A stretch of 51,590 nucleotides of DNA from Desulfurobacterium atlanticum (lineage in GTDB: Bacteria; Aquificota; Aquificia; Desulfurobacteriales; Desulfurobacteriaceae): assembly GCF_900188395.1 (NCBI RefSeq), contig NZ_FZOB01000012.1:1-51590 (forward strand). Reading direction: 5' to 3'. The translations under genes were made by a program, and so were the position numbers. Of the stretch, positions 1 through 51,590 are shown one piece after another. The notes under the pieces were generated by a model. The model had not been told where the DNA came from and searched no databases. It worked only from the letters and a program-made list of their open reading frames with translations. Position 1 is the stretch's first letter. Each line of letters opens with the position of its first letter.

Positions 1-153
1 GGTATGAATGGGAGAACGCCTTTTGAGGTTTTAAAGAGTAAGTGGGATTGTTTGTTTAATCTTAATGTTGCTTGTTTCCCTGTTGTGCTGCTTGAGGATG
101 TTTTTGTGGTGGCTAATAGGCTGGGGGTATTGGAAAAGGGTGGGGAGAATGTG
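1..153 (+). mobile_element. right end of an insertion sequence, cut by the window edge
   Basis: The first codons encode a C-terminal motif typical of DDE integrase-type transposases (NGRTPFEVLKSKW, codons 2-14 of the visible frame). The sequence GGGTGGGGAGAATGTG at 138-153 is, read inward from the tip, CACATTCTCCCCACCC. That matches 15 of 16 bases of 51448-51463, which lies just before a new start codon at the other window edge. I infer that 153 is close to the outer tip of the IS. The family (IS481-like or IS3-like) cannot be settled from so short a piece. Confidence 0.6.
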
Positions 154-378
154 CTCACCCCCTACCTTTTACAAGATTGTTTTAAACTTTCATTTAACTT
201 CAGAAAAATGAAACTTTTCGGTTGTGAAACAATCTCAGAATGGCTTTTTGTCATTCTAAAAATAAAGTTCAATAAAATTTCCTTAAAGCTCAAAGTTTTC
301 CTCCAAATACCATTCGGTTTTACTTATGCTAAAATTCCAGTTAGCAAGCTGGAGAAGATAATCTGGAGTAAGGAATGA
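1..378 (+). CDS. transposase C-terminal fragment, frame running past the IS end
   Basis: The frame is open from the window edge to a TGA at 376-378. Its first ~35 codons resemble the end of rve/DDE transposases: a TPFEVL motif followed by a hydrophobic stretch with PVVLLED. After the terminal repeat (138-153) the frame continues without a stop through AT-rich DNA that encodes nothing I recognise. The last ~75 residues are therefore probably fortuitous read-through or a degenerate tail. The stop overlaps the hypD start codon (ATGA), but I see no sign that the two are functionally coupled. The true start lies outside the window. Confidence 0.4.
   Translation, partial: GMNGRTPFEVLKSKWDCLFNLNVACFPVVLLEDVFVVANRLGVLEKGGENVLTPYLLQDCFKLSFNFRKMKLFGCETISEWLFVILKIKFNKISLKLKVFLQIPFGFTYAKIPVSKLEKIIWSKE
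138..153. repeat. terminal inverted repeat of the left-edge IS
   Basis: GGGTGGGGAGAATGTG is the reverse complement of CACATTCTCCCCACCC. It pairs with CACATACTCCCCACCC at 51448-51463 with one mismatch. Allowing a few mismatches, the similarity extends outward to a shared GGT six bases further out. Confidence 0.6.
185..300. repeat. degenerate relative of the 145-bp mobile repeat
   Basis: This non-coding stretch aligns loosely with the element at 36729-36871. It shares TTCGG, then a short stem (TTGT...ACAA replacing GCTGC...GCAGC), CTCAGAATG, GTCATTCT and CTTAAAG in the same order. The hairpin AGAATG (237-242) with CATTCT (252-257) is kept. Many substitutions separate it from the two intact copies, so I read it as an old decayed copy. 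The alignment was made by eye. Confidence 0.3.
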
Positions 379-1448
379 ACATAGAAAAAATAATAAAAGT
401 CCATGATAACCCACAGAAGCTGATAGAATTCATAAAGGCAATCACTCTGAAAGATAGGAAAATAAAAATAATGAACGTTTGCGGCTCTCACGAACACACA
501 ATAACCTTCAGCGGTATGAGAAGTGTTCTCCCAGAAAACATTGAACTTGTCCCAGGACCCGGCTGTCCGGTATGCGTATGTTCTGAAAGCGATATAATAA
601 ACGCAATTAACCTATCAAAGAGAGACGACACCATTCTTGTAACTTACGGAGATATGTTGAGGGTTCCAACAAAAATAGGCTCAATAAGAACGGAAGGGAA
701 AAACTACAAAATGGTAAGTGCTCCGCATGAGATCATAAAAATCGCAAAAGAAAATCCGGACAAACATATAGTGTTTTTCTCCATAGGTTTTGAAACAACT
801 ACAGCTCCAACGGCTGCACTGATAGAAATGGATCTGCCTGAAAATGTGTCTATACTCACCGCACAAAAATTAACTCCAGAAATAATGGAGCTTCTTGTAA
901 AAGATTCTGAGGTAGGAGTTGATGCTTTCGTAGCACCAGGACATGTATCAGCTATCGTTGGAGCTAAAGCGTGGAAAAAATTCCCGGAAAAATACAAAAT
1001 ACCAACAGTAGTAGCAGGTTTTGAGCCTGAAAACTTACTGCTTGCAATAGCCGTTATTCTTCTTCAAATAAAAGAAAACCAGTGTGAACTTAAAAACGTT
1101 TATAAAGGCGTGGCAAAGGAAGAAGGCAATAAAAAAGCTTTGCAACTTATATACAAATATTTTCAGAAAGCAGATGTAAACTGGAGAGGAATAGGTTATA
1201 TTCCAGAATCTGGGCTTGAGTTTAAAGAAAAATATAACCACCTAAACACAAAGAAAATTTTTAATCTACCTGAAATTAAAGAAGAAAAGATACTCGGATG
1301 TATATGTGACAGAATTATTTTAGGCAAAGCTTATCCAGATGAATGTAAACTTTTTGGAACAGTATGTACCCCAAGAAATCCTAAGGGTCCATGCATGGTA
1401 TCTTTAGAAGGCGCCTGCAATATATGGTATAAAGCTGGGAGGAAATAG
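375..1448 (+). CDS. hypD: hydrogenase maturation protein HypD
   Basis: HypD is the iron-sulfur scaffold that works with HypC to assemble the Fe(CN)2CO unit of [NiFe] hydrogenases in the cytoplasm. The 357-aa length is normal for the family. The N-terminal conserved Cys in NVCGSHEHT (C36), the GPGCPVCVC block (C64, C67, C69) and the C-terminal cysteine cluster (GCICD...CKLFG..C...GPCMVSLEGAC) that binds the [4Fe-4S] centre are all visible. The ATG at 375 follows GGAGTAAGGA. No other hyp gene is next to it: the upstream side is an IS end, so hypC or hypE neighbours may have been displaced or lie elsewhere. Its presence implies a [NiFe] hydrogenase outside the window in addition to the [FeFe] enzyme encoded at 28-36 kb. 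Confidence 0.95.
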   Translation: MNIEKIIKVHDNPQKLIEFIKAITLKDRKIKIMNVCGSHEHTITFSGMRSVLPENIELVPGPGCPVCVCSESDIINAINLSKRDDTILVTYGDMLRVPTKIGSIRTEGKNYKMVSAPHEIIKIAKENPDKHIVFFSIGFETTTAPTAALIEMDLPENVSILTAQKLTPEIMELLVKDSEVGVDAFVAPGHVSAIVGAKAWKKFPEKYKIPTVVAGFEPENLLLAIAVILLQIKENQCELKNVYKGVAKEEGNKKALQLIYKYFQKADVNWRGIGYIPESGLEFKEKYNHLNTKKIFNLPEIKEEKILGCICDRIILGKAYPDECKLFGTVCTPRNPKGPCMVSLEGACNIWYKAGRK

Positions 1449-1462
1449 GAGTAGAAAGGAGT

Positions 1463-2557
1463 ATGGAAAAAGTTATTAAAATACTGATAGTTGATGATGA
1501 ACCTTTCAACGTAAATCTTATGGATAAACTTGTAAGAAAAGCTATAAAAAGGTCATTCTCTATTTTTGATTTTAAAATAACCAAAACTGTCTCCCCTACA
1601 GAAGCGCTCGAAAGTATAAAAAGCAGTCCTCCTCACCTTTTAATAACAGACATTATGATGCCTGAAATTGATGGATACCAATTAATAAAAGAAGTCAGAA
1701 AGCTGTATAACATGGAAGAGCTGAAAATAATTGTAGTTACAAGTCTTGAAGACAGAGACTCAAGAATACGGGCACTCCTTGCAGGTGCAAATGACTACAC
1801 TGTTAAGCCAGTTGACGCCGTTGAATTTCCAATAAGAATAATGAACAATATTAAATTGATAGAAAACTATCTCCTTTTGAAAGATAGAACACTGCTTCTT
1901 GAAAATGCAGTCAAGGAAGCCACAAAGGAGATAAGAGAAAGAGAAAGAGAAATAATATTTAGACTCGCAGAAGCCACAGAATATAAAGATGCTTTCACAG
2001 GAAACCACATCCATAGAGTCGCAGAATACTGCAAGCTGATAGCAGAAGGATATGGATGTGATAAAAGTTTTATTGAGAGCATCTATATCGCATCCCCACT
2101 CCATGACATCGGTAAAATTGCCATTCCCGAGAAAATTCTTGGAAAACCAGGAAAACTTACTCAAGAGGAATTTGAAATTATGAAAAAACATACCATATAC
2201 GGGGCAAACCTTCTTAAAGGAACAAAAATTCCCCTTCTTCAATTTGCCCAGAAAGTTGCGTTATACCACCACGAAAAATGGAACGGAAAAGGTTATCCTG
2301 AGGGTCTTAAAGAGAAAGAGATACCTCTTGAAGCACGAATCACTGCAATTGCAGATGTTTTTGATGCACTAACATCTGTAAGGCCATACAAAAAAGCTTT
2401 CCCGTTTGAAAAAGCGATGGAGATAATTAAGGAGGAAATCGGTAAAAGCTTTGACCCTGAACTTGCTACAATATTTATAGAGGAAGAAAAGGAAGTTTAT
2501 AAAATATATAAAACATTTAGTTCTCTAAAAGGGGAAGTGGAGGATGCAACAGTATAA
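1463..2557 (+). CDS. response regulator with HD-GYP phosphodiesterase domain
   Basis: A receiver domain (residues 1-125) has the acidic pair DDE (11-13), phospho-acceptor D63 in LLITDIMMPEIDG, and K115. A coiled linker leads to an HD-GYP domain (from about residue 165) with LHDIGK (H214 D215), HH (269-270) and NGKGYP (GYP 277-279). HD-GYP domains hydrolyse cyclic di-GMP. All metal-binding signature residues I can check are present, so it is probably active. The start follows AAAGGAGT. It overlaps the downstream HPt gene by 14 bases, and a hybrid histidine kinase follows. The three genes look like one phosphorelay whose output is c-di-GMP turnover. The signal sensed is suggested only by the kinase. 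Confidence 0.93.
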   Translation: MEKVIKILIVDDEPFNVNLMDKLVRKAIKRSFSIFDFKITKTVSPTEALESIKSSPPHLLITDIMMPEIDGYQLIKEVRKLYNMEELKIIVVTSLEDRDSRIRALLAGANDYTVKPVDAVEFPIRIMNNIKLIENYLLLKDRTLLLENAVKEATKEIREREREIIFRLAEATEYKDAFTGNHIHRVAEYCKLIAEGYGCDKSFIESIYIASPLHDIGKIAIPEKILGKPGKLTQEEFEIMKKHTIYGANLLKGTKIPLLQFAQKVALYHHEKWNGKGYPEGLKEKEIPLEARITAIADVFDALTSVRPYKKAFPFEKAMEIIKEEIGKSFDPELATIFIEEEKEVYKIYKTFSSLKGEVEDATV

Positions 2558-2906
2558 ACCTGATGAAATAAGAAAATTTCTTGAAAAAAAGATAAAACCA
2601 GTAGCTGAAAAAAGATTTATTGAGTTTGGAATGGATAAAGAGGAAGCTGAAGAACTAATAGAAGAGGGAATAGATTCTATATTTAGTAAAATATTCTTGA
2701 TAGAAAAATTTCTTAAAGATAAAAATTATAAGGCACTTATAAAACTTACTCATTCTATAAAAGGAGTTCTTTTAAACCTTGGACTTGAGAATGAAGCAGA
2801 AGCTTTTAAAAAAGTAAAGCATATGTATGAAAACGGAAAAAATTACATAGAAATAGAAACTCAAACCAGAAAAGCCATTAAAATGCTATTAAATGAAGGA
2901 AAATAA
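2544..2906 (+). CDS. stand-alone histidine phosphotransfer (HPt) protein
   Basis: This 120-aa helical protein has an HSIKG motif (H70-G74) followed by a Leu/Asn-rich helix, the usual HPt phospho-histidine signature. It is translationally coupled: its start overlaps the end of the HD-GYP regulator, and its stop overlaps the start of the sensor kinase (TAATG). It lies between a receiver-output protein and a kinase carrying its own receiver. The simplest role is to carry phosphate from the kinase receiver to D63 of the HD-GYP regulator. Confidence 0.8.
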   Translation: MQQYKPDEIRKFLEKKIKPVAEKRFIEFGMDKEEAEELIEEGIDSIFSKIFLIEKFLKDKNYKALIKLTHSIKGVLLNLGLENEAEAFKKVKHMYENGKNYIEIETQTRKAIKMLLNEGK

Positions 2907-3871
2907 TGCGTTCACTATCTCTAAAAGTTAAACTTTTTCTCATTTTAACAATTTCTCTGATGGCTTTCTTACTAAATTTCACATTCATTATTCATTCAAC
3001 TTACAAAGAGTACAAAACTGCAAAAATTGAGCAAGAATATACAATAATGGCAAAAAGTCTTATAGAACTCATTCATGAAATCGCCAAAGAAAGGGGACTT
3101 TCAACAGTATATGTAGCATCAAGAAGAGATTTTTTTAAAAACAAAATGCTTATAGAAAGAAACATTTTAGACGGAAAACTGGTAAAGTTTGAAGATTCTT
3201 TAAAAAAGAGCAACCTCACAATTGCAAAAAAAATAACTGAGATTCTTCAAAAGGAAAAAGAGAAATTATATAAAATCAGAAACAAAACAGTAATAGATGC
3301 AGAAAGAACCAATTACGTAGAAGTATTCAACTTTTACTCTGGGCTGATTGAAAGTTTATACACTTTCTTCAAAAACTCTAAAATATTGTCGGGCAACTTT
3401 GAGCATGAAATATATCCCCTTGACAGATTAAAAAACATAGAAGGAAAATTAAGAGCATTTATAGCTGTGGGACTTGCTACAAAAATTGATAATCTAATAA
3501 TTCAAAAAATAAACGAATACTGTAACGAAAAAAAACTCATTTTTACATCTCATATAACAGAAGATTTAAACAAAATCCTTCAAAGAAGAGTATATAAAAC
3601 TCCAATCGGTATAAAAATCCATCAAATAATAACAAAACTTAAAAATGGAGAGAAAGTAAATATCACTCCTGAAGAATGGTGGAAAATAAAAACCAGACAG
3701 ATAGATGAACTGTATAAAATTGAATTAAACATTATAGATCACACTCTTAAAACAATTTCCACAAAACAAGAAATTTTAAGAAAAAGACTTATCGGGGAAT
3801 TTTTTTTTCTTTTTTATATTTCTTGCATCATTGATAACTCTGGTTGTTCTAACTTTAAAAGATGTATATAG
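2906..3871 (+). CDS. N-terminal part of a frameshifted hybrid histidine kinase (sensor domain)
   Basis: Residues 8-30 form a transmembrane helix. The periplasmic region that follows contains IHEIAKERGLSTVYVAS, the hallmark of NIT (nitrate/nitrite-sensing) domains, and is otherwise helical. The second transmembrane helix begins at GEFFFLF and is then lost: the frame leaves a run of nine T (3800-3808) and stops at 3871. Removing one T joins it to the downstream frame (GEFFFFFIFLASLITLVVLTL) and restores a membrane helix, HAMP linker and kinase. It is either a homopolymer sequencing error, a phase-variable or slippage site, or a true mutation. The domain identity is from pattern only. Confidence 0.75.
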   Translation: MRSLSLKVKLFLILTISLMAFLLNFTFIIHSTYKEYKTAKIEQEYTIMAKSLIELIHEIAKERGLSTVYVASRRDFFKNKMLIERNILDGKLVKFEDSLKKSNLTIAKKITEILQKEKEKLYKIRNKTVIDAERTNYVEVFNFYSGLIESLYTFFKNSKILSGNFEHEIYPLDRLKNIEGKLRAFIAVGLATKIDNLIIQKINEYCNEKKLIFTSHITEDLNKILQRRVYKTPIGIKIHQIITKLKNGEKVNITPEEWWKIKTRQIDELYKIELNIIDHTLKTISTKQEILRKRLIGEFFFLFYISCIIDNSGCSNFKRCI

Positions 3872-5144
3872 AAATATTGATGACTTAAAAATTGTTTTAT
3901 CATCAGCTGTCAAAGGAAATTTTGATTTGAAAATGAACGAAAACACACCTGGAGAACTGGGAGAAATCGCTAAAAGTATCAACAAACTCCTTGAAATATT
4001 TAAGAAATTTACATATAACGAAAAAATATTTATAGCTTCCGTATCCCATGAACTCAGAACCCCTTTAAATGGAATAATAGGCTTCTTAAACCTTCTACTT
4101 CAAAGCAATCTATCAAAAGAGCAACAAATGTATGTTGAAAATGCGGAGAAATCTGCAAGGCAGCTGCTTGAACTTATAGAAGACCTTCTTGACACAACAA
4201 AAATTCAAACCGGGCAGATAGAAATAAGAAAAGAAGAATTTGATTTAAACCAGATTATCCAGGAAGTCATAGCGACTGTTTCTTCACGGAAAAAAGCCAA
4301 ATCCTTGAAATTTATCAATAAAATTCCAAATTTTCCGAATATTTTTATAGGAGATAAAAAAAGAGTAAAACAGATCCTTCTTAATCTTCTCTCTAACGCA
4401 TTTAAATACACAAAAGAAGGTTTTATAGAGCTTGGAATTAAAGATATAAAGGAAACTGACAAAAATACAATCATTACATTTTACATAAAAGACACAGGAA
4501 TAGGCATTCCAAAAGAAAAACAGAAAGAGATGTTTAAGCCGTTTGTAAGAATCCACTCTCAGGAAACAAAAGAAATAAAAGGCACGGGACTTGGACTTTA
4601 CATATCAAAATCTCTTGCAAAACTTATGGGGGGAGACATCTGGTTTGAATCTGAAGAAGGGAAAGGAACAACATTTTACTTTAAAATTCCTTTAGAAAAA
4701 GGGCGGAAAAAAACAGAAGAAGAACTAAAGGCACTTCAAATTAAACCTCCAGCAGAAAAAAAATTGGATAATTTTTCAAACATTAAAATCCTTGCAGCAG
4801 AAGATGAACCTATAAACAGAAAACTTCTTCAAAAGATATTTGAGAAAAACTTCAATATAAAAGACATTGACATAGTAGAAAACGGATTTGAAGCTTACAA
4901 AAAAGCTATAAAAAACAATTACGATATAATCTTTCTTGACATACAAATGCCTGTAATGGATGGATTTGAAGCTCTGGAGAGAATAAGAAAAGCCGGAATT
5001 AAAACTCCTGTCTATATGCTTACTGCTGATGCTTACAAGGACACAGAGACAAAAGCTATGAAACTTGGAGCCAACGGCTATATTACAAAACCCATAGAAT
5101 TAGACAAACTGACAGAAATTCTAAGAGAAATAAAGAAAAAATAA
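3831..5144 (+). CDS. C-terminal part of the hybrid histidine kinase (HAMP, HisKA, HATPase, receiver)
   Basis: Counting from the TTG at 3831, there is the rest of a transmembrane helix and a HAMP linker (1-60). The H-box SHELRTPLNG follows with H73, then the N-box LLNLLSNAFKYT, G1 DTGIGIP (D221), G2 GTGLGLYIS (251-259), and a C-terminal receiver with D370 in FLDIQMPVMDG. All catalytic signatures are intact, and the protein would be cytoplasmic after the membrane helix. No ribosome-binding site precedes the TTG. The fragment is therefore best read as the 3' half of the gene starting at 2906, about 745 aa when joined. Confidence 0.85.
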   Translation: MITLVVLTLKDVYRNIDDLKIVLSSAVKGNFDLKMNENTPGELGEIAKSINKLLEIFKKFTYNEKIFIASVSHELRTPLNGIIGFLNLLLQSNLSKEQQMYVENAEKSARQLLELIEDLLDTTKIQTGQIEIRKEEFDLNQIIQEVIATVSSRKKAKSLKFINKIPNFPNIFIGDKKRVKQILLNLLSNAFKYTKEGFIELGIKDIKETDKNTIITFYIKDTGIGIPKEKQKEMFKPFVRIHSQETKEIKGTGLGLYISKSLAKLMGGDIWFESEEGKGTTFYFKIPLEKGRKKTEEELKALQIKPPAEKKLDNFSNIKILAAEDEPINRKLLQKIFEKNFNIKDIDIVENGFEAYKKAIKNNYDIIFLDIQMPVMDGFEALERIRKAGIKTPVYMLTADAYKDTETKAMKLGANGYITKPIELDKLTEILREIKKK

Positions 5145-5181
5145 GCTAAAATTGAACCCACCTGCATGTGTGGAGGTTAAG

Positions 5182-6087
5182 GTGAAAAATTACCTGCTTT
5201 TTATTTTTATTTTGATATCAGTTTCATCGTTTGGCACATGCGGGAGAAAAGGAGACCCCCTTCCCCCAAGAATCTTTGAACCTGCTACTGTAAATAAATT
5301 AAACTATCAGCAGGTGATTTTAAAACCGCTAATATACTGGAACCCTCCTTCAAAATTTATAGACGGTGAACCTATCCCGAAAAATTCTATAAAAAATCTT
5401 AAATACCTTATTGACATCAATTTTGGAGAAAAAAAAGCGGTAACAGATAAACTTTACTTTTTGGACGGTGAAAGGAAAATGGGAGAAAAAGTTTGTTATA
5501 GGGTTGCAGCTATTTACAAAAAGGAAAAGGGAGAATTTTCTGAACCTGTTTGTTTTAAAATAGAAAAACCTATCAAAGAAAAACCTTCTGTAGGAGAAAC
5601 TTTTGCTGGTGATGAAACGGTTAAAATTTTATTTAGAACACCGACCCTTCACCCTATAGAAATCTTTAGAACAGAAAAAAAGAAACCATTTTCTGTTATA
5701 AAGCCTTACGCCATAATAAACAATGCAACATTTGTTGACAAAAAAGTGATAAACGGTAAAACTTACATTTACAAATTCCGCTACGCAGAAAACAGATTAA
5801 AAGGACCATTCACAGAACCTGTTCAATTAACTCCAGAAGACAATATCCCTCCAGAGCCACCTAAAAACCCTGTTCTTGTCCGTTTAGACAACTCTACATG
5901 CATTATAGTATGGGAACCATCACCATCAAAAGATACCGTTTATTACACAATTTTTTTAAACGATAAAGAATTAGGAAAAACTGAAAACCTATACTTCCAG
6001 ACAACCTGCAAAAAGGGTATATTTAAAGTGATTGCTGTTGATAAAGCGGGCAACTTAAGTATTCCAGAAGCTGTTAAAAGGAGGTAA
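5182..6087 (+). CDS. lipoprotein with fibronectin-III-like repeats
   Basis: I chose the GTG at 5182 because GGAGG lies just upstream. It gives a clean lipoprotein signal, MKNYLLFIFILISVSSFGTC, with lipobox FGTC. The mature N-terminus CGRKGDPLPP matches the short CGxKGPxxxP motif of LptM/YifL-type lipoproteins. Unlike those very short proteins, this one continues for ~280 residues with Pro-rich beta segments (PPEPPKNPVLV, WEPSPSKDTVYY) that resemble one or two fibronectin type III modules. It is probably anchored in the envelope facing the periplasm. Function unknown. It is followed four bases later by the HIT gene. Confidence 0.75.
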   Translation: MKNYLLFIFILISVSSFGTCGRKGDPLPPRIFEPATVNKLNYQQVILKPLIYWNPPSKFIDGEPIPKNSIKNLKYLIDINFGEKKAVTDKLYFLDGERKMGEKVCYRVAAIYKKEKGEFSEPVCFKIEKPIKEKPSVGETFAGDETVKILFRTPTLHPIEIFRTEKKKPFSVIKPYAIINNATFVDKKVINGKTYIYKFRYAENRLKGPFTEPVQLTPEDNIPPEPPKNPVLVRLDNSTCIIVWEPSPSKDTVYYTIFLNDKELGKTENLYFQTTCKKGIFKVIAVDKAGNLSIPEAVKRR

Positions 6088-6090
6088 ACT

Positions 6091-6432
6091 ATGTGTATCT
6101 TCTGTAAAATTGTAAACAAAGAGATTCCAGCCAAAGTAGTGTATGAGGATGACCTTGTGATGGCGTTTCACGACATAAATCCACAAGCACCTATTCATAT
6201 ACTGATAATCCCTAAAGAGCATATTCCAACAGTAAATGATATTGAAGAGAAACACAAAGAATTGATAGGACATATCTTTACCGTTGCAAAGACAATAGCA
6301 AAAGAGATGGGATTTGCAGAAAAAGGTTACAGAATCCTTATAAACTGCAATAAAGATGGAGGACAGGAAATCTACCACATCCACTTCCATCTTTTTGCAG
6401 GAAAACCTTTAGGTCCAATGATTTGCAAGTAG
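6091..6432 (+). CDS. HIT family nucleotide hydrolase (HinT-like)
   Basis: The 113-aa protein has the complete histidine-triad motif YHIHFHLFAG near the C-terminus and the N-terminal CIFC pair seen in zinc-binding HIT proteins. The family hydrolyses purine nucleoside phosphoramidates and related adenylated compounds in the cytoplasm. GGAGG precedes the ATG. The stop lies nine bases before the tmk start, so the two are probably cotranscribed. The physiological substrate is unknown, as for most bacterial members. Confidence 0.93.
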   Translation: MCIFCKIVNKEIPAKVVYEDDLVMAFHDINPQAPIHILIIPKEHIPTVNDIEEKHKELIGHIFTVAKTIAKEMGFAEKGYRILINCNKDGGQEIYHIHFHLFAGKPLGPMICK

Positions 6433-6440
6433 GAGAGTGT

Positions 6441-7055
6441 ATGTTCATAACCTTTGAAGGAATTGAGGGAAGCGGAAAAACCACACAAGCAAAACTCCTT
6501 TACCAGTGGCTTATAGACAGCGGAAAAGAAGCACTATTTACAAGAGAACCTGGAGGCACTCCAGCAGCTGAAGAGATAAGAGAATTTATCCTTACAGAAA
6601 GAGAAGAACCTTTTCCCGAAAATGCCGAGCTTTTCCTGTATATGGCTGCCCGCTCTTTCCATGTTGAAAATTTTATAAAACCTGCTTTGGAAAACGGCAC
6701 TACTGTAATTTCCGACCGATTTTCAGATGCCACAATCGCCTATCAGGGATTTGGCAGAGGCATTCCCGTAGAAAAAATTGAGTATCTAAACAGTATAGCC
6801 ACGAAAGGTTTAAAACCAAATATAACATTTTTAATAGATATTCCTGTAGAAGAGGGACTAAGAAGAATAAAAAAAAGGAAACTTGACAGAATAGAAAAAG
6901 AGGCAGTTGAGTTTCATCAAAGAGTAAGAGAAGGCTATCTTCAAATAGCAAAGAGAGAGCCAGACAGAGTTGTGGTAATAGATGGAAGAAAAAAGGTAGA
7001 AGAAATTTTTGAAATCATTAAGACTACTATTGAGAGAAAAGCCGATGCCGTTTAG
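6441..7055 (+). CDS. tmk: thymidylate kinase
   Basis: It phosphorylates dTMP to dTDP. The P-loop GIEGSGKTT (residues 7-15) directly follows the start, the DR(F/Y) motif occurs in ISDRFSDATIAYQGFGRG, and the length (204 aa from the chosen start) is typical. I chose the ATG at 6441 (MFITFEGIEG) over one six codons upstream because AGGAGAG precedes it and it matches the usual family N-terminus. It overlaps the holB start, a common tmk-holB arrangement. Confidence 0.94.
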   Translation: MFITFEGIEGSGKTTQAKLLYQWLIDSGKEALFTREPGGTPAAEEIREFILTEREEPFPENAELFLYMAARSFHVENFIKPALENGTTVISDRFSDATIAYQGFGRGIPVEKIEYLNSIATKGLKPNITFLIDIPVEEGLRRIKKRKLDRIEKEAVEFHQRVREGYLQIAKREPDRVVVIDGRKKVEEIFEIIKTTIERKADAV

Positions 7056-7869
7056 CAGTATCGTCGGTCACGCAAAACAGCTTCACACAATAGAAGAACT
7101 GATAGAAAAGAAAGTGTTCCCTTCATCTGCAATTTTCTCAGGTCCAGAAGGTGTGGGAAAAAAACTTGTGGCGGTAGAAACGGCAAAAATCCTTTCAGGA
7201 AACGAGTTCGGAATAAAAATTGTAGGAGAAGATAAACCTCCTACAATAGATGAAATCCGGGAAATAACCTCCTGGCTTTCAATGAAACCTACACATTCAA
7301 AAAGGAAGATTGCAATAATAGACAGTGCAGAACTTATGAGAAATGAAGCTGCAAACGCTCTTTTAAAAACACTTGAAGAACCGCCAGAATACGCAAACAT
7401 AATTTTGATAACCTCAAACGAAAACGCTCTTTTACCAACAATAAAATCCCGCTGCAAAATTTTTCGTTTTGGAAAGCTAACAAAGATTCAGGTTGAAACA
7501 ATTCTCAAAAATTTAGGTGTTGAATATGACAGCAGAATACTCAAAATCTGCGGAAACAGCCCGGGAAGGGCAATTGCCCTTTCAAACAGTAAAGTGCCAG
7601 ACTTAATAGCACACCTTCTAAAACTCCTGAAGGAGAAAAAACTACCAGCTGAAATCCTTGATTTTTCTTCAAAGTTCTCATCAATGACCCGGGAAGAAAC
7701 AAATCTTTTTATTGAATCACTTATAATTCTTTTTTCAGAAAAGAAAATCTTTCTTGACTGGTTTGAACCTCTTGAAAAAGCAAGAAATTTTCTAAACTTT
7801 TACGCAAGGCCAAGAAACGTAATTGAATGGCTGCTTATAACAGTAACACTTAAGAAGGAGCAAAGATGA
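7045..7869 (+). CDS. holB: DNA polymerase III delta-prime subunit
   Basis: AAA+ clamp-loader subunit. The start MPFSSIVGHAKQ (ATG 7045, overlapping the tmk stop) gives the normal 'F..iiGh..q...L' beginning. The P-loop GPEGVGKK, the ELMRNEAANALLKTLEEPP block and the sensor-1 SRC motif (KSRCKIFRF) are all present. The 274-aa length is close to delta-prime and much shorter than gamma/tau, and its place next to tmk supports holB. The usual zinc-binding cysteines are not evident. Confidence 0.88.
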   Translation: MPFSSIVGHAKQLHTIEELIEKKVFPSSAIFSGPEGVGKKLVAVETAKILSGNEFGIKIVGEDKPPTIDEIREITSWLSMKPTHSKRKIAIIDSAELMRNEAANALLKTLEEPPEYANIILITSNENALLPTIKSRCKIFRFGKLTKIQVETILKNLGVEYDSRILKICGNSPGRAIALSNSKVPDLIAHLLKLLKEKKLPAEILDFSSKFSSMTREETNLFIESLIILFSEKKIFLDWFEPLEKARNFLNFYARPRNVIEWLLITVTLKKEQR

Positions 7870-8438
7870 ACGAAATAGAGAAACTCAAAAAAGAGATGAT
7901 AAAAATAGGCAGACTTATATTCCAATCTGGCTTAACAGACAGCCACGGCGGAAATATAAGCGTAAGGTATAACGACTACATACTTATAAAAAAATCGGGG
8001 AAAATGCTCGGAACATTAACAGAAGAAGACATTGTGGTAACCACAGTAGAAGAAAATCCAGAGCTTGATAAAACCGCTTCTATAGAACTTAAAGTTCACA
8101 GAAATATCTATAAAAAATTACCTGAAGTAAAGGCAGTTGTTCACGCCCATTCCCCTTATACAGTTGCCGTTTCTCTTACAACCAATGAAATTATCCCCCT
8201 TGATTCTGAGGTTAAATTTCTCCTTGGAACAGTGCCGGTTTTATCAGCAAAACAGGTAATAAGCTCTAATGAAGTAGCAGAAAAGCTACCAGAATTACTT
8301 AAAAAGTGTAAAATTGCCGTTGTAAAATCTCACGGACCTTTCTCCACAGGAAAAACACTGGAGGAAGCATATAAATACCTTTCAGCAGTTGAAAACTCCT
8401 GTAAAATAATCTCAATCGTTAAAGGAATGGAGAGATAG
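7866..8438 (+). CDS. class II aldolase/adducin family protein
   Basis: A zinc-dependent aldolase fold of 190 aa, like L-fuculose-phosphate aldolase. Visible features are HGGNISVR, the catalytic-region glutamate in SIELKVH, the metal ligands in VVHAHSPY and the third histidine in KSHGPFS. The start overlaps the holB stop (ATGA). The family also contains methylthioribulose-phosphate dehydratase and archaeal-type aldolases, so the exact substrate is open. It sits directly before tyrA with no gap. Confidence 0.88.
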   Translation: MNEIEKLKKEMIKIGRLIFQSGLTDSHGGNISVRYNDYILIKKSGKMLGTLTEEDIVVTTVEENPELDKTASIELKVHRNIYKKLPEVKAVVHAHSPYTVAVSLTTNEIIPLDSEVKFLLGTVPVLSAKQVISSNEVAEKLPELLKKCKIAVVKSHGPFSTGKTLEEAYKYLSAVENSCKIISIVKGMER

Positions 8439-9305
8439 ATGGAGGAATTTAAAGAGATTTCAATAATCGGACTTGGACTTATTGGAGGTTCATTTGCACT
8501 TAATCTTAAAAATGGAGGATTTAAAGGGAAAATTACCGCCGTTGACCTTAATCCTGAAGCTATAGAAAAAGGTAAGGAGCTTGGTATAATAGATGACGGA
8601 GATACAGAGGGAGAGGCGATTAAAACAGCTGACCTTGTAGTTATTGCGACCCCTGTAGGTGCCTACAAAAGCGTAATTAAAACAATAAAAGAAAAGATAG
8701 ACAGAAACAAAAAAGTAATAGTTACAGACCTTGGCAGTGTAAAGGGACAGCTGGTTTACTTTTGTGAAAAAGAACTTGAAGGAGTTGCACCTTTTGTTGG
8801 TGGCCATCCGATAGCAGGAACTGAAAAATCAGGCGTTGAAAACAGCGTTAACGGCCTTTTTAAAGGAGCAAAATTCATAATTACACCCACTGAAAACACC
8901 GACATAAAAGCAAAAGGGAAAATAAAACAGCTGTGGCAAAAACTCGGGTCAGAAGTTATAGAAATGGATCCTTACTACCATGACCAAATTTTTGCATCTG
9001 TAAGCCATCTTCCCCACGTTGTAGCTTACTCAATAGTTGATGCAATAGATATACTCTCTAAAAAATTCAAAACAGACCTTTTCCAGTTTACAGGAGGCGG
9101 TTTTAGAGATTTTACAAGAATTGCGATGAGCGACCCTGTAATGTGGAGGGATATTTGCATTGAAAACAAAGATAATATTTTAGAAGCTATAAAAACGTTT
9201 AAAAATGCGCTCACTGAGGTTGAAAAACTGATAGAAAAAAATGACAGAGAAGGGCTTAAAAAATTCTTTGAGATTGCAAGGGAAAAAAGAAACAAAATCC
9301 AGTAG
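8439..9305 (+). CDS. tyrA: prephenate dehydrogenase
   Basis: It catalyses NAD(P)-dependent oxidative decarboxylation of prephenate in tyrosine synthesis. The N-terminal Rossmann motif GLGLIGGS is followed by the catalytic GGHPIAGTEKSG block and the helical dimerisation half containing FTGGGFRDFTRIA. The 288 aa is a monofunctional length without chorismate mutase or ACT domains. It is the last gene of the run that begins near 5182 and converges on livF; 93 bases separate the stops. Confidence 0.93.
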   Translation: MEEFKEISIIGLGLIGGSFALNLKNGGFKGKITAVDLNPEAIEKGKELGIIDDGDTEGEAIKTADLVVIATPVGAYKSVIKTIKEKIDRNKKVIVTDLGSVKGQLVYFCEKELEGVAPFVGGHPIAGTEKSGVENSVNGLFKGAKFIITPTENTDIKAKGKIKQLWQKLGSEVIEMDPYYHDQIFASVSHLPHVVAYSIVDAIDILSKKFKTDLFQFTGGGFRDFTRIAMSDPVMWRDICIENKDNILEAIKTFKNALTEVEKLIEKNDREGLKKFFEIAREKRNKIQ

Positions 9306-9398
9306 CTTTCTGAACTGTAAAACAGAAAACTATTTTAAGATTTCTATCTGGTTTTAAAAGCCATTCTGAAAGTAAAACCCACAAATAGAAACGTATCC

Positions 9399-10106
9399 TT
9401 AAAATCCAAGATAAGCCTGTTTCACCTTCTCGTTATTAAGAAGATTTTCCGCTTTATCTTCCATTGTTATTCTACCGTTTTCTATAACATAAGCCCTGTC
9501 TGCAATCTTCAAAGCCTGATGGGCATTCTGCTCAACAAGCAAAATAGTTGTTTTATGCTCCCTGTTTATCTTTACAATAATTTCAAAAATCTGTTTTATT
9601 ATAAGGGGAGCAAGTCCAAGACTCGGCTCATCAAGAAGAAGAAGTTTTGGTCTTGCCATAAGAGCCCTTGAGATAGCAAGCATCTGCTGCTCACCACCTG
9701 ATAGTGTGCCACCAAGCTGATTTTTTCTCTCTGCAAGTCGGGGAAAGAGTTCAAAAACATACTCAAGATCCCGCTTTATACCTTCCTTATCATTACGAAG
9801 ATAGGCACCCATATCAAGATTCTCCATCACTGTCAGCTCTGGAAAAATCATCCTTCCTTCAGGAACCTGAACAACACCTTTTGCAACAATCTTATGAGGG
9901 GGGAGACCGTGAATCGGCTCACCGTTAAAAATTATCTCACCTGAACGGGGAGGAACCACGCCACATATTGACATTAAAGTGGTGGTTTTCCCGGCTCCGT
10001 TGGCACCTATAAGAGTAACTATCTCCCCTTCATTAACTGTAAGAGAAACGTTATGTAAAGCCTGAATGTTTCCATAAAAAGTATTTATATTCTTAACCTC
10101 AAGCAT
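9399..10106 (-). CDS. livF: branched-chain amino-acid ABC transporter ATPase LivF
   Basis: ABC ATPase with Walker A GANGAGKTT, signature LSGGEQQMLAISRAL, Walker B LLLLDEPSLGL and the H-loop region; the 'APLIIKQIFEII' tail is typical of LivF. I chose the ATG at 10106 because GGAGAGGAG stands just upstream. It lies inside the end of livG, giving translational coupling. It energises the LivH/LivM pore at the cytoplasmic face. Confidence 0.94.
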   Translation of the reverse strand: MLEVKNINTFYGNIQALHNVSLTVNEGEIVTLIGANGAGKTTTLMSICGVVPPRSGEIIFNGEPIHGLPPHKIVAKGVVQVPEGRMIFPELTVMENLDMGAYLRNDKEGIKRDLEYVFELFPRLAERKNQLGGTLSGGEQQMLAISRALMARPKLLLLDEPSLGLAPLIIKQIFEIIVKINREHKTTILLVEQNAHQALKIADRAYVIENGRITMEDKAENLLNNEKVKQAYLGF

Positions 10107-10899
10107 TGTGCTCCTCTCCAAGGTAAGCTTTTATAACGTCTGGATTCCTTCTTATCTCCTCTGGAGTGCCTTTCGCAAGAAGTCTTCCGTATTCCATCAC
10201 GTAAACCATTTCAGAAATGTTCATAACAAGCTTCATATCGTGCTCTATCAAAAGTATAGCTATCTTCTCATTATCTCTTATGTGGTAAATTAGATCCATA
10301 AGCTCAGCTGTCTCTTTCGGATTCATTCCTGCAGCAGGTTCATCAAGAAGAAGAATTGTAGGTTCTGTGGCAAGAGCCCTTGCTATTTCAAGGCGTCTCT
10401 GTGCCCCGTATGGTAAATTTTTCGCAAGTTCATTTACATACTTTTCAAGACCTACAGTTTTAAGAAGCTGATAGCTTTTCTCTATCGTTTCCTCTTCCTC
10501 TTCTTTTGTTTTCGGCGGTCTAAAAATAGCGCCAAGAATGCCTGTTCTTGTCCTGCAGTGTCTTCCTATCATAACGTTCTCAAGTGCTGTCATATTGGGA
10601 AAAAGCCTTATGTTCTGAAAGGTTCTTGCAAGGCCAAGTTCTGTAATCTGATTGGGCTTTAAACCGTTAATCCTTACCTTTTTGCCTTCTTTTGTTTTCA
10701 AAAATATATCTCCGGAAGTCGGCTTATAGATTCCAGTTACACAGTTGAAAAATGTTGTTTTTCCAGCACCGTTTGGACCTATAAGGGCAACTATCTGCTC
10801 AGGATAAACTTCAAGAGTTACATTATCAACAGCTACAAGACCACCAAACTTTTTAGTTAAATTTTTAACTTCAAGAATAGGCTCCTTTTGTGCTTCCAT
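10099..10899 (-). CDS. livG: branched-chain amino-acid ABC transporter ATPase LivG
   Basis: 266-aa ABC ATPase with Walker A GPNGAGKTT, the LivG-type LARTFQNIRLFPNMTALENVMIG segment, a signature replaced by LPYGAQRRLEIARAL as usual in LivG, and Walker B ILLLDEPAAGMNP. It overlaps livM upstream and livF downstream, as expected for one polycistronic unit. Confidence 0.94.
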   Translation of the reverse strand: MEAQKEPILEVKNLTKKFGGLVAVDNVTLEVYPEQIVALIGPNGAGKTTFFNCVTGIYKPTSGDIFLKTKEGKKVRINGLKPNQITELGLARTFQNIRLFPNMTALENVMIGRHCRTRTGILGAIFRPPKTKEEEEETIEKSYQLLKTVGLEKYVNELAKNLPYGAQRRLEIARALATEPTILLLDEPAAGMNPKETAELMDLIYHIRDNEKIAILLIEHDMKLVMNISEMVYVMEYGRLLAKGTPEEIRRNPDVIKAYLGEEHNA

Positions 10900-12103
10900 C
10901 CTTTTCTAACTCCTTCTTTTTGTAAACGAATCTTCCACCTCTAAAAGGAATTAAACCTTCAGGTCTAAACACCATTACAAGAACCATCGCAAGACCAAAT
11001 ACAAGCATTCTGTAATCTGAGAAAGCTCTTAAATACTCCGGCAAAAGTATCATCATAAGTGCGGCAATTATCACACCAACTATTGAACCCATTCCACCAA
11101 GAACAACTATAGCAAGAATAACCACAGATTCAAAAAAAGTAAAGCTTGCAGGGTTAACAAATGTAGTTTTAGCGGCAAAAATAACCCCTGCAAACCCCGC
11201 CCATGTGGCACCAAGGGCAAAGGCAGAAAGTTTAGCTTTAACTCTATCTATTCCCATCGCCTGACATGCTATCTCATCCTCTTTAAGAGCAAGCCATGCC
11301 CTTCCAAGACGGGAATTTTGAAGTCTGTTTACAACAAAAATTGTAAATATTACAAGGGCAACGGTAATGTAATAGATGAAAACCAAAGACTGGTCAACAT
11401 TCATCTTTATTCCAAAAAGAGACGGCCTCGGAATGCCTGAAATACCACTTGGCCCGTTTGTAAGACTATCCCAGTTTTCAAGAACAATTCTAATAATTTC
11501 TCCAAAACCAAGAGTAACAATGGCAAGATAATCACCACGGAGCCTTAAAATCGGAAAAACAAGAATAATACCTGCTATAGCAGCAAGAATACCTGCAATG
11601 GGAAAAACTGCCCAGAATCCAAGTCCAAAATATTTGTTCAAAAGTGCGTATCCATAAGCCCCAACAGCATAGAAGGCAACATACCCAAGGTCAAGAAGAC
11701 CAGCAAGCCCCACAACGATATTAAGTCCAAGACCAAGAACAACATAAATCAACGCTGTTGTCATGATGTTGGTCTGATATGAAGAGAAGATTAAAGGAAA
11801 AACGAGAATGAACACCAAAGCGGACAAATATATAAGTTTACTGTAATAAGGATGATTTAAAAGCTTATAAATAAAAGTATCTTCGGTATTTCCACCAGCT
11901 TTCTTATCTCTCCTTTCAAGAAGATATCTCCACAGCATTGACAAAAAGAACGCTCCGATAAAAACATAAATAACGTTATTCCATCTGTAAGAAACACTGT
12001 TTTCAGCAGGATGAAGCTTAATAACCATAATGGGAAATGTGAGAAAAACAAACCATAAAGCCGTTATAAGCGACTTTTTCATCTCTTCTACCACTCTTTC
12101 CAT
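10871..12103 (-). CDS. livM: branched-chain amino-acid ABC transporter permease LivM
   Basis: A polytopic membrane protein with the LivM hallmarks GLGLNIVVGLAGLLDLGYVAFYAVGAY, LRLRGDYLAIVTLGFGEIIR and the EAA-like LALKEDEIACQAMGID cytoplasmic loop. The 410 aa includes an N-terminal extension of ~85 residues with two extra hydrophobic segments, seen in many LivM proteins. A start seven codons downstream (MKKSLITALWF, 12082) is equally plausible; neither has a strong ribosome site. Confidence 0.93.
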   Translation of the reverse strand: MERVVEEMKKSLITALWFVFLTFPIMVIKLHPAENSVSYRWNNVIYVFIGAFFLSMLWRYLLERRDKKAGGNTEDTFIYKLLNHPYYSKLIYLSALVFILVFPLIFSSYQTNIMTTALIYVVLGLGLNIVVGLAGLLDLGYVAFYAVGAYGYALLNKYFGLGFWAVFPIAGILAAIAGIILVFPILRLRGDYLAIVTLGFGEIIRIVLENWDSLTNGPSGISGIPRPSLFGIKMNVDQSLVFIYYITVALVIFTIFVVNRLQNSRLGRAWLALKEDEIACQAMGIDRVKAKLSAFALGATWAGFAGVIFAAKTTFVNPASFTFFESVVILAIVVLGGMGSIVGVIIAALMMILLPEYLRAFSDYRMLVFGLAMVLVMVFRPEGLIPFRGGRFVYKKKELEKDGSTKGAYS

Positions 12104-12118
12104 CTTTCTAACCTGCCA

Positions 12119-13027
12119 TTAAACTTTTTCAGTATTTGATTTTCCTAAAATTCCAGCAGGACGGAAAATAAGAATAAGAACAAGAATTATAAACGCAAAA
12201 ACATCCTCATAATCGCTTGAAATATACCCTGTTCCAAAACTTTCAGTCAAACCAAGAACAACTCCACCAAGAGCAGCACCTGGAATGCTGCCGATACCAC
12301 CTAAAACAGCAGCGGTAAAAGCTTTAAGCCCTGCGATAAAACCTATGAAAAAGTTTATCTGCCCCACATAAGAACCTATCAAAACACCGCCAACAGCAGC
12401 AAGGGCAGAACCTATAATAAAAGTCAAAGAAATCGTCTTATCAACATCCACACCACACAACATAGCCATCGTTTTATTCTGGGCTGTTGCTCTCATGGCT
12501 TTTCCCATCTTTGTCTTTTTAACAAAGAGATGAAGGGCAATCATCACTATAACAGTTACAACTATGATAACCACTCCAACAGGATCAACATAATCTGCTA
12601 TTTTATCAAGAAACTTAGGAACAGGAATAATTTCTGGAAAAGGCACAAAATCAGCGGTCTGAGAAAGCATAACATAGTTTTGCAAAAATATTGACATACC
12701 GATAGCACTTATAAGAGGCGAAAGACGTGAAGCATGCCTTAAAGGCTTATAGGCTATCTTTTCAACTGTAAACCCATAAGCAGAAGAGTAGATAACAGCA
12801 ACAAGCGTTGAAATAAGGAAAACAAAAACGATGTTTAATCCCATTGAAGCAAGAATAGTTGCAGTTATAAGAGCTACAAAAGCTCCTATCATATATATCT
12901 CACCGTGAGCGAAATTGATAAGCTGAATAATTCCATAAACCATTGTATAACCAAGTGCTATAAGAGCATAAATACTGCCTTTTGTTAACCCGCTCATAAA
13001 AAGGTCCAAAAAGTAAGCCCAGTCCAT
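12119..13027 (-). CDS. livH: branched-chain amino-acid ABC transporter permease LivH
   Basis: Inner-membrane permease with the LivH signature GSIYALIALGYTMVYGI followed by INFAHGEIYMIGAF, and the GLKAFTAAVLGGIGSIPGA segment. I start it at the ATG at 13027 (MDWAYFLDLF) because GAGGAGCAGCG precedes it. A start five codons upstream would lie inside that ribosome site. It is separated from livK by about 95 bases that hold a strong hairpin. Confidence 0.93.
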   Translation of the reverse strand: MDWAYFLDLFMSGLTKGSIYALIALGYTMVYGIIQLINFAHGEIYMIGAFVALITATILASMGLNIVFVFLISTLVAVIYSSAYGFTVEKIAYKPLRHASRLSPLISAIGMSIFLQNYVMLSQTADFVPFPEIIPVPKFLDKIADYVDPVGVVIIVVTVIVMIALHLFVKKTKMGKAMRATAQNKTMAMLCGVDVDKTISLTFIIGSALAAVGGVLIGSYVGQINFFIGFIAGLKAFTAAVLGGIGSIPGAALGGVVLGLTESFGTGYISSDYEDVFAFIILVLILIFRPAGILGKSNTEKV

Positions 13028-13055
13028 CTCGCTGCTCCTCATTCAAACATAAATT

Positions 13056-13091
13056 GACGGTGAGAAGCATTATACAACACTTCTCACCGTC
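13056..13091 (-). terminator. intercistronic hairpin between livK and livH
   Basis: A perfect 12-bp inverted repeat: GACGGTGAGAAG (13056-13067) with CTTCTCACCGTC (13080-13091) and a 12-base loop. On the transcribed minus strand it follows the livK stop. It is not followed by a solid U run (AATTTATG), so it is more likely an attenuator or mRNA-stabilising hairpin than a full terminator. That would favour the binding protein over the membrane components. Confidence 0.7.
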
Positions 13092-13122
13092 CTAATTTAG
13101 TATGCAGAAAAATATATGCTTT

Positions 13123-14250
13123 TTACTTTGAAGGTGCATAAATCTGAACAAACTTTCCGTTCCTTACCTGATAAACTGCAAAGCCTACACCTTCAGCTTC
13201 ACCTTTTTTATCAAACTTAATTTTTCCAAGTGGTGTTTCCACATAGTTTGAGCGAAGTGCAGCAGTAACTTTATCAAAATCTGTTGTTCCTGCTTTTTTG
13301 ATAGCCTCAAAAAGAGCCTGTGTCGCAGCATAAGCGTTAAAGTAAAATGCTCCCGGCTTTGTTCCATACTTTTTCTTATGTTCACTAAAGGCAACCTTAT
13401 AGAGAGGATTTCCAGAAATATCCTTTGGACCTGAAGCATAAACTCCTTCTGCGTACTTTCCAGCTACCTGAATAAACTTATCGTTCTTTATACCATCACC
13501 GGAAATAAAAGGCGCTTTAAGTCTTTTTCTTCTCATTGTCATAACAATTTTTGAAGCTTCTGGATGGTATCCACCAAACATTACAACATCTGGACGAGCT
13601 CTTTTGATTTTTTGAACAACAGCAGAATAATCCATAGCTCCCGGAGTTATACCCTCAAAAAGAACAACTTTGGCTTTACCGCTCTTTTCTATATAGTTTT
13701 TAACATAAGTTGCAAGACCTTTACCGTAGTCACCTTTATCATGAATAATAGCAACTCTTTTAGCATGAAGCTTGTTAATTATAAAATCAGCCTGCAGTTT
13801 GCCCTGTGCATCATCAGGAGCAATTGTTCTGAAAAACACAGGATATCCAATCTCTGTAAGAGAAGGATTTGTTGCAGATGGAGAAATTACAGGAATTTTA
13901 TCCTGTTTATAGATAGGAAGAGCCGCCTTTGTTGCTCCACTACAGATATGACCAATTACACCTACAACCTTGCTTGTAACAAGGCTTGTAGCAACGTTTG
14001 TCGCCACTTCCGGCTTACACTGGTCATCAAGAACGATAAGTTCAATCTTCTTACCAAGAATACCACCGTTTTTGTTGTACTTTTCTGTAACTATCTTAGC
14101 CGCGTGAACTGTCGGAATACCGAAAGGAGCAAGATCACCTGTGTGAGGCCCTGCAACCCCTATTTTGATAACATCTGCAGCAATAGACGGCGCAACTGTC
14201 ATAAGCACCGCAACTAAAGCTACAGAAAGAAGGCTAAATATCTTCTTCAT
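13123..14250 (-). CDS. livK: branched-chain amino-acid ABC transporter substrate-binding protein
   Basis: Periplasmic binding protein of the Leu/Ile/Val (type I periplasmic fold) family, 375 aa. It has a Sec signal MKKIFSLLSVALVAVLMTVAPSIAA, then the mature start DVIKIGVAGPHTG and family blocks such as AVIGHICSGATKAALP and VISPSATNPSLT. It is the first liv gene; GGAGGTAGCAG lies before the ATG. Ligand identity within the HAAT family (amino acids, amides, urea) cannot be fixed by inspection. Confidence 0.93.
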   Translation of the reverse strand: MKKIFSLLSVALVAVLMTVAPSIAADVIKIGVAGPHTGDLAPFGIPTVHAAKIVTEKYNKNGGILGKKIELIVLDDQCKPEVATNVATSLVTSKVVGVIGHICSGATKAALPIYKQDKIPVISPSATNPSLTEIGYPVFFRTIAPDDAQGKLQADFIINKLHAKRVAIIHDKGDYGKGLATYVKNYIEKSGKAKVVLFEGITPGAMDYSAVVQKIKRARPDVVMFGGYHPEASKIVMTMRRKRLKAPFISGDGIKNDKFIQVAGKYAEGVYASGPKDISGNPLYKVAFSEHKKKYGTKPGAFYFNAYAATQALFEAIKKAGTTDFDKVTAALRSNYVETPLGKIKFDKKGEAEGVGFAVYQVRNGKFVQIYAPSK

Positions 14251-14293
14251 TCTGCTACCTCCTTTTAATAAAATATGAGTTTAATTTCCAATT

Positions 14294-14851
14294 TTATCTC
14301 AATCCTAAAAGTCTGTCCAGAATAATGGATGCAGCAGAACGAACAGAAAGATGATTATAATCGGTAGGACCGCATATAGGTTCAAGAATATAATCAGCCC
14401 TTTTCACAAAATCTTCTGTAAGTCCCCAGCCTGTTCCAAAACATATTACATAAGGAGAATCTTCTTTATTTATCAATTCCCTCATTTGCCCGAAAGAAAC
14501 TGCATTTTCATATTTTTTAGCAGTTGTGACAACAACCTTTGGTTTCTTTCCCTCAATTTTTTCAATATCCGAAACAACATTTTCAAAATAAGGAACAGCT
14601 TTCACAAGTTTTAAAGCTTCCCATCTTTTCGGGTTATACTCTCTTCCATGCCCTCCCTGCCAGAAGGAGAGAAGCTTATTTGCAAGCCAGAGATGATTCT
14701 CTATCGGTTGAACAATGTAATAACCTTTAATCCCATAAGTTCTTGAAGACCTTGCAATATCATGGATATCAAGGGTTGTTAAAGAGGTGGTCACAACCCT
14801 TCTTTCTTTATTGTAAACAGGATAGTGAAGCAGTGAAACATAAACGGACAT
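14294..14851 (-). CDS. SAM-dependent RNA methyltransferase (SPOUT-like, PF09936 type)
   Basis: The 185-aa protein resembles the small bacterial RNA methyltransferase family found alone or fused to TrmD in thermophiles. Features are MSVYVSLLHYPVYNKE at the start, TTSLTTLDIHDIARSSRTYG, and a C-terminal knot-like segment with PYVICFGTGWGL, EPICGPTDYNHLSVRSAASIILDRLLG. The target RNA is unknown. It directly abuts the UbiB-like gene upstream and is followed 43 bases later by livK. Confidence 0.85.
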   Translation of the reverse strand: MSVYVSLLHYPVYNKERRVVTTSLTTLDIHDIARSSRTYGIKGYYIVQPIENHLWLANKLLSFWQGGHGREYNPKRWEALKLVKAVPYFENVVSDIEKIEGKKPKVVVTTAKKYENAVSFGQMRELINKEDSPYVICFGTGWGLTEDFVKRADYILEPICGPTDYNHLSVRSAASIILDRLLGLR

Positions 14852-16378
14852 CTAACCTTCTCCTTTTTTGAAAAAAATATAAGCTCCAGCCCCTGCAAGA
14901 TAAAGGGGAAGTAGGAGCGGTTTAAATGAGAGAACACAGGCTCCACCCAGTAAAAACGCACTTTCAAGTAGCGGAAAATAATCTTTTTTTTCCTTTTCTG
15001 TAAGTTTGCTTTCAATTAAAGACGGCAATCTCTGCATAAAAGAAGTATAAGAAACCGCCGTTTTCATTGTTCTTCTTCTAAAATCATCAAGTAAAAATTT
15101 TGGAATAAGCTTTTTCAAATATGGTTGAAGGACAGGAGGCAGGGTAAATTCTGGATAGATAATTCTTGCCACAGACTCTGTATGTGTAACAGTTTTAAGA
15201 AGAACAAGAAGCTCTTCAGGGAGAACAAGATTAAACTGCTTTGTTATTGCAAGTTCTTCGTAGAAAAACTTTTCAGCATCTATCTTTGAAAGAGGTCTGT
15301 TGTAATACTTATCAAGAAAAATCAGAAGTTCTCTTTTAAGAAGCTGCTCATTCACATCTTTTCCAACAGCTCCAACCATCTTTAAAGCTTCAATAATAAG
15401 GTCAACATCCTTTTTCATAACCGCATAAGAAAACATGAAAAACGCAGAAAAGGTATCCGGACAGAGTCTTCCAATTATTCCAAAATCTACAAAAGCAAGC
15501 CTTCCATCGTCAAGAACAAATATATTACCCGGATGCAAATCTCCGTGAAACACCGAAAGCTCAAAAATCTGCCTGTTTACAACTATAACAAAATCTTCAG
15601 CAAGCTTGCGCCTGTCAAATTTCTCAAGATTTTTCACATCTGTAAGCTTTGTTCCCTCTATAAATTCAGACACAAGAACATTTCTATTTGTATAATCCCA
15701 GTAAACTTCTGGTATAACAAGCCTTGGCTCCTTTTCAACGGCAAACTGCCGAAACATCTCCATGTAGGATGCCTCTTTTGTAAGGTCAAACTCATCAAGT
15801 AAAACCCTTTCAAACTCTTCAACTATGGAAGGAACCCTGTAATCCCTTAAAGGTTTAACAAATCCCGCAAGTTTGTTCACCAAAAGTTTTAGAATGGTTA
15901 TATCTTTCTTTATATGCTTTTCAACTCCCGGCTTTATAACCTTCACAGCAACCTTTTCACCGGACTTTAAAACCGCAGTGTGAACCTGTGCTATAGAGCC
16001 TGAACCTATAGGTTCCTCGGAGAATTCCAAAAACTCATCCCTAATATCACCTAAAACAGAAAGTATCTCTTCTGTCGGAGCGGGAGGAACTTTATCCTGA
16101 AGTTTTTCAAGTTCTTTTATAAACTCTTCAGAGAAAACATCAACCCTTGTTGAAAGCATCTGACCAATTTTTATGTAGGTTGGTCCAAGAGTTTCAAGAG
16201 CAACTCTCAACCTTTCTGGAGGAGGATAGTCAAGCAGAAATTTCCATTTTCTAAAAAAAAGCTTCCCTGCTCTTAAAAAAACAGAAGGAACACGTTCACT
16301 TAAATACTCATAACTACAATAAAAGAGTGCCCCTAAAATATCCCTTAACCTTTTGTTTCTTTCGCCTATTGATATCAA
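14852..16378 (-). CDS. ABC1/UbiB family atypical kinase
   Basis: 508 aa with the AarF/UbiB/COQ8 signature: LGPTYIKIGQMLSTR (the KxGQ motif), the A-rich-loop equivalent in EEPIGSGSIAQVH, VAVKVIKPGV (ATP-site Lys), FHGDLHPGNIF (catalytic loop) and FVDFGIIGRL (metal-binding DFG). The C-terminus carries a hydrophobic hairpin (LLESAFLLGGACVL...PLYLAGAGAYIFF) expected for membrane association. The family supports isoprenoid-quinone synthesis or lipid homeostasis; which applies here is unknown. It overlaps the upstream coiled-coil gene by four bases. Confidence 0.9.
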   Translation of the reverse strand: MISIGERNKRLRDILGALFYCSYEYLSERVPSVFLRAGKLFFRKWKFLLDYPPPERLRVALETLGPTYIKIGQMLSTRVDVFSEEFIKELEKLQDKVPPAPTEEILSVLGDIRDEFLEFSEEPIGSGSIAQVHTAVLKSGEKVAVKVIKPGVEKHIKKDITILKLLVNKLAGFVKPLRDYRVPSIVEEFERVLLDEFDLTKEASYMEMFRQFAVEKEPRLVIPEVYWDYTNRNVLVSEFIEGTKLTDVKNLEKFDRRKLAEDFVIVVNRQIFELSVFHGDLHPGNIFVLDDGRLAFVDFGIIGRLCPDTFSAFFMFSYAVMKKDVDLIIEALKMVGAVGKDVNEQLLKRELLIFLDKYYNRPLSKIDAEKFFYEELAITKQFNLVLPEELLVLLKTVTHTESVARIIYPEFTLPPVLQPYLKKLIPKFLLDDFRRRTMKTAVSYTSFMQRLPSLIESKLTEKEKKDYFPLLESAFLLGGACVLSFKPLLLPLYLAGAGAYIFFKKGEG

Positions 16379-16686
16379 CCCTTATCACCTTTCAATTTTT
16401 CAATCTCGTCTTTCAACTTTTCAATCTCTTTTTTAAGCTCTTCAAATTCCGACCTTGTAACAAGATTCATCTTTCCCAGTATCTTCTCTATTTTGCTTTC
16501 AATTTCTTCTTTCTGCTCCTCTATACTCTTTTTGACCTCAGAAAGAATCTTAACTCCTTCCTTCTCGGCTATCTTACCCTCTTCTTCAAGTTTTTTTACT
16601 ATTTCCTCTATTTTCCTGTTTACCACAGAAATAGCTCCTATCTCAACAAGTGCTATTTTCCTGATAATATCTGAAAGTCTTTCCAT
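16375..16686 (-). CDS. phasin-like coiled-coil protein
   Basis: A 103-aa, highly charged helical protein (KKLEEEGKIAEKEGVKILSEVKKS, then heptad repeats EELKKEIEKLKDEIEKLK). The N-terminal half resembles the short polyhydroxyalkanoate-granule-associated family often found beside UbiB genes. Its stop overlaps the UbiB-like start, so the two are likely translated together. No direct evidence of granule binding. Confidence 0.7.
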   Translation of the reverse strand: MERLSDIIRKIALVEIGAISVVNRKIEEIVKKLEEEGKIAEKEGVKILSEVKKSIEEQKEEIESKIEKILGKMNLVTRSEFEELKKEIEKLKDEIEKLKGDKG

Positions 16687-16822
16687 AACTCCTCCACAAA
16701 TCAGATTTTACATATTTAAATTTATACCATAATCTTATAAACTTCTAAAGAAAAGTTTTCCTTTCAAAGGTTTTTGTTTAAAATAGGAATTCAAAATCGC
16801 TGTTTCTGTTTAAGGAGTTTAG

Positions 16823-18826
16823 GTGAAAAAGCTTTTAGCTACCGTGCTTTTTCTAATTCTTGCAAACAATATCGCCTTCGCCAGAACATCTTACCCTGTT
16901 ACAGTTACAGCTGATAAAGTTACAGGAAACATTAAAGAACTCATAACAGCAATAAACGGAACTTTAAAATACGGAAACACAACACTATCCGCTGACCTTA
17001 TAGTTTTTGACAGAAAGGAAAAAAAACTAACGGCCATAGGTAATGTTCTATTTAAAGATGGAAACACAAGACTTCTCTGCATCGAGCTTAAATACTCCCT
17101 TAAAACCAAAAAAGCGGAATTAACAGATGCAAAAGGACAGTTGTCAAAAACAGACTTTATAAAAGCTAAAAAACTTATAAAACTATCACAAAACTTGTGG
17201 ATAGCATACGATGGAATATATACCCCCTGCTGTAACTGCTGTGAAAGACCTGACTGGTCAATAGAAGCAAAAGAGTTTAAGGTGCAGACGGGGAAAAGTT
17301 TTAAAGGGAAATGGGTCGCTTTTGACATATTTTCTGTTCCTGTAATACTTTCACCTGTAATAAGTGGACCGATAGTTGAAAAGAGAACAACAGGATTTTT
17401 AATACCTCGTCTTGGCTACATAAGAAACCAGGGATTTACAGTAAAGCAACCTTTCTTTCTTGTCCTTGGAAGAAGTGCTGACGCTACATTTTACTTTGAA
17501 AAGCGATTCAATGATGGAAGTGCAAAAGGTATAAATTTTCGCTACGTTTTATCTCCATATGCCAGAGGCGATCTTGATTACAACAGGGTTGACTCTGAAG
17601 ACAAAACAGAGTGGAGTATAAACTTAAATCATTCCTACTTAAAATCGGATTACTCTTACGGCCATATAAGAGTCAACGTTGTAAGCAGTAGAAACTTTTA
17701 TACAGAAAGCGGTGTTCAGGACACAGAGATCCTTACAAGCCAATACACAAAATCGGACATTACTTACTCAAAACTATGGACTCATGCTATCTTAAATACA
17801 AATTTTGTTTATTTTGACAGTCTTGACGGTTCTTCAGACACAACGTTTCAAAAACTTCCAGAAATCAATTTCTACCTTATGGACGTTCCTTTGAATAAAA
17901 AACTTCCTTTAACGTTCAGCTTTGATTCAAGTCTTACCTACTTTTACAGAAAAGTCGGTTTCCGTGGCATTAGAATAAACGCAAATCCCTCCATCAGATA
18001 TACATTTTACACAGGAAGCATAAAAAACAGTTTCAAACTCTCAAACCTCAACTCTTTATACACTATAATGGACAACGGAACAGACCATATCTATAGAAAC
18101 CTTTGGATGTATGAAGAGAACCATTTTACAAACTTTCAGATCAAATCAAAAAATTACAAACTTTCCATCTCTCCCGAATTGTCTTTCAATTTCACAGAAA
18201 AGAAAAGCCAGGATAATATTCCCAATTTTGACGGCACAGACCACATACAGGAAGAAAAAAAGATAAAGGGAAGTTTAACTTTTAACTTCTACACAAATCA
18301 GACAAAACTTGCAAAAATTGATATAGATAACAGCTACAATTTTTATATGGATGAACACCCATGGCAACCCTGGAAAGTAAACGTAGAACTGTTACCTGAA
18401 TCCAGCATAAAAAGCAGTGAATACATAGAAATTGATAGTAATACCGGCAAAACCAGAAAGATAAACACAAAAGTAGAAATGAACTTTCCAAAATTTTCCC
18501 TGTGGGCAAATCATTACAGATCTTTTGTTGAAACCGAAACCAACAACTACCTGAGATGGGGAACAAAAATAAAGCTAAACAGATACCTTACATTCTCATA
18601 TTCCCACAGATACGATTTTCAATACCACTTTGACAGAGAAAGAACATATTCTTTATTAATAAACAGAAACTGCTGGAACGGAAATCTATCCTACCATTGG
18701 ATTAAAAGCTCCGATGGTAAAATCACATACCAGATAACACTAACAATAAACCTGATAAAACTTGGAGGCTACCAGTATAGATATGAGGGAGAAAAATTTG
18801 AACCTACATCTATTACAGGAGGTTAA
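16823..18826 (+). CDS. lptD: LPS-assembly outer-membrane protein LptD
   Basis: A Sec signal (MKKLLATVLFLILANNIAFA) is followed by an OstA/LptA-like beta-jellyroll domain (ITAINGTLKYGNTTLSADLIVFDRKEKKLTAIGNV) and then a long beta-barrel rich in alternating aromatic residues, 667 aa in total. It inserts lipopolysaccharide into the outer leaflet, so the organism is a diderm with an LPS-like outer membrane. A cysteine cluster (CCNCC around residue 135) at the jellyroll/barrel junction could form the disulfides that LptD needs. The start is a GTG after TAAGGAG. Confidence 0.88.
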   Translation: MKKLLATVLFLILANNIAFARTSYPVTVTADKVTGNIKELITAINGTLKYGNTTLSADLIVFDRKEKKLTAIGNVLFKDGNTRLLCIELKYSLKTKKAELTDAKGQLSKTDFIKAKKLIKLSQNLWIAYDGIYTPCCNCCERPDWSIEAKEFKVQTGKSFKGKWVAFDIFSVPVILSPVISGPIVEKRTTGFLIPRLGYIRNQGFTVKQPFFLVLGRSADATFYFEKRFNDGSAKGINFRYVLSPYARGDLDYNRVDSEDKTEWSINLNHSYLKSDYSYGHIRVNVVSSRNFYTESGVQDTEILTSQYTKSDITYSKLWTHAILNTNFVYFDSLDGSSDTTFQKLPEINFYLMDVPLNKKLPLTFSFDSSLTYFYRKVGFRGIRINANPSIRYTFYTGSIKNSFKLSNLNSLYTIMDNGTDHIYRNLWMYEENHFTNFQIKSKNYKLSISPELSFNFTEKKSQDNIPNFDGTDHIQEEKKIKGSLTFNFYTNQTKLAKIDIDNSYNFYMDEHPWQPWKVNVELLPESSIKSSEYIEIDSNTGKTRKINTKVEMNFPKFSLWANHYRSFVETETNNYLRWGTKIKLNRYLTFSYSHRYDFQYHFDRERTYSLLINRNCWNGNLSYHWIKSSDGKITYQITLTINLIKLGGYQYRYEGEKFEPTSITGG

Positions 18827-18828
18827 CA

Positions 18829-19050
18829 ATGGAATGTAAAAGAGAGAGAAACATTTCCTCATGCGGATGCTCTTATAGAAACTGCCCAAGAAAAGGAATA
18901 TGCTGTGAATGCATAAGATATCACAGAAAAAATAATGAGCTTCCCGGATGTTTATTTCCGTCAGAAGCTGAAAGAATGTATGATAGAAGTATGGAATTTT
19001 TCATAAAAGTGTGGGCTGAAAAATTGGGATATAAACTGGTAAAGGCGTAA
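18829..19050 (+). CDS. small Cys-rich protein (DUF6485-like)
   Basis: 73 aa with seven Cys in the first half (MECKRERN, CGCSYRNCPRKGICCECIRYH) and one in LPGCLFP, then a helical tail. The pattern recalls a widespread small domain of unknown function, probably metal-binding. GGAGG precedes the ATG and overlaps the lptD stop region, so it is translated from the lptD message; the transporter gene starts just after it. Confidence 0.75.
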   Translation: MECKRERNISSCGCSYRNCPRKGICCECIRYHRKNNELPGCLFPSEAERMYDRSMEFFIKVWAEKLGYKLVKA

Positions 19051-19051
19051 A

Positions 19052-21223
19052 ATGGCAGAAAATATAAGAAGATTTAACACATTTTCCGGTGTTTTTGTTC
19101 CAACTTTACTGTCCATTTTTGGCGTTATCCTTTTTCTAAGAACAGGGTGGGTAATAGGCAACACAGGATTAATGGAAGGAATCATCCTGATTACTCTTGC
19201 AATGTCTATCTCTTTTGCTACCGGACTTTCCCTTTCATCAATATCCACAAATAAAGAGGTAGGGATAGGGGGAGTTTACTACATCATATCAAGAAGTCTT
19301 GGTCTTGACATCGGAGGGACGGTAGGCATTCCCCTATTTATATCTCAGGCAATATCGGTGGCCTTCTATCTGATAGGTTTTGCCGAATCCCTCAGGGGTA
19401 TCTTTCCGAATGTTCCTATATTTACTGTAGCAACTGCCGTTCTTATACTTTTTACAATAATAGCTTACATCGGCGCAGATTTTGTAGTTAAGCTACAAAT
19501 AGGTATTTTTGCTGCTTTACTGCTTGGTATTTTCTCTTTTCTTCTTAATCCTCATTTTACGCTAATTGCTGAAAATCTTGCCCCCCATTATCTTCCTGGA
19601 GAAAACCTCTGGAGTGTGTTTGCCGTATTCTTCCCGGCAGTAACAGGAGTAACAGCTGGCATTGCGATGTCAGGTGAACTAAAAAATCCAAAAAGAGCTA
19701 TTCCATTAGGAATAATCTCCGCTCTCACAGTATCCTATTTAACCTATCTCCTGATAGCTTACAAGCTATCAGCAACAGCACCATATACCACACTCCAGAA
19801 AGACACCCTTGTAATGGTCCATAACTCCGTTTTCCCTCCACTTGTATATGTTGGAATCTGGATGGCAACGCTATCTTCTGCGCTAACTTTTATCATCGGA
19901 GCTCCAAGAACACTACAGGCTCTTGCGGTAGACGGCATAGTTCCCCAAATTTTCGCTGCAACTCTCGGCTCTAAAAAGAATGAACCAAGAGCTGGAATTC
20001 TCATCACATACGCAATTGCCCAAGGGTCATTACTCCTTGGCTCCCTTAATGTTGTAGCTGCTGTAATTACAATGTTCTTCCTGATTACTTATGCTGTAAC
20101 AAACCTTGCTGCAGCCCTTTACTCCCTTTTAAACCCGCCAACTTACAGACCATCCTTTAAAATTCCATGGTTTATCTCTTTTTACGGAGTAGCAGGCTCT
20201 TACATAGTTATGTTTTTAATAAACAGCCTTGCAACGGTTGTAGCAACAGCTATTTTGGTTCTCCTTTACCTCTTTCTGAGAAAAAAACATCTCCAGCAAG
20301 CGTGGGGAGATATAAAAACAGGGATACTCATCTCCATTGCAAAATTCTGCCTCTTAAAACTTACTGAAAAGAAGCAGGACCCAAAAGATTGGAGACCCAA
20401 TGTTTTAGTATTTTGCGGTGCTCCAGACGAAAGACCTTACCTTACAGAATTTGCGAAATTTCTCTCTTTTAACGACGGAATAATAACCCTTGCAAATATA
20501 ATAACCACAACATCGGACGAAAAGATAACTTTATTAAAAGAGAAAGAAATTGAAAAACTCTTTTCCCATATTAAAAAACATAAACTGGACTTTTTCCCAA
20601 AAGTTATCGTGGAAAGAAACCTTGAAAACACCTTTTCCAGAATAGCCCAATATTACGGTTTCGGCAGAGTGGAAGCAAACACCGTTCTGTTTGGATGGGG
20701 AAAAAGTAGAAAAAATCAGATAAAGCTTATAAAGGATATCAAAAATCTTCTAAAGTTTAAAAAAGATGTTCTGATTTTAAATTACAACAATCTGAAAGGA
20801 TGGGGTAAAAGGGAGAAAATTGATATATGGTGGGGTGGGAAAGGTGGAAACTTTGCCCTTATGACATTTATTGCTCATACCCTTGCAGACAGTCCCGAAT
20901 GGAAAAAATCAGGAATAAGGGTAATGAAAGTGGTAAACTCTGAAAAAGAGCTTAACATTTTCAAAACAGCCTACAGTAATCTATTAAAAGCAGCAAGACT
21001 TGATGCAGAAGTTGTTATAGTTCCAAACTTTTCAGGCAAAGATTTCAAAGAGCTTATAAAGGAACACTCCTTAAACGCAGACCTTATCATTTTAGGTCTT
21101 AGTATTCCCAAAGAAAAAGAAGAGGAAAAAACCGCAGATAGAATCACATATTTGTCAGAAGATATGCCAACCACACTTTTTGTTAGAAGTATGACCCCAA
21201 AAGATATATGGGATATCGGATAG
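19052..21223 (+). CDS. SLC12-like cation-chloride cotransporter / APC permease
   Basis: 723 aa: about 12 hydrophobic segments (residues ~12-420) followed by a ~300-aa cytoplasmic domain. The N-terminus FSGVFVPTLLSIFGVILFLRTGWVIGN matches the first helix of Na-K-Cl cotransporter-type APC proteins. GIGGVYYIISRSLGLDIGG and VFFPAVTGVTAGIAMSGELKNPKRAIP are further family blocks. The soluble domain ends in a region (ADLIILGLSIPKEKEEE) resembling universal-stress-like folds. Transported ions are not deducible. Confidence 0.85.
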   Translation: MAENIRRFNTFSGVFVPTLLSIFGVILFLRTGWVIGNTGLMEGIILITLAMSISFATGLSLSSISTNKEVGIGGVYYIISRSLGLDIGGTVGIPLFISQAISVAFYLIGFAESLRGIFPNVPIFTVATAVLILFTIIAYIGADFVVKLQIGIFAALLLGIFSFLLNPHFTLIAENLAPHYLPGENLWSVFAVFFPAVTGVTAGIAMSGELKNPKRAIPLGIISALTVSYLTYLLIAYKLSATAPYTTLQKDTLVMVHNSVFPPLVYVGIWMATLSSALTFIIGAPRTLQALAVDGIVPQIFAATLGSKKNEPRAGILITYAIAQGSLLLGSLNVVAAVITMFFLITYAVTNLAAALYSLLNPPTYRPSFKIPWFISFYGVAGSYIVMFLINSLATVVATAILVLLYLFLRKKHLQQAWGDIKTGILISIAKFCLLKLTEKKQDPKDWRPNVLVFCGAPDERPYLTEFAKFLSFNDGIITLANIITTTSDEKITLLKEKEIEKLFSHIKKHKLDFFPKVIVERNLENTFSRIAQYYGFGRVEANTVLFGWGKSRKNQIKLIKDIKNLLKFKKDVLILNYNNLKGWGKREKIDIWWGGKGGNFALMTFIAHTLADSPEWKKSGIRVMKVVNSEKELNIFKTAYSNLLKAARLDAEVVIVPNFSGKDFKELIKEHSLNADLIILGLSIPKEKEEEKTADRITYLSEDMPTTLFVRSMTPKDIWDIG

Positions 21224-21286
21224 TTGAAACAGTAGTATAAAAGCCTATTTTCTTTATACTAAATAACTAATTAAGAGGAACAAACG

Positions 21287-22717
21287 ATGAAAAGAATTCC
21301 TGTTATAGCAATAGTAGGAAGACCGAACGTTGGAAAATCTTCTCTTTTTAACAGACTTATAGGAAAACAGGTTGCAATAATAGATGATACTCCCGGAGTT
21401 ACAAGAGACAGGGTTGTCCAGGAAGCCGATATAGATGAACACACCGTCTTACTTGTAGATACAGGCGGAATAGACACTTCAAGCGAAGGTTTTGCCGAAA
21501 GTATTACATCTCAAGCTAAAAAAGCAATGGAAGAAGCCGACCTTATAGTTTTTGTTGTTGATGGACAGGAAGGAATTACACCTCTTGACGAAGAAGCAGC
21601 CAGAATATTAAGAAAATGGAAAAAACCTATCATTGTAGTAGTTAACAAAATAGATGAACCTTTTATGGACCACCTTATATACGATGCTTACAAACTCGGT
21701 TTTGAAGAGGTTATACCGCTGTCAACTATACACAAGATAGGCGTCCCCACCTTAAAAGAAAAGATACTTGAAAAACTACCGGAAAATTTAAAAGAAGCTG
21801 CAAAAAACAGATACATTGAAAAAACAGAAAGTGAAAAAATAAATAGAATAATCTCTGGAGATGACGTAGAAAAACTTGAAGAGATAATAGAAAATCTTGA
21901 AGAAGAAAAAGAAGTGGAAGTAAAAGAAACAAAAGAACCTCCAAAAGTGGCAATAATCGGAAGGCCTAATATGGGTAAATCAACACTACTAAATGCACTT
22001 GTAGGAGAAGAAAGAGCAATTGTAAGCGATATTCCAGGAACAACAAGAGATGCCATTGACAGCTATGTAAATATAAACGGGAAAGAGTATGTTTTTATAG
22101 ACACAGCAGGAATAAGAAGAAGAGGAAAAATAAAAGATATAGAATATTACAGCTACCTGAGAGCCCTTGACGCAATAGACAGAGCTGACATCGTTGTCCT
22201 TTTAATAGACGCAGAAGAAGGACCCACCGAAAGGGATGCAAAAATCGCAGGTATAGCACTTCAAAAATACAAGCCGATAATCATCGCCGTTAATAAAATA
22301 GACAAAATAGATAATCAGAAGGAATGGGAAAGACTTCAGCGAAACCTTGAAATGGTTTTTGATTTTATCCCTTACGCTCCAAAAGTTTTCATCTCTGCTA
22401 AAGAAAAGAAAAATCTTAAAAATCTCCTGAAAGAGATAGATGAACTTTATACCCAGTACACAAAGAAGGTAAAAACATCAGAGTTTAATAGAGCATTAAA
22501 AGAGCTTATGGAGATTCACCAACCTCCAGTCTACAGAAACAAGCCGGTAAAAATCTATTACGGAACACAGGTAAAAATAAAACCTCCAACATTTCTTCTG
22601 TTTTCCAACTACCCGGAGGGAATTCCGAACCATTTTAGAAAATTTATTGAAAACAAAATAAGAGATTGGTTTGGATTTAGTAAAATTCCTGTAAGAATTG
22701 TTTTCAAGAAAAGATAA
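21287..22717 (+). CDS. der: ribosome-assembly GTPase Der (EngA)
   Basis: Two tandem GTPase domains with P-loops GRPNVGKSS (11-19) and GRPNMGKST (225-233), both followed by DTPGVTRD/IPGTTRD and NKID motifs, and the C-terminal KH-like domain (PVKIYYGTQVKIKPPTFLLFSNYPEGIPNHFRKFIENKIR). It acts in 50S maturation. The linker between the GTPases is long and acidic (EEIIENLEEEKEVEVKE). Confidence 0.96.
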   Translation: MKRIPVIAIVGRPNVGKSSLFNRLIGKQVAIIDDTPGVTRDRVVQEADIDEHTVLLVDTGGIDTSSEGFAESITSQAKKAMEEADLIVFVVDGQEGITPLDEEAARILRKWKKPIIVVVNKIDEPFMDHLIYDAYKLGFEEVIPLSTIHKIGVPTLKEKILEKLPENLKEAAKNRYIEKTESEKINRIISGDDVEKLEEIIENLEEEKEVEVKETKEPPKVAIIGRPNMGKSTLLNALVGEERAIVSDIPGTTRDAIDSYVNINGKEYVFIDTAGIRRRGKIKDIEYYSYLRALDAIDRADIVVLLIDAEEGPTERDAKIAGIALQKYKPIIIAVNKIDKIDNQKEWERLQRNLEMVFDFIPYAPKVFISAKEKKNLKNLLKEIDELYTQYTKKVKTSEFNRALKELMEIHQPPVYRNKPVKIYYGTQVKIKPPTFLLFSNYPEGIPNHFRKFIENKIRDWFGFSKIPVRIVFKKR

Positions 22718-22734
22718 CAGTAGAAGGAGAATCT

Positions 22735-23577
22735 ATGAAAAAATACATAAGTTTACTACTTCTTTACAGTTTCATTGTAGAAACTATAACAGGAATAGTT
22801 CTTTACGTTATGCCACATGGAAGCACAGCCTACTGGATTAACTGGGCTTTTTTAGGCCTTGACAAAACCCAATGGGATGACCTTCACATAATTTTTGGAT
22901 TTCTTTTAATATTTTTTGGTATCTGGCACACCGTTTTAAACTGGAACAGTATTATTTGCTACATAAAATCAAAAAAAGATGTTTTTATATCAAAACCTTT
23001 CGCAATATCAACCGCTCTGTCTGCGTTGCTCTGTGCCGGAACGGTTATGGGTATTCCTCCGTTTAAAAAAGTTATTGAAATAGGCAACGATTTTAAAGCC
23101 ATGTGGGCAAAAGGTGAACTTAAACCTCCAGCCCCCCATGCAGAAATGTATCCTCTTATAAAAATTGCTGAACTTCTTGAAATACCCCCTACAAGAGCTG
23201 CAGGATTTCTTAACTACAAAGGAATAAAAGTGGTTTCTCTCTATCAGAACCTTAAAGAGATAGCAGATATGAACAGTGTAAGGCCTGTTGACATATATAA
23301 AACCCTTGTTGAAATCTCTCCAAAAGGTCCTGTTCAGATAGCATCATCATGTCCTGAACTTGCTGACAATATTGGAGAAGAAACTATCTCAAGCCTTGCA
23401 AAGAAACTTAATATGAGTGAAGAGGAAATTATTAGGAAGCTATCTCTTGTCGGAATTAAAGCCAACAGAGACCACACCCTCAAACAGATTGCAATCAATT
23501 ACAATACTGCCCCATCTGTTATTCTATCTATAATCCACAGTAAAGGTGGATGTAGTGGCTGCAGCGGATGTAATTAA
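22735..23577 (+). CDS. DUF4405-like membrane protein with Cys-rich C-terminus
   Basis: 280 aa. The N-terminal ~80 residues hold two or three hydrophobic helices with conserved His (DDLHIIFGFLLIFFGIWHTVLNWNSI), the pattern of DUF4405 domains, which resemble cytochrome-b-like bundles. After a third segment (FAISTALSALLCAGTVMGIPPF) come ~170 soluble residues with repeated short helical motifs (IAELLEIPPTRAAGFLNYKGIKV, and similar later). The C-terminus GGCSGCSGCN could bind a metal or Fe-S centre. The start follows GAAGGAG. Function unknown. Confidence 0.75.
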   Translation: MKKYISLLLLYSFIVETITGIVLYVMPHGSTAYWINWAFLGLDKTQWDDLHIIFGFLLIFFGIWHTVLNWNSIICYIKSKKDVFISKPFAISTALSALLCAGTVMGIPPFKKVIEIGNDFKAMWAKGELKPPAPHAEMYPLIKIAELLEIPPTRAAGFLNYKGIKVVSLYQNLKEIADMNSVRPVDIYKTLVEISPKGPVQIASSCPELADNIGEETISSLAKKLNMSEEEIIRKLSLVGIKANRDHTLKQIAINYNTAPSVILSIIHSKGGCSGCSGCN

Positions 23578-23592
23578 AGTTTTGGAGGAAGT

Positions 23593-24780
23593 ATGAACAC
23601 ACATGAAATGACAGAAAACTATGTAATGAAAACTTACAATAGATATCCGATCTCTTTTGTTAAAGGGGAGGGATGCTACCTTTACGATGAAAATGGTAAA
23701 AAGTATCTTGATTTTTTAGCCGGAATAGCTGTATGCAATCTCGGGCACTCCCACAAAGAGATAGCCGAAACAATCTGCAAACAGGCAAAAACATTAATCC
23801 ATACATCAAATCTGTTTCACATCAAACCGCAGGCAGAACTCGCAAAGCTTATATGTGAAAACTCTTTCGGAAGTAAAGTTTTTTTCTGCAATAGTGGTGC
23901 AGAAGCAAACGAAGGAGCTATAAAACTTGCAAGAAGATATGCATTTGAAAGAGGGAAAAAAGGTTACGAAATTATTGCCTTCAAAAACTCATTTCACGGA
24001 AGGACATTTGCCAGCGTATCTGTAACAGGACAGGGCAAGTATAATGAAGGTTTCGGTCCAATGCTATCGGACGTAAAGTTTGCAGAGTTTAATAACATAG
24101 ATTCTGTAAAAAAAATTATCAGTAAAAAAACCTGCGGAATAATAGTTGAACCGATACAGGGAGAAGGTGGAATAATTCCTGCAGAAAAAGAGTTTCTTAA
24201 AGAGCTAAGAAATCTTGCCAACAATTACGACGCTGTTTTGATATTTGATGAAGTTCAAACAGGAATTGGAAGAACAGGAAAGCTTTTTGCATACCAGCAC
24301 TACGGTGTTGAACCTGATGTTATGACCCTTGCAAAAGCCCTCGGCAACGGAGTGCCGATAGGAGCAATAGTAACAAACGAAAGAACATCACAAATCTTAA
24401 AACCGGGACTTCACGCATCAACCTTTGGTGGCAACTTCCTTTCCACAGCAGCAGGTGTAAAAGTTATGGAAATTATCTCCGATGAAAAATTTTTAAAAAA
24501 TGTTGAAGCCAAGGGAAAATATTTAACAGAAAAGCTTAAAGAAATTAAAAATGAACTTCAGGGAACAATTTCTGAAATAAGAGGAATAGGATTAATGATA
24601 GGAGCTATTCTTAAGATTGACGGGAAAAAGCTTGTTGAAAAAGCCCTTAAAAACGGCCTGATTATAAATGTTACAGGGGAAAACGTTTTAAGGCTTGTGC
24701 CACCTCTTACAATAACACAACAGGAAATAGACGAAGGAATTGAAATTCTTAAAGAATCTATAAAAGAGACTCTTTCTTAG
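23593..24780 (+). CDS. argD: acetylornithine aminotransferase (class III)
   Basis: PLP-dependent transaminase of arginine synthesis (may also serve as succinyl-diaminopimelate transaminase). 395 aa with FLAGIAVCNLGHSH, NSGAEANEGAIKLARRY, FHGRTFAS, IIVEPIQGEGG, the FDEVQTGIGRTG block and the Schiff-base Lys248 in TLAKALGNGVPIGA. GGAGGAAG lies before the ATG. It converges on the next gene with nine bases between stops. Confidence 0.9.
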   Translation: MNTHEMTENYVMKTYNRYPISFVKGEGCYLYDENGKKYLDFLAGIAVCNLGHSHKEIAETICKQAKTLIHTSNLFHIKPQAELAKLICENSFGSKVFFCNSGAEANEGAIKLARRYAFERGKKGYEIIAFKNSFHGRTFASVSVTGQGKYNEGFGPMLSDVKFAEFNNIDSVKKIISKKTCGIIVEPIQGEGGIIPAEKEFLKELRNLANNYDAVLIFDEVQTGIGRTGKLFAYQHYGVEPDVMTLAKALGNGVPIGAIVTNERTSQILKPGLHASTFGGNFLSTAAGVKVMEIISDEKFLKNVEAKGKYLTEKLKEIKNELQGTISEIRGIGLMIGAILKIDGKKLVEKALKNGLIINVTGENVLRLVPPLTITQQEIDEGIEILKESIKETLS

Positions 24781-24789
24781 GGTCTCTCC

Positions 24790-25350
24790 CTACTTTAGCA
24801 CACCTTTTTCAGTCAGATTATTAAACGCTTTAAAAAAATCTTTAACATTTCCAGAAGAAAAAAGACTCTGATACAGGGTATATCCTTCTAAAAGATAACC
24901 GGCCAAAATAATCTCCTCTTTCTCAGGAGAAGTTAGTTTTTTGCTTTCAACAGTAACCTTCCTGTTTTCTGGAAATCTTCCTATCTCATCAAACTCTCTC
25001 ACAACATCAAGAAAAAGTGCCTCAAATCCTCCAATATTCAACTTCCTTCTCTTTTTTCTAACAACTGTTTCAAAATTTACATTTTCAAAGTCTATAAGGA
25101 AAGAGAATAGAATCCCTTTGATATAATTCATCTGTCCAACTTTGCCGTTAGAAAAGTTAAAGTCAAGTAAAACGGTATCTTCAGAATTACTGTAAATATC
25201 AACAAGCTTCCCGTCTTCAAAAGCTATAAATAACTCCTTCCCTGCTTTTCCATTTAAAAGAAGAATACTGACAGTCATACGCATTTGAGTAATAAGCTTA
25301 ATTAAATCAAAAAACTCGTTGTATGTGGTAAACTTCCCTTTCAAAACCAT
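24790..25350 (-). CDS. hypothetical protein, possible DUF4388-like N-terminus
   Basis: 186 aa, soluble. The first ~90 residues have a beta-rich pattern (GKFTTYNEFFDLIKLITQMRMTVSILLLNGKAGKELFIAFEDGKLVDIYS) reminiscent of DUF4388/PatA-type domains, which often sit in signalling proteins. The C-terminal half is charged and helical. No catalytic motif is visible. It is a single minus-strand gene diverging from the 593-aa gene, with 90 bases between the starts. Confidence 0.6.
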   Translation of the reverse strand: MVLKGKFTTYNEFFDLIKLITQMRMTVSILLLNGKAGKELFIAFEDGKLVDIYSNSEDTVLLDFNFSNGKVGQMNYIKGILFSFLIDFENVNFETVVRKKRRKLNIGGFEALFLDVVREFDEIGRFPENRKVTVESKKLTSPEKEEIILAGYLLEGYTLYQSLFSSGNVKDFFKAFNNLTEKGVLK

Positions 25351-25440
25351 TTTTTAACCTCTCCACTTGCCACTATATTATACTCTTTCATAGAACAAAC
25401 TACTATATTTACTATAAACAATAAAGACTCAGGTAAGAGA

Positions 25441-27222
25441 ATGAAAACAGGAAATTGCACATACAAACCTATCTACAAAACAGATAAGGTTTCTCAAGCA
25501 GATATAATTGAAGCTCTGGATAACTTTATTCTTAGAATCGAAAGATTAAAAATTAAAATAGACGCCCTGTACCCGGCAGACCCGTGTGCATTTCCATTTA
25601 CTATGTACATTTCAGGAAAAACAGGTATTCCCATAAAAACGGAAAAATTTTTAAAGCCTGAAAATCGTATTTTAATGCTCTTTTCCATCTACCCGGACCA
25701 GATAAAAAAACCTGGAATAAATTTCCTTAATGAAACATTTATTAACGAGAAAATCAAAATTTTTCGTTCCCGATTCCCCAAGTCCCCTTCCCTCCTTGTT
25801 GCCGGAAACAAACATTTTAAATCTGTTGATATCCAGTTGATTTTATTTGAAAAAGAAGAAAAGATTAACAGTTACAAATTTTTATCCGAAGCTTACAGAA
25901 ACTATTACTTCCCGGTAGAGGGAGAATTCTTGCACATAGATGAAACTTTCTGGAACTTAAGCAAAAAAGAGCTCAATCAATTCCTGAAAGCAAAAAGAAT
26001 AAGAGATGCAGCATTTTCTATCGGATATGATTCCCTGGATGAAGTAAACACATTTACGCCTCTTGAAGAGGATATAGACATACTAATATGGGAAAAACTC
26101 GGCAAACTGCAGTTAAGCCCGGTAAAAACAGATTTATCCGACACACATAAACCACCCCTGGAAATAAAATACAAAAAACTTCTTGATATAAAAAACAAGG
26201 AAGACAATTCAGTAATCGTATCCATCCTTGAAACAATATCTCAATCCATTGAAGAATCGTTTCCGGTACGCCTTGCATACACAAATTACGAAATAGTTCC
26301 GGAAAATAAAGTTTTAATAGTCCCTGTAGCAAAAGAGATTGTTGACGGAATAGAGCTTAAAATTGAGATAAGTTACAAAACACCGTTTAAAACAGACCAG
26401 CAGAAACTGATAGCAACAGTTCAGAAAACATTGAAAACGATAGTAAAAGAAATTTTAAATAAAAAAACGTTCAGGCCTTATATGGAAATAGTTATAGACG
26501 AGGAAGAGGAAAGTATAAGAATTTACATAAACTGGTTTCTTGAGAGAAAAGCTCTTGATAAGCTTTCCAGAAGAATAAATAAAAAATGGCTTCTATCTCG
26601 GCTTATATCAAGAAAACAATCGGTAATAAGAAGAAACACCTTACTCAAAGAGATAAAAAACTTCGTTTTCTCTCCTGAAAGTATATCAACAATATTTTCT
26701 CTTATGGAATCTATCTGGAGTGAAAATCCGATATTTTTCAAAGCCTCAGGGAACAAAATCAGAGAAAGTTTAGAAAAGTATAATATCTGGTATATTCTGG
26801 GAATATATGCACTTAAAACAGCAGGAGAGATAAGACTTGACGGAGTGGCAGGGAACAAAGAACTTCTTGATTTTCTACTAAAACTAAGAAAAGTTGAGAA
26901 TTTTCACCACTTCTTTGCAACAACTGACAGATACGTCTTTCCTGTAAAAACGGAAAGAATATACAGACCCAACTGGGAAAGACTTATAAAAAACGATGGA
27001 AAAATAGTTTTAACCCACGAAGTCTTAAATCCTGAAACACCGGTTACATACACTCTTAAAGATGAAAACGGATTTTTCCTGGGAACAGTCCCAAAAATCA
27101 TTTCCCACTATCTTGCAGCAAAAGAGGAATCAGGGTACACTTTAAAAACAGAAAAACTTTACATTGATAAGGTTATGTTTTCAAACAGTTCCTACTGGAT
27201 AGAGATAAAATGCTTGAAATAG
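25441..27222 (+). CDS. 593-aa protein of unknown function
   Basis: I do not recognise this protein. It has no signal peptide or membrane segment. It has alternating beta and charged-helix regions, a basic patch around residues 375-405 (ERKALDKLSRRINKKWLLSRLISRKQ written in parts) and an aromatic/basic segment near 500 (FHHFFATTDRYVFPVKTERIYRPNW). The last ~60 residues (NPETPVTYTLKDENGFFLG, then VPKIISHYLAAKE) vaguely recall a HIRAN-type domain (conserved 'NP.....V...dG..lGyvP'), which would hint at nucleic-acid binding; this is a weak inference. It overlaps the ABC ATPase start by 13 bases, so the two are probably cotranscribed. Confidence 0.7.
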   Translation: MKTGNCTYKPIYKTDKVSQADIIEALDNFILRIERLKIKIDALYPADPCAFPFTMYISGKTGIPIKTEKFLKPENRILMLFSIYPDQIKKPGINFLNETFINEKIKIFRSRFPKSPSLLVAGNKHFKSVDIQLILFEKEEKINSYKFLSEAYRNYYFPVEGEFLHIDETFWNLSKKELNQFLKAKRIRDAAFSIGYDSLDEVNTFTPLEEDIDILIWEKLGKLQLSPVKTDLSDTHKPPLEIKYKKLLDIKNKEDNSVIVSILETISQSIEESFPVRLAYTNYEIVPENKVLIVPVAKEIVDGIELKIEISYKTPFKTDQQKLIATVQKTLKTIVKEILNKKTFRPYMEIVIDEEEESIRIYINWFLERKALDKLSRRINKKWLLSRLISRKQSVIRRNTLLKEIKNFVFSPESISTIFSLMESIWSENPIFFKASGNKIRESLEKYNIWYILGIYALKTAGEIRLDGVAGNKELLDFLLKLRKVENFHHFFATTDRYVFPVKTERIYRPNWERLIKNDGKIVLTHEVLNPETPVTYTLKDENGFFLGTVPKIISHYLAAKEESGYTLKTEKLYIDKVMFSNSSYWIEIKCLK

Positions 27223-28160
27223 ATAACCTCAGTATAAAAGTAGAAAACTTCTACATCGTCAGAAATGTTTCACTCTCAGTCAGAAAAGGAGAAATCTTAG
27301 GAATAATAGGTGAAAGCGGAAGCGGTAAGTCCATAACAGCTCTTTCTATTCTCAAGCTTATCCCTGAAAGTCTTAAAATATCTGGAACTGTTAAAGTAAA
27401 TGGAAGGGATATATACGAGCTTGAAGAGAGAGAGTTTAATAAAAATATCCGCTGGAAAACCGTATCCATAATATTCCAGGACCCGGCAGCATCCCTTAAT
27501 CCTCTTTTAACAATTGGAGAGCAGATAAAAGAAGCAATAATATTTCATGAAGAAAAGAAAGAAAACTTAAAAGACACAATTATAAACCTGCTTTCAGAAG
27601 TTGAAATTAAAGAACCTGAAACTGTTTACAAAAGTTACCCCCACCATCTGTCAGGAGGAATGAAACAAAGGGCAATGATTGCCATGGCACTGTCGTGTAA
27701 TCCAGATTTTATCATCGCCGATGAACCAACCACAGCCCTTGACAAACAAACAGAGCACAAAATCATCAAGCTTTTAAAAAATTTATCTAAAAACAAAAAC
27801 ACAGGTGTAATCTTTATATCCCACGATATTGAGGTTATTGAAACTATAGCGGATACCATCACCGTTATGTATGCAGGATTTGTGATGGAATCAGGGGAAA
27901 CTGGAGAAGTTATAAAAAAACCATACCACCCATATACAAAAGGACTTATTGAATGCATTCCAAAAGTAGAAGGTAAAGGGAAAAGGAAACTGCCGGTAAT
28001 CCCTGGAAATGTTACGGACATAAAATCAAGACCTTCTGGCTGCCCGTTTCATCCAAGATGCTCAAAAAGAAAGGAAGTCTGCCAGAGAGAACTTCCCCCA
28101 CTGAAACAGATAGAAAAAAGAACTGTCCGCTGTTTCTTTCCAGAATATGAGGCCGTTTGA
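27210..28160 (+). CDS. oligopeptide/dipeptide-type ABC transporter ATPase (orphan)
   Basis: 316-aa DppD/OppD-type ATPase: Walker A GESGSGKSIT, Q-loop IFQDPAASLNPL, signature HHLSGGMKQRAMIAMAL, Walker B FIIADEPTTALD, and the C-terminal oligopeptide motif SGCPFHPRCSKRKEVC with its four-Cys Fe-S-like site. No permease, binding protein or partner DppF lies in the window, so it is an orphan subunit. The last three codons and the stop (GAG GCC GTT TGA, 28149-28160) lie inside the inserted 145-bp element. Without the insertion the frame would have ended at FPEY-stop. Confidence 0.88.
   Translation: MLEIDNLSIKVENFYIVRNVSLSVRKGEILGIIGESGSGKSITALSILKLIPESLKISGTVKVNGRDIYELEEREFNKNIRWKTVSIIFQDPAASLNPLLTIGEQIKEAIIFHEEKKENLKDTIINLLSEVEIKEPETVYKSYPHHLSGGMKQRAMIAMALSCNPDFIIADEPTTALDKQTEHKIIKLLKNLSKNKNTGVIFISHDIEVIETIADTITVMYAGFVMESGETGEVIKKPYHPYTKGLIECIPKVEGKGKRKLPVIPGNVTDIKSRPSGCPFHPRCSKRKEVCQRELPPLKQIEKRTVRCFFPEYEAV
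28139..28148. repeat. target-site duplication, left of element copy A
   Basis: TCCAGAATAT, repeated exactly at 28294-28303. The two copies bracket the 28149-28293 element. Confidence 0.7.
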
Positions 28161-28293
28161 AAAATGGCTATGAACTTTAAGAGATCCTTCGGGCTTTGCC
28201 CTCAGGATGACTTTCTTCGTCATTCTGAGGCTGCTTTGCAGCCGAAGAATCTCAATACCTTTTAGAAACAAATGAGAATTTTCAAACACTCTC
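28149..28293 (+). mobile_element. 145-bp MITE-like element, copy A
   Basis: Non-coding element with imperfect 15-bp terminal inverted repeats: GAGGCCGTTTGAAAA at 28149-28163 and its partner TTTTCAAACACTCTC at 28279-28293 (12 of 15 pair). The core 28155-28287 matches the reverse complement of 36733-36865 at 132 of 133 positions. The inner part folds as two hairpins (GGGC-TTT-GCCC and GGCTGC-TTT-GCAGCC) enclosed by an outer stem GAGAT.CTTCGG. It is flanked by 10-bp duplications TCCAGAATAT. The boundaries come from those duplications. Confidence 0.8.
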
Positions 28294-28303
28294 TCCAGAA
28301 TAT
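28294..28303. repeat. target-site duplication, right of element copy A
   Basis: TCCAGAATAT, an exact copy of 28139-28148. The T at 28303 is also the first base of the TTGACA promoter hexamer of the next gene. Confidence 0.7.
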
Positions 28304-28333
28304 TGACAAAACATGGAAATATTTTCATATTAT
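28303..28333 (+). promoter_or_regulatory. putative sigma-70-type promoter for the FmdB-like gene
   Basis: TTGACA at 28303-28308 is followed by TATTAT (28328-28333) with a 19-base spacer, or CATATT with 17. It lies about 30-60 bases before the zinc-ribbon gene and just outside the inserted element. Confidence 0.45.
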
Positions 28334-28364
28334 ATTCATACTAATATTTAGATTTGGAGGAGCT

Positions 28365-28562
28365 ATGCCTGTATATGAGTTTAAGTGTGAAGACTGTCAA
28401 AAGGAATTTGAAAAATTTCTCATTTCCGCCTCAAAAATTGATGAAGTAAAATGCCCTTTCTGCGATTCTAAAAATGTGAAAAAGAAGATTTCAGCGTGCG
28501 GTGTAAAAGGCAGTGGTGAAGGTAAAATATCTGGAACATCTTCCTGCTCACCATTTGGCTGA
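28365..28562 (+). CDS. FmdB-family zinc-ribbon protein
   Basis: 65 aa starting MPVYEFKCEDC after GGAGGAG. Two CxxC pairs (CEDC and CPFC) form the zinc ribbon of the FmdB/CxxC_CXXC_SSSS family. The tail is Gly/Ser-rich with a further Cys in SACGVKG and TSSCSPFG. Family members are regulators or small accessory proteins of unclear role. The longer upstream frame is rejected because it would begin inside the mobile element. Confidence 0.88.
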   Translation: MPVYEFKCEDCQKEFEKFLISASKIDEVKCPFCDSKNVKKKISACGVKGSGEGKISGTSSCSPFG

Positions 28563-28567
28563 GCTTT

Positions 28568-29662
28568 CTAAACAGGGGAAGGTTTCCCCTCTCTTTTTAA
28601 AAAGTGTTTTGGGTCTCCCCACCTGTCAAGAACAGGAGTATAACCAGCTTTTTCAATTCTTTCAACCATCTCTTTAAGGGAAAGATTCCTTCTTTTATTG
28701 TAAATATTGTAGGAACTTTTAACATCAGGAGGAGTAAAAGTTGGCATAACAACATTTGCACCGGCAATAATCCCCATTTCAAGAGAGTTTTCACAACCAG
28801 GAACACTTTGGAGAGCGGTGGAAGCAACCATATTTATATCTTCCATAATTATACGGGTAATTGCTATCATTTTTATCGTTAACTCATAAGCCCTTCTGTA
28901 AAACCCTTTACTTTCTATCTCTTTCCTGTGCCACACATATAAAGGAGTATTCCTGTGTTCTATATAGGGACCCATTCCAACCATATCAACATCAAAACTT
29001 TGAAAAAATCTAATATCATTAAGAAGATCTTTTTCTGTCTGGCCAGGAACCCCTATAAGAACACCTGTCCCAACCTGATATCCTATCTCTTTAAGCCACT
29101 CAAGACATTTAATTCTGTTTTCGTAAGAATGGTTACTGTCTTCAGGATGAAGCTTGTAAAAAAGCTCTCTGTTTGATGATTCAATTCTTAAAAGATACCT
29201 GTGCGCTCCAGCTTTAAACAGCTCTTCATAATGTTCCTTTTCAAGCTCACCGAAAGAAGCCGTTATCCCCGCTCCCTCAGGTTCTTTACCACTCTCAATA
29301 TCTATCTTTTTTGTTTCCTCTTTTATCCTTCTTACAATGGAAACCAGCTTCTCCACCCATCTGTCACTTTTTACCTCTCCAGATTGAAGAGCAAGAGAAG
29401 TAAGACCGGACCTATACATTGAAACAGCTATCTCAACCGCTTCATCCTCTGTCATAGCATATCTTTTAAGATTAAGGTTATCTTTTCTTAAACCACAGTA
29501 AAAACAGTTTTTATTACATATATTTGAAATCTCTATTAAACCCCTGAAATAGACAAACTCCCCAACACTCTGCTTTCTTACAACATCTGCAAGGGAAATT
29601 AAAGAGGAGCTGACCCCACTAAGAGAAAGCTCCTCTAAAACTCTCTCATCACTAAGTTCCAC
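28568..29662 (-). CDS. hydE: [FeFe] hydrogenase maturase HydE (radical SAM)
   Basis: Radical SAM enzyme that helps build the diiron subcluster of the H-cluster. The CX3CX2C motif lies in NICNKNCFYCGLRK (C49, C53, C56). LRIESSNRELFYKLHP and the BATS-like C-terminal region (NMVASTALQSVPGCENSLEMGIIAGANVVMP) match HydE, as does the 364-aa length. The extra C-terminal three-cysteine site known from some HydE proteins is not evident. It is the last gene of the operon and its start overlaps the 94-aa gene. Confidence 0.95.
   Translation of the reverse strand: MELSDERVLEELSLSGVSSSLISLADVVRKQSVGEFVYFRGLIEISNICNKNCFYCGLRKDNLNLKRYAMTEDEAVEIAVSMYRSGLTSLALQSGEVKSDRWVEKLVSIVRRIKEETKKIDIESGKEPEGAGITASFGELEKEHYEELFKAGAHRYLLRIESSNRELFYKLHPEDSNHSYENRIKCLEWLKEIGYQVGTGVLIGVPGQTEKDLLNDIRFFQSFDVDMVGMGPYIEHRNTPLYVWHRKEIESKGFYRRAYELTIKMIAITRIIMEDINMVASTALQSVPGCENSLEMGIIAGANVVMPTFTPPDVKSSYNIYNKRRNLSLKEMVERIEKAGYTPVLDRWGDPKHFLKREGKPSPV
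28574..28598 (+). terminator. terminator of the FmdB-like gene
   Basis: AGGGGAA (28574-28580), loop GGT, TTCCCCT (28584-28590), then CTCTTTTT. It reads as a factor-independent terminator on the plus strand. It overlaps the last codons of hydE, which converges here. Confidence 0.65.
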
Positions 29663-29936
29663 TGAAAAACTCCTCTATCAAAAAAGCTATCTCTTCATAC
29701 CTTTTTATGTCAGGAGATTTATCAAAAACAGAAACTCCATACCTATCACCAATCTCAACCCTGCCAACAAAAGGATAAACAATCCTGTCTGGAACACCGG
29801 TTAAAAACGACCATCTCCTTCCAAGAAGCTCACAAAGAGCAACAGCAACTGTCGGATACTTTTTTCCTATAACTTTTTCAATCTCTTTAAACTTCTCAAC
29901 AACAAACTCTCTGGTTAATGAACCTTTGTTACACAT
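29652..29936 (-). CDS. unknown 94-aa protein inside the hyd maturation operon
   Basis: A small mixed alpha/beta protein with no recognised domain: a charged N-terminal helix (EFVVEKFKEIEKVIGKKY), a central ALCELLGRRWSFLTGVPDR segment, a beta stretch (YPFVGRVEIGDRYGVSVFD) and an acidic helix at the end (YEEIAFLIEEFFSGT). It has two Cys (C2 and C34) and no metal-binding pattern. It overlaps hydG by 8 bases and hydE by 11, so it is very likely a real, co-translated gene. It does not look like the TM1266-type ACT regulator known from other hyd clusters. Confidence 0.8.
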   Translation of the reverse strand: MCNKGSLTREFVVEKFKEIEKVIGKKYPTVAVALCELLGRRWSFLTGVPDRIVYPFVGRVEIGDRYGVSVFDKSPDIKRYEEIAFLIEEFFSGT

Positions 29937-31395
29937 AAAGGTCCCTCTCTCCTTTCTCTATTCTTTCAAGATACTCTTTAACAATCTTCTTGAGCTCCGG
30001 ATGGGTAATAGCTTCAAGCTCCTTCCTTATAAGCTCTTCTCCAACTTTCCTTGTTTCTGGAGAAGCATAATCCAGAAGATACTCCTTAAATGTCAAAATA
30101 GCATTTGGCATACAGAGATGGTGAACCTTTCCCTTTTTTGCAACATCCATAAAATAGTTACCGGTCCTACCGCACCTGTAACCTGCAGTGCAAAAGCTTG
30201 GTATCTTGCCTTTTGAAGCAAGCCACCTTATACCTTCATCAAGAGAACGGTCATCATTTATAAGAAACTGCTGTTTTTCAGGGTCAAAAGCACCTTTGCT
30301 GTAAGAACCTACACCTATATTTGTTCCAAAATCAAGCTGAGTAACACCAAGGGGTAAAACCTTCTCTCTCACATGAGCCGGCTCTCTTGCTGTAAGAATC
30401 ATTCCCGTATAAGGAACAGAAAGTCTTATAACAGCAACCAGTTTCATAAAATCTTCATCACTTACAAGATAATTTTTCTGCTTCTCATAAAACGGTGTGC
30501 CCACAGCAGGCTCAAGCCTCGGGAAGGAAATCGTGTGAGGACCAACACCGTCAAACCTCTTTTCAAGGTCTATAGCGTGGTATAGAAGCCCCATAACTTC
30601 AAATCTCCAATCGTAAAGGCCAAAAAGAGCACCTATCGCCACATCATCAACTCCTGCTTCCTGCGCCCTGTGTAAAGAGTAAAGTCTCCACTGATAATTA
30701 GCTTTCAATCCTCTGTGAAGTTTTTTATAAGTTTCATGGTGATAGGTTTCCTGAAAAACCTGATAAGTTCCTATCCCTATATCTCTTAAAAGTTCAAGAT
30801 CCTCAACAGACATCGGAGCAGCATTTACGTTAACCCTTCGTATCTCTCCATTTCCAACCTTTGTTTCGTAAGTAACTTTAAGAGTTTCTGCTATAAATTC
30901 AACATCTGAGGCCGGATGCTCTCCGTAAACCATAATAAGCCGTTTCTGCCCCTGCTTTACAAGAGCTTTAACCTCTTCTCTTAATTCATCAAGAGTAAGC
31001 CTTTTTCTCTTAACTTTATCGTTTGAAACCCTATACCCACAATATTCACAATCATTAACACAGTAGTTTGAAACATAAAGTGGTGCAAAAGTAACAACCC
31101 TTCTTCCATAAACTTTCTCTTTTATTTTCCCAGCAGCTTCAAAAATCTCCTGCCATAGCTCTTCATCTTCAACATGTAATAAAGCTGCAGTCTCATCAGG
31201 TTCAAGTCGTTCAAGGTCAAGAGCCTTAGCTATTATTTCCCTTATTCTTTGAGGTTCGGGATTTCTGTTCGCTTTAAGCTTCTCCCATATCTCCTCATCA
31301 TTTATAAAATCCTTTCCATTTTCCATATATTTTTCATACTGTTCAGGCTTTATCACGTTAGATATCCAGGATTTTACAGCCTCTTCTTGAAACAT
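29929..31395 (-). CDS. hydG: [FeFe] hydrogenase maturase HydG (tyrosine lyase)
   Basis: Radical SAM enzyme that splits tyrosine into p-cresol and the CO/CN ligands of the H-cluster. SAM-cluster motif YCVNDCEYCGYR (C112, C116, C119). The C-terminal auxiliary cluster ligands appear in FCTAGYRCGRTG and HHLCMP. 488 aa is the normal length. It overlaps hydF by 38 bases and the 94-aa gene by 8. Confidence 0.97.
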   Translation of the reverse strand: MFQEEAVKSWISNVIKPEQYEKYMENGKDFINDEEIWEKLKANRNPEPQRIREIIAKALDLERLEPDETAALLHVEDEELWQEIFEAAGKIKEKVYGRRVVTFAPLYVSNYCVNDCEYCGYRVSNDKVKRKRLTLDELREEVKALVKQGQKRLIMVYGEHPASDVEFIAETLKVTYETKVGNGEIRRVNVNAAPMSVEDLELLRDIGIGTYQVFQETYHHETYKKLHRGLKANYQWRLYSLHRAQEAGVDDVAIGALFGLYDWRFEVMGLLYHAIDLEKRFDGVGPHTISFPRLEPAVGTPFYEKQKNYLVSDEDFMKLVAVIRLSVPYTGMILTAREPAHVREKVLPLGVTQLDFGTNIGVGSYSKGAFDPEKQQFLINDDRSLDEGIRWLASKGKIPSFCTAGYRCGRTGNYFMDVAKKGKVHHLCMPNAILTFKEYLLDYASPETRKVGEELIRKELEAITHPELKKIVKEYLERIEKGERDLYV

Positions 31396-32647
31396 TTTTC
31401 TTCCTCCTTTTAATCACGTTTCTATAAGCCCTTAACGCCGAAGGAAACGGCTCAAGGGCTCTTTCCACTACTCCCTGCGTAAGGGATATTGTCATTCCGT
31501 AGTTTGTTATCGGCGTTCCCGCTCTTTTTGCAAGTTCTATTCTTGATAGCATCTCTCTTCTGTTTAAGGTACAGGCACCACAGTGAACAACAACATCATA
31601 CTCTGAAAGATCTTCAGGATAACTCCTTCCTGCGTGATGATGAAACTCTACATTTTTCAACCCTGTAAACTGCCTTATCCATCTTGGAATTTTCACTCTT
31701 CCTATATCATCTTCTATCGGATGGTGGGTGCAGGATTCTGCAATCAGAACTTTTGCCCCTTCCTGAAGATTTTTAATAGCTGCAAGTCCCTTTGCAAACT
31801 CAGTTATATCTCCTTTCAAACGGGAAAAAAGGATTGAGAACGTTGTCAATTTCACATCTTTTGGAACATCACCTGCCACTTTCATAACAACCTGTGAATC
31901 ACATATAACAACATCAGGTTTTCTGCTTAAAACGGATAGGATAAAAGGAAGCTCCCTCTCCTTAACAACTACAGCCACAGCATCGCTATCAAGAATATTT
32001 CTTATAGTTTGAACCTGGGGCAGTATCAGCCTACCTTTAGGAGCTTCAAGGTCTATAGGAACAACAAGAACAGCAATACCTCCTGGTGGCAACAAATCCC
32101 CAACAAGTTGAGGCTCTTTTAAAAACTCCGAAGGAACTATCTTTATTAGAATCTCTTTAAACTTGGAAAGAGCTATCTCTCTGGTATCTGATGAAGCAGA
32201 AAGTTCCATTACAGGAACATTAAACTTCTTTAAACTTTCAAGAAACGCTTCAGACGGCTTTTTAGTATCCACTTTATTTACAACAATGGCATACGGAATT
32301 TTTCTCTCTTTAAATTTCTCAATGAGAGATTTCTCAAAATCGGTAAAAACATCAGGTTCAACAACAAGAACTGCCACATCACACCTTTTTAAAATCTCCA
32401 TAGCCTTTCTGATTCTCTCCTTCCCAAGAAGAGACTCATCATCAACACCTGCAGTATCAAGAAAAAGAACAGGCCCCACAGGCAGTATCTCCATCGCCTT
32501 TTCAACAACATCTGTGGTAGTGCCGGGAATATCAGAAACGATAGAAACTTCCTGTCCTGTAAGAAGATTTATAAGGCTTGACTTTCCAACGTTTGTCCTG
32601 CCAAAAACTCCGATATGGAGCCTAAGACCCTTCGGGGTTGTTATCAT
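31358..32647 (-). CDS. hydF: [FeFe] hydrogenase maturation GTPase HydF
   Basis: Scaffold GTPase that receives the diiron precursor and delivers it to HydA. GTPase motifs GRTNVGKSS (16-24), DIPGTTTD and VNKVD are present. The C-terminal Fe-S site has the CxH...HCxxC pattern in ESCTHHP and VVHCGACTLNRREML. 429 aa. It overlaps aspA by 26 bases and hydG by 38, so translation is probably coupled through the whole maturase block. Confidence 0.96.
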   Translation of the reverse strand: MITTPKGLRLHIGVFGRTNVGKSSLINLLTGQEVSIVSDIPGTTTDVVEKAMEILPVGPVLFLDTAGVDDESLLGKERIRKAMEILKRCDVAVLVVEPDVFTDFEKSLIEKFKERKIPYAIVVNKVDTKKPSEAFLESLKKFNVPVMELSASSDTREIALSKFKEILIKIVPSEFLKEPQLVGDLLPPGGIAVLVVPIDLEAPKGRLILPQVQTIRNILDSDAVAVVVKERELPFILSVLSRKPDVVICDSQVVMKVAGDVPKDVKLTTFSILFSRLKGDITEFAKGLAAIKNLQEGAKVLIAESCTHHPIEDDIGRVKIPRWIRQFTGLKNVEFHHHAGRSYPEDLSEYDVVVHCGACTLNRREMLSRIELAKRAGTPITNYGMTISLTQGVVERALEPFPSALRAYRNVIKRRKKNVSRRGCKILDI

Positions 32648-34040
32648 TAAAAAACTCCTCTAACTCATCTTCATCATATCCTAATGAATTAAGGTATTCC
32701 GGAGAAAGAAACTTTTCAACAACTTTCTCTCCAAGGTTTTCTTTTAAAAATCCTTTTATGTCAGAAATACCCCTTTCCCCAATCTCTTTCACAATCTCAG
32801 TCGCTTTTTCATATCCTATCAACGGCAAAAGTGCTGTTACAAGGGAAAAGCTTTTTGAAAAATACTCTTCACACCTTTCAGGCACTGCTTTTATATCCTC
32901 AAGATGAGATGAAATCATAGAGGTAGCATTTATAAGAAGCTTTAAAGATTCAATCATGGAAAAAGCAAGAAGCGGCATAAACTCAACTATCTGAAATGTG
33001 CCATACGAAGCACACTCTCTAACAGTGGTAAAATTGCTTCTAACCTTCATAGCAACCTGGATGGTAGCTTCCATAATCACAGGATTAACTTTTCCCGGCA
33101 TTATGGAAGAACCAGGTTGAACAGGCTTCAGTTTAACCTCTTTTAAAAAGTTCATCAATCTTAGATCGTTAGCTATCTTAAAAAGATTTGAAACATAAGC
33201 ATCAAGAATACCTGCAACCTCAACAAAATCATCGGCAAACGCTGTTACGGATACAGGATTTTCATGACGGGAGATATTCAAACCTGTTAGCTCCCTTAAA
33301 ACTTCAACAACCTCAAAGATGTAATCTTTAGGTGCAGCAAGCCCCGTTCCTATCGCTGTTCCACCAATATTTAAAAATCTTATTCTCTCCATCGCTTTCC
33401 ACACCCGCCACCTGTCCCGGGAAACAGCATCGGCAAATGCGGAAAACTCCCTGCCAAGGGTTATAGGAACGGCTTCCTGAAGCTCAGTTCTTCCTATCTT
33501 CAAAATAGAAGCAAACTCTTTCTCTTTCCTCTGCAAAACCCCCTGAAACTGTGCAATATTTTCACTGAGACTCTGCAGAAGAAAAAGAACAGCAATCTTT
33601 AAAGCGGTTGGATAGGTATCGTTTGTTGATTGATGAAGGTTAACATGTTCAAGGGGATGAACAGGATAATACTTACCTTTCTCGTATCCCAAAATCTCGT
33701 TTGCCCTATTTGCTATCACCTCATTTACATTCATGTTTGTTGATGTGCCTGCACCACCTTGAAGAGCATCAACAATAAAATCTTCCTGAAACTTTCCAGA
33801 AACTATTTCATCACAAGCTTTAACTATGGCACTAACCAATAATTCATCAATATAACCGAGCCTTCCATTCGTAATGGCAGCAGCTTTTTTTACAATTGCA
33901 AAACCTTTTATAAGCTCAAAAGGAACTTTGTATCCTGATAAACGAAAATTTCCCGCCGAGCGGGCGGTATGGATACCGTAGTAACGCTCGGCGGGAATTT
34001 TAACTTCACCTAAAAAATCTTTCTCTATCCTAAAATCCAT
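32622..34040 (-). CDS. aspA: aspartate ammonia-lyase
   Basis: Fumarase/aspartase superfamily enzyme converting aspartate to fumarate and ammonium. Signature GSSIMPGKVNP is intact, with NMNVNEVIANRA and HPLEHVNLHQSTND upstream; 472 aa. The N-terminus RIEKDFLGEVKIPAERYYGIHTARS favours aspartase over fumarase. It lies between the cytochrome b gene (one-base overlap) and hydF. The same association is known from other [FeFe]-hydrogenase clusters, where ammonium could supply the nitrogen of the bridging dithiomethylamine; that role here is inference. Confidence 0.93.
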   Translation of the reverse strand: MDFRIEKDFLGEVKIPAERYYGIHTARSAGNFRLSGYKVPFELIKGFAIVKKAAAITNGRLGYIDELLVSAIVKACDEIVSGKFQEDFIVDALQGGAGTSTNMNVNEVIANRANEILGYEKGKYYPVHPLEHVNLHQSTNDTYPTALKIAVLFLLQSLSENIAQFQGVLQRKEKEFASILKIGRTELQEAVPITLGREFSAFADAVSRDRWRVWKAMERIRFLNIGGTAIGTGLAAPKDYIFEVVEVLRELTGLNISRHENPVSVTAFADDFVEVAGILDAYVSNLFKIANDLRLMNFLKEVKLKPVQPGSSIMPGKVNPVIMEATIQVAMKVRSNFTTVRECASYGTFQIVEFMPLLAFSMIESLKLLINATSMISSHLEDIKAVPERCEEYFSKSFSLVTALLPLIGYEKATEIVKEIGERGISDIKGFLKENLGEKVVEKFLSPEYLNSLGYDEDELEEFFNDNNPEGS

Positions 34041-34738
34041 CAGTGATGGTGACCCCCGGGAATATCTTTCGGATGGTCAATTTCAACTATCTCATTTTCT
34101 ACCCATTTAGGGTTGTGGTGGGCCGCAACTTCAATAGGCACAGTTCCTGGACCAAATCTGAACATAGCTTTAACATCATCAGGGTGAATAAGAGCAAGAG
34201 GAACGTGACCAAATGTAGCCATAGCACTAACAAGGATTGAACCCCACACGTGAACATAAAACATTACAGTAAAAAGTCCTTTTCCTAAAGCGTGCTTAAA
34301 GAAGAAAAGTCCCCAACCTGTAACAATCAAAATAAGCACAAAGAAAATAAACATAGGATAACTGAGCTTCTGTCCAGCATTGTACTTACCCTGCGGAGCA
34401 ACCTCTTCAGGACCAAAAGGAATTCCAAGCATCCTCGGATATCCACCAAAGTTCTTAAACCATGCAATTGTATCTTTATCCCATGTAAAAAGTCTATCAA
34501 GCATCATATAAAATCTATGAGGTGTTATAAACACAAATGCAATAAAGTTTAACGTAAAAATAACAGCCGTCCAGATGTGAATCTTCATCATCAAAGCCAT
34601 CGTTTGAGGTGAAGCAAGTTTAAAGTAAGCTATCAAACCGGTAATAAGAAGAATATACCATGTTATAGCGTTAATGTTGTGAAAAATTTTGTTAGGAAGA
34701 GGAAACTTTAGAACTTTATTCATGTAGCTGTTATCCAT
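34040..34738 (-). CDS. cytochrome b subunit anchoring the hydrogenase
   Basis: 232 aa with four hydrophobic helices and several candidate haem His (FHNINAITWY, MKIHIWTAV, MFYVHVWGSIL, FGHVPLALIHPDDVK). It resembles the di-haem cytochrome b of formate dehydrogenase and Ni-Fe hydrogenase complexes, which pass electrons to the quinone pool. The C-terminus ends in GGHHH. It overlaps the small-subunit gene by 8 bases, so it is almost certainly the membrane partner of this [FeFe] hydrogenase. Confidence 0.85.
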   Translation of the reverse strand: MDNSYMNKVLKFPLPNKIFHNINAITWYILLITGLIAYFKLASPQTMALMMKIHIWTAVIFTLNFIAFVFITPHRFYMMLDRLFTWDKDTIAWFKNFGGYPRMLGIPFGPEEVAPQGKYNAGQKLSYPMFIFFVLILIVTGWGLFFFKHALGKGLFTVMFYVHVWGSILVSAMATFGHVPLALIHPDDVKAMFRFGPGTVPIEVAAHHNPKWVENEIVEIDHPKDIPGGHHH

Positions 34739-35093
34739 GGTGCACCTCCCCTTTTCCTAGTTGCCATCTTGCATAGTAACCGTGAGTGTGTAAAAGATGG
34801 TGAGATTTCTCGCTTAAAGGATACTCGCCAAACTCCTCATAGTAGGCTTTAACCGTAGGGTTTTGCTGAGAAGCAGCAAGTCCCTTCCTCTGATGGATTT
34901 TATCATCCTTGTAAAGACCTTCCTGTCTTGATGTAAGGAAATCATGTCTTTTGCTATAGAAAAATGAGATAACAGCCTTTCCAAAAGCTATAAAAAGAGC
35001 AAGGATACCTGTAACCTTCATAAAGCCCCTTCTTGAAACAACCATAGAAGCGGGACCCTCTTCATACTTGTAAGGCAACTGCTTTTTAGCCAT
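34731..35093 (-). CDS. hydB: [FeFe] hydrogenase small subunit with Tat signal
   Basis: 120 aa. The twin-arginine motif SRRGFMK (20-26) precedes a hydrophobic stretch. The C-terminal half (QQNPTVKAYYEEFGEYPLSEKSHHLLHTHGYY in parts) matches the small subunit of periplasmic Desulfovibrio-type [FeFe] hydrogenases, whose Tat signal carries the large subunit out. I see no AxA-type cleavage site after the hydrophobic segment (LALFIAFGKAVISFFY). The signal may therefore stay as a membrane anchor, fitting the cytochrome b next door. Confidence 0.9.
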   Translation of the reverse strand: MAKKQLPYKYEEGPASMVVSRRGFMKVTGILALFIAFGKAVISFFYSKRHDFLTSRQEGLYKDDKIHQRKGLAASQQNPTVKAYYEEFGEYPLSEKSHHLLHTHGYYARWQLGKGEVHHG

Positions 35094-35117
35094 ATCCCTT
35101 ACCTCCTGTTATTTTGA

Positions 35118-36536
35118 TTAAACACTTTTGAAAACTTCGTTTGGAATCGGGAATAGTCCGTCTATCCAGCCTGTTCCCATTCCGTTAACAGGCTGTCCAC
35201 CACCATCAACGCAACCGCCTGGACAGTTCATAACCTCTATCCAGTGGAATTTTGATTTTCCTTCAAGGACCTCATTTACAATTTGAGGGAGATGATTTCT
35301 TGCACCGTTTACAACACAAACATGAAGATCAAATGTCTTCCCACCAAGCATCTTAACCGGAATAGGAATAACTGTCTCTCTTATACCTGTTGTATAACCA
35401 CGAACAGGATAGATATCCCATTTAGGCGGCTCCTGACCTGAAAGAACAAAGTAAGCCATACGAAGAGCAGCTTCAGTAACACCACCAGATGTTCCAAAGA
35501 TTGTTCCACCACCTGTGTAAATCTCTGTAGGTTCAGGATTTTCAAGCTCTTCTGGCATTTCAAGAGGATTGATACCGTTTCTTCTAAGAAGTTCCGCCAT
35601 ATCTCTTGTTGTGAGAACAGCATCAACATCTGGAAACTCAGGAGTATCTTCAGGAATAATTCCATGCTCTTTGAGATACTTATACGCAGACTTAAATTCA
35701 GGTCTTGAAGCTTCAAATATCTTCGCTGTACATGGCATAATTGTCACATTGTAAACATTTCTTGGGTCAACGTTCCACACCTTTTCAGCAGCCCATACTT
35801 TGGCTGAAGGACCAAATATCTGCTGAGGAGATTTTGTTCCAGAAACATGAGGACGAACAGCAGGTGCATAAAGTTCCATCCATCTAATCCATCCAGGACA
35901 ACAGCTTGTAAAGTGTGGAAGAGGATGATGCTCACACCACTCAAGATTCAACGTAACAGGTTCAATACCAAGTGCCTTGGCGGTTTCCTCATCAATTTCC
36001 CACTCTTTTAACCCAACAACATGATAAAGAATCTTACAGATAAACTCCATCCCCTCTTCCCAGATTGTCTGGTCAGCAGCAAGGTTGATATCGTAAATCT
36101 TTACGTTGTTACCAAGCTTCTTGAAAGCGTTGTACATCCTGCCTACTGTAAGCTCACCTGTTTTTCCACCAAACTCTTCAGCAAGAGCAACCCTGACAGC
36201 TGGAGCAGGTGCAAAAACAACAAGAGTGTTAGGGTCCCTAAGCTTTGCTGAAACCTCATCAATCTGGCTCATCTGTTCAATAGCCTGGAATGGACAGTTT
36301 ACAAGACACTGACCGCATGCGATACATCTGTCAACATCTATTACGTGAGGCTCTCCAAGCTTACCTTTAATAGCCTCAGCAGGACAGTGAGGCTTACATG
36401 TGTCACAAGCCACACACTTTTCTGTATTGATTTTGATAATACCCTTAAGCTCGCCTGGAAGGTATGTTCCTCCTCCCTTTCTGGCGTCTTTGGGCGGTGC
36501 AAAGGTGGCTATTTTTTTGGTACCGAATAAAGACAT
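35118..36536 (-). CDS. hydA: [FeFe] hydrogenase large (catalytic) subunit
   Basis: 472 aa. Two [4Fe-4S] ferredoxin motifs (C41, C44, C47, C51 and C71, C74, C77, C81). H-cluster motifs: L1 TSCCPGW (210-216), L2 MPCTAK (from M267), L3 EVMNCPGGCVDGGGQP (434-449) with C438 and C442. All catalytic cysteines are present. There is no signal peptide of its own, so it is probably exported with the Tat-bearing small subunit and oxidises (or makes) H2 in the periplasm. First gene of the operon. The N-terminus has a ~30-aa extension before the ferredoxin domain. Confidence 0.97.
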   Translation of the reverse strand: MSLFGTKKIATFAPPKDARKGGGTYLPGELKGIIKINTEKCVACDTCKPHCPAEAIKGKLGEPHVIDVDRCIACGQCLVNCPFQAIEQMSQIDEVSAKLRDPNTLVVFAPAPAVRVALAEEFGGKTGELTVGRMYNAFKKLGNNVKIYDINLAADQTIWEEGMEFICKILYHVVGLKEWEIDEETAKALGIEPVTLNLEWCEHHPLPHFTSCCPGWIRWMELYAPAVRPHVSGTKSPQQIFGPSAKVWAAEKVWNVDPRNVYNVTIMPCTAKIFEASRPEFKSAYKYLKEHGIIPEDTPEFPDVDAVLTTRDMAELLRRNGINPLEMPEELENPEPTEIYTGGGTIFGTSGGVTEAALRMAYFVLSGQEPPKWDIYPVRGYTTGIRETVIPIPVKMLGGKTFDLHVCVVNGARNHLPQIVNEVLEGKSKFHWIEVMNCPGGCVDGGGQPVNGMGTGWIDGLFPIPNEVFKSV

Positions 36537-36560
36537 CCCTTTTACCTCCCTGTAAGGTAG

Positions 36561-36573
36561 TTAGTGTAACTAA
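36561..36573. promoter_or_regulatory. inverted repeat over the hydA start region
   Basis: TTAGTGTAACTAA (arms TTAGT/ACTAA) lies just downstream of the proposed -10 box, where transcription of hydA would begin. It is a candidate operator; the regulator is unknown. Confidence 0.35.
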
Positions 36574-36578
36574 TTTGA

Positions 36579-36607
36579 AGTTTAATTTAAATTGAGTGTG
36601 ATGTCAA
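36579..36607 (-). promoter_or_regulatory. putative promoter of the hydrogenase operon
   Basis: On the minus strand there is a perfect TTGACA (36602-36607), a 17-base spacer and TAAACT (36579-36584). It would give a 5' leader of about 35 bases before hydA. It is the only good sigma-70-type pair I see in the 434-base gap between hydA and mutS. Confidence 0.55.
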
Positions 36608-36611
36608 GATA

Positions 36612-36626
36612 TTTTTGTAACAAAAA
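36612..36626. promoter_or_regulatory. 15-bp palindrome upstream of the hydA promoter
   Basis: TTTTTGTAACAAAAA is a perfect palindrome around one base, placed just upstream of the -35 box where an activator could bind. A second dyad, TAGATTTATCTA, lies at 36672-36683. No known regulator is assigned. Confidence 0.4.
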
Positions 36627-36716
36627 CTGCATACAAACATTGCTTTATATTCACACTAATGGATAATAAGATAGATTTATCTAATGGTTTTTTAATATAA
36701 CGGAGCACTATTGTCT

Positions 36717-36728
36717 GCAGCATCTGGA
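36717..36728. repeat. target-site duplication flanking element copy B
   Basis: GCAGCATCTGGA, repeated exactly at 36872-36883. Read on the minus strand it is TCCAGATGCTGC, sharing its first six bases with the duplication around copy A. Confidence 0.7.
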
Positions 36729-36871
36729 AAGTGTTTGAAAATTCTCATTTGTTTCTAAAAGGTATTGAGATTCTTCGGCTGCAAAGCAGCCTCAGAATGA
36801 CGAAGAAAGTCATCCTGAGGGCAAAGCCCGAAGGATCTCTTAAAGTTAATAGCCATTTTTCAAACAGCCTC
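36729..36871 (-). mobile_element. 143-bp MITE-like element, copy B
   Basis: Inverted relative to copy A, with the core 36733-36865 differing at one of 133 positions. The ends carry GTTTGAAAA and TTTTCAAAC. The outer tip on the hydA side is two bases shorter than in copy A. It fills the space between the hydrogenase promoter and mutS. It has no coding capacity. Confidence 0.8.
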
Positions 36872-36883
36872 GCAGCATCTGGA
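36872..36883. repeat. target-site duplication flanking element copy B (second copy)
   Basis: GCAGCATCTGGA, identical to 36717-36728, on the mutS side of the element. Confidence 0.7.
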
Positions 36884-36970
36884 CTTTCAAAAGCGATTAA
36901 CCTAAAATAATATACCTATAAGCAGTAAAGCTAAGCTTAAACTATGAGTTAACAGGATAGTTGAGCAATT

Positions 36971-39526
36971 ATGATAAATAAAAAGAACCTAACTCCGGCT
37001 CTTAAACAGTATCTTGAAATAAAAGAAAAGCACAAAGATGCCTTGCTCTTATTTAGGATGGGAGACTTTTACGAACTATTTTTCCAGGATGCTGTAACAG
37101 CTGCAAGGGAGCTTGAGATTACTCTAACTTCAAGAAATTTTGGAAAATCAACCGAAAAAGTTCCGATGTGCGGTGTTCCGTATCACAGTGTTGAACCCTA
37201 CATAGAAAAATTGATAAGGAAAGGCTATAAGGTTGCGATATGTGAACAGGTTGAAGAACCAAAACCGGGGAAGAAAATTGTCAAAAGGGAAGTTATAAGA
37301 GTAATTACCCCGGGCACCTATTTTGAAGATGAAAAAGAGGAAAGATTCCTTATGGCAATTTACCCTTCTGGAAAAAAGCGATACAGCATAGCATGGACTG
37401 ACCTTTCAACTGGAGATGTTTTCTTCACAACCACAGATAAAGAGCATCTTCTCTCTATCATAGATAAATTTAAACCGAAAGAAATCATTGCACCGGAGAA
37501 AGTAAAAACTATTTTCAAAGAGATAAAACAGATATGTCCGGAAAGCTTTATTCAAATAAAAGAGGAAAGCTTTTTTAAAACTTTAAATAAATTCCACATA
37601 GAATCGAATAACGAAACTGAACTAAAAGTCCTTTCATCAATAGAAAAATTTATAGAAGAAACCCAGCTTGAATTTAAACCAAAACTTAAAAAAGCCAGAA
37701 GATATGTAGAAGAAAACTTTATATACCTTGACCCATTCACCTGTAAAAGTCTTGAATTAACAGAATCCATACACAACAGCAAAAAGGAGTTTTCACTCTT
37801 TGGTGTTCTTGATAAAACCACTACCGGTATGGGAAGAAGATTCCTCAAGTTTTCAATTTTACATCCACTGAAAAGTAAAGAAAGTATAGATAGAAGGCTT
37901 GAAGCTGTTGAATCTCTAATCTCTTCAATGTTTATAAGAGACGAAATAGAAAAGATACTAAAAGAGATTTACGATATTGAAAGGATTTTCTCAAAAATCA
38001 GCTCTGGAATTGCATCTCCCAAAGACCTTGCTGCATTCCGCCGCTCCATAAAAGAACTTCCTTCTCTAAAAAAGCTGTTAAATGGACTTTCTGGAAAACT
38101 GTTTAAAGAGATAAAAAAAGATTTTGACACCCTTGAAGATATCTACCATGAACTTGAAAGAGTAATCGTTGAAAATCCGCCCTTCTCGCCAAGAGAGGGA
38201 GGAATAATAAAAAGAGGAGTTGATAAACAGCTTGATGAATTAAGGAAGATAACCGAAGAGGGAGAAGAGATACTGAAACAGATAGAGGAGAGAGAGCGTA
38301 AAAGAACAGGAATTGCAAGCCTAAAAATAAAATTTAACAACGTTTTTGGATACCACATAGAAATTTCAAAACCAAATCTTCATCTTGTTCCAGAAGATTA
38401 CATAAGAAGGCAAACCCTTGTAAACGCCGAAAGATTCATAACTCCAGAATTAAAAGAATTTGAAGAAAAAATACTAAGTGCAAAGGAAAAGATTGAAAAG
38501 ATAGAGTATGAGATATTCAGCAATCTCAGAAAATTTATAACTAAAAATGCAGAAAGAATTCAGAAAACAGCAGAAAAAATAGGATTAATAGATTTTTTAC
38601 TTTCGCTATCAAAAGTGGCAATTGAAAGAAACTACTGCAAGCCAGAAATAACAACAGGATATTCTATAACCATAGAAGAGGGCAAGCATCCCGTCCTGGA
38701 GAAATTTTTAGAAGAAGATTTTATTCCTAACAGTATAAACCTGGCAGAATCGGCATTTCTTTCTATAGTAACAGGTCCCAATATGGGAGGAAAATCAGTA
38801 TTTTTAAGGCAGACAGCCCTTATCGTTCTCATGGCACAGATAGGTTCATTTGTTCCCGCAAAATCTGCAAAAATAGGAATAGTTGATAGGATATTTTCCC
38901 GTGTGGGAGCTTCTGACAACGTAAGTAGAGGACTTTCAACCTTCATGATGGAAATGGTTGAAACGGCAAACATACTTTCAAATGCCACTAAAAGAAGCCT
39001 TTTAATACTTGATGAAATTGGAAGAGGAACAAGCACATTTGACGGTATGAGTATAGCAAGAGCAGTTGTGGAATATATAGCAGAAAAAATAAAAGCAAAA
39101 ACCCTATTTGCCACTCACTATCACGAACTAACAGAGCTTGAAAAAGAGATAGAAGGTGTTTTTAATCTTCACGTTACCGTTAAAGAGATAAACGGAAGGA
39201 TAATATTCACCCATAAAGTTGTTCCAGGAAGTTCTGAAAAATCTTACGGGATTCATGTTGCCAGACTGGCAGGACTTCCTGAAGAGGTTATAAAAAGGGC
39301 AGAGGAACTTTTACTCTCAATGGAGAACAACATTACAAATAAAATCCCGGCAAACATAAAAAACAAAGATGATACCCTTCCTCTTTTTACATTAAAAGAA
39401 CCAGAAAACTACCCTCACAGTGAAATCCTGAAAGAACTTGAAACTATAGATATCTCAACAACCACCCCCCTTGATGCTCTTATGATTCTGGCAAGACTTA
39501 AAAAATTAGCTTCAAGAAAGGTTTAA
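36971..39526 (+). CDS. mutS: DNA mismatch repair protein MutS
   Basis: 851 aa. The N-terminal mismatch-recognition motif LFRMGDFYELF follows LTPALKQYLEIKEKHKDA. The ATPase domain has Walker A GPNMGGKS (602-609), the SRGLSTFMMEM and ILDEIGRGTS (Walker B) motifs, and the ATHYHEL signature. It is the full MutS1 type rather than MutS2. The ribosome site before the ATG is weak (GAGCAA). The promoter must lie between the mobile element and the start, but I see no clear one. Confidence 0.96.
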   Translation: MINKKNLTPALKQYLEIKEKHKDALLLFRMGDFYELFFQDAVTAARELEITLTSRNFGKSTEKVPMCGVPYHSVEPYIEKLIRKGYKVAICEQVEEPKPGKKIVKREVIRVITPGTYFEDEKEERFLMAIYPSGKKRYSIAWTDLSTGDVFFTTTDKEHLLSIIDKFKPKEIIAPEKVKTIFKEIKQICPESFIQIKEESFFKTLNKFHIESNNETELKVLSSIEKFIEETQLEFKPKLKKARRYVEENFIYLDPFTCKSLELTESIHNSKKEFSLFGVLDKTTTGMGRRFLKFSILHPLKSKESIDRRLEAVESLISSMFIRDEIEKILKEIYDIERIFSKISSGIASPKDLAAFRRSIKELPSLKKLLNGLSGKLFKEIKKDFDTLEDIYHELERVIVENPPFSPREGGIIKRGVDKQLDELRKITEEGEEILKQIEERERKRTGIASLKIKFNNVFGYHIEISKPNLHLVPEDYIRRQTLVNAERFITPELKEFEEKILSAKEKIEKIEYEIFSNLRKFITKNAERIQKTAEKIGLIDFLLSLSKVAIERNYCKPEITTGYSITIEEGKHPVLEKFLEEDFIPNSINLAESAFLSIVTGPNMGGKSVFLRQTALIVLMAQIGSFVPAKSAKIGIVDRIFSRVGASDNVSRGLSTFMMEMVETANILSNATKRSLLILDEIGRGTSTFDGMSIARAVVEYIAEKIKAKTLFATHYHELTELEKEIEGVFNLHVTVKEINGRIIFTHKVVPGSSEKSYGIHVARLAGLPEEVIKRAEELLLSMENNITNKIPANIKNKDDTLPLFTLKEPENYPHSEILKELETIDISTTTPLDALMILARLKKLASRKV

Positions 39527-39529
39527 TCT

Positions 39530-40474
39530 ATGGAGTTTAAAGTAACCCAGGAAACCAGCAGAAAAAGACTTGACCAGTTGATATCTTCAGTAGCTGAAAT
39601 CTCAAGAAATCAGGCAAAGCTTTTGATAGAAGATGGACAGGTAAGTGTAGACGGAAAAATAGTAAAAAAGCCAGCATACAAAGTGAAAGAGGGAGAAACT
39701 GTAGCATTTGAAATTCCAGAACCTGTTCCACTTGAAGCTAAACCGGAAAATATACCCATTGAAGTAATCTATGAAGATAAAGATGTTATAGTTGTAAATA
39801 AACCTGCAGGAATGGTGGTCCATCCAGCTCCAGGACACTACAGCGGGACTTTAGTAAATGCGCTCCTTTTCCACTGCAGAGACCTTCAGGGAATAAATGG
39901 AACACTGCGCCCTGGAATAGTCCACAGAATAGACAAAGACACAGCAGGTCTTCTTGTGATAGCAAAAAACGATAAAGCCCAACAATCTCTTATAGAGCAG
40001 TTTAAAAACAGAACAGTAGGAAGATTCTACAGAGCACTTATTTACGGAATCCCTGAAAAAGAAAAAGACAGAATAGTTCTTCCTATTGGGAGAGACAGAA
40101 TAAACAGAAAGAAATTCTCTCCAAACACAACATCCCCAAAAGAAGCCATTACAAACTACAAAGTCTTAAAAAAATATGAACAGCTAAACTTTTCCGATAT
40201 AAAATGTAAACTTGAAACCGGTAGAACCCACCAGATAAGGGTGCACATGTCAAACATGGGACATCCACTACTTGGAGATGAACTTTACGGTTTTAAATAT
40301 TCTAAAATAAAAGATAAAACGCTTCAAAATCTTATAAAAGAATCTAACATGCACGCCTTATGTGCTTACTATCTTTCATTTAAACATCCATCAACCGGAA
40401 AAACGATGGAATTTGAGATTGAACTCCCGAAAAAGATGAGAAAAATATTAGACTATGCAAATAAACATAATTAG
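39530..40474 (+). CDS. RluA/RluD-family 23S rRNA pseudouridine synthase
   Basis: 314 aa with an N-terminal S4 RNA-binding domain (RLDQLISSVAEISRNQAKLLIEDGQVSVDG) and the catalytic motif HRIDKDTAGLLVIAKN (Asp135). GRTHQIRVHMSNMGHPLLGDELYG completes the family signature. The presence of an S4 domain favours RluD-like (helix 69) modification, but the target is not proven. It is three bases after mutS, so cotranscribed. Confidence 0.9.
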   Translation: MEFKVTQETSRKRLDQLISSVAEISRNQAKLLIEDGQVSVDGKIVKKPAYKVKEGETVAFEIPEPVPLEAKPENIPIEVIYEDKDVIVVNKPAGMVVHPAPGHYSGTLVNALLFHCRDLQGINGTLRPGIVHRIDKDTAGLLVIAKNDKAQQSLIEQFKNRTVGRFYRALIYGIPEKEKDRIVLPIGRDRINRKKFSPNTTSPKEAITNYKVLKKYEQLNFSDIKCKLETGRTHQIRVHMSNMGHPLLGDELYGFKYSKIKDKTLQNLIKESNMHALCAYYLSFKHPSTGKTMEFEIELPKKMRKILDYANKHN

Positions 40475-40476
40475 GC

Positions 40477-40482
40477 TATAAT
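40477..40482 (+). promoter_or_regulatory. possible -10 element before the FIST-GGDEF gene
   Basis: A perfect TATAAT hexamer lies 38 bases before the GTG start and immediately after the preceding stop. No convincing -35 box is found 16-18 bases upstream. Confidence 0.3.
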
Positions 40483-40519
40483 TAAAATATTAAAAGTTTG
40501 GAAACCAGGGCAGAGAAAA

Positions 40520-42169
40520 GTGGAACAAAAAGGAACAATAGTCTTTTGCAATTTATTTTCAAAAAATAGCATACAAGAAATTATTCAGAATCAAGAAGCA
40601 CAAAATTACAAATTTATTGTTGGAATGACATCCACTTCTAACATAAAAAATGGAATACTAACATCTGAACCATCAAAATTATCCATACCGCTAAAAGATG
40701 TTGAATTTCTTGTAACAGAAGCCACTGAATTTAACAAAGAACAAGCAGTATCAGCGGCAAAGCATCTTAAAAACTTCAAGCCAAAAATCATTATAGCTTT
40801 CATAAGTGATCCTTCAGGACGCACAGAAGATTTTTTTAAGTATTTCAACTCTATATATCACAATGCACCTATTGTAGGCGGGCTTGCATCAAAACCTGAC
40901 GATGAAGATAAAACATTTGTTTTCTCCCAGAATAAAATACTATCATCAGGCATAATCTTTTTAGCTCTTAAAGGAGACATAAAAGTAAAAACAGGATACG
41001 CTTTTGGATGGACCCATTTTAAAAAGAAATTCAAAATAACAAAATGCTACAAAAATAAAATTTATGAGATAGAGAACAGACCTGTTACTGACTTTTTCTC
41101 CCACTATCTTGGAAAAAGTGCTCTTTATAATCTTGAAGTTGTAACAATATCATTTCCTCTAATGGTAAGAAGAAACGGGAAGCTTGTAGCAAGAGCCTGT
41201 ATCGGAATTGATGATGATGGTTCAATGATTTTCTCCGGAAATTTCAGAGAAAATGAGTTTGCATACTTTGGAGTCGGAAGCGAAAGAAAAATCATCTCAG
41301 AAGCACGAAAACTATGGTGGGAAATGGCAAAATTTTTTCCAGATAGACTATTGCTTTTCCCATGTATGGTAAGAAAAGCTTTCCTTGGAAAAAAATTCCA
41401 TCTTGAAACTAGCCTTTTCTCAAGTATATGTGAAAACGCTGGCGGATTAACTTTCGGAGAAGTTTTAACATTAAATAGAAAGCCTATCCTTTTAAATCAA
41501 ACACTAACCGCAGTAGGATTAAAATTTCCTTCATACAAAAGGAAAAAACAGGAAATAAAAATACACGTTGGGCAATCTTCTACAGATACAAATGACGATA
41601 AAATCCACCCGGTAATAATAGAAATGCTTGTTCACCTTGCTAACACTGTGATGAGAGAACTTGAAGAAAAAAACAGAAAAATAAAAATTCTTGCAGAAAC
41701 AGATTCATTAACAGGACTATACAACCGTAGAAAAATATTTGAAAGACTTGAAGAAGAGATAGCAAGATGCGAAAGATATGGTAACCCTTTATCAGTAATT
41801 ATATTTGATATAGATTTTTTCAAAAAAGTAAACGATACATACGGTCATCTCATCGGAGATAAAGTTTTAAAAGAAATTGCTAAAATCCTTAAAAGCAATA
41901 CACGAAAACCTGATATAGCAGGTAGATATGGTGGAGAAGAGTTTATAATCATCCTTCCTCATACAGACACCGAAGGTGCAATTAAACTTGCAGAAAAAAT
42001 AAGAAAACTTATAGAAAACCACAACTTTGGCATAGGAAGAAAAATCACAATCTCTGCAGGAGTTACTTCCTATATTCCGAGAGATACTGTTGACTCTCTA
42101 ATATCACGGGCAGACCAGGCCCTTTATAAGGCCAAAGCAGAAGGTAGAAGTAGAGTCTGTTCCCTATAA
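40520..42169 (+). CDS. FIST-domain diguanylate cyclase
   Basis: 549 aa. Residues ~10-360 resemble FIST and FIST_C sensor domains (PKIIIAFISDPSGRTEDFFK, APIVGGLASKPDD, LPLMVRRNGKLVARACIGI-like strands, ENAGGLTFGEVL), which are thought to bind small ligands such as amino acids. A GGDEF domain follows with DSLTGLYNRR, the active-site GGEEF (471-475) and an inhibitory RxxD site (R462-D465) five residues before it. It should make c-di-GMP with product feedback. The start is a GTG. There is no membrane segment, so it is a cytoplasmic sensor. Confidence 0.88.
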   Translation: MEQKGTIVFCNLFSKNSIQEIIQNQEAQNYKFIVGMTSTSNIKNGILTSEPSKLSIPLKDVEFLVTEATEFNKEQAVSAAKHLKNFKPKIIIAFISDPSGRTEDFFKYFNSIYHNAPIVGGLASKPDDEDKTFVFSQNKILSSGIIFLALKGDIKVKTGYAFGWTHFKKKFKITKCYKNKIYEIENRPVTDFFSHYLGKSALYNLEVVTISFPLMVRRNGKLVARACIGIDDDGSMIFSGNFRENEFAYFGVGSERKIISEARKLWWEMAKFFPDRLLLFPCMVRKAFLGKKFHLETSLFSSICENAGGLTFGEVLTLNRKPILLNQTLTAVGLKFPSYKRKKQEIKIHVGQSSTDTNDDKIHPVIIEMLVHLANTVMRELEEKNRKIKILAETDSLTGLYNRRKIFERLEEEIARCERYGNPLSVIIFDIDFFKKVNDTYGHLIGDKVLKEIAKILKSNTRKPDIAGRYGGEEFIIILPHTDTEGAIKLAEKIRKLIENHNFGIGRKITISAGVTSYIPRDTVDSLISRADQALYKAKAEGRSRVCSL

Positions 42170-42229
42170 CCTTTATGATAAAATACCCTACATAAAATTC
42201 CTATCTTTCTTTTTGGAGGCATCCATTAA

Positions 42230-45933
<3,704 letters not shown>

Positions 45934-45935
<2 letters not shown>

Positions 45936-45956
45936 AAGGGGAACCTCTCCCCTTTT
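45934..45956. terminator. bidirectional terminator between serS and the PEBP gene
   Basis: AAAAGGGGA (45934-45942) pairs with TCCCCTTTT (45948-45956). The A and T runs serve both converging transcripts. The serS stop codon overlaps its left arm. Confidence 0.75.
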
Positions 45957-46413
45957 ATCTTTTATAAAGGCCGACTATTTCAGCTGTTGTAATAACATGA
46001 CCATCAACAGCTTCAAGAAGCTCCTTCCGTGTAGCACCAGGTTCAAGACCCAAGGTTTCAACATCAAGAGCCATAAGGATAAAGAAGTATCTGTGAACTT
46101 CACCAGGCGGCGGGCAGGGTCCGCTATAACCTATATTTCCAAAGTCATTTAATCCCTGCTTTATGTCATACTCAAGATATCCCGCAGGCGGAACATCTTC
46201 AGGAAGGCCTTCAAAATCAGCAGGTATATCGTATATTAACCAGTGGCAAAAAACACCACCGGGAGCATCCGGATCTTCCATTATGAGCACGAAACTTTTC
46301 GTTTCCTCTGGCGGATTAAGAAAGAAAAGACACGGAGATATATCATCACCATCACAGGTGTACTTCACAGGAATAAACTCTCCATTCCCAAAAGCCGGGC
46401 TTACAATTTCCAT
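45955..46413 (-). CDS. YbhB/YbcL (PEBP-like) family protein
   Basis: 152 aa with the family blocks YTCDGDDISPCLFF, ETKSFVLIMEDPDAPGGVFCHWLIYDIP and GYSGPCPPPGEVHRYFF, which form the phosphatidylethanolamine-binding-protein fold and its anion site. There is no signal peptide, so it is cytoplasmic. The function of bacterial members is unclear. It lies 19 bases after the radical SAM gene on the same strand. Confidence 0.92.
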   Translation of the reverse strand: MEIVSPAFGNGEFIPVKYTCDGDDISPCLFFLNPPEETKSFVLIMEDPDAPGGVFCHWLIYDIPADFEGLPEDVPPAGYLEYDIKQGLNDFGNIGYSGPCPPPGEVHRYFFILMALDVETLGLEPGATRKELLEAVDGHVITTAEIVGLYKR

Positions 46414-46432
46414 GATACCCCCCTATTGTTAG

Positions 46433-47431
46433 TTAAACTACAAAATCAACATCTCTTCCGCATTTAGGACACTTTTTGTTTTTAAAATGAACAACAACAT
46501 CATACCCAACCCTTTCAACAAGAAGAGCTCCACATTCAGGACAGTAAGTTGATTCCCTTGTTCTATCAGGAACATTTCCTACATAAACATAGTCAAGGTA
46601 TTCCCTGCACACATCATAAGCCATATTAAGAACTTCAACAGGCGTCGGCATAAAGTTTATAAGTTTATAAGCAGGGAAAAATCGTGAAAGATGTAAAGGA
46701 GTATCTTTGCCTAAATTCTCTGCTATCCATTTTGCAAATTTCTCAAAATATTCAGGGGTAAACTCATCAAACTTTGGAACAACAAGCTTCGTAAGTTCAA
46801 GATGTTTACCTGCTTTCTTTATCTCTTCACACACCTGCCATACATTTGGATTGCTTAAAAGCGAAAACTCAGCATAATACTTCTTTGTCATCCCTTTAAG
46901 GTCAACATTAAAAGCATCTATAAGTGGAAGTAACTCTTTCAAAGGTTGAAGATTTATATTTCCGTTTGTAACCATCACATTTATAAGTCCCGTCTCTTTT
47001 ATAAGATATGCAGTGTCTTTAACATACTCAAACCAGACTATTGGATCGTTGTAAGTGTAAGCTATACCTATAGAATTATACTTACCTGCATACTCTACAG
47101 CCATTCTTGGAGGGAAAAATTCTCTCTCCGTTTCTCTTCTTGAAATCTGCCAGTTTTGACAGGAACGGCAATCAAGGTTGCAACCGTTTGTACCGATAGA
47201 AAAAATAACTGAACCTGGATAGAAATGGTAGAGAGGCTTTTTCTCTATCGGGTCATAACCACCGGATGTAATTTCAGCATAAACGGTGGAAATCAAGCGT
47301 CCCCCTTCATTCTTTCTTACAAGACAGAACCCACTTAAACCTTCAAGAATAACACATTCTCTGGGACATAGAATACATTTAACCTGATTATTTTCCATCG
47401 GTTCCCAATATGCAGCAACAGCTCTTGCCAT
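46433..47431 (-). CDS. AmmeMemoRadiSam-type radical SAM protein
   Basis: 332 aa from the ATG at 47431, chosen because GAGGGGG stands five bases before it. The N-terminal Cys-rich segment (CILCPRECVILEGLSGFCLVRKN) is followed by the radical SAM motif CNLDCRSCQNWQISR, and a C-terminal zinc ribbon (YCPECGAL and CPKCGRD). This is the AmrS/PflA-like architecture of the system that normally includes Memo and AMMECR1 domains; neither is in the window. Substrate unknown. Confidence 0.88.
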   Translation of the reverse strand: MARAVAAYWEPMENNQVKCILCPRECVILEGLSGFCLVRKNEGGRLISTVYAEITSGGYDPIEKKPLYHFYPGSVIFSIGTNGCNLDCRSCQNWQISRRETEREFFPPRMAVEYAGKYNSIGIAYTYNDPIVWFEYVKDTAYLIKETGLINVMVTNGNINLQPLKELLPLIDAFNVDLKGMTKKYYAEFSLLSNPNVWQVCEEIKKAGKHLELTKLVVPKFDEFTPEYFEKFAKWIAENLGKDTPLHLSRFFPAYKLINFMPTPVEVLNMAYDVCREYLDYVYVGNVPDRTRESTYCPECGALLVERVGYDVVVHFKNKKCPKCGRDVDFVV

Positions 47432-47479
47432 ATTCCCCCTCAAAACAAAAAGTATCCTTATTTTTAAAATATACCACAA

Positions 47480-47507
47480 AATAAAAAAGGGGAGACTTCT
47501 CTCCCCT
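47480..47507 (-). terminator. terminator downstream of dapD
   Basis: On the minus strand AGGGGAGA (47507-47500), loop GAAG, TCTCCCCT (47495-47488), followed by TTTTTATTTT. It separates the dapD transcript from the radical SAM gene. Confidence 0.75.
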
Positions 47508-47536
47508 ATTATAAGCCTATAAAATTCTTGCTCTTA

Positions 47537-48355
47537 TCAAACAGGTAGATCAAACTCCCTCAATACATCATTAAGGGATGTTTTTTTATCTGTTGATTCT
47601 TTTCTTTTACCTATAATCAGTGCACACGGAAGACCGTACTCTCCAGCAGGAAATTTTTTAACACGGGTTCCGGGTATAACCACGCTTCTTGCTGGAACTC
47701 TTCCCCTGTATTCAACAGGCTCATCCCCAGTAACATCTATTATCTTTGTTGAAGCAGTAATAACAACACCTGCTCCTAAAACTGCCTCCTCCTCTATTAC
47801 TGCACCTTCAACAATGATACATCTTGAACCGATAAAACAGTTATCCTCAACAATAACAGGTCTTGCACCAGGAGGTTCAAGAACACCACCAATACCAACC
47901 CCACCTGAAAGATGAACATTTTTCCCTATCTGTGCACACGAACCAACCGTTGCCCATGTATCAACCATGGTACCTGAACCAACATAAGCGCCTATATTTA
48001 CATAGGACGGCATCAAAATAGCTCCTGGTTCTATATAGGAACCGTAACGGGCTGTAGCCGGTGGAACAACTCTTACACCAAGCTTTTCCCACCCCTTTTT
48101 AAGAGGAATCTTATCGTAATACTCAAACGGTCCCATTTCCATAACCTTCATTTCAGAAATCGGGAAAAAGAGTAGTATAGCTTTTTTCACCCAATCGTTT
48201 ACTCTCCACTTTCCAACATCTTCCCTTTCAGCAACTCTTATTTTCCCAGCATCAAGAAGAGCTATAACTTCCTTTATTGCTTCCTTCGTTCTTTCCTCTT
48301 TAAGCAACTCCCTGTTTTCCCATGCATTCTCTATCATTACTTTTAACTCTTCCAT
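47537..48355 (-). CDS. dapD: tetrahydrodipicolinate N-succinyltransferase
   Basis: 272 aa from the ATG at 48355, which follows GGAGG by five bases. Left-handed beta-helix hexapeptide repeats (VGSGTMVDTWATVGSCAQIGKNVHLSGGVGIGGVLEP in parts, then PVIVEDNCFIGSRCIIVEGAVIEEEAVLGAGV) match DapD of the succinylase branch of lysine/diaminopimelate synthesis. The argD-like enzyme at 23593 could supply the next transamination. Confidence 0.93.
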   Translation of the reverse strand: MEELKVMIENAWENRELLKEERTKEAIKEVIALLDAGKIRVAEREDVGKWRVNDWVKKAILLFFPISEMKVMEMGPFEYYDKIPLKKGWEKLGVRVVPPATARYGSYIEPGAILMPSYVNIGAYVGSGTMVDTWATVGSCAQIGKNVHLSGGVGIGGVLEPPGARPVIVEDNCFIGSRCIIVEGAVIEEEAVLGAGVVITASTKIIDVTGDEPVEYRGRVPARSVVIPGTRVKKFPAGEYGLPCALIIGKRKESTDKKTSLNDVLREFDLPV

Positions 48356-48366
48356 AAACACCTCCG

Positions 48367-48987
48367 CTATTTAAACCCTTTTAAATTGTTGGCTATTATT
48401 ACTCCAGCCTGTTCAATCTCAAGAACAAGTTTATCAAGTTTTCTCTGTAAAAGGTTATAAGCCACATAGGAGGGAACTGCCACAATAAGACCAAAAACGG
48501 TTGTAAGAAGCGCTTCCGCTATCCCGGCTGAAAGCTGTTGAGGATTTGCTATTCCAGATGTACCGGCATCAAGAACACCAAAAATCTTAACCATACCAAG
48601 CACAGTTCCCAAAAGTCCTAAAAGAGGAGCAATCGTAGCAATTGTAGCAAGAAGAGTCATTCCTCTTTCAAGTTCTGCCACTTTTTTTCTGGCTATTACT
48701 TCAAAAGCGTTTAAAAAGTTTACTCTTGAAATTTCCCCAATATTTCTAAAAGCTTCAATAATAATCTCCGAAAGAAGAAATCTATTCCTTTTACAAAACT
48801 CAATAACATCACCTATTTTATTAGTAGAAAGAAGCATAACCATAGTTTTCAACCTATCTTTAGGCACTATTTTTGAGGAACGAAACATAACTATTTTCTC
48901 TATAACAATAGCAAGAGAGACCACTGAAAGCAGAATCAGTGTATATCCAATAAAGCCACTTTTTGAAATAAGAGAAAAAAAACTCAT
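48367..48987 (-). CDS. MotA/TolQ/ExbB proton-channel family protein
   Basis: 206 aa from the ATG at 48987, preceded by GGAGGG. Three hydrophobic helices: one near residues 10-30 and two in the conserved block LERGMTLLATIATIAPLLGLLGTVLGMVKIF plus ALLTTVFGLIVAVPSYVAYN. That block is typical of TolQ/ExbB. No TolR/ExbD gene is adjacent; the next gene is dapD. Whether it works in Tol-Pal, TonB energisation or another motor is unknown. Confidence 0.88.
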   Translation of the reverse strand: MSFFSLISKSGFIGYTLILLSVVSLAIVIEKIVMFRSSKIVPKDRLKTMVMLLSTNKIGDVIEFCKRNRFLLSEIIIEAFRNIGEISRVNFLNAFEVIARKKVAELERGMTLLATIATIAPLLGLLGTVLGMVKIFGVLDAGTSGIANPQQLSAGIAEALLTTVFGLIVAVPSYVAYNLLQRKLDKLVLEIEQAGVIIANNLKGFK

Positions 48988-49020
48988 TAAATCCCTCCAC
49001 AAGGATAAAATTATGGTGAA

Positions 49021-49026
49021 ATTATA
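49021..49026 (-). promoter_or_regulatory. possible -10 element upstream of the TolQ-like gene
   Basis: TATAAT on the minus strand, about 33 bases before the start. No clear -35 box accompanies it. Confidence 0.3.
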
Positions 49027-49049
49027 TCACTGAAATTCTTGAAATGAAG

Positions 49050-50042
49050 CTAATCTGCACGGTTTGAAGGAGGAAGAGTTTTTACCTCTATTACTTTATC
49101 AGTTTCAGGCTTTAAAATCTGAACTCTATTATTAAGCCAATCTGTAACAATCACATTCCCTTTATTATCTACAGCTACATCAATAGGATAGTTAAACCAT
49201 CCAGGTGCCCATCCTCTACCGCCAAACTCAAATAGAAAATCTCCACCCATATTATATGCAAGAACAGCATGTCTCATAGGGTCTGTAACATAAATCCTTC
49301 CAGATTTTTCATCAACAGCAACAGAAGATGGCTGGCTCATCTGGCCAAAATTCGCACCCTTTGTTCCAAACTTCCTTACAAAATTTCCATCTTTATCAAA
49401 TATAAAAACCTGCCCAAAATCAAGAGCTACAAGATAAACATTCCCAAATGAATCTACAGAAACATTGCTCACAACAGAATAGATTTTATTTCCGTTAACT
49501 TGCATTTCCGGATAAAGATAATCCTTAAATTTACCATCTTTACCGAAAACAACAATAAAAGGCTTCCCAACACCGGTGATATAGATATCCCCCGTTTTAA
49601 AATTCACAGCTACATGATTTGGGACAAAGTCTTCATCTCCTTTAAAACCATTCACTTTAATAACTTTTTCAAGAATAAGTGAAGGAGAAAGGACATAAAC
49701 AGATTTTGTATTTGTTGAAACAAAATAAAACTTTCCTTTGCTATCAACAAAAAGATCTACAGGATCAATCACATCATACCCTTTACCTATTGCCATAAAA
49801 GGAAAATAATCGGGAGTGTAAAATACAACCTTTGAACTTCCAGGTTCTACCAGAAATAACCTCTTACTTGCCAAATCATAAAAAAGAGAGCCGGGATAGG
49901 CAAGAACCTTCCCGGCTTCATCTATTCTTATTATATCTATTACCTTCGTGCCAACTACCTTCCCCTGCTTTCTGGCAAAAGCACTGCTAAAAAATAGCAA
50001 AACTGTAAATAAAACCCATATTATCCTTTTGTTGTATGACAT
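49050..50042 (-). CDS. exported NHL-repeat beta-propeller protein
   Basis: 330 aa with a Sec signal (MSYNKRIIWVLFTVLLFFSSAFA). At least four NHL-type blades follow (for example PVDLFVDSKGKFYFVS, NVSVDSFGNVYLVA, PSSVAVDEKSGRIYVTD, PIDVAVDNKGNVIVTDWLNNRVQIL), giving a six-bladed propeller. I use the ATG at 50042 because two upstream Met codons lie further inside the cytochrome frame. It overlaps the cytochrome gene by 22 bases, so the pair is translationally coupled. It is probably an extracytoplasmic partner of the cytochrome, for example in assembly or anchoring. Confidence 0.85.
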   Translation of the reverse strand: MSYNKRIIWVLFTVLLFFSSAFARKQGKVVGTKVIDIIRIDEAGKVLAYPGSLFYDLASKRLFLVEPGSSKVVFYTPDYFPFMAIGKGYDVIDPVDLFVDSKGKFYFVSTNTKSVYVLSPSLILEKVIKVNGFKGDEDFVPNHVAVNFKTGDIYITGVGKPFIVVFGKDGKFKDYLYPEMQVNGNKIYSVVSNVSVDSFGNVYLVALDFGQVFIFDKDGNFVRKFGTKGANFGQMSQPSSVAVDEKSGRIYVTDPMRHAVLAYNMGGDFLFEFGGRGWAPGWFNYPIDVAVDNKGNVIVTDWLNNRVQILKPETDKVIEVKTLPPSNRAD

Positions 50043-51352
50043 ACCATACATCCGCATTCATTCATAAGTGTTGCGTTTGTAGTTGCACTATCAGCTGTAC
50101 ATGTTGAATAATCCCATCTTAAAATATCGTAGTACGGAGAACCGTGAGCCCTATGACATGAAATACATGTAACTATCGCATCGTTCCCTGTCCAGCTAAT
50201 TGTATCGTCTGTAAGAAGAGTATAGTTATCTGTTCCAACAGGAGCAAACATACTGTAAGGAGCAGAAGTTGGATTACCACCGTTGTAGTATTTATACTCA
50301 ACATCTGTATTGCCATCCACTCCAATAGTAGCCGGACCAGCCTGAGAAAGGTCAAAATCTGTTGGGTGTCTCAACCACGGTGTTCCTATCGGAGAATCAA
50401 CAGCTGCCGGATCCCTCGCAACTTCAGCACCGCTGTGGAATATACCGTGACACTCAGCACACAAATATGAAATCGTTCTTTTATCCGCAGTTGTAGGATC
50501 TTCAGATGTTCTATGAACGGCATAATACACATTATGTTTCACACCATTATCATCAGCCTGATTTGCAAACTCATAATAGTTATGCTCGTATCCTGCAATA
50601 CCTGATAGGAATCTGTAGCTGTTTCCTATAGTTCCGGTACCATCAACAAATCCAAACATGTTGGAGTGGTGAGCCCCGTTTACCCCTGCAAAACTATCGG
50701 TAGTGGCAGCATTATGCCTTCCGTGACATCCATAAACTCCAGCACAGGTAAGCTGATGAGTCCATTGTGTTTCACCGTTTGCAACTTTAGAGCCATCTAT
50801 GGCATCTGTAAAGTGAGTAGCATTAGCATCCCATCCAGGAGGGGTTAAACCGGTATTTGAATCTTCAGGCATACCAAGATCAAGAACGTTATGGGAAAAT
50901 CGCTGGTCTTGAGTTCTCCCCCAGTAAAAACTTCCTCCTGCTAAAGCCCTATTCTGTCCCCAGGTGGCTGAAGCATAAGTTCCTGTAGTATAAGCATCAC
51001 CTGTTGAGGGATAAGCTGGTTCAGTAGTTGAATCAACATAAGGCCATAGATGATCTCCGTAATAAGGAGTTCCTGCAAGTGGAGCCATATCGTAAGTATG
51101 ACAATACTGACAATCACCACGGAGAAGATTTCTAATAGGAGTAGTACTGTTATTAAAGGTCATTGGAACAACATTTGTAGAACTTACAGTGCCGGTAGTG
51201 TAAGTAGCGTTATTATACCAGGGATAATTTCCGTGCTGGGAGTTGTGCATTGTGTGACAGTTAACGCAGGGACCAACAACGGCAAACGATTGATTGTATA
51301 ACATAAAACCTGAAATAGCCGCTATAGTCCCAATAATCAGATTTTTCCTCAT
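50021..51352 (-). CDS. multihaem c-type cytochrome, OmcS/OmcE-like
   Basis: 443 aa from the ATG at 51352 (AAGGAGG seven bases upstream), with a Sec signal ending near QSFA. Haem sites: CVNCH (29-33), CQYCH (81-85), CAECH (298-302), CISCH (396-400), CMVCH (435-439), and an unusual CX5CH, CAGVYGCH (203-210). The layout recalls the six-haem Geobacter nanowire cytochrome OmcS: CxxCHTMHNS at the start, LRHP after the fourth site, CxSCHRAH at the fifth and a CxxCH a few residues from the end. The spacers are rich in Gly, Ser, Thr and Tyr. It is probably exported to the periplasm or cell surface; filament formation is inference. Confidence 0.85.
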   Translation of the reverse strand: MRKNLIIGTIAAISGFMLYNQSFAVVGPCVNCHTMHNSQHGNYPWYNNATYTTGTVSSTNVVPMTFNNSTTPIRNLLRGDCQYCHTYDMAPLAGTPYYGDHLWPYVDSTTEPAYPSTGDAYTTGTYASATWGQNRALAGGSFYWGRTQDQRFSHNVLDLGMPEDSNTGLTPPGWDANATHFTDAIDGSKVANGETQWTHQLTCAGVYGCHGRHNAATTDSFAGVNGAHHSNMFGFVDGTGTIGNSYRFLSGIAGYEHNYYEFANQADDNGVKHNVYYAVHRTSEDPTTADKRTISYLCAECHGIFHSGAEVARDPAAVDSPIGTPWLRHPTDFDLSQAGPATIGVDGNTDVEYKYYNGGNPTSAPYSMFAPVGTDNYTLLTDDTISWTGNDAIVTCISCHRAHGSPYYDILRWDYSTCTADSATTNATLMNECGCMVCHTTKG

Positions 51353-51385
51353 CTCCACACCTCCTTGTTAAAATTACCAATATAT

Positions 51386-51414
51386 AGATTACACCTTTTA
51401 AAGAAGTTTTTCAA
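51386..51414 (-). promoter_or_regulatory. weak candidate promoter of the cytochrome operon
   Basis: On the minus strand TTGAAA (51409-51414), 17 bases, then TAATCT (51386-51391), about 33 bases before the cytochrome start. The -10 box is poor. Confidence 0.3.
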
Positions 51415-51447
51415 GTAATAATAAGTTAAATTACCTGCATAGGTATA

Positions 51448-51463
51448 CACATACTCCCCACCC
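51448..51463. repeat. terminal inverted repeat of the right-edge IS
   Basis: CACATACTCCCCACCC. It matches the inverted 138-153 sequence at 15 of 16 bases. Confidence 0.6.
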
Positions 51464-51487
51464 ACACCAAAGGAAAAAGGCTGCCCA

Positions 51488-51553
51488 CCTGGTAGTTAAA
51501 ATATTAAGAGCACTAAACATTCAAATTTTCAGAAAACCAAAACCACTACCAGG
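51488..51553 (+). promoter_or_regulatory. long-range stem that can mask the transposase ribosome-binding site
   Basis: CCTGGTAGT (51488-51496) pairs perfectly with ACTACCAGG (51545-51553). The right arm contains the first three bases of the AGGAGG ribosome site (51551-51556). Transcripts entering from outside would include both arms and could hide the site. Confidence 0.45.
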
Positions 51554-51562
51554 AGGACAACC

Positions 51563-51590
51563 ATGCAGCTAAATATAAACCTATACCACG
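51563..51590 (+). CDS. start of a probable transposase gene (partial)
   Basis: ATG after AGGAGGACAACC, reading MQLNINLYH before the window ends. The assignment rests on its position inside the terminal repeat that matches the left-edge IS, whose transposase end is visible at 1-110. Nine residues are too few for family assignment. Confidence 0.5.

Follow-up and report, generated by a model that had tools for sequence, protein, structure and literature searches.

The targets of bacterial transposons, as usually described, are short sequences, stretches rich in A+T, tRNA genes, terminators, or replication structures, and the described subgroups of the IS5 family of insertion sequences (IS) generate target-site duplications (TSDs) of 2–9 bp. 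ISAae1 of Aquifex aeolicus is an IS5-like member of this world. MITEAba12, in the abstract of its description (PMC6382973), exemplifies the short, non-autonomous, IS-derived mobile element, and the GTAG/CGTC-tagged REPs and REPINs (PMC3733652, PMC3116915) offer the other point of likeness to the element described here, viz., an interior made of two inverted palindromes. A literature search of partial coverage on promoter-targeted insertion sequences and on ISAae1 returned nothing relevant. The element considered below was encountered in a 51,590-nucleotide stretch of Desulfurobacterium atlanticum DNA (hereinafter the window), and its copies were surveyed across the source genome (1.74 Mb, 23 contigs). 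We consider it probable (roughly 0.85) that it represents a MITE of the Desulfurobacteriaceae (Aquificota) that is moved by an IS5-family (ISAae1-like) element and inserts just upstream of sigma70-type promoters.

A MITE at the 3' end of an ABC ATPase gene

The focal element (28149..28293, + strand; 145 bp) is found at the end of an oligopeptide/dipeptide-type ABC ATPase gene (27210..28160, +), upstream of a gene coding for an FmdB-type zinc-ribbon protein (Zn_ribbon_8; 28365..28562, +). Its left terminal inverted repeat (TIR), GAGGCCGTTTGAAAA (28149..28163, +), and its right TIR (28279..28293, −), which reads GAGAGTGTTTGAAAA on the minus strand, match at 12 of 15 positions, and the two are bracketed by exactly matching copies of the TSD TCCAGAATAT (28139..28148 and 28294..28303), an agreement expected by chance with a probability of ~2 × 10–6 when 10 bp are compared exactly at a single fixed pair of sites. 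The first-pass annotation of this DNA had claimed an element with these very bounds, imperfect 15-bp TIRs and exact 10-bp duplications, and every detail is correct on the sequence. No credible ORF occurs within the 145 bp, and an Rfam search gave no match above the gathering score.

The left TSD lies within the last ATPase codons, as had been claimed, and these now read TTT CCA GAA TAT GAG GCC GTT TGA (F-P-E-Y-E-A-V-stop), with the E-A-V extension added by the MITE and the in-frame TGA supplied by the left TIR, which is common to a 980-bp IS (see below). Removal of the MITE and one TSD in silico restores an ATPase ending in ...CFFPEY-TGA, so that the joined flanks and the codons together bear out the earlier reading of FPEY-TGA after deletion and E-A-V-stop with the insertion. 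The −35 box TTGACA of the fmdB promoter (28303..28308, +) begins where that annotation had placed it, the final base of the right TSD serving as its first T, and in the MITE-free arrangement it overlaps the TGA ending the ATPase. It is followed by the −10 candidates CATATT (17-bp spacer) or TATTAT (19-bp spacer) at 28326..28333 (+).

An empty orthologous site, which the annotation had suggested looking for, is present in a genome of the same genus (G003): its ATPase, 63% identical to the focal one, ends in FFPEY-TGA with a TTGACA overlapping the stop and fmdB as the next gene, and both this −35 box and CATATTATAT of the −10 region are kept. The genomes G001 and G002 are uninformative in this regard because the sequence after the ATPase differs there.

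Copies of the MITE in the genome

The source genome contains 19 copies of the MITE, 18 of them near full length and mostly 92–100% identical; the focal element and the copy at C1:299874-300018 are identical across all 145 bp. A recognizable 10–12-bp TSD with at most one mismatch flanks 15 of the 19, answering the earlier proposal to look for further copies with flanking duplications, and different copies have different flanks and TSDs. Most are intergenic or situated at gene edges. The second copy in the window (36727..36871, −; 98% identical) lies just upstream of mutS between TSDs of GCAGCATCTG (36717..36726 and 36872..36881), and a promoter-like TGGACT-N17-TAAAAT (36880..36908, +) starts at its TSD edge. 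Each of the two window copies is upstream of promoter-like boxes directed at a gene, namely fmdB and the MutS-like ORF at 36971. The initial description as a small non-coding mobile element is thus upheld by multiple copies with TSDs and flanks that differ per copy, by the unoccupied locus in G003, and by an IS whose ends match; being short, transposase-free, and equipped with imperfect TIRs, multi-copy TSDs, and ends matching those of an autonomous-type IS, it is a MITE. An exact-pattern search for mini-elements with the same TIRs in ten relatives returned none, yet G003 has a 92% identical copy with a diverged TIR (G003:C35:17464-17608, L032), which sits within one interior-type palindrome.

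A 980-bp IS of the IS5 family as the probable partner

A terminal-repeat search of the genome recovered two pairs 980 bp apart (C2:136580-137559 and C13:12362-13341). These delimit two IS copies, 97.6% identical, with the same TIRs as the MITE and each with a transposase gene whose product matches the NCBIfam IS5-family model NF033579 (163–165 bits against a cut-off of 140) and the DDE_Tnp_1 domain. The TSD of the C13 copy measures 11 bp. In another genome, G005, the transposase has 21 matches, most of them intact, and where IS copies are readable there, their TSDs are 9–12 bp long, mostly 10 or 11; across MITE and IS insertions the TSD has a mode of 10 and a range of 9–12 bp. G005, like G043 (see below), was assigned to the Desulfurobacteriaceae from a transposase search of genome contigs, which returned only four loci, chiefly in Desulfurobacteriaceae MAGs, and perhaps left out the source genome; a plasmid search returned only ece1 of Aquifex aeolicus.

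Both own-genome IS copies show the same GGA-to-TGA change after the Y-2-R-3-E motif, with a loss of ~46 transposase residues, making present activity in this genome doubtful. Past the premature TGA the two copies (L101:1096-1926, L102:1197-2027) nevertheless retain the frame and differ at a few silent positions only, which might be explained by readthrough or by descent from a shared truncated parent. The MITE and the IS resemble each other only in the terminal ~17 bp, and derivation of the MITE from the IS by simple internal deletion was rejected because the likeness is confined to the ends. Given the common ends and TSD lengths, the 980-bp IS is the likely mover, and the MITE would probably be mobilized in trans by such an ISAae1-like IS.

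Interior palindromes

The MITE interior is an inverted pair of REP-like palindromes (28181..28211, +, GAGATCCTTCGGGCTTTGCCCTCAGGATGAC; and 28219..28253, −), the first of which forms hairpins in an RNA fold (z −3.9). The motif of the second is also densely arrayed in two other regions of the genome (C1:133-142 kb and 157.7-161.4 kb), which contain polysaccharide and sugar-nucleotide genes. These array loci (L103, G000:C1:133018-142178; L104, G000:C1:157751-161410) contain the motifs GTCATYCTGAG and GARATYCTTCG, and several small ORFs near them resemble, by eye, HEPN/nucleotidyltransferase pairs. The palindrome motif recurs in 10/10 paired MITEs examined in G043, which belong to a separate MITE family, and in those read the palindromes are arranged opposite to the focal MITE; therefore, the association of palindrome and TIR either arose more than once or was rearranged.

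The inverted pair, together with the two Y1_Tnp genes of the source genome (G000), would agree with an element of the REP/REPIN type whose mover is a RAYT (Y1 tyrosine transposase). We regard this as extremely improbable: the good MITE copies all have DDE-type TIRs and TSDs, where a REPIN would have neither and be bounded by its palindromes, and G001 and G003 contain the palindromes with no Y1_Tnp match. RAYT as the mover is accordingly disfavored, as the Y1_Tnp genes do not track the palindromes. The focal palindrome sequence, when looked for in PMC3733652, was not found there.

Insertions keep a fixed register with −35 and −10 boxes

The occurrence of TTGACA at the end of the duplication is a rule of the MITE/IS family and not an accident of this locus, a point that goes beyond the first-pass annotation. 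Pooled, the MITE and IS insertions whose TSD is clear number 29; of these, seven have an exact TTGACA straddling the TSD edge (offset −1), and none has it at a different offset between −6 and +20. TTG occupies the TSD-edge offset in 15/29, and TGAC lies exactly at the edge in 8/29 (p ~1 × 10–12 versus flanks). When both flanks of 40 insertions were scanned, moving away from the TSD edge, for TATAAT with at most one mismatch, a peak appeared at 22 nt (18 ends, against a background of 0.9). A TATAAT-like box is present at 21–23 nt, a window picked after inspection of the first sites, in 26/40 insertions (~2.6, or 6.5%, expected; p ~1 × 10–21), while about one third of the insertions are missing a clear −10 in register. 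This spacing corresponds to a 16–18-bp spacer, and the site is therefore promoter-like, with the duplicated DNA at about −36 to −45. The promoter is found on either side of the element with roughly equal frequency, indicating that the element is not oriented. Such targeting in register with the promoter, leaving −35 and −10 intact, accounts for the TTGACA adjoining the duplication. The flanking −35/−10 pairs are probably active promoters, judging by their sequence.

The same register is seen in related elements. All three ISAae1 copies have a −35 in register (TTGACT, TTGACA, and TTTACA), with TATAAT or TATACT 16 nt further on in two of the three; one of the copies (L191, in G060) matches the annotated copy on plasmid ece1. 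A 73% identical IS from a Desulfurobacteriaceae MAG (L165, in G020) has TTGACA in register, and in G043 a tandem of IS and MITE is followed by TTGACA-N17-TATAAT. The members of this tandem (L224 and L180, G043:C1 about 1777228-1778381) have one TAAAACCTAT duplication in common, as if the same promoter had been hit twice at the same position. The other G043 MITEs lean toward the promoter register, weakly. As a control, an unrelated IS256-type element of G043 put through the same analysis gave no TTG peak and a −10 in only 1/16.

The mostly intergenic or gene-edge location of the copies might suggest that insertion is random and that copies persist only in intergenic DNA upstream of promoters. 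Selection of this kind would not be expected to give a register of 1–2 bp; the −10 peak, rather than being broad, falls to background within a few bases, and the IS256-type element shows no peak at all, making survivorship very unlikely.

What guides the cut is a separate matter, which affects neither the insertion nor its register. The transposase itself might read promoter-like DNA, with TTG at the cut and an A+T-rich box two helical turns off, and RNA polymerase uninvolved. The strong enrichment of exact TTGACA at the very TSD edge and a register sharp to ~1 bp speak for this reading, to which we would give nearly even odds; against it, the −10 persists at 21–23 nt in 21/29 insertions without a good −35 in register, which would amount to a long asymmetric site for a transposase alone to recognize. 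This −10 signal in the face of a poor −35 leans, without being decisive, toward guidance by promoter-bound RNA polymerase. We put forward, tentatively and at somewhat less than even odds, that a lineage of IS5-type ISs in the Aquificota, together with its MITEs, docks on promoter-bound sigma70 RNA polymerase when inserting at about −36/−45.

For the system as a whole, we propose that an ISAae1-like DDE transposase, acting in trans, would recognize only the MITE ends and cut the target with a 9–12-bp stagger, usually of 10 bp, immediately before a promoter of the sigma70 type, which would put the duplicated DNA at about −36 to −45. The guide for the cut would be either RNA polymerase bound to the promoter or its DNA signature. 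The promoter side would keep its −35 and −10, and only DNA upstream of about −45 would be replaced. At the focal locus the target was the fmdB promoter, with its −35 TTGACA overlapping the ATPase stop, and the insertion shifted that stop into the MITE terminal repeat.

Comparison with known systems and implications

In comparison with MITEAba12, as far as the abstract of its description (PMC6382973) extends, the focal MITE differs in its promoter-register insertion and in its interior of paired REP-like palindromes. Unlike the REPs and REPINs (PMC3733652, PMC3116915), its signals of mobility are DDE-type TIRs and TSDs. ISAae1 is like the present elements in its transposase (34–37% identical), a similar TIR with a GTTTAAAA/GTTGAAAA core, a 9-bp TSD, and the same −35 register in each of its copies, but unlike the MITE it is autonomous, 1010 bp long, has another TIR sequence, and is known from only three copies.

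If the main reading is true, near-fixed insertion just upstream of promoters would be both unusual among bacterial transposons and gentle as a choice of target, and a family landing repeatedly at a fixed distance upstream of −10/−35 boxes would clearly exemplify promoter-guided integration. Such targeting would allow spread without gene breakage, and replacement of the UP region would be a source of regulatory rewiring; the insertion sites might also serve as pointers to promoters where transcript data are scarce. Were RNA polymerase the guide, the elements would provide a tractable biochemical system.

The yeast elements Ty3 and Ty1 insert at a fixed position upstream of a promoter and spare the gene, being eukaryotic retroelements guided by RNA polymerase III factors. 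The focal MITE and its IS resemble them in the way they work, i.e., fixed upstream insertion, with no homology. Polymerase docking, if true, would make these Aquificota elements a bacterial counterpart of polymerase-guided retrotransposon integration, in which the upstream region is swapped and the core promoter spared.
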